In this document: in pieces, positions 1 to 64,000 of the stretch
How positions within the stretch are numbered: the stretch's first letter is position 1
Layout of the letters: each line of letters starts with the position of its first letter
Assembly (NCBI GenBank): GCA_026990595.1
Contig: JALXCZ010000001.1
Location: 26,734-90,733 of the forward strand
Origin: Sulfurovum sp.
GTDB taxonomy: Bacteria > Campylobacterota > Campylobacteria > Campylobacterales > Sulfurovaceae
DNA length: 64,000 bases
Direction: 5' to 3'
The notes under the pieces: generated by a model
What the model saw: only the letters and a program-made list of their open reading frames with translations
What the model was told of the DNA's origin: nothing
Database searches by the model: none
Made by a program: the position numbers and the translations under genes

Positions 1-38
1 TTTTTTCATAGATATATTGTGTCACCATTGTCATGGGT

Positions 39-233
39 TCATACAAGTCCCAATTCTGCAAAAATAGGCTCTACTTCCATCCACCAATTCTCAAGTTTCA
101 AGATCACATCACTTACAGCATTCTCTTCTTCTTTCCACTCTTTGATCTTCTCTATAATAAGCGGTTTATGCTCTTCAGCGATCTTATCTGATTTTTTAAT
201 ATGTTCTATGGCTTTTTCTATTTTTTGTTTCAT
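39..233 (-). CDS. Small charged hypothetical protein (64 aa)
   Basis: I do not recognise this family. The ATG at 233 is preceded by a good ribosome binding site (AAAGGATA) about 5 bases upstream, which supports a real gene. The protein is helical and highly charged (Lys/Glu-rich) with a C-terminal Trp pair near residue 50, no signal peptide and no membrane segment, so it should be cytosolic. It is divergent from nhaA with only about 60 bp between the starts. Confidence 0.6.
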   Translation of the reverse strand: MKQKIEKAIEHIKKSDKIAEEHKPLIIEKIKEWKEEENAVSDVILKLENWWMEVEPIFAELGLV

Positions 234-296
234 CTCTATATCCTTTTGTTAGTCTAATTTTGTTAGTATAAATCATACCATAAAAAGGGCATATTG

Positions 297-1469
297 ATGA
301 ACAAATTGCTAAAAGGTTTTATTAAGAACGATTCAACACCAGGTATTTTATTGATCATAGTAACAATTTTTGCACTGTTTTTGCAAAACAGTCCCCTTTC
401 TACATTTTATATGAGTTTTTTACATACTCCTGTCGAAATACGTTTTGGTCAGCTGCATATTGCCAAACCTCTCCTCCTCTGGGTCAATGACGGATTAATG
501 GCTATCTTCTTCTTTGTTATCGGACTGGAAGTAAAACGTGAAGTAATGGAGGGGCATCTCTCTTCCCTCTCACAAGTTACACTGCCAGGTATCGCTGCTT
601 TAGGAGGTATGATAGTTCCTGCCCTTGTTTTTGTAGCTTTCAATAATGGTGCAGAGTTTGCCATGAACGGTTGGGCCATACCAACGGCTACCGATATTGC
701 TTTTGCTTTGGGTATCTTATCACTGCTTGGAAACCGTGTCCCTGTTTCTCTGAAAATATTTCTCATGGCACTGGCGATCATAGATGACCTTGGTGCCATT
801 GTCATCATTGCCATATTCTACACTTCCGAACTCTCTACAATGTCCATCGCTATTGCTCTTGGAGCACTGGTAATCCTTTTTATTATGAACCGTATGCAGG
901 TTGCCAGACAAGCTGCCTATATTTTAGTGGGCATTGTACTCTGGGTCTCTGTACTGAAATCCGGTGTACACGCTACGCTTGCAGGTGTGGCTCTTGCTTT
1001 TATGATCCCTATGCACTCTAAAGACGAAAATGGAAAACCCTTCTCCATAGCATACAATATGGAACACAATCTACACTACTGGGTGGCCTTTTTCATTCTC
1101 CCGCTTTTTGCTTTTGTGAATGCAGGTGTCGACCTTAGAGGCATTTCTTTTGAAGAAATGGGTGGTTCTGTACCACTGGGTATTATGGCTGGGCTTTTCA
1201 TAGGAAAGCAGGTAGGCGTCTTTGGCTTCTCATGGGTAGCTATAAAACTCGGTATCGCCTCTTTGCCAAAAGAAGCAACATGGATAACCCTTTACGGTGT
1301 AGCTGTGCTTACCGGTATAGGTTTTACGATGAGTCTTTTTGTAGACACACTTGCCTATGATGATACAAAAATATTTCATTTTGCCGACAAGCTGGCTATC
1401 CTGCTTGGTTCACTCTTTTCCGGATTAGCCGGATACTCTGTTTTAAAGATAGCTACAAAGAAAGTATAG
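297..1469 (+). CDS. nhaA: Na+/H+ antiporter NhaA
   Basis: Electrogenic inner-membrane antiporter that exports Na+ in exchange for H+, for pH and sodium homeostasis. The protein has about 390 residues, the usual NhaA length, with roughly 12 hydrophobic segments. Asp133 (in TATDIAFALG) and the Asp163-Asp164 pair (IIDDLGA) fall at the same numbers as the known ion-binding aspartates of E. coli NhaA when counting from the ATG at 297. An upstream in-frame TTG at 294 is a less likely start. It appears monocistronic and precedes valS by about 115 bp. Confidence 0.96.
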   Translation: MNKLLKGFIKNDSTPGILLIIVTIFALFLQNSPLSTFYMSFLHTPVEIRFGQLHIAKPLLLWVNDGLMAIFFFVIGLEVKREVMEGHLSSLSQVTLPGIAALGGMIVPALVFVAFNNGAEFAMNGWAIPTATDIAFALGILSLLGNRVPVSLKIFLMALAIIDDLGAIVIIAIFYTSELSTMSIAIALGALVILFIMNRMQVARQAAYILVGIVLWVSVLKSGVHATLAGVALAFMIPMHSKDENGKPFSIAYNMEHNLHYWVAFFILPLFAFVNAGVDLRGISFEEMGGSVPLGIMAGLFIGKQVGVFGFSWVAIKLGIASLPKEATWITLYGVAVLTGIGFTMSLFVDTLAYDDTKIFHFADKLAILLGSLFSGLAGYSVLKIATKKV

Positions 1470-1506
1470 TTTTTCTCTTTCCATAAAACAAAAAGCACCA
1501 TTACGC

Positions 1507-1512
1507 TATAAT
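1507..1512 (+). promoter_or_regulatory. Probable -10 box of valS
   Basis: A perfect TATAAT preceded by GC, about 70 bases upstream of the valS ATG. The same GCTATAAT arrangement recurs before several genes in this window. No clear -35 is visible, as is usual in Campylobacterota. Confidence 0.55.
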
Positions 1513-1584
1513 CGCGACAATATATAGGGGTAAAGTGTTTTGTTTTTGTAAAAAAATCACATACCTTACTTTATAAGGATAGAA

Positions 1585-4251
1585 ATGAGCGAAACAGTAG
1601 AGAAAAAAGCAGGCTATAACCCAAAAGAAGTGGAAGACAGGTACTACAAACTTTGTGAAGCACGTGGGTATTTTGAGATAGACGGAAACAAGAGTATTCA
1701 GGAAGAGGGGAAGAACTTCTCCATCATGATGCCTCCGCCCAACGTCACAGGAAGCCTACACATCGGACATGCCCTTACTTTTACACTACAGGACATTATT
1801 ACTCGTTACAAGCGTATGGATGGGTTTAAGACACTTTGGCAGCCCGGTACTGACCATGCAGGTATAGCGACACAGAACATTGTTGAAAAACAACTTCTGG
1901 CAGAGGGTACGACCAAAGAGGAAATAGGACGAGAAAAGTTTTTAGAGCGCGCCTGGCTTCAGAAGGAGACTTCAGGCGGGAATATCGTTCACCAGATGCG
2001 AAAACTGGGTGTAACACCTGCCTGGAAACGTGAACGCTTCACTATGGATGAAGGACTGAAAGAAGCAGTTAAAGAAGCTTTTGTTTCACTTTACAATGAA
2101 GGGCATATCACACAAAATACCTACATGGTGAACTGGTGTACCCATGACGGCGCACTTTCTGACATTGAAGTAGAGCATGAAGAGGTCAACGGCAAATTCT
2201 ATCATATGATCTATAAATTTGCTGACGGAAGCGGAGAGGTAGAGGTAGCAACAACCAGACCGGAAACATACTTCGGAGATACTGCCATCATGGTACATCC
2301 TGATGATCCGCGCTATAAAGATATTGTCGGTAAAGAGATTCTGCTTCCGCTTACCGACAGAAAGATCAAAGTCATCACTGATGAGTATGTAGACAGGGAA
2401 TTTGGTACAGGTGTGGTAAAAGTCACACCTGCACATGACCAAAATGACTACGAAGTAGGGAAAAGACACAACCTCGAAATTGTGAAGGTATTCGATGAAA
2501 AAGGTATTTTAAATGAGTATTGTGGGGAATTTGCCGGACTTGAGCGTCTTGAGGCACGTCCTGCCATCGTCAAAGCACTTGAAAATGCCGGACATATCGT
2601 CAAAATAGAAGACCATGTGCATCAGGTAGGTCACTGCTACCGCTGTAAAAATATTGTGGAGCCTTTTATTTCCAAGCAGTGGTTCTTAGATTCTGAAGTG
2701 GCACAAGCATCTATTAGAAAGACCAAAGAAGAGACCAAAGAACGTGCTGCACATGGAGGAAGCCTCTTTCACCCTGCACACTGGATAAACTCCTACACAG
2801 CATGGATGGATGAACTGCGTCCATGGTGTATCTCCCGTCAGTTGTGGTGGGGACATCGTATTCCGGTCTTTACCTGTGATGACTGCGGACACCAGTGGGC
2901 AGACAAAGCAGACCATCCCGAAGCTTGTCCACAATGTGACTCCGGGCATATAACACAAGACCCTGATGTACTCGATACATGGTTCTCTTCTGCCTTATGG
3001 GCAATGTCACCCCTTGGCTGGGGGAACAACGGTAAATTACATGCACTCTATAATGATACCGATATGGAAGATTTCTATCCGAACTCTCTGCTTATTACCG
3101 GCTTTGATATTATGTTCTTCTGGGTAGCACGTATGATGATGATGAGTGAACATTTTACCGGTGAACTGCCGTTCAAAGACATTTACATGCATGCACTTGT
3201 GCGTGATGAACATGGAGCGAAGATGTCCAAGTCCAAAGGGAATGTCATCGATCCGCTTGATATGGTTGAAGAGCACTCTGCGGACATTATCCGCTTTACC
3301 CTTGCCTATTTGGCGGTACAGGGGCGTGATATTAAACTTGGGGCTAAGAACCTTGAACAGTTCAGAAACTTCACGAACAAGCTTTACAATGCAACAAATT
3401 ACCTACAGCTTAATGTGGATACGTTTAAAGACTTAAAAGAGATTGAGGTAAAAACACCACTGGGCCGCTATATGCAAAGCAGACTTGCTTTAGCTGTTAA
3501 AGAAGTACGTGAGAGCTTGGAGACTTACAAATTCAATGAATCTGCAAGAATTCTTTACAACTTTGTCTGGAATGAATTCTGTGACTGGGGGATCGAGTAC
3601 TCCAAAGCAGATAGAGAGAGTGTGGCAGAGTTGGGCGCTATTTTTAAAGAGACGTTAAAAATGGTTTCTCCATTCATGCCGTTCATCTCTGACCATCTTT
3701 ACCACAAACTAAGCGGTACTATCCTTGAAGAAGGAGAGTCACTCATGGTGATGCACTTTCCTAAAGAGATAAGCACAGATGAAGAGGCTGAAAAGATGTT
3801 TGCCATCATTGAAGAATCCATTACTGCCCTGCGCCGTGCAAAAGTCATCATCGACATGGGGAACTCCAAAATAGACAAAGCGTACATCAAACTGGATGAT
3901 GGTGTGAACATTGATACTGCTATGGCCAAACCGTTCATTCAAAAGCTTGCAAAAGTAGATGAGATAGAATTTGTCGATGCAAAAGTATCTGACAGTATTA
4001 CTGATGTGTCTGATAATTTGGAAGTCTATCTGCCTACCGGAGAGATAGATATGACCCCTATTATCAACAAGCTTACACGCCAAAAAGAGAAACTTGAAAA
4101 AGAGATAGTCAAACTTAACGGTATGCTGAACAATGAACGTTTCGTAGCCAATGCCCCTGAAGCTGTCATTGCCGAAAACAGACAGGCACTCGAAGATGCA
4201 CAGAACAAAATGGCAAAAGTAAGCACAGAGCTTGAAGGGTTCGGTGCCTGA
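1585..4251 (+). CDS. valS: Valine--tRNA ligase
   Basis: Class I aminoacyl-tRNA synthetase that charges tRNA-Val. The signature HIGH is at residues 59-62 and KMSKS at 546-550. The central editing (CP1) domain includes the TTRPET motif near residue 225. The C-terminus is a charged coiled coil (about 825-885), as in bacterial ValRS. The length of 888 aa is normal. The start at 1585 has an upstream AAGGA-like site. Its TGA shares one base with the next gene's ATG, so the Sel1 gene is probably translationally coupled. Confidence 0.98.
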   Translation: MSETVEKKAGYNPKEVEDRYYKLCEARGYFEIDGNKSIQEEGKNFSIMMPPPNVTGSLHIGHALTFTLQDIITRYKRMDGFKTLWQPGTDHAGIATQNIVEKQLLAEGTTKEEIGREKFLERAWLQKETSGGNIVHQMRKLGVTPAWKRERFTMDEGLKEAVKEAFVSLYNEGHITQNTYMVNWCTHDGALSDIEVEHEEVNGKFYHMIYKFADGSGEVEVATTRPETYFGDTAIMVHPDDPRYKDIVGKEILLPLTDRKIKVITDEYVDREFGTGVVKVTPAHDQNDYEVGKRHNLEIVKVFDEKGILNEYCGEFAGLERLEARPAIVKALENAGHIVKIEDHVHQVGHCYRCKNIVEPFISKQWFLDSEVAQASIRKTKEETKERAAHGGSLFHPAHWINSYTAWMDELRPWCISRQLWWGHRIPVFTCDDCGHQWADKADHPEACPQCDSGHITQDPDVLDTWFSSALWAMSPLGWGNNGKLHALYNDTDMEDFYPNSLLITGFDIMFFWVARMMMMSEHFTGELPFKDIYMHALVRDEHGAKMSKSKGNVIDPLDMVEEHSADIIRFTLAYLAVQGRDIKLGAKNLEQFRNFTNKLYNATNYLQLNVDTFKDLKEIEVKTPLGRYMQSRLALAVKEVRESLETYKFNESARILYNFVWNEFCDWGIEYSKADRESVAELGAIFKETLKMVSPFMPFISDHLYHKLSGTILEEGESLMVMHFPKEISTDEEAEKMFAIIEESITALRRAKVIIDMGNSKIDKAYIKLDDGVNIDTAMAKPFIQKLAKVDEIEFVDAKVSDSITDVSDNLEVYLPTGEIDMTPIINKLTRQKEKLEKEIVKLNGMLNNERFVANAPEAVIAENRQALEDAQNKMAKVSTELEGFGA

Positions 4252-4835
4252 TGCAACGCACTATAAAAGAGGCATACGACGCCCTTATTACCAAAAAATA
4301 TGACCAAGCATTTACACTTTATAGCCAACTGGTAGAAGAGAAAGAGCCGACAAGTTTTTACTATCTTGGCTTTCTCCATTTTAGAGGTTTTGGTGTGCCA
4401 CAGGACTCTAAAAAAGCCTTTAGCTACTATCTCGAAGCAGCCACCAGAGAAGTCCCTGTCGCACAGTTTGAAGTGGCACTTATGCTTGAAAACGGCGAAG
4501 GGTGCGAACAGAATTTTTCAGAAGCTGCATTCTGGTACGAAGAAGCTGCAAAACGCGGAAATATTGATGCATTCAATAACCTTGCAGCTATGTTCAAAGA
4601 GGGACGCGGTGTAGAGCAGGACTATAAAAAAGCCTATGTACTCTTTAAAAAAGCCGCCATAGAGGGAAATGCCTCTGCACAGTTCAACCTTGGAGCACTC
4701 TATGATATGGGCTTAGGTTGCGAAGAAGACAAAGAGAAAGCCATAGAGTGGTGTAGAAAAGCATCTTTCCAAGGACACCAAAAGGCCAAAGAGATCATGA
4801 TGCGGATGCAGAATGACGGACAGGTGGTCTTTTAA
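4251..4835 (+). CDS. Sel1/TPR-like repeat protein
   Basis: A 194-residue protein built of about five consecutive ~36-residue Sel1-like repeats (recurring A..Yx.A pattern with GxGVxxDxxKA). Sel1 repeats form alpha-solenoids that mediate protein-protein contact. No signal peptide is visible, so a cytosolic scaffold is likely. The ATG overlaps the valS stop by one base, indicating co-expression. Its stop overlaps the convergent GGDEF/EAL gene's stop by three bases (4832-4835). No specific partner can be named. Confidence 0.9.
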   Translation: MQRTIKEAYDALITKKYDQAFTLYSQLVEEKEPTSFYYLGFLHFRGFGVPQDSKKAFSYYLEAATREVPVAQFEVALMLENGEGCEQNFSEAAFWYEEAAKRGNIDAFNNLAAMFKEGRGVEQDYKKAYVLFKKAAIEGNASAQFNLGALYDMGLGCEEDKEKAIEWCRKASFQGHQKAKEIMMRMQNDGQVVF

Positions 4836-7144
4836 CGTTTCCGTAAATACTTTTTAGCAAAGCTGTCTGCTTCTATAGGTTTTCCAAAAAGAAATCCCTG
4901 ATAGATAAGATCTTTATCTATCTCCTCAAGCAGCTCCTTTTGTTTCTCCTCCTCTATACCTTCTACTACAATATGATAATGAAACTGTCTTCCGATCGCA
5001 AGTATTGTTTTGATCAAAGTAATATCATCTGGTCTGTATTGAATGTCTTTGACAAATTCTCTATCTATTTTCAATGTATCGAAAGAGAGTTTTTTCAGAT
5101 AGGAGAGAGAAGAATATCCTATACCAAAATCATCGATCGCACATTTGATCCCCTCTTTGCGTAAAGCGTCTATCACATCTTGCGTATCTTCAAAATTATC
5201 AATGATCGATCTTTCTGTAATCTCTATCATAATGTCACTGGTTTCCAAACCATACTTTCTAAGTTTAACAAGGAATTCAATAACAAAATGATTGACCAGT
5301 AACTGTTTAGCATCTATATTGATAGAGATATAATTTAATTTCCAGATATCCTCTTTTTTCAATCGTGATATATATTTGCATATCTCTTCGATAAGCCACC
5401 ATGTCATATCAGAAATAAGACCTGTTTCAATGGCTATTGGAATAAATTCATTTGGTAGTAACAACCCTTGTTCCGGGTGTTCCCAACGTAAAAGACATTC
5501 AGCTGCGACCACACTTTTATTCTCATCATCCTCCATAGTAACCAATGGTTGTAAATAGAGTTGAAGCTGATTCATTTTGGGTGCAGATGCAAGATCATGC
5601 TGTAGTAAAAAAAGTTTTTTTCGTTCTTTATCCAATTGTGTATCATAATAGGAAGTATGGTCATTCCCTGTTTTTTTTGCCTGATACATTGCAATATCTG
5701 CATGACGTATGATCTCTTCAATATCAAAAGTATCAGGTTCAATCGCTACGATCCCGATACTTGTATGAATGGACAAATTCATATCATTCACAAGAAAAGG
5801 CATGGAAAATACTTTTTGTATCCGTTCAATACACGCTTGTGCTGCATAGTGTGTCTCTATCAAATTCTCTGCAATAAAAGGAGAAACCAAAATAAATTCA
5901 TCACCACCGAACCTGCTTGCAATACACTCTTTTTTTACAAATTTCGTTAATCTGTTCGCTATGGCAATAAGCAGTTCATCCCCGGCTTTATGACCCAGAG
6001 AATCGTTGATATGTTTAAATTTATTAAGGTCAAGATAAAAAAGCAGGGAGTAAAAACTTTTATGCTGCTTTTTTTGCATAAAAGCGCTTATATACTCTGT
6101 CAGTCCTCTTCTGTTCAAAAGTGACGTAAGAAGATCATGTTTGGCAAGAAATTCCAATTCTTCTATAGCAGTATGCTCTCTAGTCTTGTCATCAATGATC
6201 CCTATACCACCCAGGACATTCCCCTGATCATCATTGAATGCAAAACAGATGATCTCTGCCCAGAGATCAAGTCCCTGTATGGAATGGTAGGGACCTGTAT
6301 AGACCTGAGAACCGTGATGCAATGCTTTTTTCATAGTATCCAGTACCCTTGAATCAGGTAAAGTAGTCAGATCAAGTCCTATGATCTGATCTTTTGTTGT
6401 CTGAAGAAGTTTAAGCAATGCGTCATTCCCATCTATGATATGCAAATTAAAATCATAGGAGAATATGGCCAGCGGTGCTTCTTCAACAAAATGATAAAGC
6501 AGGTTCTGTTTCTCCTGCAGTGCTTTTTTTACAGTAAATATCTGTGCTTCCTGCCGGATGATCTTACGATGCTGTTTTACTCCTTGTACAACCACGATTA
6601 TTTTAGTAACAATATAGATAATGATCAGAAATGCTATGATCAGATAAAGTTCCGTACCTTGCATCAATACAATGAGAAGAAGAGGAAGCATAATAGTTAA
6701 GACGTATCCTATAGCTATACGATAATCAGGAGCCAATGCTGTACCTGAACCTCCGGAGAGCCCAAGCAAGACAATAACAATAAAAAGCTGATGCTGCACA
6801 CTGTCATCATAAGGAATGACCATAAGTGCCAATGCAGCAAAAAAGGCACCAGTCAAAAATGTCGGTACTGCAAAATTTGCATACCATGTTTTAAGGGAAT
6901 GTTTTTTAGGGTTTTTTCTGAACGAAACAGCAGAAAAAAGTCTATATGTAACCAGCATTAGAAGGAGAAGATTCCATACAATGATCTCTAAACCAAGTAC
7001 TGGATAAATAAAATAGGAGATAACAATACTTAAGACGATCACCACCAATAGACTTTTTTCAGACATGGCATAAAGGTTTGAAACCATTTTATAGTCTATT
7101 GGCAACAATGTTTTTAATTGTGTGATCTTCTCCAAAATACTCAT
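4832..7144 (-). CDS. Membrane PAS-GGDEF-EAL protein (c-di-GMP turnover)
   Basis: Predicted bifunctional cyclic-di-GMP enzyme in the inner membrane. The N-terminus (about 25-190) has five to six hydrophobic segments. A PAS domain (about 215-330) follows, then a GGDEF domain with an intact GGDEF at 413-417 (cyclase site), then an EAL domain. In the EAL domain the metal-binding motif reads ECL (Glu549) instead of EAL. The other phosphodiesterase motifs remain: ITE, DDFG, KID and EGxE. Both activities are therefore possible. It is monocistronic and convergent with the Sel1 gene. Confidence 0.93.
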   Translation of the reverse strand: MSILEKITQLKTLLPIDYKMVSNLYAMSEKSLLVVIVLSIVISYFIYPVLGLEIIVWNLLLLMLVTYRLFSAVSFRKNPKKHSLKTWYANFAVPTFLTGAFFAALALMVIPYDDSVQHQLFIVIVLLGLSGGSGTALAPDYRIAIGYVLTIMLPLLLIVLMQGTELYLIIAFLIIIYIVTKIIVVVQGVKQHRKIIRQEAQIFTVKKALQEKQNLLYHFVEEAPLAIFSYDFNLHIIDGNDALLKLLQTTKDQIIGLDLTTLPDSRVLDTMKKALHHGSQVYTGPYHSIQGLDLWAEIICFAFNDDQGNVLGGIGIIDDKTREHTAIEELEFLAKHDLLTSLLNRRGLTEYISAFMQKKQHKSFYSLLFYLDLNKFKHINDSLGHKAGDELLIAIANRLTKFVKKECIASRFGGDEFILVSPFIAENLIETHYAAQACIERIQKVFSMPFLVNDMNLSIHTSIGIVAIEPDTFDIEEIIRHADIAMYQAKKTGNDHTSYYDTQLDKERKKLFLLQHDLASAPKMNQLQLYLQPLVTMEDDENKSVVAAECLLRWEHPEQGLLLPNEFIPIAIETGLISDMTWWLIEEICKYISRLKKEDIWKLNYISINIDAKQLLVNHFVIEFLVKLRKYGLETSDIMIEITERSIIDNFEDTQDVIDALRKEGIKCAIDDFGIGYSSLSYLKKLSFDTLKIDREFVKDIQYRPDDITLIKTILAIGRQFHYHIVVEGIEEEKQKELLEEIDKDLIYQGFLFGKPIEADSFAKKYLRKR

Positions 7145-7175
7145 AATACATTATACTGTGTATTCTCTGATTATT

Positions 7176-8444
7176 TCATAGTTCATCTCCTGTTTTAAGG
7201 ATATCCAGCCCAAAACGTTCCCTTAAATTTTGTATCTCTTTGCTTAATTTTTGATGGATCATATCACTTTCAAACTCTATCAGAGAAAGTGTTTTTCTAT
7301 GGTTGGAGATAAAATTTGAAACATTGAGTGTCAATTTAACAGCACCTTTACAAGAACATGCTATTTCCTTGTACATCTGTGTGACTATCTCTTTAAATAC
7401 CATTTCACTGAAAAGACGGTCAACCGTAATACTCTGTTTTACTTTCACGCCATACTCATAATTGATCTTCAGATAATAGGTGGTAGGATTTGCCTCGATC
7501 GTCATAACCATATAGGTAATATGCCTTGCCATGATCATTATACGGCGTTTGATCTCATCGGCATCATAGATGGCATCGAATGTCCGGCTGATACCGATAG
7601 ATTTACGCTCTCTCCGTTCCTCTATTCCCTCATTGTCACTGCCTGTTACCCTGTTATATATCTGTATACCGGGTTTTTTCCAGGAGTAAAGAAGAGACTT
7701 GTATCGTTTCACATCGCCCAATGTAGAAATATAATGTTCTTCCAGTCTTTTTTGGAACCCTTTGCCTATGCCCGGAAATGCTTTAATAGGTATCTCTTCA
7801 ATATAGGCATTTATATCTTTTACCTCATAGACTCCGTATGGTTTAGCTGATTCTGTAGCGAGTTTTGCTATCCACTTTGCTTTAGAGATGCCTATGGAGA
7901 CGGGGATGTCAAAATGTTGCAGTATTTTTGCCTGTAACATCTTGGCAAAATCATATACCTCTTCATCCTTGATCCATCCGCTTACATCTGCAAAGAACTC
8001 ATCTATACTGTACTGCTCTACCAAAGGTATGTGTGCCCTCATAAAAGCATGCATTCTATGTGAAAGTGTATGATAAAGCGGATAATTTGACGGTACTACC
8101 ACCATTTCAGGACAAAGCTGCAATGCCAGTGCAATCGGCATTGCCGTCTTTACACCACAGGCTCTTGCTTCATAACTGGCAGTGGTAATAATGCCTAGTA
8201 TCTTCTTGCGCCCATCCAAGTTATCTACAAAATAGGATTCAAATGTTTTTTTTCGTTCACTGTAAAAGACAGGCGTTACAAATGCTCCACTGTTATCATT
8301 GATCAGCTTGATATTGGTTCTTTTTCTGTTAAATATCTCCAGATTACTCCGGGAACCCACTGCCATAGGGATACTTTTTAAAGAATGATCCACACTGCGT
8401 TCGGCTGAGGCAAAAAAACTGTCTATATCTATATGAAGGAACAT
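7176..8444 (-). CDS. Y-family (DinB/ImuB-like) translesion DNA polymerase
   Basis: Error-prone polymerase of the DinB/UmuC superfamily for bypass of DNA lesions. The N-terminal metal site HIDIDSFF (Asp5, Asp7) and the second acidic motif YSIDEFF are intact, and TTASYEARACGVKTAMP matches the finger/palm motif, so it should be catalytic. Compared with ordinary DinB there is an extra segment of roughly 50 residues (about 34-83) between the first strand and that motif. The C-terminal little-finger part is present but divergent and I see no clear beta-clamp motif. No adjacent imuA or dnaE2 is present. Confidence 0.9.
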   Translation of the reverse strand: MFLHIDIDSFFASAERSVDHSLKSIPMAVGSRSNLEIFNRKRTNIKLINDNSGAFVTPVFYSERKKTFESYFVDNLDGRKKILGIITTASYEARACGVKTAMPIALALQLCPEMVVVPSNYPLYHTLSHRMHAFMRAHIPLVEQYSIDEFFADVSGWIKDEEVYDFAKMLQAKILQHFDIPVSIGISKAKWIAKLATESAKPYGVYEVKDINAYIEEIPIKAFPGIGKGFQKRLEEHYISTLGDVKRYKSLLYSWKKPGIQIYNRVTGSDNEGIEERRERKSIGISRTFDAIYDADEIKRRIMIMARHITYMVMTIEANPTTYYLKINYEYGVKVKQSITVDRLFSEMVFKEIVTQMYKEIACSCKGAVKLTLNVSNFISNHRKTLSLIEFESDMIHQKLSKEIQNLRERFGLDILKTGDEL

Positions 8445-8556
8445 AGTAGAAGTATAGTGTAATAAAGAGGAACATGTAAAAAATGTGTCATATTGTCATA
8501 CTATCGGTAAGTTGGTAGCAATTTGGAGGTTATTTATTAAAATATGTATATTAAAG

Positions 8557-8647
8557 TGGCGGACAAGGAGGGATTCGAACCCTCGGTAAGTTTGCACCTA
8601 CACGCCCTTAGCAGGGGCGCGGATTCAGCCAGCTCTCCCACTTGTCC
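8557..8647 (-). tRNA. tRNA-Ser (anticodon GCU)
   Basis: On the minus strand the sequence folds as a 91-nt class II tRNA. The acceptor stem GGACAAG pairs with CTTGTCC, followed by G and an encoded CCA. The anticodon loop CTGCTAA gives GCU, reading AGC/AGU. A long variable arm precedes the T arm with GGTTCGAATCC. The long variable arm plus this anticodon identifies serine. Confidence 0.97.
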
Positions 8648-8696
8648 ATTGTTGTTTTGTGGGTGAGATTATAATGCATTTGGCTTAAATGAAAGC

Positions 8697-9917
8697 TTAA
8701 ACGATACAGTTTTCTCCACGCTTTTCCAGCTTTTTCAATATTACCCTGTTTTTCCCGTTATTTTTTGCCTTATAGAGTGCTTTGTCTGCTCTCTGAAGCA
8801 GGCTGTTGGCATCATCGCAATCACACTGCCCTCTCCATGCAAGCCCAAAACTTGCTGTTAAATGTCCAATATGTTTAAATGTATGTTCATCTAGCATTTT
8901 GCGTAATGTTTCTGTACGATCCATGGCTCTTTGCAGATCATCCATCTTTAGGACCAGAAGAAACTCTTCCCCTCCCCATCTGGCAATAAGATCATCCTGA
9001 CGAATATTTTTTTTGAGCAAAAAGGCGAACTCTTTGAGTACATCATCTCCTACTGTATGTCCGTAATTATCATTGACCGCTTTAAAATCATCAATATCCA
9101 CTACAATCAATGCAAAATTATTTTCTTCTTTCAATAACTGTTCCAATCTTAGATCAAAATATTTCTTCCTGTATACACTGGTCAGAGCATCCACTTCTAC
9201 TTCTGCTTCCAAACTTTTTTTCTTTTCATAAATATCAGTAACTCTGGAGAGCGTAAAAAGTCTATGAGTCTCTTCTATTGCTGTTGACTGCATAATAAAA
9301 GTATCATTGCCGATATTAAGATTGATCTCACTGCCTCTGATATGTTTATGCAGTTCATTATAACTTTTAATGTTTTTATTGACATAGGGGTAGAGTTTCA
9401 ATGCTTTTGCTTTGATCTCATCCAGATTCTCTGCATGAAAGTAATGAAGAAAAGTCTGATTTGCAAATTCAATTCTATCATCTGAATTTGTAACAAAAAG
9501 CAGTGAATTCTGTGCATCAATGATCTTCTGCAACGCATGATAAAGCAGTGTAGTCTCGTTACTGTACTGCAAAAGCTGCTGTTGTGCCTGTGTCATTTTT
9601 GTAATATTCTGAAGTAAGACCAATGCAATGTCATGATTATAATGGTCAAGAGAAATATTCATATAATAACCGTTTTTCTGAATGGTCTTAAATGTATATG
9701 TGAAATCTTTTTTTTCAAATACTTCCTTTAATTTCTCCTCAAAACCTAAAAATTCCGGCATATGCATTAAAACATCATCCCCTTCATAAGGCACATTTTC
9801 CATATATTTAAGTACCCCCACAGAAGTATTTACCACCTTAAGATCTCTGTCGATCAGCAGATACTCAAAAATATTCTTGGAAAGTATCGTATTGAGTATT
9901 ATCTGTATATTAGTCAT
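8697..9917 (-). CDS. PAS-GGDEF diguanylate cyclase
   Basis: Soluble diguanylate cyclase: PAS-like sensory regions (about 5-115 and 135-235) precede a GGDEF domain with GGEEF at residues 315-319, a functional variant. No membrane segment or EAL domain is present. I prefer the ATG at 9917 because it has a strong AAGGAG site; the open frame extends to 9941 without one. It overlaps the upstream small-GTPase gene by 8 bp, so it is the last gene of the four-gene GTPase operon and c-di-GMP output may be linked to that GTPase. Confidence 0.93.
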   Translation of the reverse strand: MTNIQIILNTILSKNIFEYLLIDRDLKVVNTSVGVLKYMENVPYEGDDVLMHMPEFLGFEEKLKEVFEKKDFTYTFKTIQKNGYYMNISLDHYNHDIALVLLQNITKMTQAQQQLLQYSNETTLLYHALQKIIDAQNSLLFVTNSDDRIEFANQTFLHYFHAENLDEIKAKALKLYPYVNKNIKSYNELHKHIRGSEINLNIGNDTFIMQSTAIEETHRLFTLSRVTDIYEKKKSLEAEVEVDALTSVYRKKYFDLRLEQLLKEENNFALIVVDIDDFKAVNDNYGHTVGDDVLKEFAFLLKKNIRQDDLIARWGGEEFLLVLKMDDLQRAMDRTETLRKMLDEHTFKHIGHLTASFGLAWRGQCDCDDANSLLQRADKALYKAKNNGKNRVILKKLEKRGENCIV

Positions 9918-10389
9918 TGAATATCTCCTTCGCAAGTGCAATGAACATTTTCTCTACATTGATATCGTTTTTAGCGGAAGTAAGAAAAACATTCTCTATA
10001 TTCTGCAAAGATTTTATCTGATCCAATTTAAGCAGGTCTGATTTGTTATAGGCTATCACATAGGATCCATTCGGATTGATCTGTTTAAATACTTCCATAT
10101 GTTCATCCAGATTCTTTATAGTTTCAAAACGGCTTACATCTCCAACCAAGATAGCTCCTGATGCACCGCCGTAATAGGTTTTCGGAATAGATTTCTGGGG
10201 TGTTGCACCTTCAAGATCCCAAATAAGAAGTTCACACTCTTCATCATTCAAGAGAATCTTTTTCTTGGATATCTTGACTCCTATAGTAGTAAGATATCTG
10301 TCATCAAAAGTATTATCCACATATCTTCTGATAAGACTAGTCTTGCCGACATTGAAGTCACCGATGAGTAATATTTTTTTTCTAATCAT
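9910..10389 (-). CDS. Ras/Rab-like small GTPase
   Basis: A 159-residue single-domain GTPase of the Ras superfamily. G1 is GDFNVGKTS (10-18), G2 a Thr in LTTIG (34-35), G3 WDLEG (57-61), G4 NKSD and G5 TSAK. In the DxxG motif the residue after Gly61 is Ala, where Ras has the catalytic Gln, so intrinsic hydrolysis may be slow and need a partner, as described for MglA-type bacterial GTPases. It sits between a roadblock/OmpA-like gene (8 bp overlap) and a diguanylate cyclase gene (8 bp overlap), which implies a signalling module. No lipid-anchor motif is visible. Confidence 0.92.
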   Translation of the reverse strand: MIRKKILLIGDFNVGKTSLIRRYVDNTFDDRYLTTIGVKISKKKILLNDEECELLIWDLEGATPQKSIPKTYYGGASGAILVGDVSRFETIKNLDEHMEVFKQINPNGSYVIAYNKSDLLKLDQIKSLQNIENVFLTSAKNDINVEKMFIALAKEIFND

Positions 10390-12214
10390 TGATTGTTTTC
10401 TTTATAGTATTTATTATCTTTTTCTGATCAATCTTGAATCTTATTTTGATTCGTCTTGAAGCTTCTTGGTCTTCTACTGCATTTACAATAATGGGGTTTT
10501 CATTGGCAAAACCTTTTGCTTTCAGTATCTTATAAAGATGAAATCTTTTCGAAACACCTAACCCGGACAAATACTCTTTAATTCTCCATGCTCTCTGCTC
10601 TGAGAGTTTTTTATTGAAAGTGTAATTCCCGCTACTATCGGTGTAGCCTTCTATCACGATCTCTTTTATAAAAGGAGCGATCTTCTCATTGCCCATTAAT
10701 ATCTCAATGTATTGTTTGAAATTCTCTTTAAGCAGTTGCAATGATTCTTTCCTTGGAAGCGTCTCTCCTACTTTAAACAGTTTTCTGTTTTTAAAATCTA
10801 AAGAGCCGTCTTCTTTATGAAAAACATCACTGTTCTTAAACACTTGTGCTAATTTTTTCAAAATATACACTTTTATCCCAGTAGTATTTTCTATATGATC
10901 CAATTGCTTTTGCAATTTGTCATATCGGGATGTAAATCTGTTCAGTTTTTTTTCCAACAGATCAATCTTTTTTTGAAATACTGCTACCTTATCAGAGAGC
11001 TCACTTTCAAATCTTGTTATTGCTTTATCTTGCTGACGTGAAAGTCTCTTGTCTACTTCTTCCAAAGGCATATGTAACTCATTTATAAGATGCTCACCTG
11101 TCTCTTTAAAAATAATATTTTTAATCGTATAAAAATCATTCATCGATGAGATATTTCCAAAAACATGTAATTTATCATTTATACGTTTTATATGTACATT
11201 TTGGTCTGTCTTTTCAAAAACACGCTTCTCTAAACAATATAAGGAATAATACTGATCTCCCAAATACAAAAGATATCCCAAAAAAAGTATACCCACCACG
11301 ATCAATAGCATTTTTGCGGGGTTCTTTCCTTGACCATTTTTACTAGATCCCAAACGCTTAATTTTTTTGTTCTTTGGCTGCGTATGTAAAAAAGTATGCA
11401 TCTTTTGAGAGATATCTTTGACCTCTTCAGTGCTGTCGTCTCCATCAAAGTGTTGAAAGAATCTACTGTATTTCTTTACCAGCTTTGCAAAAAACTCATT
11501 AATGCATAATCGTTGTTCATGATCAGGTTCAGAATCCAAAAATGCAATAATATAGACAGAACCTGCACTCTCAATGTAAAGGGTCTCGTTCCCGTAACTT
11601 ACTATCTGTACTTCGGATGACTTTGCATCCTCATTGTTCTTGATCCAGTCATTCACAAAATCCTTGATGGCACTTGCCATGGAAGCAACCATATGAGGAT
11701 CATCGATCTCCTGATCTTCCAAATGTGCCTCTGCGATGAGAAGCCCACTCTCTTTATGAATAACAAAAAGGGAAGAGATCACTGCATTACTGCTCTCTTC
11801 AAGTAAGAGTTCAGTTTCACTAACTCCACTCACTTTGGATTTAAATTTACGTTTGTATCTGTCAAAAGAGAGACCGTCTTCTATCTTTTCATTGATATTA
11901 TCCATCATCTCTTTAATAGCTTGTGTCACATACTTTGAGATCATTCCACCCATGATCGGATAGAGAGCATCAACCATTTTATCTTTGTTCTGCTCTATCT
12001 CTTTGGAGATAGCCGGAGAAATAACACTTTGCAGTGATCGGCTAAGTGCAGGAAGATCTTTTTGGGAACTTTGAAGAATGATCTGTGCAAGATGTCTGGA
12101 GAGCAGTTCAATGGTTCTGCTCTCTTTTTCCTGTAATTTTTGCAACAGTATATCATCAAAAAGCGGCAAGAGCTTTTGGGAGATCGTTGCCTCATCATAG
12201 GCTTCAAACTCCAA
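10382..12214 (-). CDS. Membrane-spanning protein: roadblock/longin-like domain plus OmpA peptidoglycan-binding domain
   Basis: Counting from the TTG at 12214: a helical N-terminus, a compact alpha/beta domain at about 141-270 that resembles roadblock/longin GTPase partners, a single membrane helix (about 302-322), a coiled coil (about 385-440) and an OmpA-family domain with GYTDSSG at 523 and an N..LSxxRA helix. So the N-terminus should be cytosolic and the OmpA part periplasmic, bound to peptidoglycan. The reading frame continues upstream with protein-like sequence to a CTG at 12308-12310 that has an AGAGGAAAAG site, so the true start may be there. It overlaps the GTPase gene by 8 bp. Confidence 0.85.
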   Translation of the reverse strand: MEFEAYDEATISQKLLPLFDDILLQKLQEKESRTIELLSRHLAQIILQSSQKDLPALSRSLQSVISPAISKEIEQNKDKMVDALYPIMGGMISKYVTQAIKEMMDNINEKIEDGLSFDRYKRKFKSKVSGVSETELLLEESSNAVISSLFVIHKESGLLIAEAHLEDQEIDDPHMVASMASAIKDFVNDWIKNNEDAKSSEVQIVSYGNETLYIESAGSVYIIAFLDSEPDHEQRLCINEFFAKLVKKYSRFFQHFDGDDSTEEVKDISQKMHTFLHTQPKNKKIKRLGSSKNGQGKNPAKMLLIVVGILFLGYLLYLGDQYYSLYCLEKRVFEKTDQNVHIKRINDKLHVFGNISSMNDFYTIKNIIFKETGEHLINELHMPLEEVDKRLSRQQDKAITRFESELSDKVAVFQKKIDLLEKKLNRFTSRYDKLQKQLDHIENTTGIKVYILKKLAQVFKNSDVFHKEDGSLDFKNRKLFKVGETLPRKESLQLLKENFKQYIEILMGNEKIAPFIKEIVIEGYTDSSGNYTFNKKLSEQRAWRIKEYLSGLGVSKRFHLYKILKAKGFANENPIIVNAVEDQEASRRIKIRFKIDQKKIINTIKKTIND

Positions 12215-12299
12215 ACTTTTAAGTTTTGATTCTAGTTTTTTTAACTGTTCAAGTTCATCACTAAGAAGAAGTGTCTTTAGCTGATGTAACTCTGAAGTA

Positions 12300-12848
12300 T
12301 TATTTTCCAGACGTCTTTTCCTCTGTAAGCAGGGCTGACATATCCGTACCCTGGATCTTCATAGCAACATCCAAAAGCATCTGAGCCATAGCATCACGGG
12401 AGAGTTTGTCATCAGCGAGTTTTACAAGTCCTGATTCTACAGCAGTTTGGATCTCTGCTTTCATCGCCTGTATATTTTCAACCATCTTGCGGTTTTCATC
12501 TGCAGTATTTTCTTTCATTATCTTGAGCTTTGTTGCAAACTCATCTTTTTGATTAGTAAGTTGATCATGCAGCGTCTCATCTGTTGTATCGATGAGCTCT
12601 TTGAGTTTACTTCTCTCTTTCTGTGTAGATGCTGCCAGATTATCGATTTTCTTTTCAAGTGCTTCCAGAGAACGTTCAGTCTCTTTTTGCAGTTTGTCAT
12701 AGGACGCACTGAATGCTTTCGTGATCTTTTCTTCTACTGCCTGCAGTGTCGTATTAAGCTGATTGAATTTCTCTTCAAATTCTTTGATCTGAGAACCGAA
12801 AATAAGATCTCTTATCTGATCTACATTGTTTGCATTTTTTTCTGACAT
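12300..12848 (-). CDS. Coiled-coil hypothetical protein
   Basis: A 182-residue, strongly charged protein with heptad-like helices across about 20-130 and no signal peptide or membrane segment. It is the first gene of the GTPase operon. The ATG at 12848 has an AAAGAGGCA-like site upstream. Its 3' end overlaps the open frame of the roadblock/OmpA gene, so translation is likely coupled. I do not recognise a named family; a structural or adaptor role for the membrane GTPase system is inference from position. Confidence 0.85.
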   Translation of the reverse strand: MSEKNANNVDQIRDLIFGSQIKEFEEKFNQLNTTLQAVEEKITKAFSASYDKLQKETERSLEALEKKIDNLAASTQKERSKLKELIDTTDETLHDQLTNQKDEFATKLKIMKENTADENRKMVENIQAMKAEIQTAVESGLVKLADDKLSRDAMAQMLLDVAMKIQGTDMSALLTEEKTSGK

Positions 12849-13186
12849 AGTGCCTCTTTTTTTAAAATTTTAGCAGCTAACAACACTATCGAAAGTAAGA
12901 AGGGAGGGGGAACATATAGATGATTTTAGGAAGCTTTCACTTCATTCTCTATTGGCAGTCTGGCAGACTTAATGATGATTTCATCAAGTCCCATAACTTT
13001 CTGTCCTTACCTCACGATAAGTTTAGCATTTACAATAGATTATTATATAATTATTTTATACAGTATTGGCTTAGTGCGGTAATATCCCGACTAATGCTAA
13101 CTCATGCTTTTTTATTGTATGATTTTAAAAAATATTTAACCTAGATTATGCAATAGAATTGCATAATCCAGATTTAAGGAAATCAC
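12849..13186. other. Intergenic region, AT-rich, with a TTAGT-CGG palindrome-like motif
   Basis: No convincing gene is present. It should contain the promoter of the minus-strand GTPase operon. At 13070-13095 it has an imperfect palindrome (TTAGTGCGG, taatat, CCCGACTAA) whose first half nearly repeats at 59669-59685. A possible regulator site is inference only. Confidence 0.4.
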
Positions 13187-13309
13187 ATGTTTCAAAAACT
13201 GGCACCGCTACTCATTCTGGTCATGTTTGCTATAGGTGCATACTTTATGGTGAAAAGTATGCACAATCTTACCAATATGACTCAAAATAAAAATGAAGTC
13301 AAAAAGTAG
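13187..13309 (+). CDS. Small single-pass membrane protein (40 aa)
   Basis: The ATG at 13187 follows a good ribosome binding site (TTAAGGAAA). The product has one hydrophobic segment (about residues 5-22) and a short basic, Asn/Lys-rich tail. The gene ends inside the 3' end of convergent pyrF (11-bp overlap). Its function is not recognisable. Confidence 0.6.
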
Positions 13310-13991
13310 AGATCACTTTTAGTATCTTCTCTACTTTTGCCTGTGGGGCGGCATCTTTATAAATAGGTCTGCCAACCACTGGATAGTCCACCCCCTCTTT
13401 GGCTGCCAGTTCAAGTGTAGCCACACGCTGTTGGTCACCTGCATCCTCCCCGAATGGACGAATGCCCGGGCAGAGTGTCAAAAACTGTTTTGAGGTAGCA
13501 TTTTTGATCGCCCTGCTTTCAAAGGTAGAACAGACCACACCGTCCAAACCGTTTTCGTAGGACATTTTTGCAAACTGTTCTGCTTTTTCATTAATGCTTT
13601 TTTCATACACTCTCTGGAAGCCTGCTTCATCAAAAGAAGTAAGAGCAGTTACAGCCAGTACCAATGGACGGTTTTTGTAACTATCAAGTCTTTCCATTAC
13701 TGTTTTCATAGCTACTGAACCTGCACTTGCATGGATATTGAACATATCAATACCCAATTTGGTTATCTCTTCTGCTGCATCTGCCATGGTGTGGGGAATA
13801 TCGTAGAGTTTCAGATCAAGGAATATCTTAAAATCAGGGTTAATGGCTTTCAGTGCTTCTATAAAAGATTTACCATCACGAATGTAGGCTCTAAAGCCTA
13901 CCTTCATCCAAATATTATAGTTTTTGAGTGACTCGGCAAGAGCCAGATTCTCTGCTTCTGAAGGCAGATCAAGTGCAACACACAATTCCAT
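13299..13991 (-). CDS. pyrF: Orotidine 5'-phosphate decarboxylase
   Basis: Catalyses OMP to UMP, the last step of de novo pyrimidine synthesis, in the cytosol. The characteristic [10 protein letters not shown] catalytic motif (Asp-x-Lys-xx-Asp) is present, as is the phosphate-binding GRPI near the C-terminus. I chose the ATG at 13991 because it has a clear AAAAGGA site and matches the family N-terminus; the open frame begins 27 bases further out. Length of 230 aa is normal. The upstream region carries a palindromic repeat remnant. Confidence 0.96.
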
Positions 13992-14001
13992 AAAATTCCT
14001 T

Positions 14002-14083
14002 TTTCCTCTCGTTCCCATCGTCCCCTATGGAAACGAACCTTATGTAAATCTACAGGCATTCCCATCAAGATAAATAGGAACGA
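14002..14083. repeat. REP/MITE-like palindromic repeat, copy A (degenerate)
   Basis: The segment is bounded by CTCGTTCC and GGAACGAG in inverted orientation and contains GGCATTCCCA internally. The same building blocks occur at 17122-17229 (copy B). It lies upstream of pyrF and the divergent cyclophilin gene. No coding capacity. Confidence 0.5.
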
Positions 14084-14147
14084 GTTTGTGTTAAATAAAT
14101 ATTGGTATAATTATACTTTAAATAAACTACAAAAGGACTAAACGAAT

Positions 14148-14672
14148 ATGTTCGGTAAACAATCAAAAAGATACGACATCCCTCAAGATGTAATGGAAAC
14201 ATACCAATATGCTAAATTTAATACAAATAAAGGAACGATCTGGGCAAAGCTTTACCCAGATGATGCACCTAACACCGTAGCGAATTTTGCACACCTGGCA
14301 AATGAAGGGTTTTACAACAACCTCAAATTTCACAGAGTGATCCCCGGCTTCATGGCTCAGGGCGGATGCCCGCATTCAGGACCTGGCGGCAACCCTGCTA
14401 TGGCGGGAACAGGCGGGCCGGACTGGCAGATAGACTGCGAAACAGACACCAGTACACAGCCGCACAGACGTGGTACACTCTCTATGGCACATGCCGGACC
14501 GAACACAGGTGGAAGCCAGTTCTTCATCACCTTTGTACCGACTCCGCACCTAGATGGTGTGCACACAGTATTTGGTGCTATAGAGGAAGATGATACAGAT
14601 TCTTTTATGGTATTAGATCAGATTGAACAAAATGATGATATTGAGTCTATTGAGATTGTAGCTTCCAAATAA
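14148..14672 (+). CDS. Peptidyl-prolyl cis-trans isomerase (cyclophilin type)
   Basis: Cyclophilin that accelerates proline isomerisation during folding. Typical motifs are FHRVIPGFMAQGG (active-site Arg and Phe) and GSQFFIT, and the length of 174 aa fits a cytosolic PpiB-type enzyme. No signal peptide is present, so it acts in the cytosol. An AAAGGA site precedes the ATG. It is followed by a hairpin/repeat region before nadE. Confidence 0.96.
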   Translation: MFGKQSKRYDIPQDVMETYQYAKFNTNKGTIWAKLYPDDAPNTVANFAHLANEGFYNNLKFHRVIPGFMAQGGCPHSGPGGNPAMAGTGGPDWQIDCETDTSTQPHRRGTLSMAHAGPNTGGSQFFITFVPTPHLDGVHTVFGAIEEDDTDSFMVLDQIEQNDDIESIEIVASK

Positions 14673-14699
14673 GTTACGTTTTATTTGCTTAATTTCCTA

Positions 14700-14808
14700 T
14701 TTATTTTGATTGAGGCGTTGTTTCTCTCTTCATTTTTTTAGAAAAAACGAAGCAAAAAAGCGTCGACCCTCTCGAATCGCTTTGCTTTCAAGGGCGTTCG
14801 GGTCGACA
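14700..14808. repeat. Intergenic hairpin/repeat element
   Basis: A T-rich run faces an A-rich run (TTTTTTTAGAAAAAA), followed by AAGCAAAAAAGC and an element bounded by the inverted 8-mers GTCGACCC and GGGTCGAC (about 14761-14806). It could end transcription of the cyclophilin gene, or be a dispersed repeat; a similar poly-T/poly-A arrangement appears at 31610-31685. Confidence 0.4.
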
Positions 14809-14830
14809 TTATTAATTAATAGGAGTATTG

Positions 14831-16726
14831 ATGTTTGGATATTATAGAGTTGCATCAGCAGTAAACAAAACCACCGTAGGCAATCCTGCCAAAAATGCTG
14901 AAGAAATACTCACACTTATCAAAGAAGCACATACTAAAGAGGTTTCTGTCATTGTATTTCCAGAGCTGACGCTTACAGGATACACTGCCAGTGATCTTCT
15001 TATGAATCAGACACTCATTACTTCTCAAAATAACTCTTTTGAATATATATTAAAAAATATGGAAACTATCAATACCATTGCTATTCTTGGGCTAGCAGTA
15101 TTTGAAGCAGATAGACTCTACAACTGTGCTGCTGTCATTCAGAACGGAAAAGTGCTGGGTGTCGTACCCAAATCCTACCTGCCCAACAAAAAAGAGTTCT
15201 ATGAAAAACGTCAGTTCACCTCTGGTCGTGACATTGTAAGATCGACAATCCAACTGCTTGAAGAAGAAGTACCGTTTGGGGTAGACCTGCTCTTTACAGA
15301 CAAAGCCGACATGACCTTTGGTGTAGAGCTATGTGAAGACCTCTGGGCAGTGACACCTCCTAGCAACCACATGGCAAGCAACGGAGCCAACCTACTTTTT
15401 AATCTCTCTGCCAGCAATGAACTCATAGGAAAGCATGAGTACCGTGAAGAGTTGGTACGCACACAGAGTGCCCGATGTATGGCGTCATATGTCTATAGCT
15501 CTGCAGGTGTAGGAGAGAGTACGACCGATACTGTCTTTGGTGGGCATGCTATCATCTCTGAGTATGGTTCTACGTTGGTTCAAAATGAGCGTTTTCGTAT
15601 GGATAGTCATCTCATTACAGCAGATGTAGACTTAGAGAGACTTCGTTGGCTTCGCCTGAATGAGTCTAGTTACTGTGATGGTAGACGCAAAAAGGTACGC
15701 ACAGTTAAGGTAGATACTCTTCCAAGCATCTCCAAAATAGAACGTGACATCAACCCTGTGCCATTCGTACCTTCACGCTATGCAGACAAAAAGGACCGCT
15801 GTGACGAGATAGTCCATATCCAAGCCCACGGACTCATCAAGCGTATGCGTCATGCACACATCAAAAAAGCTGTTATCGGCATTAGCGGAGGACTTGACTC
15901 CACCCTTGCCCTGCTCTCTACACATAGAGCCTTTGAGATGATGGGGTGGGATGTTAAAGAGATCATCGCTGTAACAATGCCAGGTTTTGGAACAACTACC
16001 CGCACCAGGTCTAATGCTGTACAACTTTGCGAAGCGTTAGGAGTAACATTAAAGACTGTAGACATCACGGACATCTCTCTAAAAGAGTTTGAAGCCATAG
16101 AGCATGACAGAGACGAGCACAGTTTAACCTATGAGAATGTGCAAGCTAGAGCAAGAACTTCAATATTAATGAATATGTCCAATAAGGAAGGTGGGCTTGT
16201 CATCGGTACAGGTGATTTGAGCGAGATAGCTCTTGGCTGGAGCACCTACAACGGTGACCATATGAGTATGTACGCCCTAAACTCTGGCATACCAAAGACA
16301 CTCATACAGTACGTCATAGAGTACTATAAAAGTAATGAGAAAATAGCCGATATTATAGATGATATCCTGGCTACCCCTATCAGCCCGGAATTACTTCCTG
16401 CAAATGATGATGAAATAGCCCAGGAGACAGAAAGCATCGTAGGTCCCTATGAGTTGCACGACTTCTTTTTGTACCACTTCATCAAGTACGGAGCCAAGCC
16501 AAGTAAAATCCTACACTTAGCGACCATAGCGTTTGATACTAAATACGATGAAGAGATTATAAACAAATGGCTGAAAGTGTTTTTAAAGCGTTTCTTCACC
16601 CAACAGTTCAAACGTTCATGTATGCCGGATGGCCCTAAGGTAGGTACAATTTCTTTGAGTCCTAGAGCAGATTGGAAGATGGCTAGTGATGTGGACTTTG
16701 AGACGTGGTTGGAAGGCTTAGAGTGA
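14831..16726 (+). CDS. nadE: Glutamine-dependent NAD+ synthetase
   Basis: Makes NAD+ from deamido-NAD+, ATP and glutamine-derived ammonia. An N-terminal nitrilase-type amidase domain (about 1-270; Glu in FPELTLTGY, Cys in GVELCEDLW) is fused to a C-terminal synthetase domain with the SGGLDS ATP-pyrophosphatase loop. The length of about 631 aa fits the glutamine-dependent class. The ATG at 14831 has an AGGAG at six bases. Its TGA overlaps the next gene's possible GTG start. Confidence 0.96.
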   Translation: MFGYYRVASAVNKTTVGNPAKNAEEILTLIKEAHTKEVSVIVFPELTLTGYTASDLLMNQTLITSQNNSFEYILKNMETINTIAILGLAVFEADRLYNCAAVIQNGKVLGVVPKSYLPNKKEFYEKRQFTSGRDIVRSTIQLLEEEVPFGVDLLFTDKADMTFGVELCEDLWAVTPPSNHMASNGANLLFNLSASNELIGKHEYREELVRTQSARCMASYVYSSAGVGESTTDTVFGGHAIISEYGSTLVQNERFRMDSHLITADVDLERLRWLRLNESSYCDGRRKKVRTVKVDTLPSISKIERDINPVPFVPSRYADKKDRCDEIVHIQAHGLIKRMRHAHIKKAVIGISGGLDSTLALLSTHRAFEMMGWDVKEIIAVTMPGFGTTTRTRSNAVQLCEALGVTLKTVDITDISLKEFEAIEHDRDEHSLTYENVQARARTSILMNMSNKEGGLVIGTGDLSEIALGWSTYNGDHMSMYALNSGIPKTLIQYVIEYYKSNEKIADIIDDILATPISPELLPANDDEIAQETESIVGPYELHDFFLYHFIKYGAKPSKILHLATIAFDTKYDEEIINKWLKVFLKRFFTQQFKRSCMPDGPKVGTISLSPRADWKMASDVDFETWLEGLE

Positions 16727-17016
16727 TTATATATTTGCAATATGCAATAGGTATCTATCTAATTTTACTTTTACTATTGGTTCCTATTTCTGTTGCAAAT
16801 GGAGATTCAACAGATAAGCTTTTAAAACCATTACCTCTTGCAGTTTCGCTTATTCTTCTATATTATGGGTTTCATCTTATTGTTAATAAGAAAATTGCTG
16901 GAAATGCACTATATAAAATGGATTTATCCATGACTCCATACTGGGTGCCATTTTTACTAGGTTCACTTTGTATTGTTGTTGGTTTTAAACTTTTATATGA
17001 AGGCTATATAAAATAG
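16723..17016 (+). CDS. Small membrane hypothetical protein
   Basis: About 97 residues with three hydrophobic segments (roughly 5-22, 34-52 and 70-90 from this start). The GTG at 16723 overlaps the nadE stop by four bases (GTGA) and has a GGAAGG upstream; an alternative GTG lies at 16705. No family recognised. Likely co-expressed with nadE. Confidence 0.6.
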   Translation: MIIYLQYAIGIYLILLLLLVPISVANGDSTDKLLKPLPLAVSLILLYYGFHLIVNKKIAGNALYKMDLSMTPYWVPFLLGSLCIVVGFKLLYEGYIK

Positions 17017-17391
17017 TATTTATTTTTCCTGCTTCACAATTAATAATGAATAAACCGTAGGGTATTGTACCCTTACAACACCAAAACTTCAAATACCATA
17101 CCATAATGTTTTCTTTTTCTGGTTCCCACGTTGTACGTGGTAACCCATATTTCAATTTTAATAAAAAACAATAACTTATTTTAGTGAATATATTGCTGTA
17201 TGCATTCCCACGCACAGCGTGGGAACGAGAGCATACCATACAATAATATTTCACCATTATAACGTTTGAAAACCTACCTTGCGGGTATTTACAGATAAAT
17301 TCTGTACATATCTAAAAAATTCATCCAAATTAAAGAGACTAATAAGCACTATTGATCTATCATTAGCTTATAAAAATCATAAGGCAAATGA
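17017..17391. other. 375-bp intergenic region containing two kinds of short repeat
   Basis: No gene seen. It holds a short hairpin repeat at 17055-17084 that recurs at 51482-51511, and a palindromic repeat pair at 17122-17229. The remainder is AT-rich and should include the promoter of the LysR-like gene. Confidence 0.6.
17122..17229. repeat. REP/MITE-like palindromic repeat, copy B
   Basis: Two palindromic units, GGTTCCCACGTTGTACGTGG and TTCCCACGCACAGCGTGGGA, about 60 bp apart and together bounded by GGTTCCCACG and CGTGGGAACGAG. It has no reading frame. The same organisation, more decayed, lies at 14002-14083, so this is a dispersed element. Confidence 0.65.
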
Positions 17392-18024
17392 ATGCGTAAA
17401 ATGTTCAGGCTGGGTACATCTCCAACCATAGGTACACTCATACTTCCCGGTGAACCACTCATCAAAATAGGTGAACGGCTGGATGCTACCATTAAACTGA
17501 CCATTGAGCCTTGTGACAAGATCATCGCTGGTGTGAAGAACAAAACCTATGAGCTGGGACTGATAGAGTCTCCTATTTTTGATGATGAACTGGTGTATAA
17601 AGAGTGGATGGAAGATGAGATGGTAGTCTGTTCACTTAAACCACTGCCTGAAAATTTGGATGAAGAGGATCTTAGTCACTGTACACTGCTTTGCCGAAAT
17701 ACAAACTCTCCTACCCGCGTATTTATCAATGATTTTTTCAATAAAGTAAACCTCTCTTATGAAACATTCTATTCCTTATCAGAAATAGACAATGCCTCAG
17801 CAGCCATACAGGGCATTAAATGGTCAAAGCCAAATAAAGAGCACCCCACAGTAGCCATTGTCTCCGAACTTGCTATAGAAGAAGAACTAAAGAAAGATAC
17901 ACTGCATCGTTCTCGCATCAAAGGTAAACCAATGAAACGAAAGTTCTATCTTATCTATGACAGATCAGAGGGAACCCCTCCTTATGTGGAAGATATTATC
18001 ACCTATCTTCAGGAGGAACAGTAA
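17392..18024 (+). CDS. Stand-alone LysR-type substrate-binding domain protein
   Basis: All 210 residues match a LysR effector-binding (type 2 periplasmic-binding-like) domain, beginning at FRLGTSPTIGTLILP, the usual first strand after the linker. The N-terminal winged-helix DNA-binding domain is missing. An in-frame TGA directly precedes the ATG (17389-17391), so no longer frame exists, and a repeat-rich region lies upstream. It is either a truncated regulator or a domain with another role. No signal peptide is present, so it is cytosolic. Confidence 0.75.
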   Translation: MRKMFRLGTSPTIGTLILPGEPLIKIGERLDATIKLTIEPCDKIIAGVKNKTYELGLIESPIFDDELVYKEWMEDEMVVCSLKPLPENLDEEDLSHCTLLCRNTNSPTRVFINDFFNKVNLSYETFYSLSEIDNASAAIQGIKWSKPNKEHPTVAIVSELAIEEELKKDTLHRSRIKGKPMKRKFYLIYDRSEGTPPYVEDIITYLQEEQ

Positions 18025-18090
18025 TCCAAGCCAAGATAGTGTAAGATATACATAGATAAAAATGCTATTGACAGATAAGGGATCACATCC

Positions 18091-18750
18091 ATGAAACAGA
18101 ATGCACCGCTAAAACACTTCACACAAACCGCACTTCAGGGACTCTTCGGGCTTCTTCCGGTAGTGATCATCGTTGTACTGATACTCTGGCTTTACGGGAA
18201 AATAGACCTTTTGGTAAACTGGGCATTCAGGCTCGTAGGATTCGCACCGCAGAAGCATGAGTTTCTATGGTTCCTTCTGGTTATTATTGTTTTTATATTC
18301 CTGCTTTACATTATTGGTCACCTGATGAAAACCAGACTTGCAGGATTTTTGGAATCCCTGCTTGAGAAGATACCCGGCTACTCCACCATTAAGGACATTA
18401 TAGGTATCTTCAACTCATCCAAAGAGGGGGAAAACCAGGTACTTGTCGTTGCCATACGGGGCTTTGCCGCGGAAGGGTACAATATAGGACTTATGTACTC
18501 ACAAAAGGAGAGCATCATCAAAGACCACTACACGGTCACACTCTCCATGTCCCCTATACCCAACGGCGGATATATGTTTGAGGTACATAAGGACAACATC
18601 TATGTCATAGACACAGCCACTTTTGATGATAACCTCCAATACCTGCTCTCTATGGGTGTAAAGAGTTTTGCCCAGATCGTACAGATGGAGCCTAAACCTT
18701 TGGAAGAATTGGTACTGTTAACCCAGTGGTTAACCAAACACCAAAAATAG
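18091..18750 (+). CDS. DUF502 family membrane protein
   Basis: A 219-residue integral membrane protein with two N-terminal transmembrane helices (about 22-45 and 63-85), then the conserved DUF502 core with IPGYSTIKDIIG and PIPNGGYM-like segments. The family's biochemical role is not established. It is followed after about 70 bp by a coiled-coil gene with its own TATAAT. Confidence 0.9.
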   Translation: MKQNAPLKHFTQTALQGLFGLLPVVIIVVLILWLYGKIDLLVNWAFRLVGFAPQKHEFLWFLLVIIVFIFLLYIIGHLMKTRLAGFLESLLEKIPGYSTIKDIIGIFNSSKEGENQVLVVAIRGFAAEGYNIGLMYSQKESIIKDHYTVTLSMSPIPNGGYMFEVHKDNIYVIDTATFDDNLQYLLSMGVKSFAQIVQMEPKPLEELVLLTQWLTKHQK

Positions 18751-18765
18751 GCAATCAAAAAGTGC

Positions 18766-18771
18766 TATAAT
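18766..18771 (+). promoter_or_regulatory. Probable -10 box for the coiled-coil/lipoprotein pair
   Basis: GCTATAAT about 50 bases before the ATG at 18822. Confidence 0.5.
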
Positions 18772-18821
18772 AAAATAAAGGGTATCTCCAATAACTCTAA
18801 AGATAATACAAAGGAGCACTT

Positions 18822-19298
18822 ATGAAAAAAGAATTAAAAGAGATCATTGAAGAGTCTAAGAAGTCACTTGAAAAAGCTGAAGAAAAAATAGAAGGACTGA
18901 GTGAAGATCTTACAGACGATGCCAAAGCCTTCTGGGGTGATCTGAAAGAGCGTTTTACGCAAGTTAACGAAAAACTTAAAGATGCCTATCATGAGTTTGA
19001 TGATGAATCCGAACTCCAAGCCAATCTCAGTATGATGGAAGCACGTGAGAAATTGGAAAAAGTCAAACATACAGCAGAGAACTTCGCACTGAAAGCCTCT
19101 AACAAGACCAAAGACACTCTTGACATTGCAGCACTTAAAGCACATTTAGCAAAAATGGAAACTGAAGACAAGTGGGAAGAGACAAAAAAAGAGCTCTCTC
19201 ACAAGTATGCCCAGTCTAAAGTGGATGTAGAAAGACTGGCCAAAAAAGCCGGTCAGGAGATTAATGATATTTTCCTCAAACTGACAGAGATCGTATAA
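18822..19298 (+). CDS. Cytosolic coiled-coil hypothetical protein
   Basis: A 158-residue Lys/Glu-rich helical protein with long amphipathic helices and no signal peptide or membrane segment, resembling apolipoprotein-like or stress-response coiled-coil proteins in composition only. A good AAAGGAG site precedes the ATG. Its TAA overlaps the next gene's ATG (TAATG), so the two are coupled. The family is not recognised. Confidence 0.8.
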   Translation: MKKELKEIIEESKKSLEKAEEKIEGLSEDLTDDAKAFWGDLKERFTQVNEKLKDAYHEFDDESELQANLSMMEAREKLEKVKHTAENFALKASNKTKDTLDIAALKAHLAKMETEDKWEETKKELSHKYAQSKVDVERLAKKAGQEINDIFLKLTEIV

Positions 19299-19903
19299 TG
19301 TATTACCTGTCTAAATGGCTTTTTATCAGTTTGATCCTGTTTGCGTTTAGCGGTTGTGCTACATCGAACCTGAGTTACAATAACCGTTATGTAACATTGC
19401 AAACAGACAAAAAATTTGTACAACTTGACGGTAGACTCATCAGAGTACACAGTGAGGGTTTTGGCAGCCTCTACCTTACACAGAAAGTACTGCGTTTGGC
19501 AGAGGGGAACATTGTTGTTTATGAAGATGCACAGACCGATTCACTCTATGAGTTTGAACCAGGTATTACAAGAAGTATAAAGGTTATCTTTGATTCCAGA
19601 CGTACTGCTATTATTTATGCCAAAAACCATCTTTTTGCTTATCAACTTCTGTTACAAAATGGCAGAGTACTTAATGTCATCGCCCAACAGGATTACTCAC
19701 AGCGTCTTAGAATACTTTATGGCATGAGCTCTGCACAACTTGATAAAATACTCAAAGCTTTAGATCCGAATGCACGTCATGCCTACTATAGAAATGTGAT
19801 CACCCTGCATAAAGCAGACAGTGCCATATTGAGTAAGTGGAATGTACAGAAAGTACATTTTTATCCTCTTGTCTCACCGCTTCCAAAGTTGGGAGCGATA
19901 TAG
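19298..19903 (+). CDS. Hypothetical lipoprotein
   Basis: A hydrophobic N-terminus ends in the lipobox FSGC (Cys about 23), so signal peptidase II processing and membrane anchoring are expected. The mature 180-residue part is beta-rich and I do not recognise a family. The start overlaps the upstream coiled-coil gene's stop by one base, suggesting joint expression. Confidence 0.8.
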   Translation: MYYLSKWLFISLILFAFSGCATSNLSYNNRYVTLQTDKKFVQLDGRLIRVHSEGFGSLYLTQKVLRLAEGNIVVYEDAQTDSLYEFEPGITRSIKVIFDSRRTAIIYAKNHLFAYQLLLQNGRVLNVIAQQDYSQRLRILYGMSSAQLDKILKALDPNARHAYYRNVITLHKADSAILSKWNVQKVHFYPLVSPLPKLGAI

Positions 19904-19952
19904 TACTTCTTTGAGAAGTGCTATTTAACTATAATTACTATAAAATCCTCTT

Positions 19953-20453
19953 ATGCAAAAAAACCTGCCTTATCTAGCCATCGCCATTGTTCTGCTTTAT
20001 GCACTCTACAATGCCAAATTCCACAGTGTACAAAAAATCCTACCAAAAATAAATATCAATTATAGCAAGCACATCAAAGAGCATGGACATGTAAGCCATA
20101 CGCAAGAGGAACTTGCGAGAATACAGACTCCCCAATATCTCAAAAACTATATTATCGGTGTTATTAATCATGGTTCCAACCAGTTTAATTTTCCAGGAGG
20201 AGAGATGGAAGGTGGGTTTGCCTCTGCCAAAGATGCCCCAAAGATCGCCTGTTATGTGATGACATTCTCAGGGAAAAAGTGTAAGAAGTCCTATCCAAAT
20301 GATGCAGCCATGTTCTACTCCAGTATCTGTGCCGGATGCCACGGTGATGACGGTAAAGGGTTGAACGGATCTTACCCTGACCTGACACAGAAAAAACTTC
20401 TGGGTATTCAAAAAAGAGAAAACTTTTTAAAAAGTATCTTGAAAACTCCCTGA
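19953..20453 (+). CDS. Monohaem cytochrome c
   Basis: An N-terminal signal anchor (about residues 5-20) is followed by a spacer and a single C-type haem site CAGCH near residue 130, in a cytochrome c class I-like domain with GDDGKG after it. Probably a periplasmic electron carrier tethered by its N-terminus. A second Cys pair (CYVMTFSGKKC) lies before the haem site. The C-terminus after the haem is short and a clear Met ligand is not visible, so the fold could be incomplete or divergent. Confidence 0.82.
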   Translation: MQKNLPYLAIAIVLLYALYNAKFHSVQKILPKININYSKHIKEHGHVSHTQEELARIQTPQYLKNYIIGVINHGSNQFNFPGGEMEGGFASAKDAPKIACYVMTFSGKKCKKSYPNDAAMFYSSICAGCHGDDGKGLNGSYPDLTQKKLLGIQKRENFLKSILKTP

Positions 20454-20546
20454 AGTAACATTCAACTCACACTATTGTTTTATACTATTCTTGTGATGAT
20501 TCACAAAAGAATGCTCTTGAGCGTTCCATAAAACAAGGAGATAACG

Positions 20547-21143
20547 ATGAAAATAATAAAAACTTCAGCCGCTGCATTGCTGCTTATGTCTACACTCGCT
20601 GTAGCAGGTGGTGACATTGCACCGGTCGAGCCGGAAATTACAACACCTGAGGTAGCAGTGACAACCCCTGCATTAACAGGATTTTATGCAGGTTTAGGAT
20701 ACACCTATATGAAAATGGACAATGCAGGTGCCGCAGGTGATGTCAATGGAAACGGCATTACACTGCTTGGCGGATACAACTTCCATAAATATCTTGCTGT
20801 TGAAGGAAGATATTCAACAACGTTGGGTGATTTGAGTGTAGATAACGGTGCAGATGCCGGGGATCTTTCAAATATAGCACTCTACTTAAAACCCCAGTAC
20901 ACTATAAACAGATTTAAGCTTTACGGACTTCTCGGATACGGTCAGGTAACCTATGACAACGGTACAACCGACTATTCGGAAAACGGTTTCCAATATGGTG
21001 CAGGTGTAGGTATTATGGCTACAGACAACATTGATGTCTATGTGGATTACACCAGACTGTATGACGATGACGGTTTTGACGGTTTAGCAAATAAAAACAT
21101 AACTGTTGATGCAGTCAATGTGGGCGTGAACTACAACTTTTAA
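20547..21143 (+). CDS. Outer membrane beta-barrel protein
   Basis: A cleavable signal peptide (about 1-20, ending AVAG) precedes a barrel of about 175 residues that matches the OmpA/OmpW-like eight-strand porin family: alternating aromatic strands, GFYAGLGYTYMK at the start, and a final strand ending in Phe (VGVNYNF), the signal for outer-membrane insertion. An AAGGAG site precedes the ATG. A perfect inverted repeat follows the stop. Confidence 0.9.
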   Translation: MKIIKTSAAALLLMSTLAVAGGDIAPVEPEITTPEVAVTTPALTGFYAGLGYTYMKMDNAGAAGDVNGNGITLLGGYNFHKYLAVEGRYSTTLGDLSVDNGADAGDLSNIALYLKPQYTINRFKLYGLLGYGQVTYDNGTTDYSENGFQYGAGVGIMATDNIDVYVDYTRLYDDDGFDGLANKNITVDAVNVGVNYNF

Positions 21144-21167
21144 GGTCTTCCTCCTCCTTTCTTTACT

Positions 21168-21200
21168 GATATTCCCATTCTGGCATGAATGGGAATATCA
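21168..21200 (+). terminator. Hairpin after the beta-barrel gene
   Basis: A perfect 13-bp inverted repeat (GATATTCCCATTC / GAATGGGAATATC) with a 6-nt loop. There is no U-run, so it may stabilise the 3' end or be an intrinsic terminator of weak type. Confidence 0.55.
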
Positions 21201-21421
21201 TGCTATAATCCCTAAAATTCATCACTGGGTAACTATGCATAAGCCACTACTTTTCTTTTTTACATACCGTCTTGTGGGACATTTTGCTATACAGAACAAG
21301 ATCATGTTCACTAATGAAAAAGCACTGATAAGCACAGGAAATGAAAATACTATCTTCTTCTGGATGTTAAAAAATAATTAATTTTTTTATCAAATAAGCT
21401 TAACTCGAAAAAAAGAAGGTA

Positions 21422-21458
21422 CAATTGTCTTGATGAAAGATGAGGTTCGAGTTCATCT
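21422..21458 (+). promoter_or_regulatory. csp promoter and conserved leader hairpin (first copy)
   Basis: A TACAAT -10 at about 21421-21426 is followed 9 nt later by GAAAGATGA and an inverted repeat AGATGA...TCATCT (21438-21458) that probably lies at the very 5' end of the mRNA. The same arrangement precedes the second csp gene at 63450-63469. Long structured leaders control cold-shock mRNAs in other bacteria. Confidence 0.55.
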
Positions 21459-21550
21459 CTCGTGTGTTATGTGTGTGTGTAAAACTCTGCAAGACCCCGA
21501 AAGACTCTCTTCTTAAATTTTCACAAATTTAAATTACCAAAGGTATAACA

Positions 21551-21769
21551 ATGGCAGAATTAGTAAATGGAACAGTAAAATGGTTCAACGATGAAAAAGG
21601 TTACGGATTTATCCAACAGAACGATGGTGGAAGCGATGTATTCGTACATTTCCGTCAAGTAAACAATGACAATGGTGGTCGTGTAACACTTGCAGAAGGT
21701 CAAGCTGTAACATTCGAGATCGGTGAAGGTCAAAAAGGTCCTCAAGCTGAAAACGTGACTCCACTTTAG
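21551..21769 (+). CDS. Cold-shock domain protein (CspA family)
   Basis: A 72-residue single cold-shock domain that binds single-stranded RNA/DNA and melts mRNA structure. RNP1-like KGYGFIQ and RNP2-like VFVHF are present. A long 5' leader with a conserved hairpin precedes it. It is a close paralogue of the gene at 63114-63332. A strong 9-bp hairpin follows the stop. Confidence 0.96.
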
Positions 21770-21779
21770 TAGTGAGTCT

Positions 21780-21802
21780 TTTGCAGGCATCCCGCCTGCA
21801 AA
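21780..21802 (+). terminator. Hairpin after csp
   Basis: Perfect 9-bp stem TTTGCAGGC / GCCTGCAAA with a 5-nt loop, 10 bases after the csp stop. The run following is not U-rich, but the position fits a terminator. Confidence 0.6.
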
Positions 21803-21816
21803 CCATATTTCCCCTC

Positions 21817-23250
21817 TTAATAATTTATTTTCAACTCTTTATCATAACTTATCTCAAACAAGACTTCTATTTTTTTAGTCTCATTCGCACCTAATATTAT
21901 TTTCATCTCTATCTTTCCATTTTTTAACATCTTGTAGTCTATTTTTTTATCAGAATTTATACTTAAAAGTTTTACTTTTATCTCATCTGTAGTTGAAGCC
22001 GGTATACGATCGACCAGTGTCAGAGTTTTAGATCTGTCAGACTTATTGGTAAGAGTAAGTACAAAACCATCTTTTTTACGGGCTGTTCCTCCAAATATCC
22101 CTGTTTCACGTTCTTTTTGTACGATCGGTTTACGCAGGATCTTTATATCTTCTTCCACTGTGGTATAGAGATAATATTTCCCATGATAATACTCCCCTGT
22201 CGCATTCTCATTGATCACTTTCTCACCCTCTTTTATTTTCCATTTGTTGGAATCTATCTGAAATTTCGGTTTGAAAGAGCAGACATGGAAGGCTTTGCTG
22301 TTTGCATAGGGATAGGCACGAACTTCACACTCTAAAGGTACTTTCCATTGAAGTACCTGCACATCCAAAGGTACACCCGTAGAAGGCAGTGTAAGATTCT
22401 TTATCTTATACTCTCTTGCATCTTCATAGGAAGCTACAGGTGCAGTGGGCTGCTGACTTCCTGCTACACTCTCCTCAGCCATCATTGCCATATCAAGCAT
22501 GACTTCTTTGCCATTCATCATTTTTTTTGATTTATATACTCTTTTTGGCACAGGAACATACTTGCTTACGATCCATGGATTAAAATGTAGAGGATTGACA
22601 TATTGATGTGCCGAACGATAATAGAACATTGCTCTGTCTGTTTCTATGTCGATCCCGCTTCTATTAACAATACTAAGATTTTGTATTACCGTAATCTCTT
22701 TCTCTTCTATATCTGCTTCATAATTGGTGGAGAAAAAGATATATCCTCTGGGAATAGTAAGTTCCAATGCTTTTTTACATGTTTTGACAGTCTGTAGTGC
22801 CTGCCTGGTAGGTGCCTGTTTTTGAAAATCCCTCTGCTTTATCATGACCTCTTTATTGAGCATAGCTTCTTTTTGAGAAAGTTTTGCCTGCTCTTCTCCC
22901 ACCTGCTTTGCTGTTTCTATAAAATTAGCGGCATCAAAAGAGGTAGGTTTGGGGAGTGAAATGAGTTGATTTAATACTTTTATATTTGATTGCACCACCC
23001 TAAGTTCCTGCTCTGAATTTTTTACTGTACTTAAAAGCTTACAAAGTCTCTTGCCTTCAGGACAGCTAGAGAGGGTAGAAAGTGGCACTGCATTTCCTTC
23101 ACATTTTGCTTTTATCCCTTGGGCAAAGCCGATATAATTTTCTTTAGGCATAGTGGTGTAAATGGTTTGATCCTGATAAACAGCAAGAGAAGAAGCAAAA
23201 CTTGCACTTCCTCCCAAAAGTAATAATAGTAGTGATCTTGAAAGTATCAT
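21817..23250 (-). CDS. DUF4139 domain protein, exported
   Basis: A signal peptide (about 1-19) is followed by a coiled-coil section (about 75-150) and a C-terminal beta-rich DUF4139 domain with LTNKSD and VPVPKRVYK-type segments. This family is widespread and envelope-associated but has no established biochemical activity. Length 477 aa. The start at 23250 has an AAAGGACA site. It is probably monocistronic, convergent with csp. Confidence 0.88.
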   Translation of the reverse strand: MILSRSLLLLLLGGSASFASSLAVYQDQTIYTTMPKENYIGFAQGIKAKCEGNAVPLSTLSSCPEGKRLCKLLSTVKNSEQELRVVQSNIKVLNQLISLPKPTSFDAANFIETAKQVGEEQAKLSQKEAMLNKEVMIKQRDFQKQAPTRQALQTVKTCKKALELTIPRGYIFFSTNYEADIEEKEITVIQNLSIVNRSGIDIETDRAMFYYRSAHQYVNPLHFNPWIVSKYVPVPKRVYKSKKMMNGKEVMLDMAMMAEESVAGSQQPTAPVASYEDAREYKIKNLTLPSTGVPLDVQVLQWKVPLECEVRAYPYANSKAFHVCSFKPKFQIDSNKWKIKEGEKVINENATGEYYHGKYYLYTTVEEDIKILRKPIVQKERETGIFGGTARKKDGFVLTLTNKSDRSKTLTLVDRIPASTTDEIKVKLLSINSDKKIDYKMLKNGKIEMKIILGANETKKIEVLFEISYDKELKINY

Positions 23251-23311
23251 AAGTTGTCCTTTATTCCAAACTAGGACAATTATAACAAATTAATCGTGTA
23301 GGATTTGTTTT

Positions 23312-23692
23312 TTATTCTGTAGTGTTTGTTTCTTTCGATTGCGAGAGATAGACTCTGTTTTTTTCCTGTAGATAATCATAGATCGCTTTGACCTCTTCCT
23401 CTGTAAGGTAGTAGCGAGGCATGATCTTATGGTAGCTATTAACTGCATGGATCATTGCCTGCAGAGACTCTTTACGAATATCTGAACCTTTGATCGCCTG
23501 TTTTCCGTGAATATCACGAAATTCAACAATGGTCGTACCCTCACCACTATCTCCGTGACATTGTAAACAGCTCACACCCCGAGGATTCTGGTACAGCATT
23601 TCACCATATTCATAATGTGAAATAAAATCTTCATCTGCATAAATAAATATTGGACTAAGAAGTGAGCATAATAGTAATATCTGTTTTATCAC
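23312..23692 (-). CDS. Monohaem cytochrome c
   Basis: A signal peptide (about 1-19) precedes a class I cytochrome c domain with haem site CLQCH near residue 42 and a plausible Met ligand in KIMPRYYLT. Small periplasmic electron carrier. The tail after the domain is Thr/Glu-rich. It is divergent from folD with about 65 bp between starts. Confidence 0.92.
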   Translation of the reverse strand: MIKQILLLCSLLSPIFIYADEDFISHYEYGEMLYQNPRGVSCLQCHGDSGEGTTIVEFRDIHGKQAIKGSDIRKESLQAMIHAVNSYHKIMPRYYLTEEEVKAIYDYLQEKNRVYLSQSKETNTTE

Positions 23693-23756
23693 GATTCTAT
23701 TTACCTTGCCTAAACTATTTTCGATATAATACCCTTAAAAATTTAAAGAGAGTATT

Positions 23757-24602
23757 ATGCAACTCATAGATGGTAAAACCTTAGCCCAAAAAGTACATAC
23801 ATCTGTAGCCAATGAAGTAGAACAGTTAAAACAGGAAAAGAATATTGTTCCAGGACTGGCAGTCATCCTTGTGGGGGATGATCCGGCAAGCCATGCCTAC
23901 GTCAAAATGAAAGCAAAAGCCTGTGAAAAAGTAGGATTTTACTCTATCTCTCACAATATGCCTGACACGATCTCTCAGGAAGAGATCATTGCAACCATTG
24001 AAATGATGAATGCCAATCCTCGTATAGACGGTATTTTGGTGCAGCTCCCTTTACCAAAACATGTCGATACAGACAAAATACTTGAAGTGATAGATCCTAA
24101 AAAAGATGTGGATGGCTTTCACGCTTATAATGTAGGTCGTCTGGTCACGGGACTTGACAGCTTCGTTGCATGTACCCCGCTTGGTGTCATGAAAATGTTC
24201 GAAGAATATAACATTGATCTTGAGGGAAAAGATGTTTGCGTAGTAGGTGCCAGTAACATCGTAGGCAAGCCGATGGCTGCTTTACTGCTCAATGCCAATG
24301 CCACGGTAACTGTGACGCATATTTTCACCAAAGACCTTAAAGCCCATACAAGCAAAGCCGACATTGTAGTGGTAGGTGTGGGTGTCCCAGGACTCATTAA
24401 AGAAGATATGATCAAGGACGGAGCAATCGTCATTGATATAGGTATCAACCGTATAGAAAATGGTTCTTTGGTAGGTGATGTAGACTTTAAACATGTATCA
24501 CCAAAATGTTCTTACATCACACCGGTACCGGGTGGTGTAGGACCCATGACCATTGCAATGCTTTTAAGCAACACCCTTAAAGCTGCAAAGACAAGAGCAT
24601 AA
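23757..24602 (+). CDS. folD: Bifunctional methylene-THF dehydrogenase / methenyl-THF cyclohydrolase
   Basis: Interconverts 5,10-methylene-, methenyl- and 10-formyl-tetrahydrofolate using NADP. The active-site Lys lies in YVKMKAKAC, followed by VQLPLPKH, and the nucleotide-binding GASNIVGKPMA and PGGVGPMT motifs are intact. Length of 281 aa is normal. It is followed two bases later by lepB, so the two share a transcript. Confidence 0.97.
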   Translation: MQLIDGKTLAQKVHTSVANEVEQLKQEKNIVPGLAVILVGDDPASHAYVKMKAKACEKVGFYSISHNMPDTISQEEIIATIEMMNANPRIDGILVQLPLPKHVDTDKILEVIDPKKDVDGFHAYNVGRLVTGLDSFVACTPLGVMKMFEEYNIDLEGKDVCVVGASNIVGKPMAALLLNANATVTVTHIFTKDLKAHTSKADIVVVGVGVPGLIKEDMIKDGAIVIDIGINRIENGSLVGDVDFKHVSPKCSYITPVPGGVGPMTIAMLLSNTLKAAKTRA

Positions 24603-24603
24603 T

Positions 24604-25581
24604 ATGAAAAAAATAGCAAACCACCTCTACAGATTTTCCAGTTCATGGACAGGAACGGTCATCATCGTACTTTTTCTCATATTCTTTGTCGCACAGTCTT
24701 TTGTCATTCCAAGTGGATCAATGAAAAGAACAGAGCTCATTGGTGATTTCCTTTTCGCCAAAAAATTCTCATACGGTATCCCCATCCCTCATTTACCTTG
24801 GCTTGAGTTACCTCTTCTGCCTGACTTTAACGGTAACGGTCATCTCATAGAAGGTCCAAGACCGCAAAGAGAAGACATTGTCATTTTCCGTTACCCTAAA
24901 AATCCAAAAGTGCACTATGTCAAACGTTGTGTTGCTGTGGGTGGAGATGAACTACTCTACGCTGACAAAAAACTGCTGATCCATTTTCATGATCTTACTG
25001 ACGAAAAGAGCATCAAGTCCAAATACTCTCATGCAAAGATCGTTACACTAAGAGATAAACTCTGGGTTGAAAACCCTTATATGAATAAATATCCGGGTAT
25101 TCAGTATGTTCCTGAAGGACACAACATTTTCGAAGTACTCTTACAATATTATATTTATAATAAAAAAATAGATGTCATACCTATTATGGTTGACGGACTG
25201 GATGCACCTGTTTACTCTATAGACGGAAAACCAATCAATGCACTCTACGCAAAAGTGGAAAAAGACCATTTCTACATGATGGGAGACAACCGTGACAACT
25301 CCAATGACAGCCGTTTTTGGGGTTCTGTGCCCTATTCACTCATTGTGGGTAAACCCTGGCTCATCTACATGAGTTTAGAACACCGTTCATACGATCGTGT
25401 CTTTAAAGGCGATCAATACGGCAGTGGCAGAGACCATGCAGGACTCAAACGTGTCTGCGGCGATGTAGCCATAGACTCCAAAGCCTGTGAAAAACTCTGG
25501 GACAGACAACGCTTTACTGTACGTTGGGGACGTGTGGGAAGACGTATTAATTCTTTAGAACTTGAAAAACCGATCCAGTAA
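24604..25581 (+). CDS. lepB: Signal peptidase I
   Basis: Inner-membrane serine protease that removes signal peptides. One N-terminal membrane helix (about 15-33) precedes the catalytic Ser in PSGSMKRT and the catalytic Lys in YVKRCVAVGGDE; GDNRDNSNDSRFWG is the conserved box E. The 325-residue length reflects an insertion between these boxes (about 120-215), common in this lineage. It lies between folD and a site-2-type protease gene, with a one-base overlap of the latter's start. Confidence 0.96.
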   Translation: MKKIANHLYRFSSSWTGTVIIVLFLIFFVAQSFVIPSGSMKRTELIGDFLFAKKFSYGIPIPHLPWLELPLLPDFNGNGHLIEGPRPQREDIVIFRYPKNPKVHYVKRCVAVGGDELLYADKKLLIHFHDLTDEKSIKSKYSHAKIVTLRDKLWVENPYMNKYPGIQYVPEGHNIFEVLLQYYIYNKKIDVIPIMVDGLDAPVYSIDGKPINALYAKVEKDHFYMMGDNRDNSNDSRFWGSVPYSLIVGKPWLIYMSLEHRSYDRVFKGDQYGSGRDHAGLKRVCGDVAIDSKACEKLWDRQRFTVRWGRVGRRINSLELEKPIQ

Positions 25582-26225
25582 TGAATGAAATAGAGATTAC
25601 AAAGATCATTACAATGGTCATTGCCCTGGCAATCTCCATTATCGGTCATGAGATCATGCACGGATGGGTTGCTTACAAATATGGTGACACCACTGCCAAA
25701 AGCCTTGGACGCCTTAAGCTAAACCCACTTGTACATATTGACCCTGTAGGTACCATTCTTGTTCCTGCCATGCTCTTTTTTTCGGGTGCACCCTTCATAT
25801 TCGGCTGGGCAAAACCTGTGCCTATCAACATCAACACTGTCATTCGTAACGGTGGAACAAAGGCAGCTGTTGCCGTCTCTCTTGCAGGTATTACCTACAA
25901 TTTTGCACTGGCAGCTCTCTGTGCAGCTATTTTCCCTCTGTTTGCACATCCTACATCGGCAGTGCAGGCTTTCATCGCACTTTTTTTATATCAGAGTATT
26001 GTGATCAACGTACTTCTGGGGGTATTCAACCTCTGGCCTATCCCGCCGCTTGACGGCGCAAATGCCATACGTTACCTTGCAGAGGGGATGCATTGGCGTT
26101 CTTTTGTAGCCTTTTATGATAAAATATATCCCTATGGTATGTTACTTCTTGTTGCCGTGCTCTTTACGCCTTTGGCAGATTACTTTTTTGAGCCTGTATC
26201 ATGGATCATCAATTGGTTACTTTAA
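25581..26225 (+). CDS. M50 family (site-2-type) membrane metalloprotease
   Basis: An integral membrane zinc protease: HEIMH near residue 23 supplies two zinc ligands and NLWPIPPLDG near residue 150 the third (Asp). About five to six hydrophobic segments and no PDZ domain, as in the small YwhC-like group. The substrate is unknown. It starts at the last base of lepB, suggesting joint expression of two membrane proteases. Confidence 0.94.
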   Translation: MNEIEITKIITMVIALAISIIGHEIMHGWVAYKYGDTTAKSLGRLKLNPLVHIDPVGTILVPAMLFFSGAPFIFGWAKPVPININTVIRNGGTKAAVAVSLAGITYNFALAALCAAIFPLFAHPTSAVQAFIALFLYQSIVINVLLGVFNLWPIPPLDGANAIRYLAEGMHWRSFVAFYDKIYPYGMLLLVAVLFTPLADYFFEPVSWIINWLL

Positions 26226-26255
26226 AAATTAAAACTTAACAAAAGGAAATAGAAA

Positions 26256-26723
26256 ATGTCAAATAAAAAAAAGTTCTACATTGCAACAGATCATGCCGGA
26301 TATGCAGTCAAAGCCTATGTAAAAGATATCGTCAAAAATCTGGGACATGAGATCATTGACCTTGGTCCCGACTCTGCAGACAGGGTGGACTACCCGGATT
26401 ATGCAAAAAAATGTACTGAAGCAGTCATTACCGACAAAGGTAGCTTCGGCATTCTCATTTGTGGCACAGGAATTGGAATGAGTATTGCGGCAAACAAAGT
26501 ATCTGGTATTCGTGCTGGACTCTGCCATGACCACTACACCGCAAAACTCACCCGTCAACACAACGATGCAAATATTCTTTGCTTCGGTGAGCGTGTCGTA
26601 GGCAAAGGGGTCATAGAAGATATGATAGAAGCCTTCGCAAACACAGAATTTGAAGGCGGCAGACATGCCGGACGTGTAGCCAAAATAGAAGCAGGCTGCA
26701 CCTTCGGTGCGGATTTGGGGTAG
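26256..26723 (+). CDS. rpiB: Ribose-5-phosphate isomerase B
   Basis: Interconverts ribose 5-phosphate and ribulose 5-phosphate in the pentose phosphate pathway. The active-site Cys is in CGTGIGMS, and ATDHAG and HNDANILCFGERV are RpiB hallmarks. Length of 155 aa is normal. It is the last core gene before the integron; its stop lies only about 8 bp from the convergent integrase stop. Confidence 0.96.
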   Translation: MSNKKKFYIATDHAGYAVKAYVKDIVKNLGHEIIDLGPDSADRVDYPDYAKKCTEAVITDKGSFGILICGTGIGMSIAANKVSGIRAGLCHDHYTAKLTRQHNDANILCFGERVVGKGVIEDMIEAFANTEFEGGRHAGRVAKIEAGCTFGADLG

Positions 26724-26731
26724 ATACTTTA

Positions 26732-27700
26732 CTACATATCTAAAGGACTAGCCACCCTTCCCTTGTTCATCTCAGCTACCACATGGGTATAGATCATAGT
26801 CGTTTCTACTGATTTGTGTCCCAACAACTCCTGAATGCTTCTAAGATCAATACCGCTTTGCAAAAGATGTGTAGCATAGGAGTGTCTAAATATGTGAGAA
26901 GTCACACGTTTGTGTACTTGTGCTTTTATGGCAGCCTGCTTAATGTTTCTGCCTAAAGTCTTTTCATGAATATGATGTCGTCTTATCACTTCACTTCTAG
27001 GGTCTTTGGCTACATTTTTCATAGGGAACAAGAACTGCCATTTGGTTTCAAATTTTGCATTAGGATATTTGCGTTCCAGTGCGTATGGCATATAGACACT
27101 TCCATATCCATCTGCTATATCTTTTTTATGAAGTTCCTCAACCACACCTGCTTGTACCTTTAGACGTTGTTTTATGACTTGTGGTAGTGGAACGGTTCTG
27201 TCTTTTAAACTCTTACTATCCCATATATAAACCTTGTCAAATCCAAAGTCTATATCTTTTATGCGTATGCTTAAAGCTTCACTCATACGAAGTCCGCAAC
27301 CGTACATAAGATATACTATAAGCTGATAGGTTCCCATAAGATTATCTATGACCTTTTTTACCTCTTCTTTGGTCAGTACCTGTGGGATGTGTTTTCTCTC
27401 TTGTGCTCTAAGTGCCTGAATGTTCCATTCACTCATATCTACCCCTAACACCTCTTTATATAAAAAGAGTAATGCAGAAAATGCTTGATTCTGTGTTGAT
27501 GGAGATACTTTTCTTTCAACTGCTAGATGCGTTAAGAATGCTTCTATCTCAGGTTTTGCCATCTCTATAGGATGTTTTTTGTTGTGGTAAAAAATGTAGT
27601 GTTTTATCCATCCGACATAAGACTTTTCAGTTTTTATACTGTAGTGCTTCACTCGTATTTTGTCACGAACGATATCGAGTAGTTTTTTCTTTATTTGCAT
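26732..27700 (-). CDS. intI: Integron integrase (tyrosine recombinase)
   Basis: Catalyses attI x attC recombination to insert and remove gene cassettes. Tyrosine recombinase residues are present: Arg138 in [20 protein letters not shown] and Tyr304 in TMIYTHV. The extra segment unique to IntI relative to XerC/D is present ([14 protein letters not shown], then [14 protein letters not shown]). I chose the ATG at 27700, which has a strong AAGGAGG site; the frame opens at 27754. It is intact, 322 aa, and faces away from the cassettes as integrons require. Distinguished from Xer by that insertion. Confidence 0.95.
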
Positions 27701-28017
27701 CTTTTCCTCCTTGTAATAGTAGGACAAATGTCCTCTATTGCTAGAAATCAACAATTAGAGGAACACTTTGTCCAAATAACGGCTTGTATCTGACTAAAAG
27801 GACATAAGCAATTTTTATAATTATAGGCTTTTTCAAAAGAAAGTAGTAAAAATCTTTCAAATTGTCATATTTTTAGCGATAGCAAGACATTTTTGATATA
27901 CTACTAATATGAAAAATAAGACAATAGTGGGACATTATGTTCCTCTAATAAATAGTTGTATACTCATGAGTAATAAATATGCTAAAATAACGAAATAAAT
28001 TACACACTGGAATCCAA
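27701..28017. promoter_or_regulatory. intI-cassette intergenic region
   Basis: AT-rich region that should contain the intI promoter and the cassette promoter Pc. It contains three copies of an 18-bp element of form GGACAnnnTGTTCCTCTA: forward 27722-27737 (two bases shorter), reverse 27756-27773 and forward 27930-27947. They may be integrase-binding or regulator sites. A TAAAAT at 27983-27988 could be the -10 for the first cassette gene. Confidence 0.5.
27930..27961 (+). other. attI site (inferred)
   Basis: The junction is placed at G27955^TTGTAT. The reason is that the first cassette ends with R'' ATACAAC at 29688-29694, whose inverted form GTTGTAT matches exactly the bases that should enter with that cassette. 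One 18-bp GGACA...CTCTA element ends eight bases upstream, like an integrase-binding repeat. Confidence 0.65.
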
Positions 28018-29259
28018 ATGGAACAATTAAATGTAAAAAAGTTTTTAATTATTAAAAATTCTAAATTTGATATTGGAAGAATTAATATTATTATTGGACC
28101 ACAAGCAAATGGTAAAAGTCTTTTAGTCAAGCTTTTGTATTTATTCAGAGAAACTATAAGTGAATCTTTTTTAATGTCTGTCAAAAATAATGAATTACAA
28201 AGTGCCTTTGTAAAACGTATTGAAACATCTTTTGAAAAATATTTTCCAAAATATACATGGAAAGATAAAGATATTGAAATCACTTATATTCGTGATAATA
28301 TAGAAATAAAAATTATAAAAACAGCATCTCAAAGAACAATAAAAATTGAATTATCAAAATTTATTACTACTTCTTTTACATCTCTTAAAAGTAATTATAG
28401 AAAATTTATGCGAGAGAAAGAAAAAGAAGATGAATATATATTTGATGATTTTTGGGAATTTAAAAATCAATTTATTGATAATAATAAAGAAATGTCAAGA
28501 TATTTTTCTGAATCAGTTTTTATTCCAGCAAGTAGATCTTTTTTTGCTAATTTGCAAAAAAATATTTTTTCTTTTTTAGCAGAAAATATTGATATTGATC
28601 CTTTTATGAAAGAATTTGGTTCAAAATATGAACTTGCAAAAAAGATTTATTCCGACACAAGATTTAATGAAAATATTTTTGAAAAAAATGATTCACATAT
28701 TAAAATTAAAAATATAGTTGAAAATATATTAAATGGTAAATATCAATATAAGAATAAACAAGATTGGATTGAATCTAAAGGTGAAGAAATAAATCTGGCA
28801 AATGCTTCTTCTGGACAACAAGAGTCACTTCCTATGCTATTGATTTTATCTATTTTTCCATTTTTAAATAAAGAAAATCAGAATATGTATTTTATTGAAG
28901 AGCCTGAAGCCCATTTATTTCCTACCTCTCAAAAACATATTATTTCTCTTATCGGTTTAATGTACAACTACAATCAAAATAATGTAATTACAACACATAG
29001 TCCTTATATCTTAACGGCATTAAATAATTTATTATTAGCTTATGATGTAAAACATGAAAAAGGTGAACAAGCAATAGAAAATATTATTGACAAAGAATTT
29101 TGCATAAATTATGAAGATATAAAAGCATATACTATATCTGATGGTAAACTGACTAGTATAATGGATAAAGAAGAAAGATTAATTGGCATGAATGTTATTG
29201 ACTCTGTATCGGAAGACTTTAGCACTACTTTTGATTCACTTCTCGCACTACAAGATTAA
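28018..29259 (+). CDS. ABC/OLD-like AAA ATPase (cassette 1, candidate defence ATPase)
   Basis: A 413-residue AAA_15/AAA_21-type ATPase. Walker A GPQANGKS is at 27-34, an ABC-signature-like SSGQQE at 264-269, Walker B MYFIEEPEAH at 290-299 and the switch His in TTHSPY near 327. The central region is a long, very Lys/Asn-rich helical insert, as in OLD/RecF-like proteins. Such ATPases occur in Gabija, Septu, PARIS and similar anti-phage systems, but no TOPRIM domain is fused. Very AT-rich compared with core genes, a sign of transfer. It is followed three bases later by a PD-(D/E)XK-like gene in the same integron cassette. Confidence 0.88.
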   Translation: MEQLNVKKFLIIKNSKFDIGRINIIIGPQANGKSLLVKLLYLFRETISESFLMSVKNNELQSAFVKRIETSFEKYFPKYTWKDKDIEITYIRDNIEIKIIKTASQRTIKIELSKFITTSFTSLKSNYRKFMREKEKEDEYIFDDFWEFKNQFIDNNKEMSRYFSESVFIPASRSFFANLQKNIFSFLAENIDIDPFMKEFGSKYELAKKIYSDTRFNENIFEKNDSHIKIKNIVENILNGKYQYKNKQDWIESKGEEINLANASSGQQESLPMLLILSIFPFLNKENQNMYFIEEPEAHLFPTSQKHIISLIGLMYNYNQNNVITTHSPYILTALNNLLLAYDVKHEKGEQAIENIIDKEFCINYEDIKAYTISDGKLTSIMDKEERLIGMNVIDSVSEDFSTTFDSLLALQD

Positions 29260-29261
29260 TC

Positions 29262-29684
29262 ATGATAAATAATTGTAATACATATACTAACAACAAATTA
29301 ATTTCAGTAAGTGAAAATAGAAGAATTTTCAAAATAATAAATACTTCTACTTTTTATGTTAATAAAGTTGTGGTTGATGATTGCTATATTAAAGTCGGAG
29401 AGAGATGTGATTATCTTTTTGAAATAATAAATAATAATACTGTTAAAAAAGTTTTTTATGTTGAACTCAAAGGAAGCAATATTACTCATGCAGTAGAACA
29501 ATTAAAAACAACTATTACGTACTGTAAAAGTATTCATAGTGCAGCTGTGTTAAAGCAGTGTTATATTGTTGCTTCCAAATTTCCAAGTGCTGGTCCTTCC
29601 TCTCAAGCATTAAAGAAAAAGTTTAAAAGAGAAAATAAAATACAACTTTTTATAGATACCAAAATAAAAGAAATTGCTATATAA
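29262..29684 (+). CDS. Small PD-(D/E)XK nuclease-like protein (cassette 1)
   Basis: A 140-residue protein with the core pattern of restriction-endonuclease-like folds: Asp50 in RCDYLFEI, a beta-hairpin, then Glu68-Leu-Lys70 in FYVELKG, then a helix with AxxQL. I do not recognise a named family and the nuclease call is inference from motif spacing. It starts two bases after the ATPase stop, so the two are translationally linked and together fill cassette 1. A toxin/effector nuclease controlled by the ATPase is a reasonable hypothesis. Confidence 0.75.
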   Translation: MINNCNTYTNNKLISVSENRRIFKIINTSTFYVNKVVVDDCYIKVGERCDYLFEIINNNTVKKVFYVELKGSNITHAVEQLKTTITYCKSIHSAAVLKQCYIVASKFPSAGPSSQALKKKFKRENKIQLFIDTKIKEIAI

Positions 29685-29687
29685 AAT

Positions 29688-29755
29688 ATACAACAAAACA
29701 TAGGAACACAATAAATTACCTAGCGGCAATTTATGGTTCTATTCAGTCGTTATAC
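29688..29755 (+). repeat. attC site 1
   Basis: R'' ATACAAC (29688-29694) and R' GTTATAC (29749-29755) bracket an imperfect palindrome centred on the loop ATTACCTAGCGGCAAT, with arms AGGAAC.. and ..GGTTCT. The recombination point is G29749^T. The loop is almost identical in attC sites 1-4. Confidence 0.85.
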
Positions 29756-29813
29756 AGCCACACAAACTTTCTTAAAATTTTACAATTTAATATAAAAATG
29801 ATATACTTCTTAT

Positions 29814-30077
29814 ATGAAATATGAATATGACAGTAACAAAAGCTTATCAAATAAGCAAAAACATGGTATTGATTTTGAAGAAGTAAAGCTTCTTTGGGAT
29901 GATGATAGAATGATTGAAATTTTAACATCTTACGAAGATGAAGAAAGATTTATCAATATTGGAAAAATTAGTAGCAAGTTTTACACTGTTGTGACAACTA
30001 TTCGTGAGAAAGAGAAGATTAGAATTATTTCTGCACGAAGAGCAAGAAAAAAGGAGATTGAACTTTATGAAAGCTGA
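29814..30077 (+). CDS. brnT: BrnT-family ribonuclease toxin (cassette 2)
   Basis: An 87-residue type II toxin with the BrnT hallmarks: KYEYDSNKS..NKQKHGIDF near the N-terminus and RIISARRARKKE near the C-terminus. BrnT is a RelE-fold RNase that blocks translation. A TATACT lies just upstream, so the cassette probably carries its own promoter. The antitoxin gene starts inside its 3' end (11-bp overlap); this toxin-first order is typical of brnTA. Confidence 0.92.
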   Translation: MKYEYDSNKSLSNKQKHGIDFEEVKLLWDDDRMIEILTSYEDEERFINIGKISSKFYTVVTTIREKEKIRIISARRARKKEIELYES

Positions 30078-30312
30078 AGAATTTGATAAAATATTTGATG
30101 ATAATGAAGAAGATATAATTGAATATCTTGATTTATCAACAATAAGAAGACCAAACTTAGAACCAAAAAGAATTAATATTGACTTTCCAACTTGGATGGT
30201 TAAAAAACTTGATGAAGAGGCACAACATATTGGAGTAAGTCGTCAAGCTATAATTAAAACTTGGTTAGCTGATAAACTTATGCAAAACGAACATCACAAA
30301 GTAGCTGTATAA
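30067..30312 (+). CDS. brnA: BrnA-family antitoxin (cassette 2)
   Basis: An antitoxin of about 81 residues. The acidic N-terminus (EEDIIEYLDLS) is followed by RRPNLEPKRINIDFP and a ribbon-helix-helix DNA-binding part with VKKLDEEAQHIGVSRQAIIKTWLADK. It binds BrnT and its own promoter. I use the ATG at 30067 because of its AAGGAG; the frame is open from 30004. The stop codon lies within attC site 2. Confidence 0.92.
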   Translation: MKAEEFDKIFDDNEEDIIEYLDLSTIRRPNLEPKRINIDFPTWMVKKLDEEAQHIGVSRQAIIKTWLADKLMQNEHHKVAV

Positions 30313-30374
30313 CAAAACAGCGTAGCCAATAAATTACCTAGCGGTAGCTTATTGGTTATCTTTGACCGTTATAC
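30307..30374 (+). repeat. attC site 2
   Basis: R'' GTATAAC (30307-30313) and R' GTTATAC (30368-30374) are exact inverse complements. The palindrome has the arms AGCCAATAAATTACC and GGTAGCTTATTGGTT. It overlaps the brnA stop codon. The cassette's incoming end (TTATAC at 29750) matches this R''. Confidence 0.87.
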
Positions 30375-30390
30375 CCAAAATCAAATATGC

Positions 30391-30396
30391 TATAAT
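30391..30396 (+). promoter_or_regulatory. Probable -10 box inside cassette 3
   Basis: GCTATAAT 22 bases before the antitoxin start at 30418. Cassette 3 therefore seems to be transcribed independently of the integron promoter. Confidence 0.5.
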
Positions 30397-30417
30397 ACAA
30401 GAAAAAAAGGAAAGTTC

Positions 30418-30606
30418 ATGGTAGCCGTAAAACAAGAAGCACAAGAGATGATACAAAACCTGCCTGATAACTGTACTTATGAAGATATTCAGTACCACCT
30501 TTATGTTGTAGAAAAAATAAAAAATGGCATTACTCGTGCAGAAAATGGTGAAGTATCATCACACCAAGATGCAAAAGCAAGAATGGCTAAATGGCTTTCA
30601 AACTAG
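30418..30606 (+). CDS. Antitoxin of a ParE/RelE-type pair (cassette 3)
   Basis: A 62-residue acidic protein resembling small antitoxins found before ParE toxins (DIQYHLYVVEKIKNGI helix, then GEVSSHQDAKARMAKWL). I use the ATG at 30418, which has an AAAGGAAAG site, not the more upstream frame opening. It overlaps the toxin gene by 16 bp. The exact antitoxin family is not certain. Confidence 0.8.
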   Translation: MVAVKQEAQEMIQNLPDNCTYEDIQYHLYVVEKIKNGITRAENGEVSSHQDAKARMAKWLSN

Positions 30607-30911
30607 CGTGGTCAGAAGAGGCACTTGAAGATATAGAATCTATCGCCACCTACATAGAAAAAGATTCCCCAACTTATGCAAAGTCAGTAGTTTCAAAGTT
30701 TTTTGAAAAAGCAGAAATCTTACAAGAATTTTCAGAACTAGGTAGAAAAGTTCCTGAGTTTAATGACTCAACAATTCGAGAAATTTTTGTTTACAGTTAC
30801 AGACTTATATATAAGCTGGAACAGCAAGATATTTTATTTGTAGCTGTAGTTCACGGTAAAAGACTTCTTGAAAATCATCATCAAAGTATAACAAATCAGA
30901 GTAGCCAATAA
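30591..30911 (+). CDS. ParE/RelE-family toxin (cassette 3)
   Basis: A 106-residue toxin with the ParE/RelE fold signature: WSEEALEDIESIATYIEKDSP, then GRKVPEF, then REIFVYSYRLIY and VVHGKRLL. ParE toxins inhibit gyrase, RelE toxins cut mRNA; which applies is not decidable here. The reading frame runs about 20 bases into attC site 3, so the last residues are encoded by the recombination site. Confidence 0.9.
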   Translation: MAFKLAWSEEALEDIESIATYIEKDSPTYAKSVVSKFFEKAEILQEFSELGRKVPEFNDSTIREIFVYSYRLIYKLEQQDILFVAVVHGKRLLENHHQSITNQSSQ

Positions 30912-30952
30912 ATTACCTAGCGGCAATTTATGGCTACCTGCAGTCGTTAGAT
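30886..30952 (+). repeat. attC site 3
   Basis: R'' GTATAAC (30886-30892), R' GTTAGAT (30946-30952), with the palindrome arms TAGCCAATAAATTACC and GGCAATTTATGGCTA. R'' matches the incoming end of its own cassette (TTATAC at 30369) and R' the next one, as expected for cassettes. Confidence 0.87.
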
Positions 30953-30980
30953 CACTATTGAAATATTACAGAAAATGTAG

Positions 30981-30986
30981 TATAAT
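30981..30986 (+). promoter_or_regulatory. Probable -10 box inside cassette 4
   Basis: TATAAT 20 bases before the ATG at 31007. Confidence 0.5.
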
Positions 30987-31006
30987 GTATCTACAAAAGG
31001 ATACAA

Positions 31007-31234
31007 ATGAAAAAAGCAATAAATATCCGTATGGATGAAACACTACTTACTGATTTAGACTCTTATGCTCAGGAACTTGAACGTTCTCGTACATATATTA
31101 TTGAGAAAGCTGTAAGTACATATTTTGATACATTAGATGAAATGATTTCAGACAAAAGAATTGATGAACTTAAAAGTGGAAAAACAGAAGTATATTCACT
31201 AGAAGAAGTGGCTAAAAAACTTGGACTTAACTAA
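31007..31234 (+). CDS. Ribbon-helix-helix antitoxin (RelB/CopG-like, cassette 4)
   Basis: A 75-residue antitoxin: the N-terminal RHH DNA-binding part (INIRMDETLLTDLDSYA..LERSRTYIIEKAV) is followed by an acidic toxin-binding tail. AAAGGAT precedes the ATG. Its TAA overlaps the toxin's ATG. It should repress its own promoter, a TATAAT at 30981. Confidence 0.9.
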   Translation: MKKAINIRMDETLLTDLDSYAQELERSRTYIIEKAVSTYFDTLDEMISDKRIDELKSGKTEVYSLEEVAKKLGLN

Positions 31235-31485
31235 TGTTTAGAGTTATAGTTCCAAAAGCTACTTTTAAAGAACTTGAAAAAATAGACTCTGTAAACCAAC
31301 AACTCATATTTACAAAAATCAAAGATTTAGAAGCAGGAATTTTTACTTCAGACAAAGCTCTTAAAGGCAAACACAAAGGTAAGTTTAGAAAAAGAGCAGG
31401 AAATTATAGAATAATATATTTGAAAGAGAATGATATTTTAGTGATTACACTCATTAGAATTGCACATAGAAAAGAAGTTTACTGA
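31234..31485 (+). CDS. RelE/ParE-family toxin (cassette 4)
   Basis: An 83-residue RelE-like mRNA interferase: short N-terminal strand and helix, then LKGKHKGKFRKRAGNYRIIY and VITLIRIAHRKEVY, the typical C-terminal strands and basic residues. Its start overlaps the antitoxin stop by one base. The stop lies a few bases before attC site 4. Confidence 0.92.
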   Translation: MFRVIVPKATFKELEKIDSVNQQLIFTKIKDLEAGIFTSDKALKGKHKGKFRKRAGNYRIIYLKENDILVITLIRIAHRKEVY

Positions 31486-31487
31486 AA

Positions 31488-31555
31488 GTCTAACAAAACA
31501 GAGGAGCCAATAAATTACCTAGCGGCAATTTATCGGCTATCTTCAGTCATTGCAT
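31488..31555 (+). repeat. attC site 4 (R' degenerate)
   Basis: R'' GTCTAAC (31488-31494) is normal and its inverse matches the incoming end of cassette 4 (TTAGAT) except the last base. At the expected R' position the sequence is ATTGCAT (31549-31555), with A replacing the invariant G of GTT. The palindrome around ATTACCTAGCGGCAAT is intact. Confidence 0.78.
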
Positions 31556-31810
31556 GCACCCGCGGAACGGGAGCGCACCCGTTGCAGAGTTGAACTATAA
31601 CATTAAGTTCGTTTTTCTTTTTTGCAGTCCTGTCTCTTTTTTAAAAAAAAGACGCAAAAACTCAGGAAAAAAGAGAACAAACTTTCTTGAAAATTTGAAT
31701 ATGCCTATTTTATCAATGGGTAAATTTAATGATACTATCTTCCACGTAAAGACAATAAATAGAAAAGAGAGTCAAAGCTCGTTTAAATTTTCAAATCATC
31801 AAAAAATTTG
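31556..31810. other. Leader of cassette 5: GC-rich patch and T/A-rich element
   Basis: A GC-rich patch (about 31556-31590) contains CCCGCGGAACGGG-type short palindromes and is unlike its AT-rich surroundings; it may be a fragment of another recombination site. It is followed by TTTTTCTTTTTT facing AAAAAAAAGACGCAAAAA (31610-31685), like the element at 14700-14760. A long open frame through here has no ribosome binding site and is not called. Confidence 0.35.
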
Positions 31811-31811
31811 T

Positions 31812-31817
31812 TATAAT
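31812..31817 (+). promoter_or_regulatory. Probable -10 box inside cassette 5
   Basis: TATAAT about 28 bases before the ATG at 31845. Confidence 0.5.
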
Positions 31818-31844
31818 GGTGATAAATTAAAAAAGGTCGAAAAA

Positions 31845-32078
31845 ATGCAATTGTCAATAGATTTAAAAACTAAAGATATTATTTCATTAATTTCACAAAT
31901 GTCTCTTAATGAACTTGAAAAAGTAAAAAATAGCTTAGTTGAAAGAGAGTTATATTTTAAAAAGTTTAAAAAAGACAATGTTGAAGATATTATAGATGAT
32001 TTCAAAAAAGAAAATTATTCGGATGACTTTTTAACTGATTTAGAAAAAGGGTTAAAAAAGAGTTCAATTTATAAATGA
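31845..32078 (+). CDS. Antitoxin of a RelE/YafQ-type pair (cassette 5)
   Basis: A 77-residue acidic/basic helical protein whose position and 4-bp overlap (ATGA) with the following toxin gene indicate an antitoxin. I choose the ATG at 31845 for its AAAAGG site and TATAAT upstream; the open frame begins at 31554. I do not recognise the antitoxin family. Confidence 0.75.
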   Translation: MQLSIDLKTKDIISLISQMSLNELEKVKNSLVERELYFKKFKKDNVEDIIDDFKKENYSDDFLTDLEKGLKKSSIYK

Positions 32079-32323
32079 AAATCAAGAGAATAAGAGATGA
32101 TTTAGAGGATTATCTCAAAAAGCACAATCTTTCAAAGAAGTATGAAAAAGCAAAAAAACTTTTTGAAAATGACCCTTTTTATCCTTCCTTAAATACTGAA
32201 TTATTAGAGCCAAAAGACAGATTGATTTACTCATTCAGATTGGATAAAAAATATAGAGCATTATTTATCTACATTGGAGAAAATGAGATAGAAATCATAG
32301 CTTTTACCAACCATTATAAGTGA
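32075..32323 (+). CDS. YafQ/RelE-family toxin (cassette 5)
   Basis: An 82-residue RelE-superfamily toxin: an N-terminal helix pair (DYLKKHNLSKKYEKAKKLFE) and the C-terminal core PKDRLIYSFRLDKKYRALF..IEIIAFTNHYK with typical conserved Arg and His. Predicted ribosome-dependent mRNA cleavage. It overlaps the antitoxin stop and ends just before attC site 5. Confidence 0.87.
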   Translation: MKIKRIRDDLEDYLKKHNLSKKYEKAKKLFENDPFYPSLNTELLEPKDRLIYSFRLDKKYRALFIYIGENEIEIIAFTNHYK

Positions 32324-32325
32324 AG

Positions 32326-32395
32326 ATATAACAACTACATGGAGAGAAATAAGTAACCCTATCGGGTAACTTATTTCTCATGACAAAGATTAGAT
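32326..32395 (+). repeat. attC site 5 (terminal; different stem)
   Basis: R'' ATATAAC (32326-32332). The stem GAGAAATAAGTAACCC / GGGTAACTTATTTCTC with loop TATC has one mismatch. The R' position reads ATTAGAT (32389-32395), again A for the invariant G. Its arms differ from those of sites 1-4. It closes the array; apt follows. Confidence 0.72.
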
Positions 32396-32566
32396 TTGAG
32401 ATAAACTACATATAGGAAATTGGATTTTTGACACAAAAGCATCTGTAAAAAAACATAAAGAATTTGCAAAAATCTATAGTAGATTAGAGGGAATTCAAAC
32501 CAACAACCTTCAAACAACCTATGCTACAATAAACCAAAACAGACAGATCAACCCGAAGGAAACATC

Positions 32567-33127
32567 ATGACACTCACCCCTGAAGATAAAACCATTATAC
32601 TGGACAGTATCCGAGACATCCCAGACTTCCCGAAACCGGGCATCATCTTTAAAGACATCACCACCATGCTCAATAATCCAAAAGCCCTTACAACACTGAT
32701 GGATCATCTCACAGAGCGTTATTTGGGTTATGACCTTGATTTTATTGCAGGTATCGATGCTAGAGGCTTCATCTTTGGTTCCATTTTGGCAGACAGGCTG
32801 GGTGTAGGATTTGTGCCTGTACGTAAAAAAGGGAAGCTCCCCTACACTACCGTCGCTGAGAAATACAGCCTTGAGTATGGCTTTGATGAAGTAGAGATAC
32901 ACATAGACGCCTTTGGTGAGAACGGATGCTGCACGACAGGCGATCCTTCCAAAGTACTTCTTATAGATGATCTCATTGCTACAGGCGGTACAGCAAAAGC
33001 TGCTGCAAACCTCATAGACAAGGTAGGTGCAAAGTGTGTTGAAGCCTGTTTCATTATGGAGCTTGGTTTCCTGAAAGGTCGTGAAGGGTTTAATGCCCCT
33101 GTCTATTCTGTGTTGGAGATAGATTAA
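32567..33127 (+). CDS. apt: Adenine phosphoribosyltransferase
   Basis: Purine salvage: adenine + PRPP to AMP. The PRPP-binding signature [14 protein letters not shown] is present, and [13 protein letters not shown] plus IDARGFIFG are Apt-specific. Length of 186 aa is normal. AAGGA precedes the ATG. It is the first core gene after the integron. Confidence 0.97.
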
Positions 33128-33190
33128 AATCACCTAATACACAAGCAGTGCACAGAACCATGATATGCTCCCAAAAGAAGGAGTCTAATC

Positions 33191-33655
33191 ATGTTCAAAA
33201 AAACCATTCTCATACTTTTATTTCTTTTTACCGGTACACTCTTTGCCGGTCATGCCATCTACAAAGTCTCTATAAATGAAGACTTTCCTACTGCACTGCA
33301 TACACTCAAAAAAACACTGGAACAACAAAACCTTTACATTATCTCAAAAGCAGATATAAGTGGTACTCTCAAGCGTATGAAAAACAAACTGGGTACAGAG
33401 TACAACAAACGAAACTACAGTAAAGTGCAAAGCATCATCTTCTGTAATCCATTTTATGCAAATGAAGTACTGAATCTTGATCCCGATATGATGGCACTGT
33501 GTCCTCTCAAGATCATGCTGATGGAAAAAAATGACAGAACTACAGCACTCTTCGTTCTACCCACAGCCCTTGCGAAAAGATCAAAAGCAAGAAAAGTATT
33601 GGCAGAAGTTGAGAAAAAAGTAAAAAAAGCACTTAAAAAAGCCGGTTTTAAATAG
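33191..33655 (+). CDS. DUF302 family exported protein
   Basis: A signal peptide (about 1-18, ending LFAG) precedes a DUF302-like domain (a small alpha/beta fold, function unclear). Residues PFYANEVLNLDPDMMALCPLKIML match the family's central part. AGAAGGAG precedes the ATG. It ends directly before the next lipoprotein gene (no gap), so the two are co-transcribed. A related DUF302 lipoprotein is at 38813-39274. Confidence 0.85.
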   Translation: MFKKTILILLFLFTGTLFAGHAIYKVSINEDFPTALHTLKKTLEQQNLYIISKADISGTLKRMKNKLGTEYNKRNYSKVQSIIFCNPFYANEVLNLDPDMMALCPLKIMLMEKNDRTTALFVLPTALAKRSKARKVLAEVEKKVKKALKKAGFK

Positions 33656-34186
33656 ATGATATACAGAAGGTCATTACTGTTACTCTCTACTTTATTATTG
33701 ATGGGATGTGCAACCAATACCGCTACCCCCGTAACTGATGGAACCAAAACACTCTATAAAGGTGAAGCACTCTTGCTTGTTGCCATTGACGGTACGCAAA
33801 CACGGGGTGTCAGGTTCATTGAGATCGCGTCAAATGAAGCAAGCCAAGGGTATGAGATCTATTTTCACGACAAAAAACCAACCAAAGGCTTCATAGGTAT
33901 AAAAATACCTGCCCCCAGTACGAATGTCTATGTCAAAGAGTACTCTTTAAGCGGACATTACGGCTGTAGCAGAGGCAAAGCCGGTTATGGTTCAGGAAGC
34001 AAACACATAGCAACAGTAGTACGTGGAAAAACCTATTTTCTGGGTACTGTCAATACCAGTATGAATACAATGTATAATGAAATGCCAAAAGCACTCATCT
34101 CTGAAGCCAAGTCAAAATACAACTATAAGGTACATAGCAAAGATATAATAAAAAGTACAACATTTAAAAGCAATATTTCACTGTAG
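33656..34186 (+). CDS. Hypothetical lipoprotein
   Basis: N-terminal signal with lipobox LMGC (Cys about 19). The mature part of about 158 residues is beta-rich with no family that I recognise. It starts at the base after the stop of the DUF302 gene, so translational coupling is likely. Expected location is the periplasmic face of a membrane. Confidence 0.8.
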   Translation: MIYRRSLLLLSTLLLMGCATNTATPVTDGTKTLYKGEALLLVAIDGTQTRGVRFIEIASNEASQGYEIYFHDKKPTKGFIGIKIPAPSTNVYVKEYSLSGHYGCSRGKAGYGSGSKHIATVVRGKTYFLGTVNTSMNTMYNEMPKALISEAKSKYNYKVHSKDIIKSTTFKSNISL

Positions 34187-34214
34187 GTTTACCCCTCCCT
34201 AACCTCCTCTTCGC

Positions 34215-34220
34215 TATAAT
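34215..34220 (+). promoter_or_regulatory. Probable -10 box of trpB
   Basis: GCTATAAT, 29 bases before the trpB ATG. Confidence 0.55.
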
Positions 34221-34248
34221 CTATCCAATTTACATATAAGAGAAAACC

Positions 34249-35475
34249 ATGGATCTACATAAAGAGATATATATCCCAAAACCAAGCCCTTTTGACCCTG
34301 ATACACTGGGACATTTTGGTAAATTTGGCGGGCGTTTCGTACCCGAAACTCTCATGCCGGCACTTGAGCAGCTTAGAGTGGACTATGAATCTGTACGCTT
34401 TGACAAAGATTTTTGGTCAGAAGTAGACTACTACTACAAGAACTATGTAGGTCGCCCTTCTGCACTCTATTTTGCAGAAAACCTTTCCAAAGAACTGGAT
34501 GCAAAGATCTACCTTAAAAGAGAAGACCTCAATCATACAGGTGCACACAAGATCAACCACTGTGTCGCTCAGGCTGTTCTTGCCAAAAGACTGGGGAAGA
34601 AGAAGATCATTGCTGAGACAGGTGCCGGACAGCACGGTGTGGCTACAGCAACAGTTGCTGCGCTGTTTGGACTGGAATGTGAAGTATTCATGGGTGCCAA
34701 AGATGTGGCACGTCAGGAACTCAATGTTTTCCGTATGAAACTGCTTGGTGCAAAAGTACATGCCGTAGAGTCGGGGAGCAAGACACTTAAAGATGCTATG
34801 AATGATGCCATACGCCACTGGGTAACCCATGCAAGAGATACCTACTACCTCATAGGTACAGTTGCCGGTCCTCATCCCTACCCTATGATGGTACGTGACA
34901 TCCAGTCAATCATCGGATGGGAAGCCAAAGCACAACTTGATATAGTCGAAGGATGTCTGCCTGACAAAGTTATTGCCTGCATTGGTGGTGGCTCCAATGC
35001 CATGGGTATATTCAGCCACTTTTTAGAAGACAAAAGTGTAGAATGTATCGGTATTGAGGCTGGTGGGGAAGGACTTGAGTGTAAACACGGATGTTCCTTG
35101 GAAAAAGGAAGCCCCGGTGTACTGCACGGACAGCTTTCTTACCTCCTCCAGGATGAAGACGGGCAGATACAGGAAGCCCACTCCATCTCAGCAGGACTCG
35201 ACTACCCAGGCATTGGACCTGAACACGCATTTCTTAAAGATGAGGGTATCGTTACCTATAATCACATTACTGATGATGAAGCGATGGATGCCTTCGTATG
35301 GCTAAGTCAGGCAGAGGGGATCATACCTGCGTTCGAAAGTTCACATGCCGTTGCCTACCTAAAGAAGATGAATCCTGAAGATGTAAAAGGATTAACTATA
35401 TTGGTCAACCTTTCAGGACGAGGTGATAAAGATATGATACAGGCCCAGGATATATTGGCTGAGCAGTTTAAATAA
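34249..35475 (+). CDS. trpB: Tryptophan synthase beta chain
   Basis: PLP enzyme that makes tryptophan from indole and serine. The PLP-binding Lys101 is in HTGAHKINH, and [10 protein letters not shown] is the phosphate-binding loop. The N-terminal [14 protein letters not shown] fits the classical TrpB1 type. Length of 408 aa is normal. trpA is not adjacent; the neighbours are pepA and an AMIN gene. A TATAAT lies just upstream. Confidence 0.97.
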
Positions 35476-35492
35476 AAACCAAAGGATTATAA

Positions 35493-36968
35493 ATGAATTT
35501 TGAATTAACCGTATTACCCGTAGCTGATATATCTGGTGAGTTGGAAGTTATTATCGTTGTAGATACTAACCTTAAACACCGTTTTGTGCAAGACAAAAAA
35601 CTATTGAAAAAAGCCGGTTTTTCGTGCGGACAGGATGAAACCTGTCTTCTTATAGAAAAAAACCGACTCTATGTGGGTGCAGGTTCATTAAAAAGTACAG
35701 ACATCAGACGTGCCGCTGCCAATGCACTCAAAGCACTTAAAGGTACAAAGTATAAGTCTATCAAAGTAGCAACTTATACCAACAAAGGATGCACCTATAC
35801 ACTTAGAGCAATGATAGAAGGTTTTATTCTTGGCGGATATAGCTTTGAAACCTATAAAAGTAAAAAAAATAAAAGTAGGATCAAAGAGATTTCTGTCTCT
35901 TTGGAAGAATATTCTGAACTCACACTAGATATAGAAAAAGCTGCAGAGCAAGTACATAAAGCACAGATCATCGCTGATGCTACCAACTTTACACGGGACA
36001 TTGTCAATACTACACCCGATGACTGCTACCCAGATGTTATGGCAAGTATTGCAGAAGGTATGGCTGAAGATGTGGGACTTGAATGTACAGTACTCAAACC
36101 GAAGCAACTGAGACGTGAGAAGATGGAGACACTTCTTGCTGTGGCACGTGCAAGTCGTCATAATCCGAGGGTTATCCACCTTACACATAAACCAAAAAAT
36201 GCCAAACACAAGATTACACTTGTGGGTAAAGGTCTTACCTATGATTCAGGTGGGCTAAGCCTCAAACCTGCGGACTACATGGTGACAATGAAATCAGATA
36301 AAAGTGGTGGCTCTGCAGTTCTAGGCATTATGAAAGCTGTGGCTGAACTTGACTTACCTATAGAAGTACATGGTTTTGTAGGAGCAGTAGAAAATATGAT
36401 AGGTGGTGATGCCTATAAGCCAGATGACGTACTTGTGGCTAAAAATGGGAAAACAATTGAAATACGCAATACAGATGCAGAAGGGCGTTTGGTCCTAGCT
36501 GATGTATTGTGCTATGCACAACAAGAGGTCAAAGCAGATTATATCTTCGACTTTGCAACACTTACGGGGGCTTCTGTAGTGGCTGTAGGACATTATACAT
36601 CTTCTATTATGGGGAACAACAAAGAGATACAGAATCTTGTGGTCAGAGAGGCTCAAAATGCGGGGGAATTAGCCACAGCATTGGATTTCAACGACTACCT
36701 TAAAAAAACTATTAAGTCTGAAATAGCGGATGTCTGCAATATTTCAAATACACGTTATGGTGGGGCTATTACCGCAGGTCAGTTCCTCTCAGAATTTATA
36801 GACAAAAAGCATATAGACAGATGGGCACATATTGACATTGCCGGGCCTGCTTTTGTAGAACATCCCTGGGGAGAAAATCCTCATGGTGCTTCCGGTGCAG
36901 GAGTGAGGATGATGGTAAAACTACTTGAAAAACTTGCACAGGAAAAAGAAATACATCAAAAAGGATAG
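35493..36968 (+). CDS. pepA: Leucyl aminopeptidase (M17)
   Basis: Di-zinc/manganese aminopeptidase that removes N-terminal residues from peptides. The family signature NTDAEGRL starts near residue 326, and KSDKSGG and GKGLTYDSGG provide metal and substrate residues. The N-terminal domain (about 1-165) is the hexamer-forming macro-like part. Length of 491 aa is normal. It follows trpB by 17 bp and precedes the AMIN-domain gene by three bases. Confidence 0.96.
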   Translation: MNFELTVLPVADISGELEVIIVVDTNLKHRFVQDKKLLKKAGFSCGQDETCLLIEKNRLYVGAGSLKSTDIRRAAANALKALKGTKYKSIKVATYTNKGCTYTLRAMIEGFILGGYSFETYKSKKNKSRIKEISVSLEEYSELTLDIEKAAEQVHKAQIIADATNFTRDIVNTTPDDCYPDVMASIAEGMAEDVGLECTVLKPKQLRREKMETLLAVARASRHNPRVIHLTHKPKNAKHKITLVGKGLTYDSGGLSLKPADYMVTMKSDKSGGSAVLGIMKAVAELDLPIEVHGFVGAVENMIGGDAYKPDDVLVAKNGKTIEIRNTDAEGRLVLADVLCYAQQEVKADYIFDFATLTGASVVAVGHYTSSIMGNNKEIQNLVVREAQNAGELATALDFNDYLKKTIKSEIADVCNISNTRYGGAITAGQFLSEFIDKKHIDRWAHIDIAGPAFVEHPWGENPHGASGAGVRMMVKLLEKLAQEKEIHQKG

Positions 36969-36971
36969 CAC

Positions 36972-37616
36972 ATGAAACGAACGATACTTCCAATATTTTT
37001 ACTTTTGGCATTGACTGCGTGCGAGGAAAGAAATACCCTTTCTGTCCCTACTCCCAAGCCACTACCGGCAGATGAAATAGTAACAGAACAACCCAAAACC
37101 ACTGAGAGTATAAATACAGTTAAAACACCTGCTGTCAAGACTCCAAAAGTTACAAAAGAAGCAAAAAAACCTGTAGTTGTTCAAACCTATACACAAAGTA
37201 AAAGCAAACAAGAGATATTCTCCGGCGGGATCATGACAGATGGCTTAGACATAGGAACTATTCGTCTGGGAAAAGAAGGAGCTACCACACGTCTGGTACT
37301 TGACAGCTATAAATGGAATATAAATGCGAAAATACCTAGTGTCCGAGCATATGAAACAGGCTACTATACCTTTACCTATGATCCAAAAACAAGACATATT
37401 ATCGGTATTGTTGATGGTTATCGCGGTTTCTCTGCCCTGCATGGAGCAAAAGAACGTACCTTCGGTTCAAATAACATAGTGAAAAAACTTTCTATGAAAC
37501 CCTATGCTGATGACAGTGGTTTCAAATTTATCATTGAACTAAAACAAAATGCCAAAGTGAATGTATTCGATCTAAAAAGTCCGGGACGTATCATTGTAGA
37601 TATCACACCAAGGTAA
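36972..37616 (+). CDS. AMIN-domain lipoprotein
   Basis: A signal sequence ends in lipobox LTAC (Cys about 17). A Lys/Thr/Pro-rich linker (about 20-80) leads to an AMIN-like domain (about 85-214; RLVLDSYKW, then FEIELK-like and PGRIIVDITPR). AMIN domains target proteins to peptidoglycan or secretin-type machines. No catalytic amidase domain is attached. It follows pepA closely; a functional link is not evident. Confidence 0.82.
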   Translation: MKRTILPIFLLLALTACEERNTLSVPTPKPLPADEIVTEQPKTTESINTVKTPAVKTPKVTKEAKKPVVVQTYTQSKSKQEIFSGGIMTDGLDIGTIRLGKEGATTRLVLDSYKWNINAKIPSVRAYETGYYTFTYDPKTRHIIGIVDGYRGFSALHGAKERTFGSNNIVKKLSMKPYADDSGFKFIIELKQNAKVNVFDLKSPGRIIVDITPR

Positions 37617-37692
37617 GACGGGCTAACCCCCTCTTCACCAACATTTAGATAAAATCGCAAAAAAGAATTGAAACATATAAGGAAATAACACC

Positions 37693-38796
37693 ATGGGACT
37701 AGGAATAGGACTTGTAGGACTACCGAATGTAGGGAAATCCACCACTTTTAACGCACTGACAAAAGCACAAAATGCAGAGAGCGCAAACTACCCTTTCTGT
37801 ACGATCGAGCCAAACAAGGCTGTGGTACCCGTACCGGATAAAAGACTGGATGCACTTTCCAAAATAGTCAATCCTGAACGTGTGCAGCACTCTACACTTG
37901 ACTTTGTAGATATTGCAGGGCTTGTAGCAGGAGCAAGCAAGGGGGAAGGTCTTGGAAATAAATTTCTGGGAAACATCCGTGAGACAGAAGTGATCCTGCA
38001 TATCGTCAGATGTTTTGAAGATCCCAATATTGTACATACAGAAGGGAGTATTGACCCTATCCGTGATGTTGAGATCATTGAGCAGGAGCTTCTTTTTGCA
38101 GATATTGATGCTGTATTGAAACGTATTGAAATGCTCAAAAAGAAAGCAAAAGGAAATGACAAATCAGCAAAAGAACAACTTGAAGTGGCTGAAGCACTGC
38201 TTAGCCACATAGAAGACGGCTCTCCTGTCTCTACATTTGAAGACATTGAAAGTGACGGTTTTCTTGCGATCAACAAAGACTTGCGTCTGCTTACATCAAA
38301 GCCTATCATTTACGGAGCCAATGTCGATGAAGACGGACTGGCTGAAGACAATGCCTTTGTACAAAAACTTAAAGCCTATGCCCAAGAGCGAGACTCAGAA
38401 GTTATCAAGCTCTGTGCCAAAGTAGAAGAGGATATGGTTGACTTTGAGGATGACGAAAGAGATGAAATGCTTGCTGATCTTGGCGTAACAGAGTCAGGAC
38501 TGGAACAGATCATTCACAAAGGCTTTGATAAACTCGGATTACAAAGTTACTTTACTGCAGGAGTCAAAGAGGTACGTGCATGGACCATTCGCCAAGGGAC
38601 GACTGCTCCGAAAGCTGCTGCAGTGATCCATAATGACTTTGAAAAAGGATTCATACGTGCAGAAGTGATCTCCTATGATGACTTCATAGAGTATGGTGGT
38701 GAAGCCGGAGCAAAAGAAGCAGGAAAGAACAGACTTGAAGGTAAAGAGTATATCGTACAGGACGGTGATGTCATGCACTTCAGATTTAATGTATAG
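37693..38796 (+). CDS. ychF: Redox-regulated ATPase YchF (Obg family)
   Basis: A TRAFAC P-loop protein bound to ribosomes. Walker A is GLPNVGKST (residues 9-17), then DIAGLVAGASKGEGLGN (G3). At the G4 position there is NVDE in place of NKxD, the known basis of ATP over GTP preference. A coiled coil (about 125-180) and C-terminal TGS domain complete the 367-aa protein. Confidence 0.97.
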   Translation: MGLGIGLVGLPNVGKSTTFNALTKAQNAESANYPFCTIEPNKAVVPVPDKRLDALSKIVNPERVQHSTLDFVDIAGLVAGASKGEGLGNKFLGNIRETEVILHIVRCFEDPNIVHTEGSIDPIRDVEIIEQELLFADIDAVLKRIEMLKKKAKGNDKSAKEQLEVAEALLSHIEDGSPVSTFEDIESDGFLAINKDLRLLTSKPIIYGANVDEDGLAEDNAFVQKLKAYAQERDSEVIKLCAKVEEDMVDFEDDERDEMLADLGVTESGLEQIIHKGFDKLGLQSYFTAGVKEVRAWTIRQGTTAPKAAAVIHNDFEKGFIRAEVISYDDFIEYGGEAGAKEAGKNRLEGKEYIVQDGDVMHFRFNV

Positions 38797-38812
38797 TAGT
38801 AGGAGTATAACT

Positions 38813-39274
38813 ATGAAAAAAGTGCTGCTTATCGGATTGATAGGATTATCGCTTGTCGGCTGTGAAAATAAAAAAGGTGCATTTATTAAAACAGTTGAGA
38901 CACAAAATGATGTACCTACTGCTGTTAAGAAACTGATTGCCAGAATTAAAGAACAAAAACTTACCTATTTTGAAACGATAGACCATTCTAAAAATGCAAA
39001 AAATGTAGGCATACGATTAACACCAGAAACCGTGGTCGTATTTGGAAATCCAAAAATGGGAACCATTCTAATGCAGTGTAATCCTTCTATGGGACTTGAC
39101 CTTCCGCTTCGTATGCTCTTCAGTACCACTTACGAAGGAAAAACAACCATTAGCTACACAAACCCGGAATACTGGTCACTCAAACACAATATAAAAGATA
39201 AAAAGTGCCTTACCATTATCAATAAAGCCAGTATGGCTCTGGAAGATCTTGCTCAGGCAGCTGCCAAAAAATGA
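38813..39274 (+). CDS. DUF302 family lipoprotein
   Basis: The true start is the ATG at 38813 (TAGGAG eight bases upstream); the open frame extends into ychF. Signal sequence with lipobox LVGC (Cys about 15), then a canonical DUF302 domain (KTVETQNDVPTAVKKL; VVFGNPKMGTILMQCNPSMG; LPLRMLF). Function unknown; the family sometimes associates with redox or metal conditions. Second DUF302 gene in the window. Confidence 0.9.
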   Translation: MKKVLLIGLIGLSLVGCENKKGAFIKTVETQNDVPTAVKKLIARIKEQKLTYFETIDHSKNAKNVGIRLTPETVVVFGNPKMGTILMQCNPSMGLDLPLRMLFSTTYEGKTTISYTNPEYWSLKHNIKDKKCLTIINKASMALEDLAQAAAKK

Positions 39275-39351
39275 TCTTTTAAATACGATGAAGCTTAATA
39301 TGCTATAGTTATAATAATTACTTATGTAATAAAATAAAAAAAGGTTTCATA

Positions 39352-39981
39352 ATGAAAAAAATACTACTCTTACTCATCACCCTCTTCTCTTTCTCATACG
39401 CAGCAACAGGCTGCGTACTGGTTCAACCCACCGATATAAATGTCACATGGAAAGCATACAAAACACTGGCAAAGCTTGGTGTGGGCGGTCAGTTCACTGC
39501 TGTTAAATATACACCGAATAAACGCAAAGGCAAGAACTTCAGAGAACTTTTTGTAGGTTCAAAAGTCAGTATAGATATCTCTAAAATAAACACAGGAAAC
39601 CCTGCAAGAGACAAAACACTGGTAAAGCACTTTTTTCACAATCTAAAAGGCGAAACCATTGAAGCAAAGATCGTTGATATCAAAAGAACCGATAAGCATG
39701 TGAAAGGAAAACCTCGTACAGGTACCATAGATGTAGAGATCACCATGAATGCAAAGACCTTGACCATCCCTATGAAGTATCGTTACAGTGAAGGACATTT
39801 TCAGGCTACAGGAACGATCGACCTCTCTGATTTTGATGCACGTTATGCACTTGCATCCATCAACAAAAGCTGTTATGATCTCCATAAAGGCAAAACATGG
39901 ACAGATGTGAGCATTGGCTTTAGTACAACAGTAAAAGCAACACTTTGTCATGTTGAAATAAAAAAACAGGAAACACATTGA
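39352..39981 (+). CDS. YceI-like periplasmic lipid-binding protein
   Basis: A signal peptide (about 1-17) is followed by a YceI-family beta-barrel (TDINVTWKAYKTL; GSKVSIDISKINTGN..RDKTLVKHFF; ATGTIDLSDFDARYALASIN). The family binds polyisoprenoid-type lipids. Length of 209 aa is normal. Cys residues near 21 and 175 are present. It overlaps the next gene by four bases (TTGA). Confidence 0.9.
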   Translation: MKKILLLLITLFSFSYAATGCVLVQPTDINVTWKAYKTLAKLGVGGQFTAVKYTPNKRKGKNFRELFVGSKVSIDISKINTGNPARDKTLVKHFFHNLKGETIEAKIVDIKRTDKHVKGKPRTGTIDVEITMNAKTLTIPMKYRYSEGHFQATGTIDLSDFDARYALASINKSCYDLHKGKTWTDVSIGFSTTVKATLCHVEIKKQETH

Positions 39982-40451
39982 ACACGAACGACATTCTATA
40001 CAAGATACAAAAAGCATTAAACCTAAGCAGCAAAGAGATACTTAAAGCCTACGAATTGGCAAACTACCCGATGGATGCTGAACACTTGGATGGACTGTTA
40101 AAACGCCGTTCGGACAAAGACTTTTTACTTTGTTCCTATGAAGAGTTAGGAGTATTCCTCGATGGTCTTGTACTTTTAAAAAGAGGTCCAAGTCCAAAAA
40201 AACAGAATGATGATGAGATTATTGAACTGACCAACAATCTCATACTTAAAAAGCTTCGCATTACCATGGAGCTTAAAGAACCGGAGACAGAGATCATCTT
40301 TGGTCTGGCAGATGTAACTCTCAGCAAGCAGGAACTCAAGTCACTCTTCCGCAAAGAAGGACACAAAAACTTCAAAGCCTGTTCGGATGAACTGCTTATG
40401 GCTTTTTTAGAGGGACTGGATGAGTTTTATTATACGGGGGAAGAGATTTAA
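39978..40451 (+). CDS. DUF1456 (YehS-like) protein
   Basis: A 157-residue protein with two copies of the DUF1456 unit (about 1-70 and 88-157; NDILYKIQKALNL, then DKDFLLCSYEELGVFLDGL). Function not established. The TTG at 39978 overlaps the upstream YceI stop by four bases, so it is translationally coupled. Its stop overlaps that of convergent xthA by four bases. Confidence 0.88.
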   Translation: MNTNDILYKIQKALNLSSKEILKAYELANYPMDAEHLDGLLKRRSDKDFLLCSYEELGVFLDGLVLLKRGPSPKKQNDDEIIELTNNLILKKLRITMELKEPETEIIFGLADVTLSKQELKSLFRKEGHKNFKACSDELLMAFLEGLDEFYYTGEEI

Positions 40452-41236
40452 ACCTCCAATACCAACTTCACTGGGCAGTGGTCACTGCCCATAATCTCAT
40501 CTAAAATATCTGCATCAACAATTTTATCTTTCAAATCTTCCGAGACGAAGAAGTAGTCGATACGCCAGCCTACATTCCTTACTCGCGCCCCTGCTCTGTA
40601 ACTCCACCAGCTGTAGCGGTCCGGTTCATCACCTTTTACATGTCTGAAGGTATCGATATAACCGTGTTCCAAGAGTTTGTCCATCCATTCACGCTCCATG
40701 GGAAGAAACCCTGAAGTATCTTCATTGGCTTTGGGGCGGGCAAGGTCTATTTCTCTGTGTGCCGTATTCACATCACCGCAGACCACAATGGACTTCCCCT
40801 CTTTACGAAGTTGGTTGATATGCTTCAGAAAACGGTCATAAAATGCCATTTTATACGCCAAACGTTCCTCATTACGCTGTCCGTTTGGAAAATAAACATT
40901 AAAATAGGCTATATCTCCAAAATGATATTCATTGATGCGTCCTTCGTCCAAAATATCTACCTGATCACAGCAAAAGGCTTCCCCTTTGATGTCAGTATAG
41001 AGTGCAACACCCGACTGACCTTTTTTTGAAGAAGAGTTAATACTTTGGAATTTGTAGTTTTTTTCAAAAACAGTTTCGGGGATCTGCTCCGCGGTTGCTT
41101 TGATCTCCTGCAGTCCCAAAAAGTCTACATTCTCTTCATCTATCCACTTGAGGGCTTCTTTTTTTTCTACAGCCCTGATGCCATTCACATTCCACGATAT
41201 AAAAGTAAGTGTTGCTATAATAGATCCTTGATACAT
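40448..41236 (-). CDS. xthA: Exodeoxyribonuclease III / AP endonuclease
   Basis: Base-excision repair enzyme that cleaves at abasic sites. Catalytic motifs are intact: FISWNVNGIRA, LQEIK, GDVNTAHREIDLA and GSDHCPV. The exact start is uncertain: the ATG at 41236 has a weak ribosome binding site and adds about ten residues before the family's usual start; a non-canonical ATT/ATA after AAGGA around 41220 is possible. Divergent from the methyltransferase gene. Confidence 0.94.
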   Translation of the reverse strand: MYQGSIIATLTFISWNVNGIRAVEKKEALKWIDEENVDFLGLQEIKATAEQIPETVFEKNYKFQSINSSSKKGQSGVALYTDIKGEAFCCDQVDILDEGRINEYHFGDIAYFNVYFPNGQRNEERLAYKMAFYDRFLKHINQLRKEGKSIVVCGDVNTAHREIDLARPKANEDTSGFLPMEREWMDKLLEHGYIDTFRHVKGDEPDRYSWWSYRAGARVRNVGWRIDYFFVSEDLKDKIVDADILDEIMGSDHCPVKLVLEV

Positions 41237-41280
41237 CTTTTGATAGAATCATACCAAACTACAATGAAAAAGGCTTGAAT

Positions 41281-41838
41281 ATGGCACTGGAAGATAAACA
41301 TAAATGGAATAAAAAATATCAAAACAACCCTATCCCTGATACGCTTGTAGAACTTATTACCAAATATGCCAAACTTGCTACGGGGAAACAGGCGCTTGAC
41401 ATTGCATGTGGCATGGGACGTCACAGTAAGTATCTGGCAGAACTTGGTTTTGAGGTTGATGCTTTGGATGTCAGTTCACTTGCCATAGAGTCTCTACAGA
41501 ATATTCCACATATTCATGCCAAAGAGGTAGATTTTGACACCTACAGACTACCCAAAGAGAAGTATGATCTCATCATCTGTACCTTTTTTCTCAAAAGAGA
41601 ACTTTTCCCTCAGATCACAGAGGCACTTAAATCAGGAGGTATTTTGCTCTATGAAACATTTGTCTATCATCCTGAGAATGAACAGGTACCTTCAGAGCGT
41701 TCCTTCCTTCTTGAAGAAAATGAACTTGAAAATGCATTTAAAGAGAATTTTGAAGTCATTGAAAGTCGTGAATATTGGCATGAAACCATGAAAGGATTTA
41801 AAATGAAGAAAGCTTCTTTTGTAGGGAAAAAGATTTAA
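41281..41838 (+). CDS. Class I SAM-dependent methyltransferase (TehB-like)
   Basis: About 185 residues. The SAM-binding motif I ALDIACGMGRHSKYLAELG is followed by an acidic motif II (VDALDVS). It resembles the TehB/UbiE-like group, with no substrate indicated. I use the ATG at 41281; a TTG at 41275 is in frame. A strong 8-bp hairpin follows the stop. Confidence 0.88.
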   Translation: MALEDKHKWNKKYQNNPIPDTLVELITKYAKLATGKQALDIACGMGRHSKYLAELGFEVDALDVSSLAIESLQNIPHIHAKEVDFDTYRLPKEKYDLIICTFFLKRELFPQITEALKSGGILLYETFVYHPENEQVPSERSFLLEENELENAFKENFEVIESREYWHETMKGFKMKKASFVGKKI

Positions 41839-41846
41839 TGTACAGC

Positions 41847-41871
41847 TATCATCCCATGAAGAAGGATGATA
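41847..41871. terminator. Bidirectional hairpin between methyltransferase and L,D-transpeptidase genes
   Basis: Perfect 8-bp stem TATCATCC / GGATGATA with a 9-nt loop, positioned between two convergent genes. Confidence 0.5.
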
Positions 41872-41884
41872 AAAGAGAAGGTAA

Positions 41885-42817
41885 TTAGTTGACCACTATC
41901 ACTTTGGTACCGGCTCTTACTTTAGAGAAAATTGTTTTTGCAATTTTAAACGGAAGTCTTACGCAACCATTGCTACCCGGATATCTTTTAATATATTTAC
42001 TTGCATGCAACCCAACACCACCACTTGTTAAACGCATCCAGTTATGCATAGTATGACCTACATATTTCGCTTTTGGTCCTCTGTATTTTCTTCGGTCACC
42101 ATGATAGACTTTTTTACCGTGTCTATACATCTCACCGAATATAGTAGATTTTTTTGCTGCAATCTTTTCCATGATCCTGAATGTACCGATCGGTGTATGT
42201 TTATCTCTGTAAGTTTTTGTATTTGGCTCAAGCTTATGTTTTGCTCCTGTAGTACAAGGTGCAGAAAGTGCGATCTTGCCATTGACGAACAGTTTTACTC
42301 TCTGTTCGCTTACATCTACTTTTAGAAGGGTATTTCTACCGTTTGCTTTACATAAAAGTTTATGATCTTTAAATACTTTGTAGCTTTTTCTCAAATTGGT
42401 ATGTTTCACAAAATCGGCATAACAACTGCTTGAAGCGACTTCGTTCTTTTTTACATGTGCAGCTTTGGAAGAATTGTGTGTAACTTTTGCAAGTTTAATA
42501 TGCTTAGCTGCTTTATCGAGTGCTATTTTAGTTTTTGTACCGACATACCCCAATGCAGGAGAAATACCGTAATGTTTTTGGAATTTTTCAACAGCCAATT
42601 TGGTTTTTTGACCCCATTTTCCATCTGCTTTAAGATGGAGTTTTAAATGTTTGTCTGCATTAAGTGCGATCTGTAGGTTTTTAACCTCTTGTACATTATT
42701 GGTACACTCCTGAGTGTCAAGCTTCTCACACATGTCGTCATAAGATCTGAAATTACTTTTTGCAGTTGCAAGTGTAGAGAGTATAGCTATAGCTAGAAGA
42801 GTTTTAATAATTTTCAT
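41885..42817 (-). CDS. L,D-transpeptidase (YkuD) with peptidoglycan-binding domain
   Basis: Periplasmic cell-wall enzyme. A signal peptide (about 1-19) is followed by a PG_binding_1 domain (about 40-100; ADGKWGQKTKLAVEKFQKHYG) and a Lys/His-rich linker. The YkuD catalytic domain (about 160-310) has the His in GVGLHASKY and the catalytic Cys in SNGCVRLP. Predicted to form 3-3 cross-links or attach proteins to peptidoglycan. Length 310 aa. No close functional partner. Confidence 0.93.
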   Translation of the reverse strand: MKIIKTLLAIAILSTLATAKSNFRSYDDMCEKLDTQECTNNVQEVKNLQIALNADKHLKLHLKADGKWGQKTKLAVEKFQKHYGISPALGYVGTKTKIALDKAAKHIKLAKVTHNSSKAAHVKKNEVASSSCYADFVKHTNLRKSYKVFKDHKLLCKANGRNTLLKVDVSEQRVKLFVNGKIALSAPCTTGAKHKLEPNTKTYRDKHTPIGTFRIMEKIAAKKSTIFGEMYRHGKKVYHGDRRKYRGPKAKYVGHTMHNWMRLTSGGVGLHASKYIKRYPGSNGCVRLPFKIAKTIFSKVRAGTKVIVVN

Positions 42818-42919
42818 GGCATCCCCAAATTTTTTGATTGCAAATATTTTAGCAGTTTAAGATAAATTAAAAATAAAAGTCTGCTTAGTTCATGCTTAAA
42901 TTTTAACCATTTCCCAAAA

Positions 42920-43624
42920 TTATATAAAAAATGATGATGCAAGCCCTATCAGACCACCAAAAACACCGCCCCAGACAACCAGCCATCCCAAATGCTCTTT
43001 AATGAGCTCCTGTACCAGATCTTTGACCATTTTAGGTGTCAGCTCTTCAAGACGTTTGCTGATGAGTCCTTCAACAGAGTCTATCATATCTTGTGAGAGT
43101 GCTGAGTTCCGGATGTGGTGCTCAAGCTGTGCTTTAAAGGCATCCGAAGAGACGATAGAACTCACCGCAGATTTCAGCTTGCGTGAAAACGGCTCTTTAA
43201 GCCCGTCCAAAGCCTCTTCTCCACCGAACATAGTAATAGCGCCTCCAAACTTGGACTCCATGACCGTCTTGGAGAGTGCATCAAATGCTGGAGAGAAGTC
43301 CGCCTGTCCTACCAAAGGTGAAAGGTCTATCTTCTGCTCTTCCTGGGCAAAGAACTTCCCTAACTGCTCCTTGGTAAAGAACTGCTTCATGATCATCTCT
43401 TTTATGGAGTGTTTAAAGGTGCCAAAGTTCTTCTCTATGACTCCAGAACCATAAAGAAAAGGAACCTTCTCAAAAAGCATGTGGATGGCAAGCTGGTTGG
43501 TAACAGCTCCCGAGAGTGCAAAGAGCCCTGTAAAAAGCAGAGCATTCTGGTACTGTGGAGGGATGATGAAAGAGACACCTATAAGTAATATGGAAAGTGT
43601 ATCGGTGATGAAAGATTTATTCAT
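42920..43624 (-). CDS. DUF445 family membrane protein
   Basis: A 234-residue protein with N-terminal (about 5-45) and C-terminal (about 213-234) hydrophobic segments and the DUF445 motif NQLAIHMLFEKVPFLYGSGVIEKN near 45-68. Family members are membrane proteins of unknown function, this one being the short form. It precedes the FetB-like gene in the genome but is transcribed downstream of it. Confidence 0.87.
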   Translation of the reverse strand: MNKSFITDTLSILLIGVSFIIPPQYQNALLFTGLFALSGAVTNQLAIHMLFEKVPFLYGSGVIEKNFGTFKHSIKEMIMKQFFTKEQLGKFFAQEEQKIDLSPLVGQADFSPAFDALSKTVMESKFGGAITMFGGEEALDGLKEPFSRKLKSAVSSIVSSDAFKAQLEHHIRNSALSQDMIDSVEGLISKRLEELTPKMVKDLVQELIKEHLGWLVVWGGVFGGLIGLASSFFI

Positions 43625-43691
43625 GCTTTGTGCTCTTTGTTTTTTGTGAATTTTAGCATAGTTTTGTTTATTTGATGAACTATTACCCCAC

Positions 43692-44396
43692 CTAAGCCCC
43701 CTTCTTCAAAAGTATTAAGTAAATCGCTACAGAGATACCTGCTGAACCCAATATCATCAACATCACCATTATCTGATAGCGTACAGCAATGAGAGGGTCT
43801 ACCCCTGAGAGTATCTGCCCGGTCATCATACCCGGCAGTGACACCAAGCCTACCGCAAAAAGAGCATTGACTATGGGGATTAAAGAAGCACTGTAGGCTG
43901 TGGCTCTTGCTTCTTCATAGAGATTGCCCCGCTCCACTTCACTCTCATAACGTTCTGCTGCAATACTCACTGCATTCATAGAGTTGGCAAATATCATGCC
44001 TGCCAAAGGGATGAGAAACTTTGCTTCATACCAAGGATTAAGGTTTAAGACACCAAAGATAATCATCAGTAAGGTAAAAAGCCCACCTATAGCGATGGCA
44101 GCAAACGCCTTTAAGTAGAGACCTCTATACTTATGTTGCATAGGACGCAAAGAGATAATACTTGCCGCCACAAGCATTACCGAGAGTATGAGTACCACAA
44201 GATAGGGAGAGTCGGAAGCAAAGATATAGGTCAGTACATACCCTATCAAAATAAGCTGTATCAACATACGTGCCAGTGCATAAAAAAGTGTAATTTTATC
44301 ATGTGTCCAACGGATATAGATAATTATCATAATAGCCACTGGGATACACGCCCAAAGTAAAGCCAACAGTGAGATGTGGTAAATTGAGGTATTCAT
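43692..44396 (-). CDS. FetB/UPF0014-type ABC transporter permease
   Basis: A 234-residue membrane protein with about seven hydrophobic segments and the UPF0014 pattern (ALARMLIQLILIGYVL; IPLAGMIFANSMNAVSIAAERY; SLPGMMTGQILSGVDPL). In E. coli, FetB with ATPase FetA exports iron. No FetA-like ATPase gene is adjacent, so the partner must be elsewhere or the call should stay generic. It lies directly downstream of comF (12 bp). Confidence 0.88.
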   Translation of the reverse strand: MNTSIYHISLLALLWACIPVAIMIIIYIRWTHDKITLFYALARMLIQLILIGYVLTYIFASDSPYLVVLILSVMLVAASIISLRPMQHKYRGLYLKAFAAIAIGGLFTLLMIIFGVLNLNPWYEAKFLIPLAGMIFANSMNAVSIAAERYESEVERGNLYEEARATAYSASLIPIVNALFAVGLVSLPGMMTGQILSGVDPLIAVRYQIMVMLMILGSAGISVAIYLILLKKGA

Positions 44397-44408
44397 ACTG
44401 TTAGTATA

Positions 44409-44987
44409 CTATGACTCTTCCACATCAGCAAGTGTCAGTGCAAAAAGTACATTCACGCCATGTTGCATCAACACTTTATGTGCCTCCTGCAGGGTAATAC
44501 CGGTGGTGACAATGTCATCTACCAGTATGACATCCACATCTTTTTTCCCTGTGTATACAAAGTCACGAGGGTTATCAAGTCTGAACTGCAGGGATCTACC
44601 CGAATAGTTCACCCTGTTCCTTGCCATTAATGCACCATACTGAGGTATGACATGCCTGCTTCTCATCGCATGACTCAGCAAGGCAACATGAGAGTAACCG
44701 CTTTTTACATGTTCATCTATAGCGACAATATAAACATCTCCGTCATCATGCTCGGCAAACTCTTCCATGAACGGTTTCATGGTCATGTTTGCCAATGCTT
44801 TGTAAATGCGGTGACCTTCAGGCTTGTGTTTTGTCAGAAGAAGTGGTTCAAGTGTTGCATATTTGAAAAAACTGATCACATCCAATGTACCTACTTTTCT
44901 TGTGCTTATTGTAGGTACAAAAAGTTCTGATTTACAGCATTTACAGAGTATATCAAAACTTAGTTTTGAACAGGAGTAGCAACGCAT
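44409..44987 (-). CDS. ComF family phosphoribosyltransferase
   Basis: A 192-residue ComF/GntX-like protein. An N-terminal zinc-ribbon-like Cys cluster (CYSCSK..CKCCKSE) precedes a type I PRTase domain with VILVDDIVTTGITL. Such proteins are linked to DNA uptake in some bacteria. The ATG at 44987 overlaps the upstream DUF2905 stop (TAATG) and has an AGGA site; the frame opens at 45008. Confidence 0.9.
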   Translation of the reverse strand: MRCYSCSKLSFDILCKCCKSELFVPTISTRKVGTLDVISFFKYATLEPLLLTKHKPEGHRIYKALANMTMKPFMEEFAEHDDGDVYIVAIDEHVKSGYSHVALLSHAMRSRHVIPQYGALMARNRVNYSGRSLQFRLDNPRDFVYTGKKDVDVILVDDIVTTGITLQEAHKVLMQHGVNVLFALTLADVEES

Positions 44988-45190
44988 TATTTCCTGCCGA
45001 AGAACCACATTAGAAGTGATGCAGCACCTGAGACAAGCAGCATCGAAGTAATAGGAATAAAGATAAAAGTATTTTCACTTTTGTAGCTGATATCTCCGGG
45101 AAGATGACCGAACCATCCCAAAAGACCAAATTTATATGCTACACCTACTACAATCAAACCAATACCTATAAATATGAGTGTATTCCCCAT
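44987..45190 (-). CDS. DUF2905 small membrane protein
   Basis: A 67-residue protein with two hydrophobic helices (about 4-22 and 44-62) joined by the conserved GWFGHLPGDISYK segment of DUF2905. Function unknown. Coupled to comF by a shared TAATG. Confidence 0.9.
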   Translation of the reverse strand: MGNTLIFIGIGLIVVGVAYKFGLLGWFGHLPGDISYKSENTFIFIPITSMLLVSGAASLLMWFFGRK

Positions 45191-45232
45191 TTGATTACCC
45201 CGTCATATGTTCAAATATTCTCTGCTAGCAAT

Positions 45233-45748
45233 TTATTTATAAATAATATCTTGAGTAGAATCAGGATCACGGTTCTCCGCTCTGGTGAAAAATATCCGTT
45301 CAGAATCATGATCTTTTTTTATAGCCATATATTTCTCTACCATGGTAAAAATGACTTCCTGGATCGTACTGTTCGTTGATTTGAGTTCCGCTGCTACACA
45401 ATAGGTAGATGTACCACCGTTGACATGTATATTGGATAAAAGGATCTCAGCAAATTTTTCTGCACCTTCATGATCGGTAGATTGACAGATCAATACATAG
45501 ACATTATTTGTTTTATCTATTTCAAACAGAATATCTGTTTCACGTTTCCAGTTTTGAAGCATAGTATCCAATTTCAAGCCATCAGTAGATATCAATATCA
45601 TAGTAAAAGAGGCTCTGTTTCTATGATCCATAAGATAATAGAGGAACTCCACTGTTGTTCTCAGTGTATCCATCATTCTTTTTGCCAACTTGACTTCATC
45701 TTCATGAAAAGCAATATCTGTATTATGTCTTCTTTCATTTGTTACCAT
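45233..45748 (-). CDS. Hypothetical protein with a degenerate GGDEF-like domain
   Basis: A 171-residue soluble protein. Residues about 45-150 have the strand-helix pattern of nucleotide-cyclase/GGDEF folds (SFTMILISTDGLK; ETDILFEID; VYVLICQSTDHEGAEKFAEILL), but the GGDEF active-site motif is replaced by sequence around NNVYVLICQ. A non-catalytic c-di-GMP-related role is inference. Transcribed alone, divergent from znuA. Confidence 0.65.
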   Translation of the reverse strand: MVTNERRHNTDIAFHEDEVKLAKRMMDTLRTTVEFLYYLMDHRNRASFTMILISTDGLKLDTMLQNWKRETDILFEIDKTNNVYVLICQSTDHEGAEKFAEILLSNIHVNGGTSTYCVAAELKSTNSTIQEVIFTMVEKYMAIKKDHDSERIFFTRAENRDPDSTQDIIYK

Positions 45749-45850
45749 CTACTATCCTTTTTTGTAAAACTGGAAACTCTCTTCTAAATTATAACATAAA
45801 CCAAAAACAGGACAATATACTTATCATCACTATTTTGCTATGATTGCATT

Positions 45851-46708
45851 ATGAAAAAAATTATACTCTTATCTCTTTTGTTCAATACACTTATTTTTGC
45901 CAACATCAATACGGTTGTAAGTATTCTTCCCGAAAAAACTTTTGTTGAAGCTATAGGCGGAGAAAAAGTCAACATTTCAGTGATGGTACTTCCGGGTAAT
46001 TCTCCGCATACCTATGAGCCTAAACCCTCACAAATGAAAAAAGTGGCACAGGCAGATCTCTATTTTGCCATAGGTGTAGAGTTTGAAAATATTTGGTTGC
46101 ATAAATTCAAAGACCTCAATAAGAAAATGGAAATTGTCGATCTTTCCACAGGGATTAAAAAACTTCCTATGGCAGCAGATCATCATGAACAAAAACCTGC
46201 TATTCACTCCAAAGAGCCAAAAGAAGATGACCCGCATATCTGGACATCTCCACAGAATGTAAAGATCATGGCAGAACACATCTATGAAGCACTTGTAAAA
46301 GCTGACCCAGACAATGAGAGCTATTATACGCAGCATTATAAAACATTTCTCTCTCTTGTAGAAGAGACTGACAGAAAGATCAAAAACATACTCTCTGCCA
46401 AACCAAAAGGAACCAAATTTATGGTATTTCACCCTTCATGGGGATACTTTGCGAAAGCCTATGGACTTGTACAGCTCCCCGTAGAGATTGAAGGGAAAAG
46501 CCCAAAGCCCAAAGAACTTATCGAACTTATAAAAGAGGCAAAAAAAGAACATATTTCTGCTATTTTTACGCAGCCTGAATTTTCAGATGCCATGGCAAAA
46601 GTGATGGCAAATGAGCTGCATATCAAAGTGATCAAAGTTTCTCCTCTTGCTGAAGACTGGTCTGGGAATCTTATAAAAATTGCACAAGCCATTGCAGGAA
46701 AAGAGTAA
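45851..46708 (+). CDS. znuA: Zinc ABC transporter substrate-binding protein
   Basis: Periplasmic zinc-binding lipoprotein-like component of ZnuABC. A signal peptide (about 1-17), the cluster A-I metal-binding fold with HTYEP, DPHIWTSP and FHPSWGYF as His/Asp ligands, and a charged His-containing loop (ADHHEQKPAIHS) are seen. It is first in a three-gene operon; znuC starts right after its stop. A Zur site was not confidently identified upstream. Confidence 0.94.
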   Translation: MKKIILLSLLFNTLIFANINTVVSILPEKTFVEAIGGEKVNISVMVLPGNSPHTYEPKPSQMKKVAQADLYFAIGVEFENIWLHKFKDLNKKMEIVDLSTGIKKLPMAADHHEQKPAIHSKEPKEDDPHIWTSPQNVKIMAEHIYEALVKADPDNESYYTQHYKTFLSLVEETDRKIKNILSAKPKGTKFMVFHPSWGYFAKAYGLVQLPVEIEGKSPKPKELIELIKEAKKEHISAIFTQPEFSDAMAKVMANELHIKVIKVSPLAEDWSGNLIKIAQAIAGKE

Positions 46709-46709
46709 G

Positions 46710-47558
46710 ATGTCGGTCATAGATATTGAAGATCTCTCTTTCGCTTATGACAGTGATCCTGTTTTAGAAAATATCAACCTGCATGTTCAAAAGCGTGACT
46801 TTCTGGCGATCATCGGTCCCAACGGAGGAGGAAAATCCACCCTTCTAAAACTCATCCTTGGACTGCTTAAAAGCAAAAAAGGAACGATCAAAGTTTTCGG
46901 TAAAGCACCTTCCAAAAATCTCTCACTCATTGGCTATGTACCTCAGAATACCAATGTCAATACAGATTTTCCCATCAAGGTGATAGAGGTTGTCCTCATG
47001 GGGCATGTAGGCAACAAGAACCCTCTCTTTGGCTATGGAAAAGATGAAATAGCCTGTGCAATGGGGGCACTTTCACAAGTAGGCATGCAAGCATTCGCTC
47101 AAAGTAAAATAGGTTCCCTTTCAGGTGGACAGAGACAAAGGGTTATGATAGCCCGTGCCCTGTGTGCCCACCCAAAGGTACTCATACTTGACGAACCAAC
47201 TTCAAGCATAGACATCAAAGGGCAAAAAGAGATCTATGAACTTTTAAAACTGCTTAACCAGAGTATTACTATTATTGTCGTAAGCCATGATATCTCTGTC
47301 ATACTGGAATATGCCAACAAAGCTGCACACGTTAACAAACAACTCTCTTTTCATGACATTTCAGACAAGAAAAAAACATTTCATACCCATGATAATACCG
47401 GGCACTTCTGTGAGATCGAACTGCTTCAAATGCTGGGGGCTGTAGAATGCAGCAGTTGTGATGCCTCGGACACTTCGACAAGCTCAGTGACTAATACCAA
47501 TAATAATTCGCTGTCTGAGCCTGTCGAAGGCAAAAGCAAATGGAGGGAAACAAAATGA
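46710..47558 (+). CDS. znuC: Zinc ABC transporter ATPase (with repeat-derived C-terminal tail)
   Basis: Cytosolic ATPase of the zinc importer: Walker A GPNGGGKST, signature LSGGQRQR, Walker B VLILDEP. The ATG at 46710 is just after the znuA stop. The last ~25 residues (from about SDTSTSSVTN) are encoded by an inserted palindromic repeat (arms at 47473-47487 and 47514-47528), so the tail is probably an add-on. It overlaps znuB by four bases (ATGA). Confidence 0.94.
   Translation: MSVIDIEDLSFAYDSDPVLENINLHVQKRDFLAIIGPNGGGKSTLLKLILGLLKSKKGTIKVFGKAPSKNLSLIGYVPQNTNVNTDFPIKVIEVVLMGHVGNKNPLFGYGKDEIACAMGALSQVGMQAFAQSKIGSLSGGQRQRVMIARALCAHPKVLILDEPTSSIDIKGQKEIYELLKLLNQSITIIVVSHDISVILEYANKAAHVNKQLSFHDISDKKKTFHTHDNTGHFCEIELLQMLGAVECSSCDASDTSTSSVTNTNNNSLSEPVEGKSKWRETK
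47473..47528. repeat. REP-like palindromic repeat inside the znuC 3' end
   Basis: Arms CTTCGACAAGCTCAG and CTGAGCCTGTCGAAG are inverted 15-mers with one mismatch, 26 bases apart. The CTTCGACAAGCTCAG motif is a recurring palindromic repeat in many bacterial genomes (general knowledge). It stays in frame within znuC. Confidence 0.7.
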
Positions 47559-48355
47559 TAGAAGCTCTCCAATTTGGATTCATCCAGCATGCACTTCTGG
47601 CAGGTATTTTAGTCAGCTTTGCTGCAGGGGTCATCGGTTCACTCATTGTAGTCAATCGTATGGTATTCCTTGCCGGAGGGATTGCACACTCTTCTTACGG
47701 AGGTATCGGTCTTGCTGTATTCTTTGGTCTGCCTATCTTTCTGGGAGCTTCCATTTTTGCTGTTGGAGCTGCGGTTCTCCTTGCATTTCTTACCATGTAC
47801 AAGAGACATCGTATCGATACCTTTATCGGGCTTATCTGGGCTGTGGGCATGGCAATAGGAGTTATATTTGTTGATCTTACCCCGGGATACAATGTTGATA
47901 TGATGTCTTATCTTTTCGGTTCCATTTTGGCAGTAAGCAGTGCTGATCTCTACTTTATGGGTATACTTCTCGGAGTGATCCTTTTTGTCATTACTTTTTG
48001 GTACAGAGATATTCTGGCAGTCTCCTATGACAGTGAATATGCAGCACTCAGAGGCGTGAATGTCAAGTTCTTCTACACACTCATTCTCATCCTCTCTGCA
48101 CTAACTGTTGTAGTAGCCATCAAAGTTGTAGGGCTCATACTGGTCATAGCCATGCTTACCATTCCTGTCTACATCGCCGAAAAGCTTTCAAACTCTCTTT
48201 TGGGCATGATGTTCCTTTCCGGACTCATTGCTGCTATTTTCACTCTGATTGGATTGTGGTTCTCTTATACTTATAACCTTACTTCCGGTGCTTCCATCAT
48301 ACTTGTATCTGCTGCTTTATTGGGAGTATTCTTGCTTTTCTACAGAGGGAAATGA
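47555..48355 (+). CDS. znuB: Zinc ABC transporter permease
   Basis: Inner-membrane permease of the ABC-3 family with about eight to nine hydrophobic segments and the conserved GGIAHSSYGGIGLAVFFG and DILAVSYDSEYAALRGV (ATPase-contact) motifs. I choose the ATG at 47555, which has a GGAGGG site and overlaps the znuC TGA (ATGA); the open frame begins at 47540. Last gene of znuACB. Confidence 0.95.
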   Translation: MIEALQFGFIQHALLAGILVSFAAGVIGSLIVVNRMVFLAGGIAHSSYGGIGLAVFFGLPIFLGASIFAVGAAVLLAFLTMYKRHRIDTFIGLIWAVGMAIGVIFVDLTPGYNVDMMSYLFGSILAVSSADLYFMGILLGVILFVITFWYRDILAVSYDSEYAALRGVNVKFFYTLILILSALTVVVAIKVVGLILVIAMLTIPVYIAEKLSNSLLGMMFLSGLIAAIFTLIGLWFSYTYNLTSGASIILVSAALLGVFLLFYRGK

Positions 48356-48366
48356 TACAATAACAG

Positions 48367-48549
48367 ATGAAACGTTTTATACTATTTTTTCTTACACTCT
48401 TCTTTTTAACTGCCTGCACACCAGGCATAGGTATCGGTGTAGGCGGTTTTGCTTCTTCAGGTAACGGTGTAGCTGCTTCAGAAATTCATGCTGACAGCCA
48501 AACCGGTGTGCAGGGCAGTGTTGCTATGGGTACAGACATTAACCTTTAA
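48367..48549 (+). CDS. Small lipoprotein (60 aa)
   Basis: A signal sequence with lipobox LTAC (Cys about 17) and a short Gly/Ser-rich mature part. Starts 11 bp after znuB, so it may belong to the same transcript. Function not recognisable. A decayed gene fragment follows directly on the other strand. Confidence 0.65.
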   Translation: MKRFILFFLTLFFLTACTPGIGIGVGGFASSGNGVAASEIHADSQTGVQGSVAMGTDINL

Positions 48550-48648
48550 CCTCTTTTTCCATCTCTTTTATCGCTTTACCCACATCCCCTAAACAACATC
48601 CAGCACTGGAATTAAGTACTTCACTGCCGCACCCGGATTATCCATTTT
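48550..48648 (-). pseudogene. Decayed 3' fragment of a CopZ-like gene
   Basis: About 100 bp closely similar to the 3' end of the CopZ-like gene at 50069-50560 (same strand). One reading frame restores CGSEVLNSSAGCCLGDVG, matching CSCEVLNPSGGCCLGDVG of the intact gene. A one-base deletion breaks the frame just upstream and the start is absent. A remnant of a duplicated copy, with an outer-membrane-like gene and mer-like genes lying between the two copies. Confidence 0.75.
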
Positions 48649-48653
48649 GAAAA

Positions 48654-49376
48654 TTAGAAATGAAACCTTGCACTAAGAAGATACCTCTCTTCTTTGGCAT
48701 TGTTCAAATCTTTTACAAAACCACCTTCCAAAACCCAGTTGGCATGTATCCATTGAAGACCCAGTGTTACTTGGTGTGTAATATTTGTACCTTCTACCCA
48801 TCTGCCATTAAGTTCTAGTACAGAGTTTAATTCCTGCGTAATCCCCCAATCATCCCTCACACTAGGTAATAGTCTGTACTGCCACGAAATATCATAGTTT
48901 GCAGCATCAAGTCTGCTATCAAAACCTTTTTTATAGAGAATATCTATATCGATCTCATTTCTATTTTTAAAATAGGTATAGACAAGCCCTGCCTGAGCTG
49001 CATAGTCTATTTCAGACTCAGTAGGGATGATGGCACCACCTAAAAGTGCCAAGCGGGATGTCCCCTCAAAACTATCATTTTGCATAAGCATATATCTATA
49101 AAGTAAAGAAAGATCACCCTGCCTATTATCGCCACTGGGTTTAAGTCTGTAGGGCATACCTATGAGTAGTGTCTGCTTTGCATCAATCCCATAGGCAAAA
49201 CTACTTACAAAAAGGTCTACCTCTGATTTAGATGCATAAATATTTTGAAAACGAAGTACAGACCCACCCTCTTCCACAGGTAACGCTACAAAAGAACGTA
49301 ATCCCATACCAAACAGACTGGATGTCATACTTAAGAATAGAAAAAGAGCTATCCAATTATTTTGTAATATTCTCAT
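48654..49376 (-). CDS. Outer-membrane beta-barrel-like protein
   Basis: A signal peptide (about 1-23) is followed by amphipathic beta strands across the whole length, ending LLSARFHF, i.e. a C-terminal Phe as in outer-membrane barrels. Similar in type to transporter-like porins of metal/aromatic regions; no exact family. It overlaps the MerP-like gene start by 20 bp and is last in the mer-like operon. It may provide metal passage across the outer membrane (inference). Confidence 0.72.
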   Translation of the reverse strand: MRILQNNWIALFLFLSMTSSLFGMGLRSFVALPVEEGGSVLRFQNIYASKSEVDLFVSSFAYGIDAKQTLLIGMPYRLKPSGDNRQGDLSLLYRYMLMQNDSFEGTSRLALLGGAIIPTESEIDYAAQAGLVYTYFKNRNEIDIDILYKKGFDSRLDAANYDISWQYRLLPSVRDDWGITQELNSVLELNGRWVEGTNITHQVTLGLQWIHANWVLEGGFVKDLNNAKEERYLLSARFHF

Positions 49377-49671
49377 CTATCATCTCCTTTAACACATCTA
49401 TTTTTACTGGTGTGAAACCAGAGTCTAAAACAGTTTGTTTCACCTCTTCTAGTGTAGGAGTAGTGTTATCATCTGTTTCTAGACGAAGTTTTTTAAGTTT
49501 AAGAGAGACCTCTACTTTCGTAACATGTGGTACTTTATTAAATTTGCGCTGCAAGGCATCTACACAAAAAGAACAGGTCATACCATGCACTTCAACTTCT
49601 ATCGTTCTAGCAAAGCCCCATTGCACACAGACACCCAATATTAAACTAATAATCAATAACTTTTTCATCAT
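49357..49671 (-). CDS. MerP-like heavy-metal-associated domain protein
   Basis: A signal peptide (about 1-21) and an HMA domain with GMTCSFCVDAL (two Cys, metal binding), followed by a VSLKLKKL strand typical of the fold. Exported, so a periplasmic metal carrier similar to MerP. A start one codon later is possible. Follows the MerT-like gene by about 8 bp. Confidence 0.88.
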   Translation of the reverse strand: MMKKLLIISLILGVCVQWGFARTIEVEVHGMTCSFCVDALQRKFNKVPHVTKVEVSLKLKKLRLETDDNTTPTLEEVKQTVLDSGFTPVKIDVLKEMIDENITK

Positions 49672-49679
49672 ACATCCTT

Positions 49680-50072
49680 TTATATATTTAGTAAATTACG
49701 TAACGGCAACAGCAACATACTGGCAAAAAATCCTACAAACCAAATCATGGCAGAGAGAATAAAAATGCGTTTATTCCATCTCTTGGCTCCTGCACAGGCA
49801 AGCGCCAGTTTAGGGTCTAAAGGACAACTCTGATTGGGTCGCCATATTATCCATGCTAGAAAAAGTAAAAATAAAAATGACAAAGAGAGTGTCCACATTT
49901 TATGCTCTGCTAAAAATGTTACACCAGGGATGTTGTAACTCATCGCTGCTGCTATTGAGCCAAATCCGAGCGTCACAAGAAAAATAGGTAAGGCACAACA
50001 CAACAAACTCCCTGATGTTAAAAAGAATGTTATCCAGCGCAGGTAGGGTTTATCTAAAAAATCTTTCATCAC
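49680..50072 (-). CDS. MerT-like metal transport membrane protein
   Basis: A 130-residue protein with three hydrophobic segments (about 10-35, 55-75, 100-122). A Cys-Cys pair in the first segment (LLCCALPIF) and Cys residues in NQSCPLDPKLALACAG resemble MerT-type mercury importers, but no merA gene is near, so the metal is unknown. Start overlaps the CopZ-like stop by four bases (ATGA). Confidence 0.78.
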   Translation of the reverse strand: MMKDFLDKPYLRWITFFLTSGSLLCCALPIFLVTLGFGSIAAAMSYNIPGVTFLAEHKMWTLSLSFLFLLFLAWIIWRPNQSCPLDPKLALACAGAKRWNKRIFILSAMIWFVGFFASMLLLPLRNLLNI

Positions 50073-50560
50073 TTCATCTCCTGTTTCAAAGCTTTTATGG
50101 CTTTACCCACATCCCCAAGACAACATCCACCACTAGGATTTAGCACTTCACAGCTACACCCGGGATTCTCCATCTTGGCTTTAATGTCTTTGAGTGCTAC
50201 CGTTTCCCCTGTAGCTTCAAGCTCTGCTTTTATCTTCTCTTTGGTCCAGTCAAAACAGTAGCAGACTGTAGCTGGACTGGCTCCTTCTTTTAGCCCTACG
50301 GGTACAGTGATATCTTTTTGGTTAAGCAGAGCATCTTCTCTAAAATAGACAATGTTACAACTGGGTGTTTTACAGTAATGAAACCCTTCCAGTGAGATTA
50401 ATTTTTTTTTACTTTCTGTCGTAAGCAAATGTTCAAGTGTTTTTACAAGAACTCCTTTAGCCTTTTCTCCACATTTAGGACAATTTTCTTTACTTTTTGG
50501 TTTAGGGCTACAGCAGCCACTCTGGCATGTTGACTTTTTTTTAAATTTAAAAATAGACAT
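50069..50560 (-). CDS. CopZ-like metallochaperone with zinc and [2Fe-2S]-type domains
   Basis: A 163-residue Cys-rich protein: N-terminal CQSGCCSPK and CPKCGEK (zinc-ribbon-like), then a central CopZ-family domain with YCKTPSCNIVYF, VCYCFDW and CSCEVLNPSGGCC. It resembles the iron-sulfur CopZ of Archaeoglobus-type metallochaperones; the HMA copper domain is absent here but follows in a separate gene. First gene of the mer-like operon, divergent from arsR. A decayed partial copy is at 48550-48648. Confidence 0.82.
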   Translation of the reverse strand: MSIFKFKKKSTCQSGCCSPKPKSKENCPKCGEKAKGVLVKTLEHLLTTESKKKLISLEGFHYCKTPSCNIVYFREDALLNQKDITVPVGLKEGASPATVCYCFDWTKEKIKAELEATGETVALKDIKAKMENPGCSCEVLNPSGGCCLGDVGKAIKALKQEMK

Positions 50561-50584
50561 TTTTTTCTCCTATGCATTACAAAT

Positions 50585-50615
50585 TTTACACACTATACCT
50601 TTTATAGTGTGTAAA
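50585..50615. promoter_or_regulatory. 13-bp perfect inverted repeat in the divergent promoter region
   Basis: Arms TTTACACACTATA and TATAGTGTGTAAA with a 5-nt loop, about 25 bp before the CopZ-like start. Position suggests an operator for a metal-responsive regulator, or a leader hairpin. Confidence 0.5.
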
Positions 50616-50631
50616 TCATATGCACTTATAT

Positions 50632-50647
50632 ATCACACTTTCTTGAT
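50632..50647 (+). promoter_or_regulatory. ArsR-type operator before arsR
   Basis: ATCAC-N6-TTGAT, one mismatch from the ArsR consensus ATCAA-N6-TTGAT, about 30 bases upstream of the arsR ATG. Confidence 0.55.
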
Positions 50648-50677
50648 ACATAAATTATTTTACGCTACACTTCTTTT

Positions 50678-50986
50678 ATGGAAAACTTTTTACAAACAAT
50701 CGGCGCACTCAACGATGAGACCAGACTTAAAATACTTAGATTTATAGATATCAACGGTGCAGTATGTGTCTGTGATATAGAATCAGCCTTCGGAATGATA
50801 CAATCACGTATTTCAAGACATTTAAAGATTCTAAAAGAAGCAGGATTTTTAAAGGTTGAACGAAAAGGACGCTGGGCATATTACGCCATTCGCTCGCCTC
50901 TTGACAAATTTAGGCAGGATATTTTGAATGAAATTTCTTATTTGGAGTTAGAAATACCGGTAATGAACAAAACATGTTCTACCTAA
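50678..50986 (+). CDS. arsR: ArsR-family metalloregulator
   Basis: A 102-residue winged-helix repressor. The metalloid-sensing CVCDI motif is in helix 3 (VCVCDIESAF), and SRHLKILKEAGFLKVERKGRWAYY is the DNA-recognition part. In this class As(III) binding to the Cys pair releases DNA. It probably regulates itself and the downstream arsC operon; both have an ATCAA-N6-TTGAT-like site upstream. Divergent from the CopZ-like operon. Confidence 0.93.
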   Translation: MENFLQTIGALNDETRLKILRFIDINGAVCVCDIESAFGMIQSRISRHLKILKEAGFLKVERKGRWAYYAIRSPLDKFRQDILNEISYLELEIPVMNKTCST

Positions 50987-50991
50987 ACAAC

Positions 50992-51013
50992 TATATCAAT
51001 ATATCTTGATATA
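50992..51013 (+). promoter_or_regulatory. ArsR operator before arsC
   Basis: Perfect inverted repeat TATATCAA-N6-TTGATATA containing the ATCAA-N6-TTGAT consensus for ArsR binding, about 45 bases before the arsC ATG. Confidence 0.72.
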
Positions 51014-51058
51014 TTAAAACTATTCTGCTATACTTTCTCATTAAAACAAAGGAAAGCC

Positions 51059-51481
51059 ATGAAAAAAGTCCTCATTCTCTGTACCGGAAACTCATGCCGG
51101 AGCATCATTGCCGAAGCACTCATCAACGCCAAACTTGATGGTATAGAAGCGGACAGTTCTGGAGTCAAGGCATCAGGAAGAGTCAACCCCTATGCCAAAA
51201 AGCTTTTAGAAGAAAAAGGCATTTGGAAAAACACGTACCACTCTAAAGTCTTAGACGAGGTGTTAGACAACAGCTATGACCTCATAGTCACAGTCTGTGA
51301 CCATGCCAACGAAACCTGTCCAATGTTCCCCAAACCTTCACCCAAATTACATGTAGGTTTTGAAGACCCGGACGGGAAAGGCTATGAAGCATTTAAAGAG
51401 ACATATAAAGAGATAGAAGAGCGATTGCTACCTAAATTAAAGAAGGTGTTGTCAGGAGACAACACCATACAAGAGCAATAA
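51059..51481 (+). CDS. arsC: Arsenate reductase (low-molecular-weight phosphatase type)
   Basis: Reduces arsenate to arsenite. The P-loop CTGNSCRS has the catalytic Cys and Arg, and further Cys residues near residue 80-88 (VTVCDHANETCPMFP) form the disulfide relay of the thioredoxin-coupled class. Length of 140 aa is normal. AAAGGAAAG precedes the ATG. Confidence 0.95.
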   Translation: MKKVLILCTGNSCRSIIAEALINAKLDGIEADSSGVKASGRVNPYAKKLLEEKGIWKNTYHSKVLDEVLDNSYDLIVTVCDHANETCPMFPKPSPKLHVGFEDPDGKGYEAFKETYKEIEERLLPKLKKVLSGDNTIQEQ

Positions 51482-51511
51482 AACCGTAGGGGAGGTGTAC
51501 CCTTACAACAC
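51482..51511 (+). repeat. Short hairpin repeat (second copy)
   Basis: AACCGTAGGG...GTACCCTTACAACACCAA recurs at 17055-17084 with a few substitutions in the loop; GTAGGG and CCCTTAC can pair. Located right after arsC. Confidence 0.5.
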
Positions 51512-51537
51512 CAATAATAATTTACAAGGAAAACAAA

Positions 51538-51807
51538 ATGAATAAAAACGTATTAAAAACAGGTGAAGGCGTCAAGATAGCTTTTACCGGAGCTGTAGAA
51601 AAACAATATATCGTTAAAATGGTAGAGAACTGTGCTACAGGACAGTGTGAATGTATGAGTGATGAGACTAAAAAGAAGATCACCAACATGGAAGTAAATG
51701 GAAAAGACGGTGAAGTAAATCTGAATCTCTCAGGAGATGTAAGCAAAGAAGAGATCGAAGCTGCACTGGCAAGATCCAAAGTACTCAACCCGAATAAATG
51801 CTGTTAG
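51538..51807 (+). CDS. Cys-rich small protein in the ars operon
   Basis: An 89-residue cytosolic protein with CATGQCECM around residue 32-40 and a terminal NKCC, plus Lys/Glu-rich helices. I do not recognise a family. Between arsC and arsB, overlapping the latter by 10 bp, so it is part of the operon; a metalloid chaperone role (compare ArsD) is a guess. AAGGAAAAC precedes the ATG. Confidence 0.75.
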   Translation: MNKNVLKTGEGVKIAFTGAVEKQYIVKMVENCATGQCECMSDETKKKITNMEVNGKDGEVNLNLSGDVSKEEIEAALARSKVLNPNKCC

Positions 51808-53060
51808 CCTCTACTCTTTTCCTCGTTACACTGCTCTTTGTTATTTGGCAACCCAAAGGACTGCAGATAGGTACGACTGCAGTTATTGGTGCGATCCTCA
51901 CATTAATGATGGGCGTTGTAAGCTTTCAGGATGTACTGACTGTTATAGATATCGTTTGGGATGCCACTCTGGCATTCATAGGGATCATCATCCTCTCTAT
52001 GGTACTCGATGAGATAGGCTTCTTCGAGTGGGCAGCCATTAAAATGGCAAAACTCAGCGGTGGATCAGGCAATAAGATGTTTGTATACATCCTGCTGCTT
52101 GGTGCACTGGTCGCTGCCTTTTTTGCCAACGATGGTGCAGCACTCATCCTCACCCCTATTCTCTTGGCAAAAATGAAATACCTCAAAATGAACCCGCTGG
52201 CCATTTTCGCCTTTCTCATGGCAGGCGGTTTCATAGGCGATGCCGCTTCCAACCCCCTGATCATCTCCAATCTTACCAACATCGTAACGGCTGGCTACTT
52301 TGATATCGGATTTGTAGAATATTTAAAACATATGTTTTTACCCAATCTGCTTAGTATCACTGCTTCTATTGCCATTTTATGGATCTACTTTAGAAAAGAT
52401 ATTCCTTTAAGCGTAGATGTCAGTGAGCTTCCGGAAGCTGCTTCTGTTATTAAAAACCAAACCATGTTCAAACTCTCATGGTGGTTTCTGGGCTTTTTAA
52501 TGCTCGGTTATTTTATAGGCGATCACTATCATCTGCCGGTCTCTGTATTTGCTTTGGGCGGGGCACTGCTCTTTTTACTCATTGCAAATTACTACAAAGC
52601 TACTAAACCCATTATGACTATAAAAGCTGCACCCTGGCAGGTAGTCTGGTTCTCTATAGGACTTTATGTGGTTGTGTATGGATTAAAAAATGCAGGCCTG
52701 ACAGATATCATCGCTTCATGGATAGAAGTACTCCAAACACAAAGTCACGCAGTAGCTGTCATAGGCACAGGTTTTCTTTCAGGATTCATTTCATCTATTA
52801 TGAATAATATGCCAACTATTATGATCATGGATATTGCCATAGACAAAGTAGGTTATACGGGCAATGAAGCACTTGTCTATGCAAACATATTAGGCTCAAA
52901 TCTAGGACCGAAAATGACTCCTATTGGTTCACTTGCTACCCTTCTTTGGCTTCATGTACTGGCACAAAAAGGTGTCAAAATAGGCTGGGGAGAGTATATG
53001 AAAGTAGGCTTGCTTATTACACCACCTGTACTGTTAGTGGCACTGCTTGGACTTTTATAA
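51798..53060 (+). CDS. arsB: ArsB-family arsenite efflux permease
   Basis: A 420-residue membrane protein with about 11 hydrophobic segments and the ArsB/NhaD-type repeats (FFANDGAALILTPILLA; MNNMPTIMIMDIAID; NILGSNLGPKMTPIGSLA). Exports As(III)/Sb(III) using the proton gradient. Overlaps the Cys-rich gene. It is last in the ars operon and convergent with the CAP-domain gene. Confidence 0.94.
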   Translation: MLLASTLFLVTLLFVIWQPKGLQIGTTAVIGAILTLMMGVVSFQDVLTVIDIVWDATLAFIGIIILSMVLDEIGFFEWAAIKMAKLSGGSGNKMFVYILLLGALVAAFFANDGAALILTPILLAKMKYLKMNPLAIFAFLMAGGFIGDAASNPLIISNLTNIVTAGYFDIGFVEYLKHMFLPNLLSITASIAILWIYFRKDIPLSVDVSELPEAASVIKNQTMFKLSWWFLGFLMLGYFIGDHYHLPVSVFALGGALLFLLIANYYKATKPIMTIKAAPWQVVWFSIGLYVVVYGLKNAGLTDIIASWIEVLQTQSHAVAVIGTGFLSGFISSIMNNMPTIMIMDIAIDKVGYTGNEALVYANILGSNLGPKMTPIGSLATLLWLHVLAQKGVKIGWGEYMKVGLLITPPVLLVALLGLL

Positions 53061-53073
53061 TGGATCTATTTTC

Positions 53074-54339
53074 TTAATTTTTAACAATGATACGCAAATG
53101 TCTTGTACCACTGCTGAGTTCAAAATCATCATGCTTGTCTGACATTATGGTCAGTTTTATTGTATTATTGTCAAGAAACTGCACGTCTACATCTGCAGGG
53201 AACTGCATATCGGTCAGGACATCATGTGCATCAAGAGGGCGAAAATAAATTACATAACTCTTTTTCGTTTCTACAGTAAGCTTGTCAAAACTTTTCTCCA
53301 TGATATAAAATTTCTCTTTAATATATTTCGTATTGAAATACCAGGTAATTTTTTTGATCTTGTCATTATATCCATATGTCAGCAACACACGATACCGACT
53401 GTTATATTCAAGCCTTTTTAAAGGGAATATTGCAAATTGCTTCTCTGAAAAACGGTGATTTGGGTCATTATTGCTGTCCATCAAATAGGTGTTGACCACA
53501 TTATCTTTTTGATCAAAAAGATCAAATGAAATCAGTGTCACATGCTTGAAATAATAATCATTGAAAGCTACACTGACAGGAAAACCGCTTACATCATGAT
53601 CGGGCAAAGGGTCAGGTATTTCAGCATAGAATGCAGGTGGCACCTCTTTCTGTCCGTCATAGGGGAAGAGGATCATATCGGGATTATTCTGTTTGTTATA
53701 GTTCAATGCTTTCATATATGCTTTGTCCCGTACACGATGAGAAAGATCTTTACAGCTTTTCCAATACCGTCCGGTACCATTAAAACTTTTGCCTGAACAG
53801 AGTGCATTCATGTCACTGTTCCCCATCACATAGACAAATGCACTTTTATCACTGTCAGATTCACGCTGCATCACTCCGACACCTACTTCATTAATGGCAG
53901 GACTCAAAAATGCAAAACGGTGGTAGATCGCAGAAAAAAGTCCATCTACCGATTGGTGTGCATTGTGATTGTCTGTTGAAATATTTTCACTGACCACCCT
54001 TGAGAGGTAGCCTGCATTCATGGTTCTGTCTACAGGTTTTTCTCCTGTAAAGTTTTTATGTCCTTTGATCTCAAAATGGTCTGATTCATTATTCGATACC
54101 AGGTAGTAGGCATGGGCTTTAGCAGCTGATTGCAACTGGGTATTGGAAGAAAGCCTCATCATTCCCGCTCCTGTACGGATCATATTAAGATATGACTCTG
54201 CCTCTATCGTTTCATAACTCACATCCATAGGCAGTGCTTTTCTCTCTATGGTCTCTTTAGGCAAAATACTCAGATCAGGATTCACTACTTTCAAAAATAC
54301 CAATATTAACAGAAGTGCTACAAACAATTTCATTAACAT
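53074..54339 (-). CDS. CAP/SCP-domain exported protein
   Basis: An N-terminal signal anchor (about 1-20), then a CAP domain (about 45-180; LNMIRTGAGM..L.SAAKAHAYYLVSNNESDHF and SENIS, SAIYHRFAFLSP with conserved His and Glu), followed by a 240-residue beta-rich C-terminal part of unknown family. CAP domains are secreted proteins with varied functions. Probably periplasmic or surface. No obvious operon partner. Confidence 0.83.
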   Translation of the reverse strand: MLMKLFVALLLILVFLKVVNPDLSILPKETIERKALPMDVSYETIEAESYLNMIRTGAGMMRLSSNTQLQSAAKAHAYYLVSNNESDHFEIKGHKNFTGEKPVDRTMNAGYLSRVVSENISTDNHNAHQSVDGLFSAIYHRFAFLSPAINEVGVGVMQRESDSDKSAFVYVMGNSDMNALCSGKSFNGTGRYWKSCKDLSHRVRDKAYMKALNYNKQNNPDMILFPYDGQKEVPPAFYAEIPDPLPDHDVSGFPVSVAFNDYYFKHVTLISFDLFDQKDNVVNTYLMDSNNDPNHRFSEKQFAIFPLKRLEYNSRYRVLLTYGYNDKIKKITWYFNTKYIKEKFYIMEKSFDKLTVETKKSYVIYFRPLDAHDVLTDMQFPADVDVQFLDNNTIKLTIMSDKHDDFELSSGTRHLRIIVKN

Positions 54340-54446
54340 ATTGGCTCTTTATAGTGATTTTATGATAACCATTATATATGATTCATCTTAAGGGAAACCT
54401 GAGCAAGAAATGTATGAAAAGTTAAGGGGAAAGAGGGGAGAATCAG

Positions 54447-54469
54447 TTACCGCAGTCACTGCGGTAACA
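54447..54469 (-). terminator. Hairpin after the small Ala/Pro-rich exported gene
   Basis: Perfect 11-bp inverted repeat GTTACCGCAGT / ACTGCGGTAAC with one-base loop, 23 bp beyond the stop of the gene at 54492-54674. Confidence 0.5.
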
Positions 54470-54491
54470 CAAACAGAGGAAGTCAGAAGAT

Positions 54492-54674
54492 CTATTTTTC
54501 TTCCGGAGTTGCTTCTTCTGTAGCATTTTTGTCATCTTCAGGTGCCGGTGTAGCATCTGTTGCTGCTCCCTGAACTGCCTGTACTGCTGCATCTTGTGCC
54601 GGTGCTTCATCATTTGCCTGTACGAACATTGTAGTCATCGCCAACGCTGCGATCATCATTAAAAACTTTTTCAT
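54492..54674 (-). CDS. Small exported Ala/Glu-rich protein (60 aa)
   Basis: A signal peptide (about 1-20) is followed by a short low-complexity mature part rich in Ala, Asp, Glu and Pro. AAAGGATA precedes the ATG. Function unknown; a hairpin follows the gene, which supports a real, separate transcript. Confidence 0.7.
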   Translation of the reverse strand: MKKFLMMIAALAMTTMFVQANDEAPAQDAAVQAVQGAATDATPAPEDDKNATEEATPEEK

Positions 54675-54782
54675 TGTATATCCTTTAATATATTATGTGT
54701 GTGAACGAAATATCATTGATATCTGAACAGGCAAATTATAATCTTATAGTATTACTGCATCATTACCTGTTTTTGATATAAT

Positions 54783-54805
54783 GATTATTCAGAGGATTCT
54801 ATTTA
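54783..54805 (+). repeat. 23-bp direct repeat, left copy
   Basis: Identical over 23 bp to 56102-56124; the sequence is GATTATTCAGAGGATTCTATTTA. It lies before the exported DUF3298-like gene. Confidence 0.8.
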
Positions 54806-54829
54806 CAATTACAGGGGAGGTGTTTGCTG

Positions 54830-56077
54830 ATGTGGCATATTATTACACTATTATTCATACTGAGCTTTACAATACATGCTGAGGAATTATTTACAGATCC
54901 CCATACTTTTCATTTAGGACACAAAACGTTTATGGAAGAGTATTGCAAAAGTATTAAAGCAGAAAAACAGCTTTGTGAAAAGAAAAAATTGCGTTTTCTG
55001 GATTACAAGAGCGATGATCTTCCTGCATTTTTAGCTAAAGTTGGCGAACATATTACCCCCATACTTTCAAAGTATAACAAGCAAAAAATGAAAAGATCCG
55101 TACTCTCCAATATCAAAGACTTTGAAGGAGATGTGAGTGGAGAATGGTACAATGCACTCTCTGTAGATCTCTTTTCAAAGACATCTGCCACCTATACACT
55201 CTCTGAGACTTCAAGCGGCTATACCGGTGGTGCACACGGCTATTACGGTATAACCTTCAGTAATTATGATACTCGGACACAAAAAAAACTGACACTTGAT
55301 GATCTGCTTCTTCCAGACTATAACCAGACCCTGCAACATATTGCATTCACGCATTACAAAGAAGCACGTGGTCTCAAACCAACACAGACACTTTTAGATG
55401 ACGGATGGTTCAATAATAAGTTTGAATTGGCGGAGAATTTCGCTGTTACAGACAGAGGGCTCTATTTTCTTTACAATCAGTATGAGGTCAAATCCTATGC
55501 AGACGGTATTACAACCTTCATGCTCCCCTACAGTAAGATACGCTCACTCATAGATCCAAAAGGAGCACTTGGCTTTGCTCTTGGAAAAAATCGAAAGATC
55601 CATGCATCCTTTTATGAAGCAGAAAAGCTCTCCATCATATTCGATGCAAAGGTCAATGCAGACAAAACACTTACCGTCACGGCGAAAATGACGAACCTCA
55701 CCTACAGTAATGCCCGAGGATGGCTCTCTTTGTCCTTTCCACAGATGCAATATAAAAAAGCCATACTCAAGATGCAAAAAAAAGGATTTACACATCTGCA
55801 AGCCTATCCCAAAGGCAGCAGTATCTATAATATCAAGCAGAAAAAAGCCCTGCCTGCAAACTATCTTTTGGTAGAGGCCGAAAAGAAAAAATGGCACTAT
55901 AACGATGCCTGTACACTCACACTGACCATCTCTCTGCCTGCAAACAGCAGTGAATGTATCATTGACATCAGAGGTTCATTAAAGGCTGAAGGGAAAAACA
56001 TTACACTGCCGGAGGAATATGAAGGTGTGAAGGGGCAACAGAATTTTACAAACTACAGGGTCTTTGTAGGTATATGA
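54830..56077 (+). CDS. Exported DUF3298/RsiV-like protein
   Basis: A signal peptide (about 1-16) is followed by a DUF4163/DUF3298-type region (about 100-230): SVDLFSKTSATYTLSETSSGYTGGAHGYY, NYDTRTQKKLTLDDLLLPDY and FMLPYSKI are typical. C-terminal half beta-rich, family unknown. Probable periplasmic or surface protein. I use the ATG at 54830 (GGGGAGG upstream); a TTG at 54824 is also in frame. Flanked by perfect 23-bp direct repeats. Confidence 0.82.
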   Translation: MWHIITLLFILSFTIHAEELFTDPHTFHLGHKTFMEEYCKSIKAEKQLCEKKKLRFLDYKSDDLPAFLAKVGEHITPILSKYNKQKMKRSVLSNIKDFEGDVSGEWYNALSVDLFSKTSATYTLSETSSGYTGGAHGYYGITFSNYDTRTQKKLTLDDLLLPDYNQTLQHIAFTHYKEARGLKPTQTLLDDGWFNNKFELAENFAVTDRGLYFLYNQYEVKSYADGITTFMLPYSKIRSLIDPKGALGFALGKNRKIHASFYEAEKLSIIFDAKVNADKTLTVTAKMTNLTYSNARGWLSLSFPQMQYKKAILKMQKKGFTHLQAYPKGSSIYNIKQKKALPANYLLVEAEKKKWHYNDACTLTLTISLPANSSECIIDIRGSLKAEGKNITLPEEYEGVKGQQNFTNYRVFVGI

Positions 56078-56101
56078 TCTAGAAAAGCCTCTAAATGCTT
56101 G

Positions 56102-56124
56102 GATTATTCAGAGGATTCTATTTA
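56102..56124 (+). repeat. 23-bp direct repeat, right copy
   Basis: Same 23 bp as 54783-54805. It includes the stop codon of the M48 protease gene on the other strand. Confidence 0.8.
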
Positions 56125-56915
56125 TATATCCTTCCCAAAGGGATCAGCTTTTTGGAGGTATCATATTCTCTCTCACGGATATAGGCTTTCATCTTCTTGA
56201 TGCGTTTGATAAAATCAGGATGATCGGCAAGCAGATACTTCCACCCTTCTCCCTCTTTTTTCATTTTTTCGAAAAGTGCCGTTGCTCCATTTGCTGTTCC
56301 ATAAGCACAGTTCAACATATCTACACCGAAAAGATCCGCAGCCATTTCCTGTTCCTGGGAATAGCGGTTATTGGTCATTTCAAGTGTGGTGCTGAAGAGT
56401 GAACCGTAGTTGTCTGAAGAGAGCAGCATGCCTGCTACGGCAAAAATGAGCCCTTTGCCCATCGACTTAATGTTGTCTTTATGTTTAAAATGTCCCAGTT
56501 CATGCCCTAGTACCATGGCCAGTTCATTCTCCGTCTTAACTTTATGCAAAAGCCCCTTGGTCACAAGCATTTTTGCTCCCGGCACTGCCATGGCATTGAC
56601 ATGGAAGTCATCCATGACATAGGCATCTACCTTGTAGGGAAGTTTGGCACAGACTGCAAGTTTATCCACCATATGCTGAAGCTGTGTACTTTTTTGGGTC
56701 TGATTCATGTCAATATCCATCTGTACATACTTCATGATCTTTGCTTCATGCTCGGGTGAGAGATTTTCTGCGATGATGTTGACCGAGGCGGTCACGATCA
56801 GATAGAAGAGCACTACAAAAACCAATAGACCGCTCAACAGTTTCAATGCAAAAAGAAAAAGGTACTCTTTGGGACGGTTCACCTTCTCATCAGGCAGTTT
56901 GGATGTATATTTCAT
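56118..56915 (-). CDS. M48-family membrane metalloprotease
   Basis: Zinc metallopeptidase of the HtpX/Ste24-like family: one N-terminal membrane helix (about 22-45), then HELGHFKHKD (zinc ligands His and His), and Glu in EMAADLFG as the third. A possible second hydrophobic segment follows the HELGH motif. It overlaps the upstream YbjQ-like gene by four bases, forming a three-gene operon. Likely membrane quality control. Confidence 0.93.
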   Translation of the reverse strand: MKYTSKLPDEKVNRPKEYLFLFALKLLSGLLVFVVLFYLIVTASVNIIAENLSPEHEAKIMKYVQMDIDMNQTQKSTQLQHMVDKLAVCAKLPYKVDAYVMDDFHVNAMAVPGAKMLVTKGLLHKVKTENELAMVLGHELGHFKHKDNIKSMGKGLIFAVAGMLLSSDNYGSLFSTTLEMTNNRYSQEQEMAADLFGVDMLNCAYGTANGATALFEKMKKEGEGWKYLLADHPDFIKRIKKMKAYIREREYDTSKKLIPLGRIYK

Positions 56916-57349
56916 CGCCAGACCGCAGTCCCGTATGCCAATACTTCAACCGCACCTACATTTCGGTTGGCATTCTTTGAAATGGAAGAGGTCTCTATGC
57001 GGATATTGATGATCTCACTGGCATCTTTTGCATCCTCTTTCATACGCAATATGGCTTCTCTTCTGGCACGGTCGACCAGCGTCTCATACGTGGCTATGTT
57101 CCCACCGAAAAGATTTGCCAAAGAGGCAACGATCTTTTTGAAATAATCAATAGAGATCACCACCGAACCGCCTACAAGCTTAACCTCTTTGATCCCCTCT
57201 TCATGCAACGGTTTTTTAAGCATGATCGTAGGTAAACTCACCATCTGCTCCTCTCTTTCTCTGATAGAGGTGAGATGATGCTTTTCAAGAATAGTACCAC
57301 TGATGTACCCAACTGTCATCAGTACAGCAAAAAGTATAAGATTTTCCAT
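56912..57349 (-). CDS. YbjQ-family protein with N-terminal membrane anchor
   Basis: A hydrophobic N-terminus (about 2-20) is followed by a linker and a YbjQ (UPF0145) domain (about 55-145; YFKKIVASLANLFGGNIATYETLVDRARREAIL). YbjQ proteins form small pentameric assemblies with unclear function. Lies between a soluble YbjQ gene and the M48 protease gene; overlaps the protease start. Confidence 0.88.
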   Translation of the reverse strand: MENLILFAVLMTVGYISGTILEKHHLTSIREREEQMVSLPTIMLKKPLHEEGIKEVKLVGGSVVISIDYFKKIVASLANLFGGNIATYETLVDRARREAILRMKEDAKDASEIINIRIETSSISKNANRNVGAVEVLAYGTAVWR

Positions 57350-57664
57350 CTATACTGCCTTTACTGCCGTCCCGTATACGTAGAGTTCTGCTGCTCCGGC
57401 AGCCACTGATGAAGTGGAAAAACGTACATTAAGAATGGCATTGGCACCAAGAGATGCCGCCTGTGCTTTCATCCTCTTCATTGCCTCATCTCTTGATTCA
57501 CTTAAAAGCTCTGTATAGCCTTTTAGCTCTCCTCCGAAGATATTCTTGATGGAAGCGGCAATATCCCTGCCCGCATGTTTTGCCCGTACCGTAGAACCGG
57601 AGACCACACCGTAATGCTCCACGATCTCTTTACCTGGAATATATTCTATATTTGTAATGATCAT
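57350..57664 (-). CDS. YbjQ-family protein
   Basis: A 104-residue UPF0145/YbjQ protein: N-terminal TNIEYIPGKEI, then the conserved IKNIFGGELKGYTELL and ARxxAxxRM helix and a C-terminal GTAVKAV. Cytosolic. First gene of the YbjQ-YbjQ-M48 operon; an AAGGAG site precedes the ATG. Confidence 0.93.
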   Translation of the reverse strand: MIITNIEYIPGKEIVEHYGVVSGSTVRAKHAGRDIAASIKNIFGGELKGYTELLSESRDEAMKRMKAQAASLGANAILNVRFSTSSVAAGAAELYVYGTAVKAV

Positions 57665-57846
57665 TTTTGCTCCTTGTAGGATATTATAAGATAGATATCT
57701 TTATTTTACGACAGACATAGAAAGATAATTTACCATCACTCCAAGCACTCAAAAGATGATCTTGTGTTTTTCGACTTAACATTAAATTAATTTATAAAAT
57801 AATATAATAAATATTAGAATTAAAATTATAATATCAGGAAAATACA

Positions 57847-58320
57847 ATGAATGTTTTGCATCCTCCCTTTGTACATTTTGTCATAGCTCTGCCGCTTGCA
57901 GCCCTCTTTTCTCAACTCACTTATGTGGCAACCGGAGACAAAACCTACTCAAAAGCAGCCATTCGTATCATCGCTTTTGCATTACTTGTATCATTCTTTG
58001 CAGTATTCAGCGGGATCATTGATGCAGGGGAGATCACGAAGAACCATGCCATTCTTAAAAATGGTCTGCTGGTTTTAAGTAACCATAAAATATTCGGCTT
58101 TGTGGTAGTTGCCATATTGCTTGTGACAACATTGGTAAAATGGTTTGCTATTTCCAAAGATTCTATGAGTATGGAAAAACTCTCTATACTGCTGATCATT
58201 CTCTCTATTGCTGCATCTCTCTACCAGGGAAATCACGGTGGATCTCTTGTATACAAATATGCCGCAGGTATTGATAACAAGATTGTTCAGAACAGAGTTT
58301 TGGAGGAAAAGGGCAAATAG
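57847..58320 (+). CDS. DUF2231 family membrane protein
   Basis: A 157-residue protein with about four hydrophobic segments and the DUF2231 motif HPPFVHFVIALPLAALFSQL at the N-terminus (conserved His pair). C-terminal GNHGGSLVYKY is also typical. The function is not established; predicted membrane-embedded. AGGAAAA precedes the ATG. Confidence 0.88.
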   Translation: MNVLHPPFVHFVIALPLAALFSQLTYVATGDKTYSKAAIRIIAFALLVSFFAVFSGIIDAGEITKNHAILKNGLLVLSNHKIFGFVVVAILLVTTLVKWFAISKDSMSMEKLSILLIILSIAASLYQGNHGGSLVYKYAAGIDNKIVQNRVLEEKGK

Positions 58321-58386
58321 AACGGACGACTTTATGTCCGTCCATACACCTTATTGTGTGATATGCTTAACTACTCTTTGATTCTC

Positions 58387-58782
58387 TTATTTTCCGCTAT
58401 GTGCATGATGCACTTCTATCAGTTCTTCAATATTTGTATCAAGAACATAGACATTTTCATATCCTAACATTTCAAGATACCCCATCACACGGTTGGCAAA
58501 CCATCCTTTTAGACAGGCAACAACTATCGGTTCGGTATGATCCGAAGGCAGTTCATCCAAATAGGAACTGAAATCCGTATAGGGCATGTAGTATGCATTG
58601 GCAATATCTGCTTCCTGCGCATTGTCACCACTCACTTTCGCCGGTGGTCTGACATCCAGTAAAATGGCTCCGGCATCCATCAACAGTTCTCTGGTCTGAT
58701 GCAAATTAACCATACCCAGATTCTCTTTTTCTTTATTGATCTGAATGATCGTCTCGACTCTTTCTTTTGTTTTATTTTCCAT
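58387..58782 (-). CDS. Rhodanese-like domain protein
   Basis: A 131-residue single rhodanese domain (about 20-125). LLMDAGAILLDVRPPA begins the fold; the active-site loop VACLKGWFANR has the catalytic Cys. Likely sulfur-transfer or sulfane-sulfur binding, in the cytosol (no signal peptide). AAAGGAT precedes the ATG. Confidence 0.9.
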   Translation of the reverse strand: MENKTKERVETIIQINKEKENLGMVNLHQTRELLMDAGAILLDVRPPAKVSGDNAQEADIANAYYMPYTDFSSYLDELPSDHTEPIVVACLKGWFANRVMGYLEMLGYENVYVLDTNIEELIEVHHAHSGK

Positions 58783-58915
58783 TGGTTGATCCTTTCTATA
58801 TATTGTGTAGATATACTCTATCTAAATTCCAATATAGCATTATGCAACTAAAGTTGCATTTAAAGCAATTGTATAAGTTATAATTTGTACAATGTCAACA
58901 AAAAGAGAGTAAAAC

Positions 58916-59230
58916 ATGTCCTATACACAAGAACAAGATCTGGATGAAAAGTTTTTTGAAAGAGCCGATGCGCACATTAAACTGGCAAATGAGTATATGA
59001 ATCAGCAGGAAAATGCCGAAATGGTCAACAATTCATTTTTATATGCAGCCGCAAGGTTCAATGCGTGGATCAGTGCAGCAGGTTTGAAAGATGCTGAAGC
59101 GATGAAGGCAAAGCGAGCAGATCTTATTCGTTATTTTGTAGAGCAGTATACTTCTATGCTTGAAGAGAATCTCGATAATTATATTGACAACTATGACCTT
59201 TATCTGGGAATATCTAAGGAAGAGAAGTAA
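58916..59230 (+). CDS. DUF3144 protein
   Basis: A 104-residue helical cytosolic protein: FFERADAHIKLANEY and SFLYAAARFNAWISA match DUF3144. Function unknown. Likely monocistronic. Confidence 0.9.
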   Translation: MSYTQEQDLDEKFFERADAHIKLANEYMNQQENAEMVNNSFLYAAARFNAWISAAGLKDAEAMKAKRADLIRYFVEQYTSMLEENLDNYIDNYDLYLGISKEEK

Positions 59231-59251
59231 CTGTCTCTTTCCTTATTTGTT

Positions 59252-59554
59252 TTATCCGAACATTCCTTTAGTCAGTAGCAATGTCACAAGTGCCACGATG
59301 AGAGCCGCACTGAAAAATTTCGTATAAAAACGGTTATTGATCATCACAGAGACAATGGTTCCCGCCAGAATAGCTAAGACCATAAAGCCGTACAGAATAG
59401 ACATCAATACAATGGTATTTTGCGGAATTTCCATCATTTTTTCATCGGGAAATACAAAGGTTTGCAGCCCTATGGCAACCAGCCAGATATATAAAAAGAC
59501 AGAAAAGAAAGCTGTCCAAAATAAAAACTGTATTTTACCGCTTCGTATGAGCAT
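59252..59554 (-). CDS. Small membrane hypothetical protein
   Basis: A 100-residue protein with three hydrophobic segments (about 10-30, 43-65, 75-97). AAAGGATA precedes the ATG. Family not recognised. Confidence 0.75.
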   Translation of the reverse strand: MLIRSGKIQFLFWTAFFSVFLYIWLVAIGLQTFVFPDEKMMEIPQNTIVLMSILYGFMVLAILAGTIVSVMINNRFYTKFFSAALIVALVTLLLTKGMFG

Positions 59555-59763
59555 TTACTATCCTTTTATCATATAACCTTGAATTACCTACGGGTAGTCC
59601 TTCACATTTCTCTACTTACATCTCACCTTTTCTCACTCTTTCAAAAGTTAAGGTATTTACTTAGTCCGGTAATATTTTAACGCATAAATATTTTAAAACT
59701 AAACATCTATTAAAAAAATCACTCTATAATTACTTTAAATATAAAGCATAAGGAAAATTAATC

Positions 59764-60111
59764 ATGAAATACGCTTCACCTTTGAAAATGAATAAAGAGG
59801 ACAGTGCCATTACCAAAGTGCTTGGGAAAGCCAAATATTTCGGTATCTATAATGATGAAACCAATCAGATTGAAGTAATAGAGAATATGGAAACAGGCGG
59901 TCCAGCATTTTTTACAGAACTGAAAAAACATCATGTAGATGTACTTCTCACCCCTCATGCAGGGCCAGGAGCAGTCAATGGAGCTGCCCAATTCGGTATT
60001 CCTATGTTCTACTGCGGCGATGAGCGAAAAGTGCTTTTAGAAGCAGTCAAAGAGTTTCAGGAGGGTAAATACCCTCAGATCACTGCTGAGAATTTTCAAC
60101 AGTTTCGCTAA
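59764..60111 (+). CDS. NifX/NifB-like FeMo-cofactor-binding-domain protein
   Basis: A 115-residue Nitro_FeMo-Co fold: KYFGIYNDETNQIEVIEN and the core VDVLLTPHAGPGAVNGAAQFGIPMFY. Stand-alone domains of this kind occur outside nitrogen fixation; no nif genes are nearby. AAGGAAAAT precedes the ATG. The upstream region contains the CTTAGTCCGGTAATAT motif seen also near 13 kb. Confidence 0.87.
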   Translation: MKYASPLKMNKEDSAITKVLGKAKYFGIYNDETNQIEVIENMETGGPAFFTELKKHHVDVLLTPHAGPGAVNGAAQFGIPMFYCGDERKVLLEAVKEFQEGKYPQITAENFQQFR

Positions 60112-60116
60112 AGACA

Positions 60117-60146
60117 ACACTGCAACATCTCACAATGCTGCAGTGT
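60117..60146. terminator. Hairpin between convergent NifX-like and methyltransferase genes
   Basis: Stem ACACTGCA / TGCAGTGT, extended inward by CAT/ATG after one mismatch. Lies in the 37-bp gap between two convergent stops. Confidence 0.55.
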
Positions 60147-60148
60147 GA

Positions 60149-60724
60149 TCATACACGCAACACTACCGTAAAATCACCCTCCATATAGCCCTCTTTTATC
60201 TGCACTTTTACACCCAATGGTCTACAAAGCTCCAAGATATCATGAGGCACCCAATAGCTAAACTCACCCTCTTGCTCTTTCCCGCATAGCAGATTAAAGA
60301 CAAAACCCTTACGACTTTTTTCAAAACATCGCTGTATGAAGATGCGTGTTTCCATACGCGTTAAAAGGTTCATTGAACCACTTGCCACATACCAGTCTGC
60401 CAGAGGGATAGTCTGTTTTAAAATGTTACGCTGGACTATTTTACAGCCCGTACGAATCTTGGCTTCTTTGACCATGGGGTCACAGAGGTCTAAGCCTATG
60501 TAGGTTTTGGGCAAGTTGTTCTTCTCTTTCAAATAAAGATAAAAATCACCAAACCCACAGCCTGCATCTACAAGCGTATTATTCTTTATATCACCCAAAC
60601 AAGAGATGATGGCAGAAAAACGACGTTTCTGTGTCTGCGGAGAATCCCACGCTACTCCCTCAGCTGAGACACCATAGGTCTCATAATTGTTTTGATAAAA
60701 CGCTTTTTGATTGATACGTGCCAC
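60149..60724 (-). CDS. Class I SAM-dependent methyltransferase
   Basis: A 191-residue methyltransferase: motif I LVDAGCGFGDFYLYL, post-motif GLDLCDPMVKEA. Substrate unknown. It starts four bases after the stop of the DUF234-like gene, so they are co-transcribed. Confidence 0.9.
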   Translation of the reverse strand: MARINQKAFYQNNYETYGVSAEGVAWDSPQTQKRRFSAIISCLGDIKNNTLVDAGCGFGDFYLYLKEKNNLPKTYIGLDLCDPMVKEAKIRTGCKIVQRNILKQTIPLADWYVASGSMNLLTRMETRIFIQRCFEKSRKGFVFNLLCGKEQEGEFSYWVPHDILELCRPLGVKVQIKEGYMEGDFTVVLRV

Positions 60725-60727
60725 AGG

Positions 60728-61654
60728 CTAATACTTCTTATTTTTATAGGCTAACAAGTCATCTTTAGATAAATCATCCAAGAGAGAAGAGAGATGCGTA
60801 GCAGACAAAAGTGTAACATTACCCTCCTTTATCTCCTCACATTCAGGGTCAAATCCATTTTTAGAGAAAAGTACATAGTCTGAGATATCAAGTTCTGCTT
60901 TTTTGCACTTCTGCTTCAGTGTTTCCAGCATGTTAGGCTTCGCAGGTTTTTGGGAGTATTTACATGCACCTGCCAACAGCTTACCAGACTTCCTTTTAGC
61001 CAGCAGTTCTATGTGTGTATGTTTGTCATAGTAGGAACCTATGGAGACTATGGGGTCATCTGCAAACTTCTGGGCAAAACTTTGTGTTACGAGTTCTCGC
61101 ACAAAAAGATTGGAAAGCAAGATAGAGAAGTTCCCTTTGAGTTGCTGCCACTTTTGCGAAAATTCAGAAAAGTCACCACTTGAAATGCTCTTATAGTTAG
61201 GTGAAACCATCGCAAACCAAAAACGCATAAAAGGCAAATCAAACAAAATCCTGTCAGATTTCCCATCGCTTTCATGCAAAGGTTTTTCTACCGAGAGGTC
61301 AAACTTTAAAAGACTTTTCATAGCCAGATAGTCAATGGCTTCTTCACCCTTATCCCTGCCTACTCTCGCCTTTTTAAAGACCCCGTCTTCATACTCTTCA
61401 CCCAAAGCAATGATAGACAACAACATATGGTACAAGGCATTCCCGTGCGTGTAGCGTGTGATACTGTTGTGTATCGGCTCATAGTTACCCAGTATCTTCT
61501 CTTCTATCAGCCCATCAAAACTCTTAGAGACATCTACATCCCATCCGGTACCACCAAACACAGTAAAATACTCCAAAGCTGTATCAAAATCTTTTATGTT
61601 GTTCTGATACGCAAAAGAACGAAAATGTTGCAGAAGGGTTGGATGTTTTGCCAT
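60728..61654 (-). CDS. DUF234-like protein lacking an ATPase domain
   Basis: A 308-residue protein matching the C-terminal part of archaeal-type DEXX ATPases (DUF234: LPFMRFWFAMVSPNY, VRELVTQSF, then a restriction-endonuclease-like region around LLAGACKYSQKPAKPN). The P-loop ATPase domain found in family members is absent; the N-terminal ~60 residues do not replace it. Start with a weak AAGGCT site. A stand-alone form; function unknown. Confidence 0.7.
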   Translation of the reverse strand: MAKHPTLLQHFRSFAYQNNIKDFDTALEYFTVFGGTGWDVDVSKSFDGLIEEKILGNYEPIHNSITRYTHGNALYHMLLSIIALGEEYEDGVFKKARVGRDKGEEAIDYLAMKSLLKFDLSVEKPLHESDGKSDRILFDLPFMRFWFAMVSPNYKSISSGDFSEFSQKWQQLKGNFSILLSNLFVRELVTQSFAQKFADDPIVSIGSYYDKHTHIELLAKRKSGKLLAGACKYSQKPAKPNMLETLKQKCKKAELDISDYVLFSKNGFDPECEEIKEGNVTLLSATHLSSLLDDLSKDDLLAYKNKKY

Positions 61655-61732
61655 AAGCTAGCCTTGTTTTAGATGTGTCATTATAGCAAAATTTAGCCAT
61701 AGCATTATCACTATTTAGCTATACTGCTGCCT

Positions 61733-62299
61733 ATGTACACCTCTCACAAACTCCTAGCACTTCATAAGCCCAAAGGCTATGTCGTCACACGCTCTGACGA
61801 ACGTGGACGTAAAACAGTCTACGACCTTCTACCCGACTGGGCTTTTAATGACGGATGGATGCCTATAGGACGCCTTGACCTAGAGTCCAAAGGGCTTCTG
61901 CTCTTCACCACTGATGGACAAATAGGCAACAAGTTGACCAAGCCTGGAGGCTGTATAAAAGTATACGAAATCTGGGTCAGAGGTCACGTCACAGATGCAC
62001 ACATCACCCAAGCCAAAAGAGGTGTAGAGAGTAAACACGGACTACTCAAAGCCCTTGTTGTTGAGAAGCTGGGTATGGGTGGAGCAAAAACCAAATTACG
62101 CATAGTCATAGACGAAGGCAAAAACCGTCACATTCGCCGACTCTTTGGAGCACTCAAAGACCCAAAATTTGGGACACCTCTAAAAGTCTTGGAGTTAAAA
62201 CGTGTGAGCATCGGTAGTTTTGGTCTTGACATAGAAAATGGTAAATGGCGTTTTCTTTCAAGTGAAGAAGAGAGAATGTTGCTTAATGGTTTGGAATAG
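61733..62299 (+). CDS. 23S/16S rRNA pseudouridine synthase (RluE/RsuA group)
   Basis: A 188-residue enzyme that isomerises uridine to pseudouridine in rRNA. The catalytic motif GRLDLESKGLLLFTTDG contains the Asp. No N-terminal S4 domain is present, which fits the RluE type within the RluB/E/F/RsuA group. The exact target is not decidable from sequence. Convergent with arfB. Confidence 0.9.
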   Translation: MYTSHKLLALHKPKGYVVTRSDERGRKTVYDLLPDWAFNDGWMPIGRLDLESKGLLLFTTDGQIGNKLTKPGGCIKVYEIWVRGHVTDAHITQAKRGVESKHGLLKALVVEKLGMGGAKTKLRIVIDEGKNRHIRRLFGALKDPKFGTPLKVLELKRVSIGSFGLDIENGKWRFLSSEEERMLLNGLE

Positions 62300-62311
62300 T
62301 CATGTATATGA

Positions 62312-62728
62312 CTATTCCCTCTCCACTTTCCCACGTAGTTTCTTCTTACTCCCCTGCTTCTTCTTTGAATTCAATCGTCTATTAACAGAGCCTTTGGTTG
62401 GCTTGGTAGGCACACGCTTTTTTTGTACCACATTCACACTTTTGATGAGCTCTACCAGACGTTCCAGTGCTTCATCTCTATTTTGTTCTTGACTTCGGTG
62501 CTGTTGAGACTTTATGACTATGATGCCCTCTTTGGTAATGCGTTTGTCTTTGAGGTCTAGTAGCTTCTCTTTGTAGTAGTCAGGTAAAGAAGAAGCCTCT
62601 ATATCAAACCGCAGGTGTATCGCTGCAGAAACCTTGTTGACCTTCTGCCCACCAGAACCACTTGCCCGTATGGCAGAGATCTCTACTTCATTTTCATCTA
62701 GAGTGACAGTGTTTGATATTTTTAGCAT
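62312..62728 (-). CDS. arfB: Peptidyl-tRNA hydrolase ArfB (ribosome rescue)
   Basis: A 138-residue release-factor homologue with the catalytic GGQ in ASGSGGQKVNKVSAAIHLRFD and a C-terminal Lys/Arg-rich tail (NRRLNSKKKQGSKKK) that enters the mRNA channel of stalled ribosomes. Hydrolyses peptidyl-tRNA on non-stop ribosomes. Confidence 0.95.
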   Translation of the reverse strand: MLKISNTVTLDENEVEISAIRASGSGGQKVNKVSAAIHLRFDIEASSLPDYYKEKLLDLKDKRITKEGIIVIKSQQHRSQEQNRDEALERLVELIKSVNVVQKKRVPTKPTKGSVNRRLNSKKKQGSKKKLRGKVERE

Positions 62729-62900
62729 GATTACTTCTCCATCTTCTTCGCTATTTCAGTATACACAGTATTATCTTCTATTTTACCTACAATATTTTAG
62801 TATCTTATTTTAGATTTAGAGGTTCCCTTTAGTTCCTGACCATAAATTTATAGTATCATACCTATAGAACTATCAACATATACTACGGAGATTACAGAAC

Positions 62901-63050
62901 ATGGCAAAAACAAACTACTCATATGAAAAACGCGGTCGAGAAATTGAAAAACAAAAAAAACAAGAAGAAAAACGTCAAAAAAAACTTGATAAAAAGAATG
63001 AAGATAAAAAAGAGGGAGTGTCTGAGGTTAAATCATCTGAAGACGATTAG
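62901..63050 (+). CDS. Small Lys/Glu-rich protein (49 aa)
   Basis: The ATG at 62901 has a GGAG ten bases upstream. The product, starting MAKTNYSYEKRGREIEKQ, is a very basic/acidic helical peptide of a kind found as a conserved small protein in many bacteria, of unknown function. Convergent with the second csp gene. Confidence 0.75.
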   Translation: MAKTNYSYEKRGREIEKQKKQEEKRQKKLDKKNEDKKEGVSEVKSSEDD

Positions 63051-63060
63051 AGGAATAGAA

Positions 63061-63090
63061 ATTTATAAAAGGGCAGATTATTCTACCCTT
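63061..63090 (-). terminator. Intrinsic terminator of the second csp gene
   Basis: On the minus strand a stem AAGGGTAGA / TCTGCCCTT (one G-U pair) with a 4-nt loop is followed by TTTATAAATTT. It lies about 24 bp beyond the csp stop; a perfect palindrome ATTGTCTTAAGACAAT (63094-63109) lies between them. Confidence 0.7.
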
Positions 63091-63113
63091 AAATTGTCTT
63101 AAGACAATGAGTC

Positions 63114-63332
63114 TTAAAGACCAGTAACGTTTTCAGCTTGTAAGCCTTTGTCACCTTTTGTTACTTCTAAAGTTACTTTTTGTCCATCATTAAGAGAAAC
63201 ACGGTCGTAACCATTGTTATTGATATTACGGTAGTGTACAAATACATCATCTCCACCATTTTCTTGTTCGATAAAACCGAAACCTTTTTCACTGTTAAAC
63301 CATTTTACTGATCCGTTTACTAATTCTGCCAT
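63114..63332 (-). CDS. Cold-shock domain protein (second copy)
   Basis: A 72-residue cold-shock domain, closely related to the one at 21551-21769 (shared MAELVNG.VKWFN.EKG.GFI). RNP motifs KGFGFIE and VFVHY are intact. The ATG at 63332 has an AAAGGAAT site; the frame is open 102 bases further upstream but that part is leader. The leader hairpin is shared with the first csp. Confidence 0.95.
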
Positions 63333-63449
63333 TGTAATTCCTTTGGTTGTGTATATACATGTCATTGCTGATATGCTCAAAATATAAAGTGGAGTGTTCT
63401 TGGAAAGGATAATACTGCAAACAAAGGTTACCAATAAAAATCTAGCCGA

Positions 63450-63488
63450 AGATGAACTCTAAATCATCTTTCAATGCGGTAGTATAGC
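63450..63488 (-). promoter_or_regulatory. csp promoter and conserved leader hairpin (second copy)
   Basis: On the minus strand a TATACT -10 (about 63483-63488) is followed eight bases later by GAAAGATGA and the inverted repeat AGATGA...TCATCT (63450-63469), matching the layout at 21421-21458. Confidence 0.55.
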
Positions 63489-63583
63489 ATAACAATGAAA
63501 CTTTAGCAAAGTATTTATTTTATTTGGTTGCTAACACCCACAACTCAACTTTTTCATCCCTATTTTTAGTATCTTCTTTACTG

Positions 63584-64000
63584 TTATACCTCTAACCAAT
63601 GAGCAAGTAGCACGCTAACCACAGTCTCAGTTCGTAAGATCCTCTCTCCTAAACTAACAGCTGTACAACCGTGTTTGCAAAGCAGGTCAACTTCATAGTC
63701 TATCCAACCGCCTTCTGCTCCGACACATAGTATCTTTGGCATAGTCTCTTTATCGTGCTTTAGAGCATCAATATATGCTTTCCAAGGCTGTGAAGCATAC
63801 GGATGAGCAATCACCGCATCACTTTGCTCTTTATCCCCTTTATTAGCTGCCAATAAAGCAGGAAATTCATCTTCAACAAATGGCTTAAAACGTTTTTTAA
63901 ACTCAATTACTGGTGGCACTGTATCTATGGCTTGTTGTAAGCCTTCAAAAACAAACTCATCTATGCGCTCTAGCAGTGGGCTTTGCCAGTAACTTTTTTG
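63584..64000 (-). CDS. rsmE: 16S rRNA (uracil-1498) methyltransferase RsmE, 5' end outside the window
   Basis: The frame is open to the window edge, so the N-terminus is missing. Visible is the SPOUT methyltransferase C-terminus: VIAHPYASQPW, the SAM-binding loop VGAEGGWIDYEV (GPEGG in most members) and LGERILRTETVVSVLL. It methylates U1498 of 16S rRNA at N3. A GTG at 63919 is inside the gene and is not its start. Confidence 0.9.
   Translation of the reverse strand, partial: QKSYWQSPLLERIDEFVFEGLQQAIDTVPPVIEFKKRFKPFVEDEFPALLAANKGDKEQSDAVIAHPYASQPWKAYIDALKHDKETMPKILCVGAEGGWIDYEVDLLCKHGCTAVSLGERILRTETVVSVLLAHWLEV

Follow-up and report, generated by a model that had tools for sequence, protein, structure and literature searches.

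The two adjacent genes at 28018-29684, here called A and B, form a real and conserved pair that is probably a defence system of an already known kind. Judged by its anatomy and key residues, and not by an alignment with the WonA and WonB sequences, the pair is a WonAB-type module. We consider it fairly probable that it acts by abortive infection, the ATPase sensing phage and licensing a docked nuclease to stop the cell. A role in defence is supported by matches to the PDC-M29 profiles, conservation of the pair, WonAB-like residues, predicted folds, covariation of the ATPase tail with the nuclease, patchy distribution and carriage by mobile elements. The window, that is the whole stretch of 64,000 nucleotides analysed, belongs to a 2.05 Mb genome in 52 contigs. 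The interest lies less in the pair itself than in its integron setting and in a set of chimera-like relatives: a candidate family, PDC-M29, is linked to a system of tested mechanism, and this type is shown in an integron cassette.

The ATPase, the small predicted nuclease and their likeness to WonAB

Gene A (28018-29259, + strand) encodes an OLD/ABC-type ATPase of 413 aa. The initial annotation had described an ABC/OLD-like ATPase with a Walker A motif, SSGQQE, EEPEAH and a switch histidine; all were present, and key residues did not vary across the 74 aligned rows, of which the window is one. These are the Walker A motif GPQANGKS (residues 27-34, 28096-28119, +), with G27, G32, K33 and S34 invariant, the signature SSGQQE (residues 264-269, 28807-28824, +), the Walker B glutamates E294 and E295 of EEPEAH (28897-28902, +) and the switch (H-loop) histidine H327 (28996-28998, +). 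R173 was invariant as well. Pfam gave matches to AAA_15 and AAA_21 and a sub-threshold match to ABC_tran, and detected no TOPRIM domain in A. The predicted fold of A resembles those of PtuA and AriA.

Gene B (29262-29684, + strand) starts with an ATG two bases after the stop codon of A and encodes a small predicted PD-(D/E)XK nuclease of 140 aa. As proposed from the first reading, D50, E68 and K70 are in place, and they were invariant in the B alignment (80 rows, window included): D50 (29409-29411, +) is a predicted metal ligand and E68-L-K70 (29463-29471, +) the predicted catalytic ExK. The suggestion of a PD-(D/E)XK-like partner gains support from these residues and from a confident structure model (pLDDT 96.3, pTM 0.91), the predicted fold of which is similar to PD-(D/E)XK enzymes. 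Nucleases or nuclease-like proteins occupied nine of the ten best rows of a Foldseek comparison of the model with the PDB, in which no row reached E <= 0.001. The effector had been said to have neither a TOPRIM nor an HNH domain, and indeed neither was matched up to E 1 in Pfam, PADLOC or NCBIfam. We also observed that cysteines C41 and C49 of B are invariant and that C5 is kept in at least 90% of the 80 rows; among the 25 nearer rows, C100 reaches the same level. These cysteines may perhaps bind a metal or make up a redox-sensitive core.

In PADLOC, the best family of A was PDC-M29A (4.4e-22), followed by AriA (3e-21), and that of B was PDC-M29B (5e-10), so that both PDC-M29 profiles match in adjacent genes. 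Of five more B relatives that we scanned, four also matched PDC-M29B. PDC-M29 is a candidate name only, and we found no mention of it in the literature searched.

The closest system with a tested mechanism is WonAB, a two-gene anti-phage system of a Vibrio WASA-1 prophage with experimentally shown activity (PMC12137116, which prints the accessions AWB73975.1/AWB73976.1). According to that report, WonA is an OLD-type ABC ATPase needing K34, R182, E300 and H333, and WonB a 16.1 kDa PD-(D/E)xK protein needing K71. The same text describes abortion of infection by a stop of translation that leaves genomic DNA intact, toxicity of WonB that requires WonA with a working ATPase, tRNA or rRNA as the target suspected by the authors, and an AlphaFold3 prediction that places WonB on WonA's dimerised C-terminal extensions. 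It further cites Krishnan et al. 2020 for an operon class of 'OLD-ABC ATPase + novel REase' and lists PD-T4-4 as a similar operon. The two pairs share the order of ATPase, then small PD-(D/E)xK protein. K33, R173, E295 and H327 of A are by motif and spacing the likely equivalents of the four WonA residues, and K70 of B (140 aa) that of K71 in the 16.1 kDa WonB. Docking on a C-terminal extension of the ATPase, as predicted for WonAB, may apply to A as well, on the indirect evidence of a tail that covaries and appears to recombine with B. The setting differs: WonAB is described as prophage-borne in Vibrio, whereas the pair of the window lies in an integron cassette in a different phylum. A Shewanella relative, P0204, 44% identical to A, carries K34 and R182 at the residue numbers given for WonA, with E302 and H335 two positions off; among the best 14 of 51 virus-contig ATPase loci, none has all four of these published numbers.

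The pair had been put forward as a possible undescribed defence system. In view of the PDC-M29 matches and of an anatomy and key residues like those of WonAB, we call it a WonAB-type module instead. An exact hit to a named system, which the initial annotation had set against its own proposal, exists at the level of the family (PDC-M29/WonAB type) and not at that of identical sequence.

WonAB and the ABC fold together suggest a fairly probable course of events. A would dimerise via its ABC motifs, and B would dock on the paired C-terminal tails. A phage trigger would cause an ATP-dependent change in A by which B is activated, and active B would then stop the infected cell, probably by cleavage of tRNA or rRNA. 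By analogy with WonAB, translation would cease after phage DNA replication begins and before capsid assembly.

A restriction-like module is the strongest competitor of this scheme, and we regard it as unlikely. Here A would sense foreign or modified DNA in the manner of Septu or of other ABC-nuclease systems, and B would degrade phage DNA, not RNA. The resemblance of the predicted fold of B to nucleases does not fix the substrate, and PtuA, to which the predicted fold of A is similar, has the HNH protein PtuB as its partner, whereas B has no HNH match. The closest tested system, moreover, spares genomic DNA and stops translation (PMC12137116).

Several named systems were also compared with the pair. 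PtuB of Septu is an HNH nuclease, and Septu (PtuA/PtuB) also serves as the effector of retron I-A; B differs from PtuB in this domain, and membership in Septu was discarded on the searches up to E 1 in Pfam, PADLOC and NCBIfam. Gabija combines the ATPase-TOPRIM protein GajA with the helicase GajB, whereas A has 413 aa without a TOPRIM domain and its partner is a protein of 140 aa and not a helicase. In PARIS, AriB is a TOPRIM tRNA nuclease (PMC12409363), whereas B has no TOPRIM match up to E 1 and carries ExK residues instead. For PD-T4-4, the PADLOC profile of the ATPase matches A (1.2e-14), but that of the nuclease had no match to B at E <= 1.

The integron and the borders of the cassette

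The claim that the pair travels as a single integron cassette was borne out in the window, where all three features of an integron cassette are present: an integrase, attC sites and a unit bounded by crossovers. The integrase gene IntI (26732-27754, - strand) matched TIGR02249 at 1.3e-124, above the cut-off; its coordinates are taken from a TTG start, and the ATG-start version begins further in. Our search for attC cores returned four sites downstream of IntI and a poorer fifth, against 0.00 on average in shuffled sequences. The fifth match (49690-49710) has three mismatches, lies 18 kb off the array and shows no evident paired arms by eye.

Between the integrase and the first cassette lies the attI-side intergenic region with the left crossover G27955|TT (27755-27955, no strand assigned), identified from an inverted repeat, from its folding and from the start of homology with a close relative, L009, at 27955. 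The repeat is imperfect, with 32-nt arms at 27754-27785 and 27918-27949 that are 75% complementary and 132 nt apart, and it covers most of the integrase-to-cassette region; it is perhaps an attI or integrase-control feature. As a single strand, the attI-side region folds far better than its shuffles (z -4.0).

Cassette 1 comprises A, B and attC1 over 1,794 bp (27956-29749, + strand), as delimited by complementarity at the junction and by the block common with L009. The left junction reads GTTGTATAC (27955-27963); eight of its nine bases complement the assigned R'' of attC1, ATATACAAC (29686-29694). We assigned attC1 by reading (29686-29755, +), with a core match at 29710-29730 and a bottom-strand fold of z -3.17; an arm-pairing script chose other bases for this site, 29688-29742, and in the window made a clean recovery for attC2 only. 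The core of attC2 (30328-30348, + strand, in a site at 30307-30374) has the arms GTATAAC/GTTATAC and a bottom-strand fold of z -1.86. Core matches likewise placed attC3 at 30907-30927 (+, z -4.56) and attC4 at 31509-31529 (+, z -3.45), again with folds of the bottom strand. The pair is strongly AT-rich, as had been noted: GC content over A and B is 21-27% (four 600-bp bins) versus 37-45% in six bins at 24.0-27.6 kb. Being the first cassette and adjoining attI would favour expression of the pair.

The region of cassettes 2-4 (29750-31560) carries one small toxin-antitoxin-like module per cassette. These are BrnT (1.6e-25) with a CopG-type partner (4.4e-5, below the cut-off), a ParE-type toxin (7.3e-17) with a small partner that had no match, and an RHH protein (1.2e-4) with a ParE-type toxin (1.8e-6). 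A 24-nt repeat (88%) occurs just ahead of cassette 1 (27894-27917) and again ahead of BrnT (29799-29822). Since a promoter-like site at 29779-29807 overlaps the latter copy, both may be cassette promoters. Past the last attC, a 174-aa ORF (31554-32078) has a GC content of about 25% and no Pfam family at E <= 0.001. An Rfam search gave two matches only, both sub-threshold.

These neighbours bring to mind a stability cassette of toxin-antitoxin type, in which B would be the toxin and A its neutraliser, and which would be kept as the three others are. B was also seen without A in no judgeable locus. Nevertheless we find this reading improbable, as A possesses a full and invariant ATPase apparatus and WonB is reported to be toxic only together with ATPase-active WonA (PMC12137116), which excludes simple sequestration for WonAB.

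In the passages on WonAB that we consulted, no integron is named as its setting. Defence cassettes borne by integrons are already known from work that PMC12409362 describes, including that of Darracq et al. 2025, and the lists in that literature may contain relatives of the pair.

Occurrence of the pair and its closest relative

L009, an independent contig, is 88.8% identical in nucleotides to the window over 27955-29686, and nothing else in it matches the window at E <= 1e-5. As the homology ends there, the common block is bounded by the left crossover base and by the first base of the assigned attC1. Identity was 90.3% in A and 84.5% in B, with dN/dS values of 0.042 and 0.169 respectively (NG86); such low values indicate that both are real genes under purifying selection. 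The L009 contig carries a Patescibacteria bin label, and a misbinned contig is likelier than a transfer to Patescibacteria. We found no attC downstream of the B gene of L009. Searches for the attC core of the window and for generic attC arms likewise revealed no convincing attC behind B in the other loci tested (27 in one round, 25 in another), although some long but weak hairpins came up. The left crossover of cassette 1 was common to L009 only among the other loci tested. The evidence for travel as a cassette thus comes from the window itself and, in L009, from the left border.

We then looked at the occurrence of the pair by a single pattern-based scan for B relatives in 84,980 species genomes. 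They were found at 27 loci, and a relative of A lay directly upstream on the same strand in all 27, with the provisos that several contigs begin inside A, that A is frame-broken in L024 and that B contains stop codons in L035. With start codons picked mechanically, the stop of A and the start of B overlap or lie at most 5 nt apart, as in translationally coupled genes. A survey of the family detected B in 9 of 175 genomes, the genome of the window included; its 12 places of B are the window, six of the 27 loci, four new ones with A upstream and one cut by a contig end. In the phylum, B was present in 12 of 397 genomes, again including that of the window, and A was upstream in all 12 of the new, distant places, the A gene of L103 being broken. 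Co-occurrence across genomes, which the initial annotation had named as a check, is conserved: outside the window, A lies directly upstream of B in 43 of 44 loci, and the 44th is cut by a contig end. In L021, L024 and L103 the ATPase frame is interrupted and B is open, owing either to assembly errors or to decay of the modules.

Virus contigs, plasmids and phages also yielded relatives. Searching virus contigs with A gave 51 loci, and in 12 of the best 14 an ELKG-type ORF comes right after A; L052-L054 are near copies, one A is truncated and one is followed by a different ORF. Adjacent relatives of A and B occur in one Muribaculaceae plasmid and in two gut phage records as well, the collections of phages and plasmids giving distant relatives only. 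The record titles of relatives name Campylobacterota, Desulfobacterota, methanotrophs, Chloroflexota and Bacteroidota; 369 genomes around the methanotroph relative held nothing beyond that relative.

Such a distribution bears on the last alternative, a non-defence role, for example in DNA repair or replication-fork processing by an ATPase-nuclease couple like Rad50/Mre11, which we hold to be very improbable: the pair is patchy within family and phylum, it occurs in an integron, on virus contigs, on a plasmid and in phage records, and the 413 aa of A would leave no room for the long arm of Rad50 type.

No signal of a defence island emerged from the surroundings of the pair. For 25 of the 27 loci we scanned the 86 ORFs that reach 90 aa and lie no more than 3.5 kb away; PADLOC matches at E <= 1e-10 were spread over 13 families with one or two ORFs each. 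Among the neighbouring ORFs, the 25 Pfam families listed out of 47 were mostly housekeeping.

The tail of the ATPase and its nuclease

The C-terminal extension of A (residues 331-413, 29008-29256, + strand) stands out by its covariation with B and by its co-inheritance with B in a group of chimera-like relatives. In five genome records, L010-L014, B is 52-58% identical to B of the window. The A proteins of L011-L014 are only 32-37% identical to A of the window, and the last 128 residues of A, available for L010, 49%. Residues 1-335 of L013/L014 show 49-59% identity to another set of loci, L044-L046, versus 28-32% to the window, L009 and L015, whereas residues 381-413 show 57-70% identity to the window, L009 and L015 versus 38-48% to L044-L046. 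B of L044-L046 is only 20-24% identical to B of L013/L014.

The best breakpoint in A of L011-L014 fell at residues 325-333, where the H-loop THSPYI lies, and its score was reached in 0 of 2000 permutations for each locus; L010 turns at the same place but is too short for the breakpoint test. In the comparison loci L016, L025 and L034 no breakpoint was detected, 203, 921 and 219 of 2000 permutations respectively reaching the score. For L023 the score was reached in 2 of 2000 permutations, but the breakpoint lay at residue 24 and left the rest of the protein, core included, on the side of the window.

Trees were built separately for these portions, those of the core and of tail plus B without four long-branched loci (L019, L025, L034 and L043). 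The ATPase-core tree rejects a grouping of L011-L014 with the window, L009 and L015 (p-AU 5.6e-9, in a test that does not allow for the groups having been named after the distances were seen). In the tail-plus-B tree, L010-L014 fall with the window, L009 and L015 into a starred group of eight rows (95/96), and grouping of L010-L014 with L044-L046 is not rejected there (p-AU 0.10). Nor was the grouping of L013/L014 (or L010-L014) with L044-L046 rejected in other tests on B, tail and tail-plus-B trees (p-AU 0.29, 0.12, 0.40 and 0.39), and the group that unites L013/L014 with the window in the 25-row tree of B was not starred (83/96). The case for an exchange thus consists of the rejection by the core tree, the starred eight-row group and the identities. 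Since tail plus B unites L010-L014 in a single group (100/99), one event may lie behind all five. By sequence comparison, A of L010-L014 looks like a natural chimera, with a core from another subfamily and the last ~80 residues, together with B, from the lineage of the window.

Covariation was analysed in 45 loci, the window and 44 others, from which L103, cut or broken A genes and copies had been left out. With the rest of A held constant, several segments of A had positive partial correlations with B, and residues 381-413 covaried with it most (partial correlation 0.39, next segment 0.29), a value reached in 0 of 300 permutations, which ignore shared ancestry. Together with the chimera-like relatives, this suggests that the tail is the dock of B and the core an exchangeable sensor. 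Extension 331-413 is accordingly the likely docking surface for B, and its covariation fits the AlphaFold3 prediction for WonAB in PMC12137116.

A more general proposal, to which we attach about even weight for and against, is that WonAB-type systems are plug-in immune modules in which the ABC sensor core is exchangeable and tail and nuclease constitute one inherited effector block, that in five Campylobacterota loci recombination at the H-loop placed a block of the window's type behind a core of another subfamily, and that the complete pair is also mobile as an integron cassette. If true, a lineage can gain a new trigger without changing the killer. With the same nuclease type behind different cores, the chimera-like relatives make the question of WonA-type sensing and signalling testable.

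Among the 20 nearer loci, segments 341-380 and 381-413 of A covary most with B (partial correlations 0.47 and 0.39, respectively), and an earlier version of the analysis with a different control left the leading segment unchanged (0.40).
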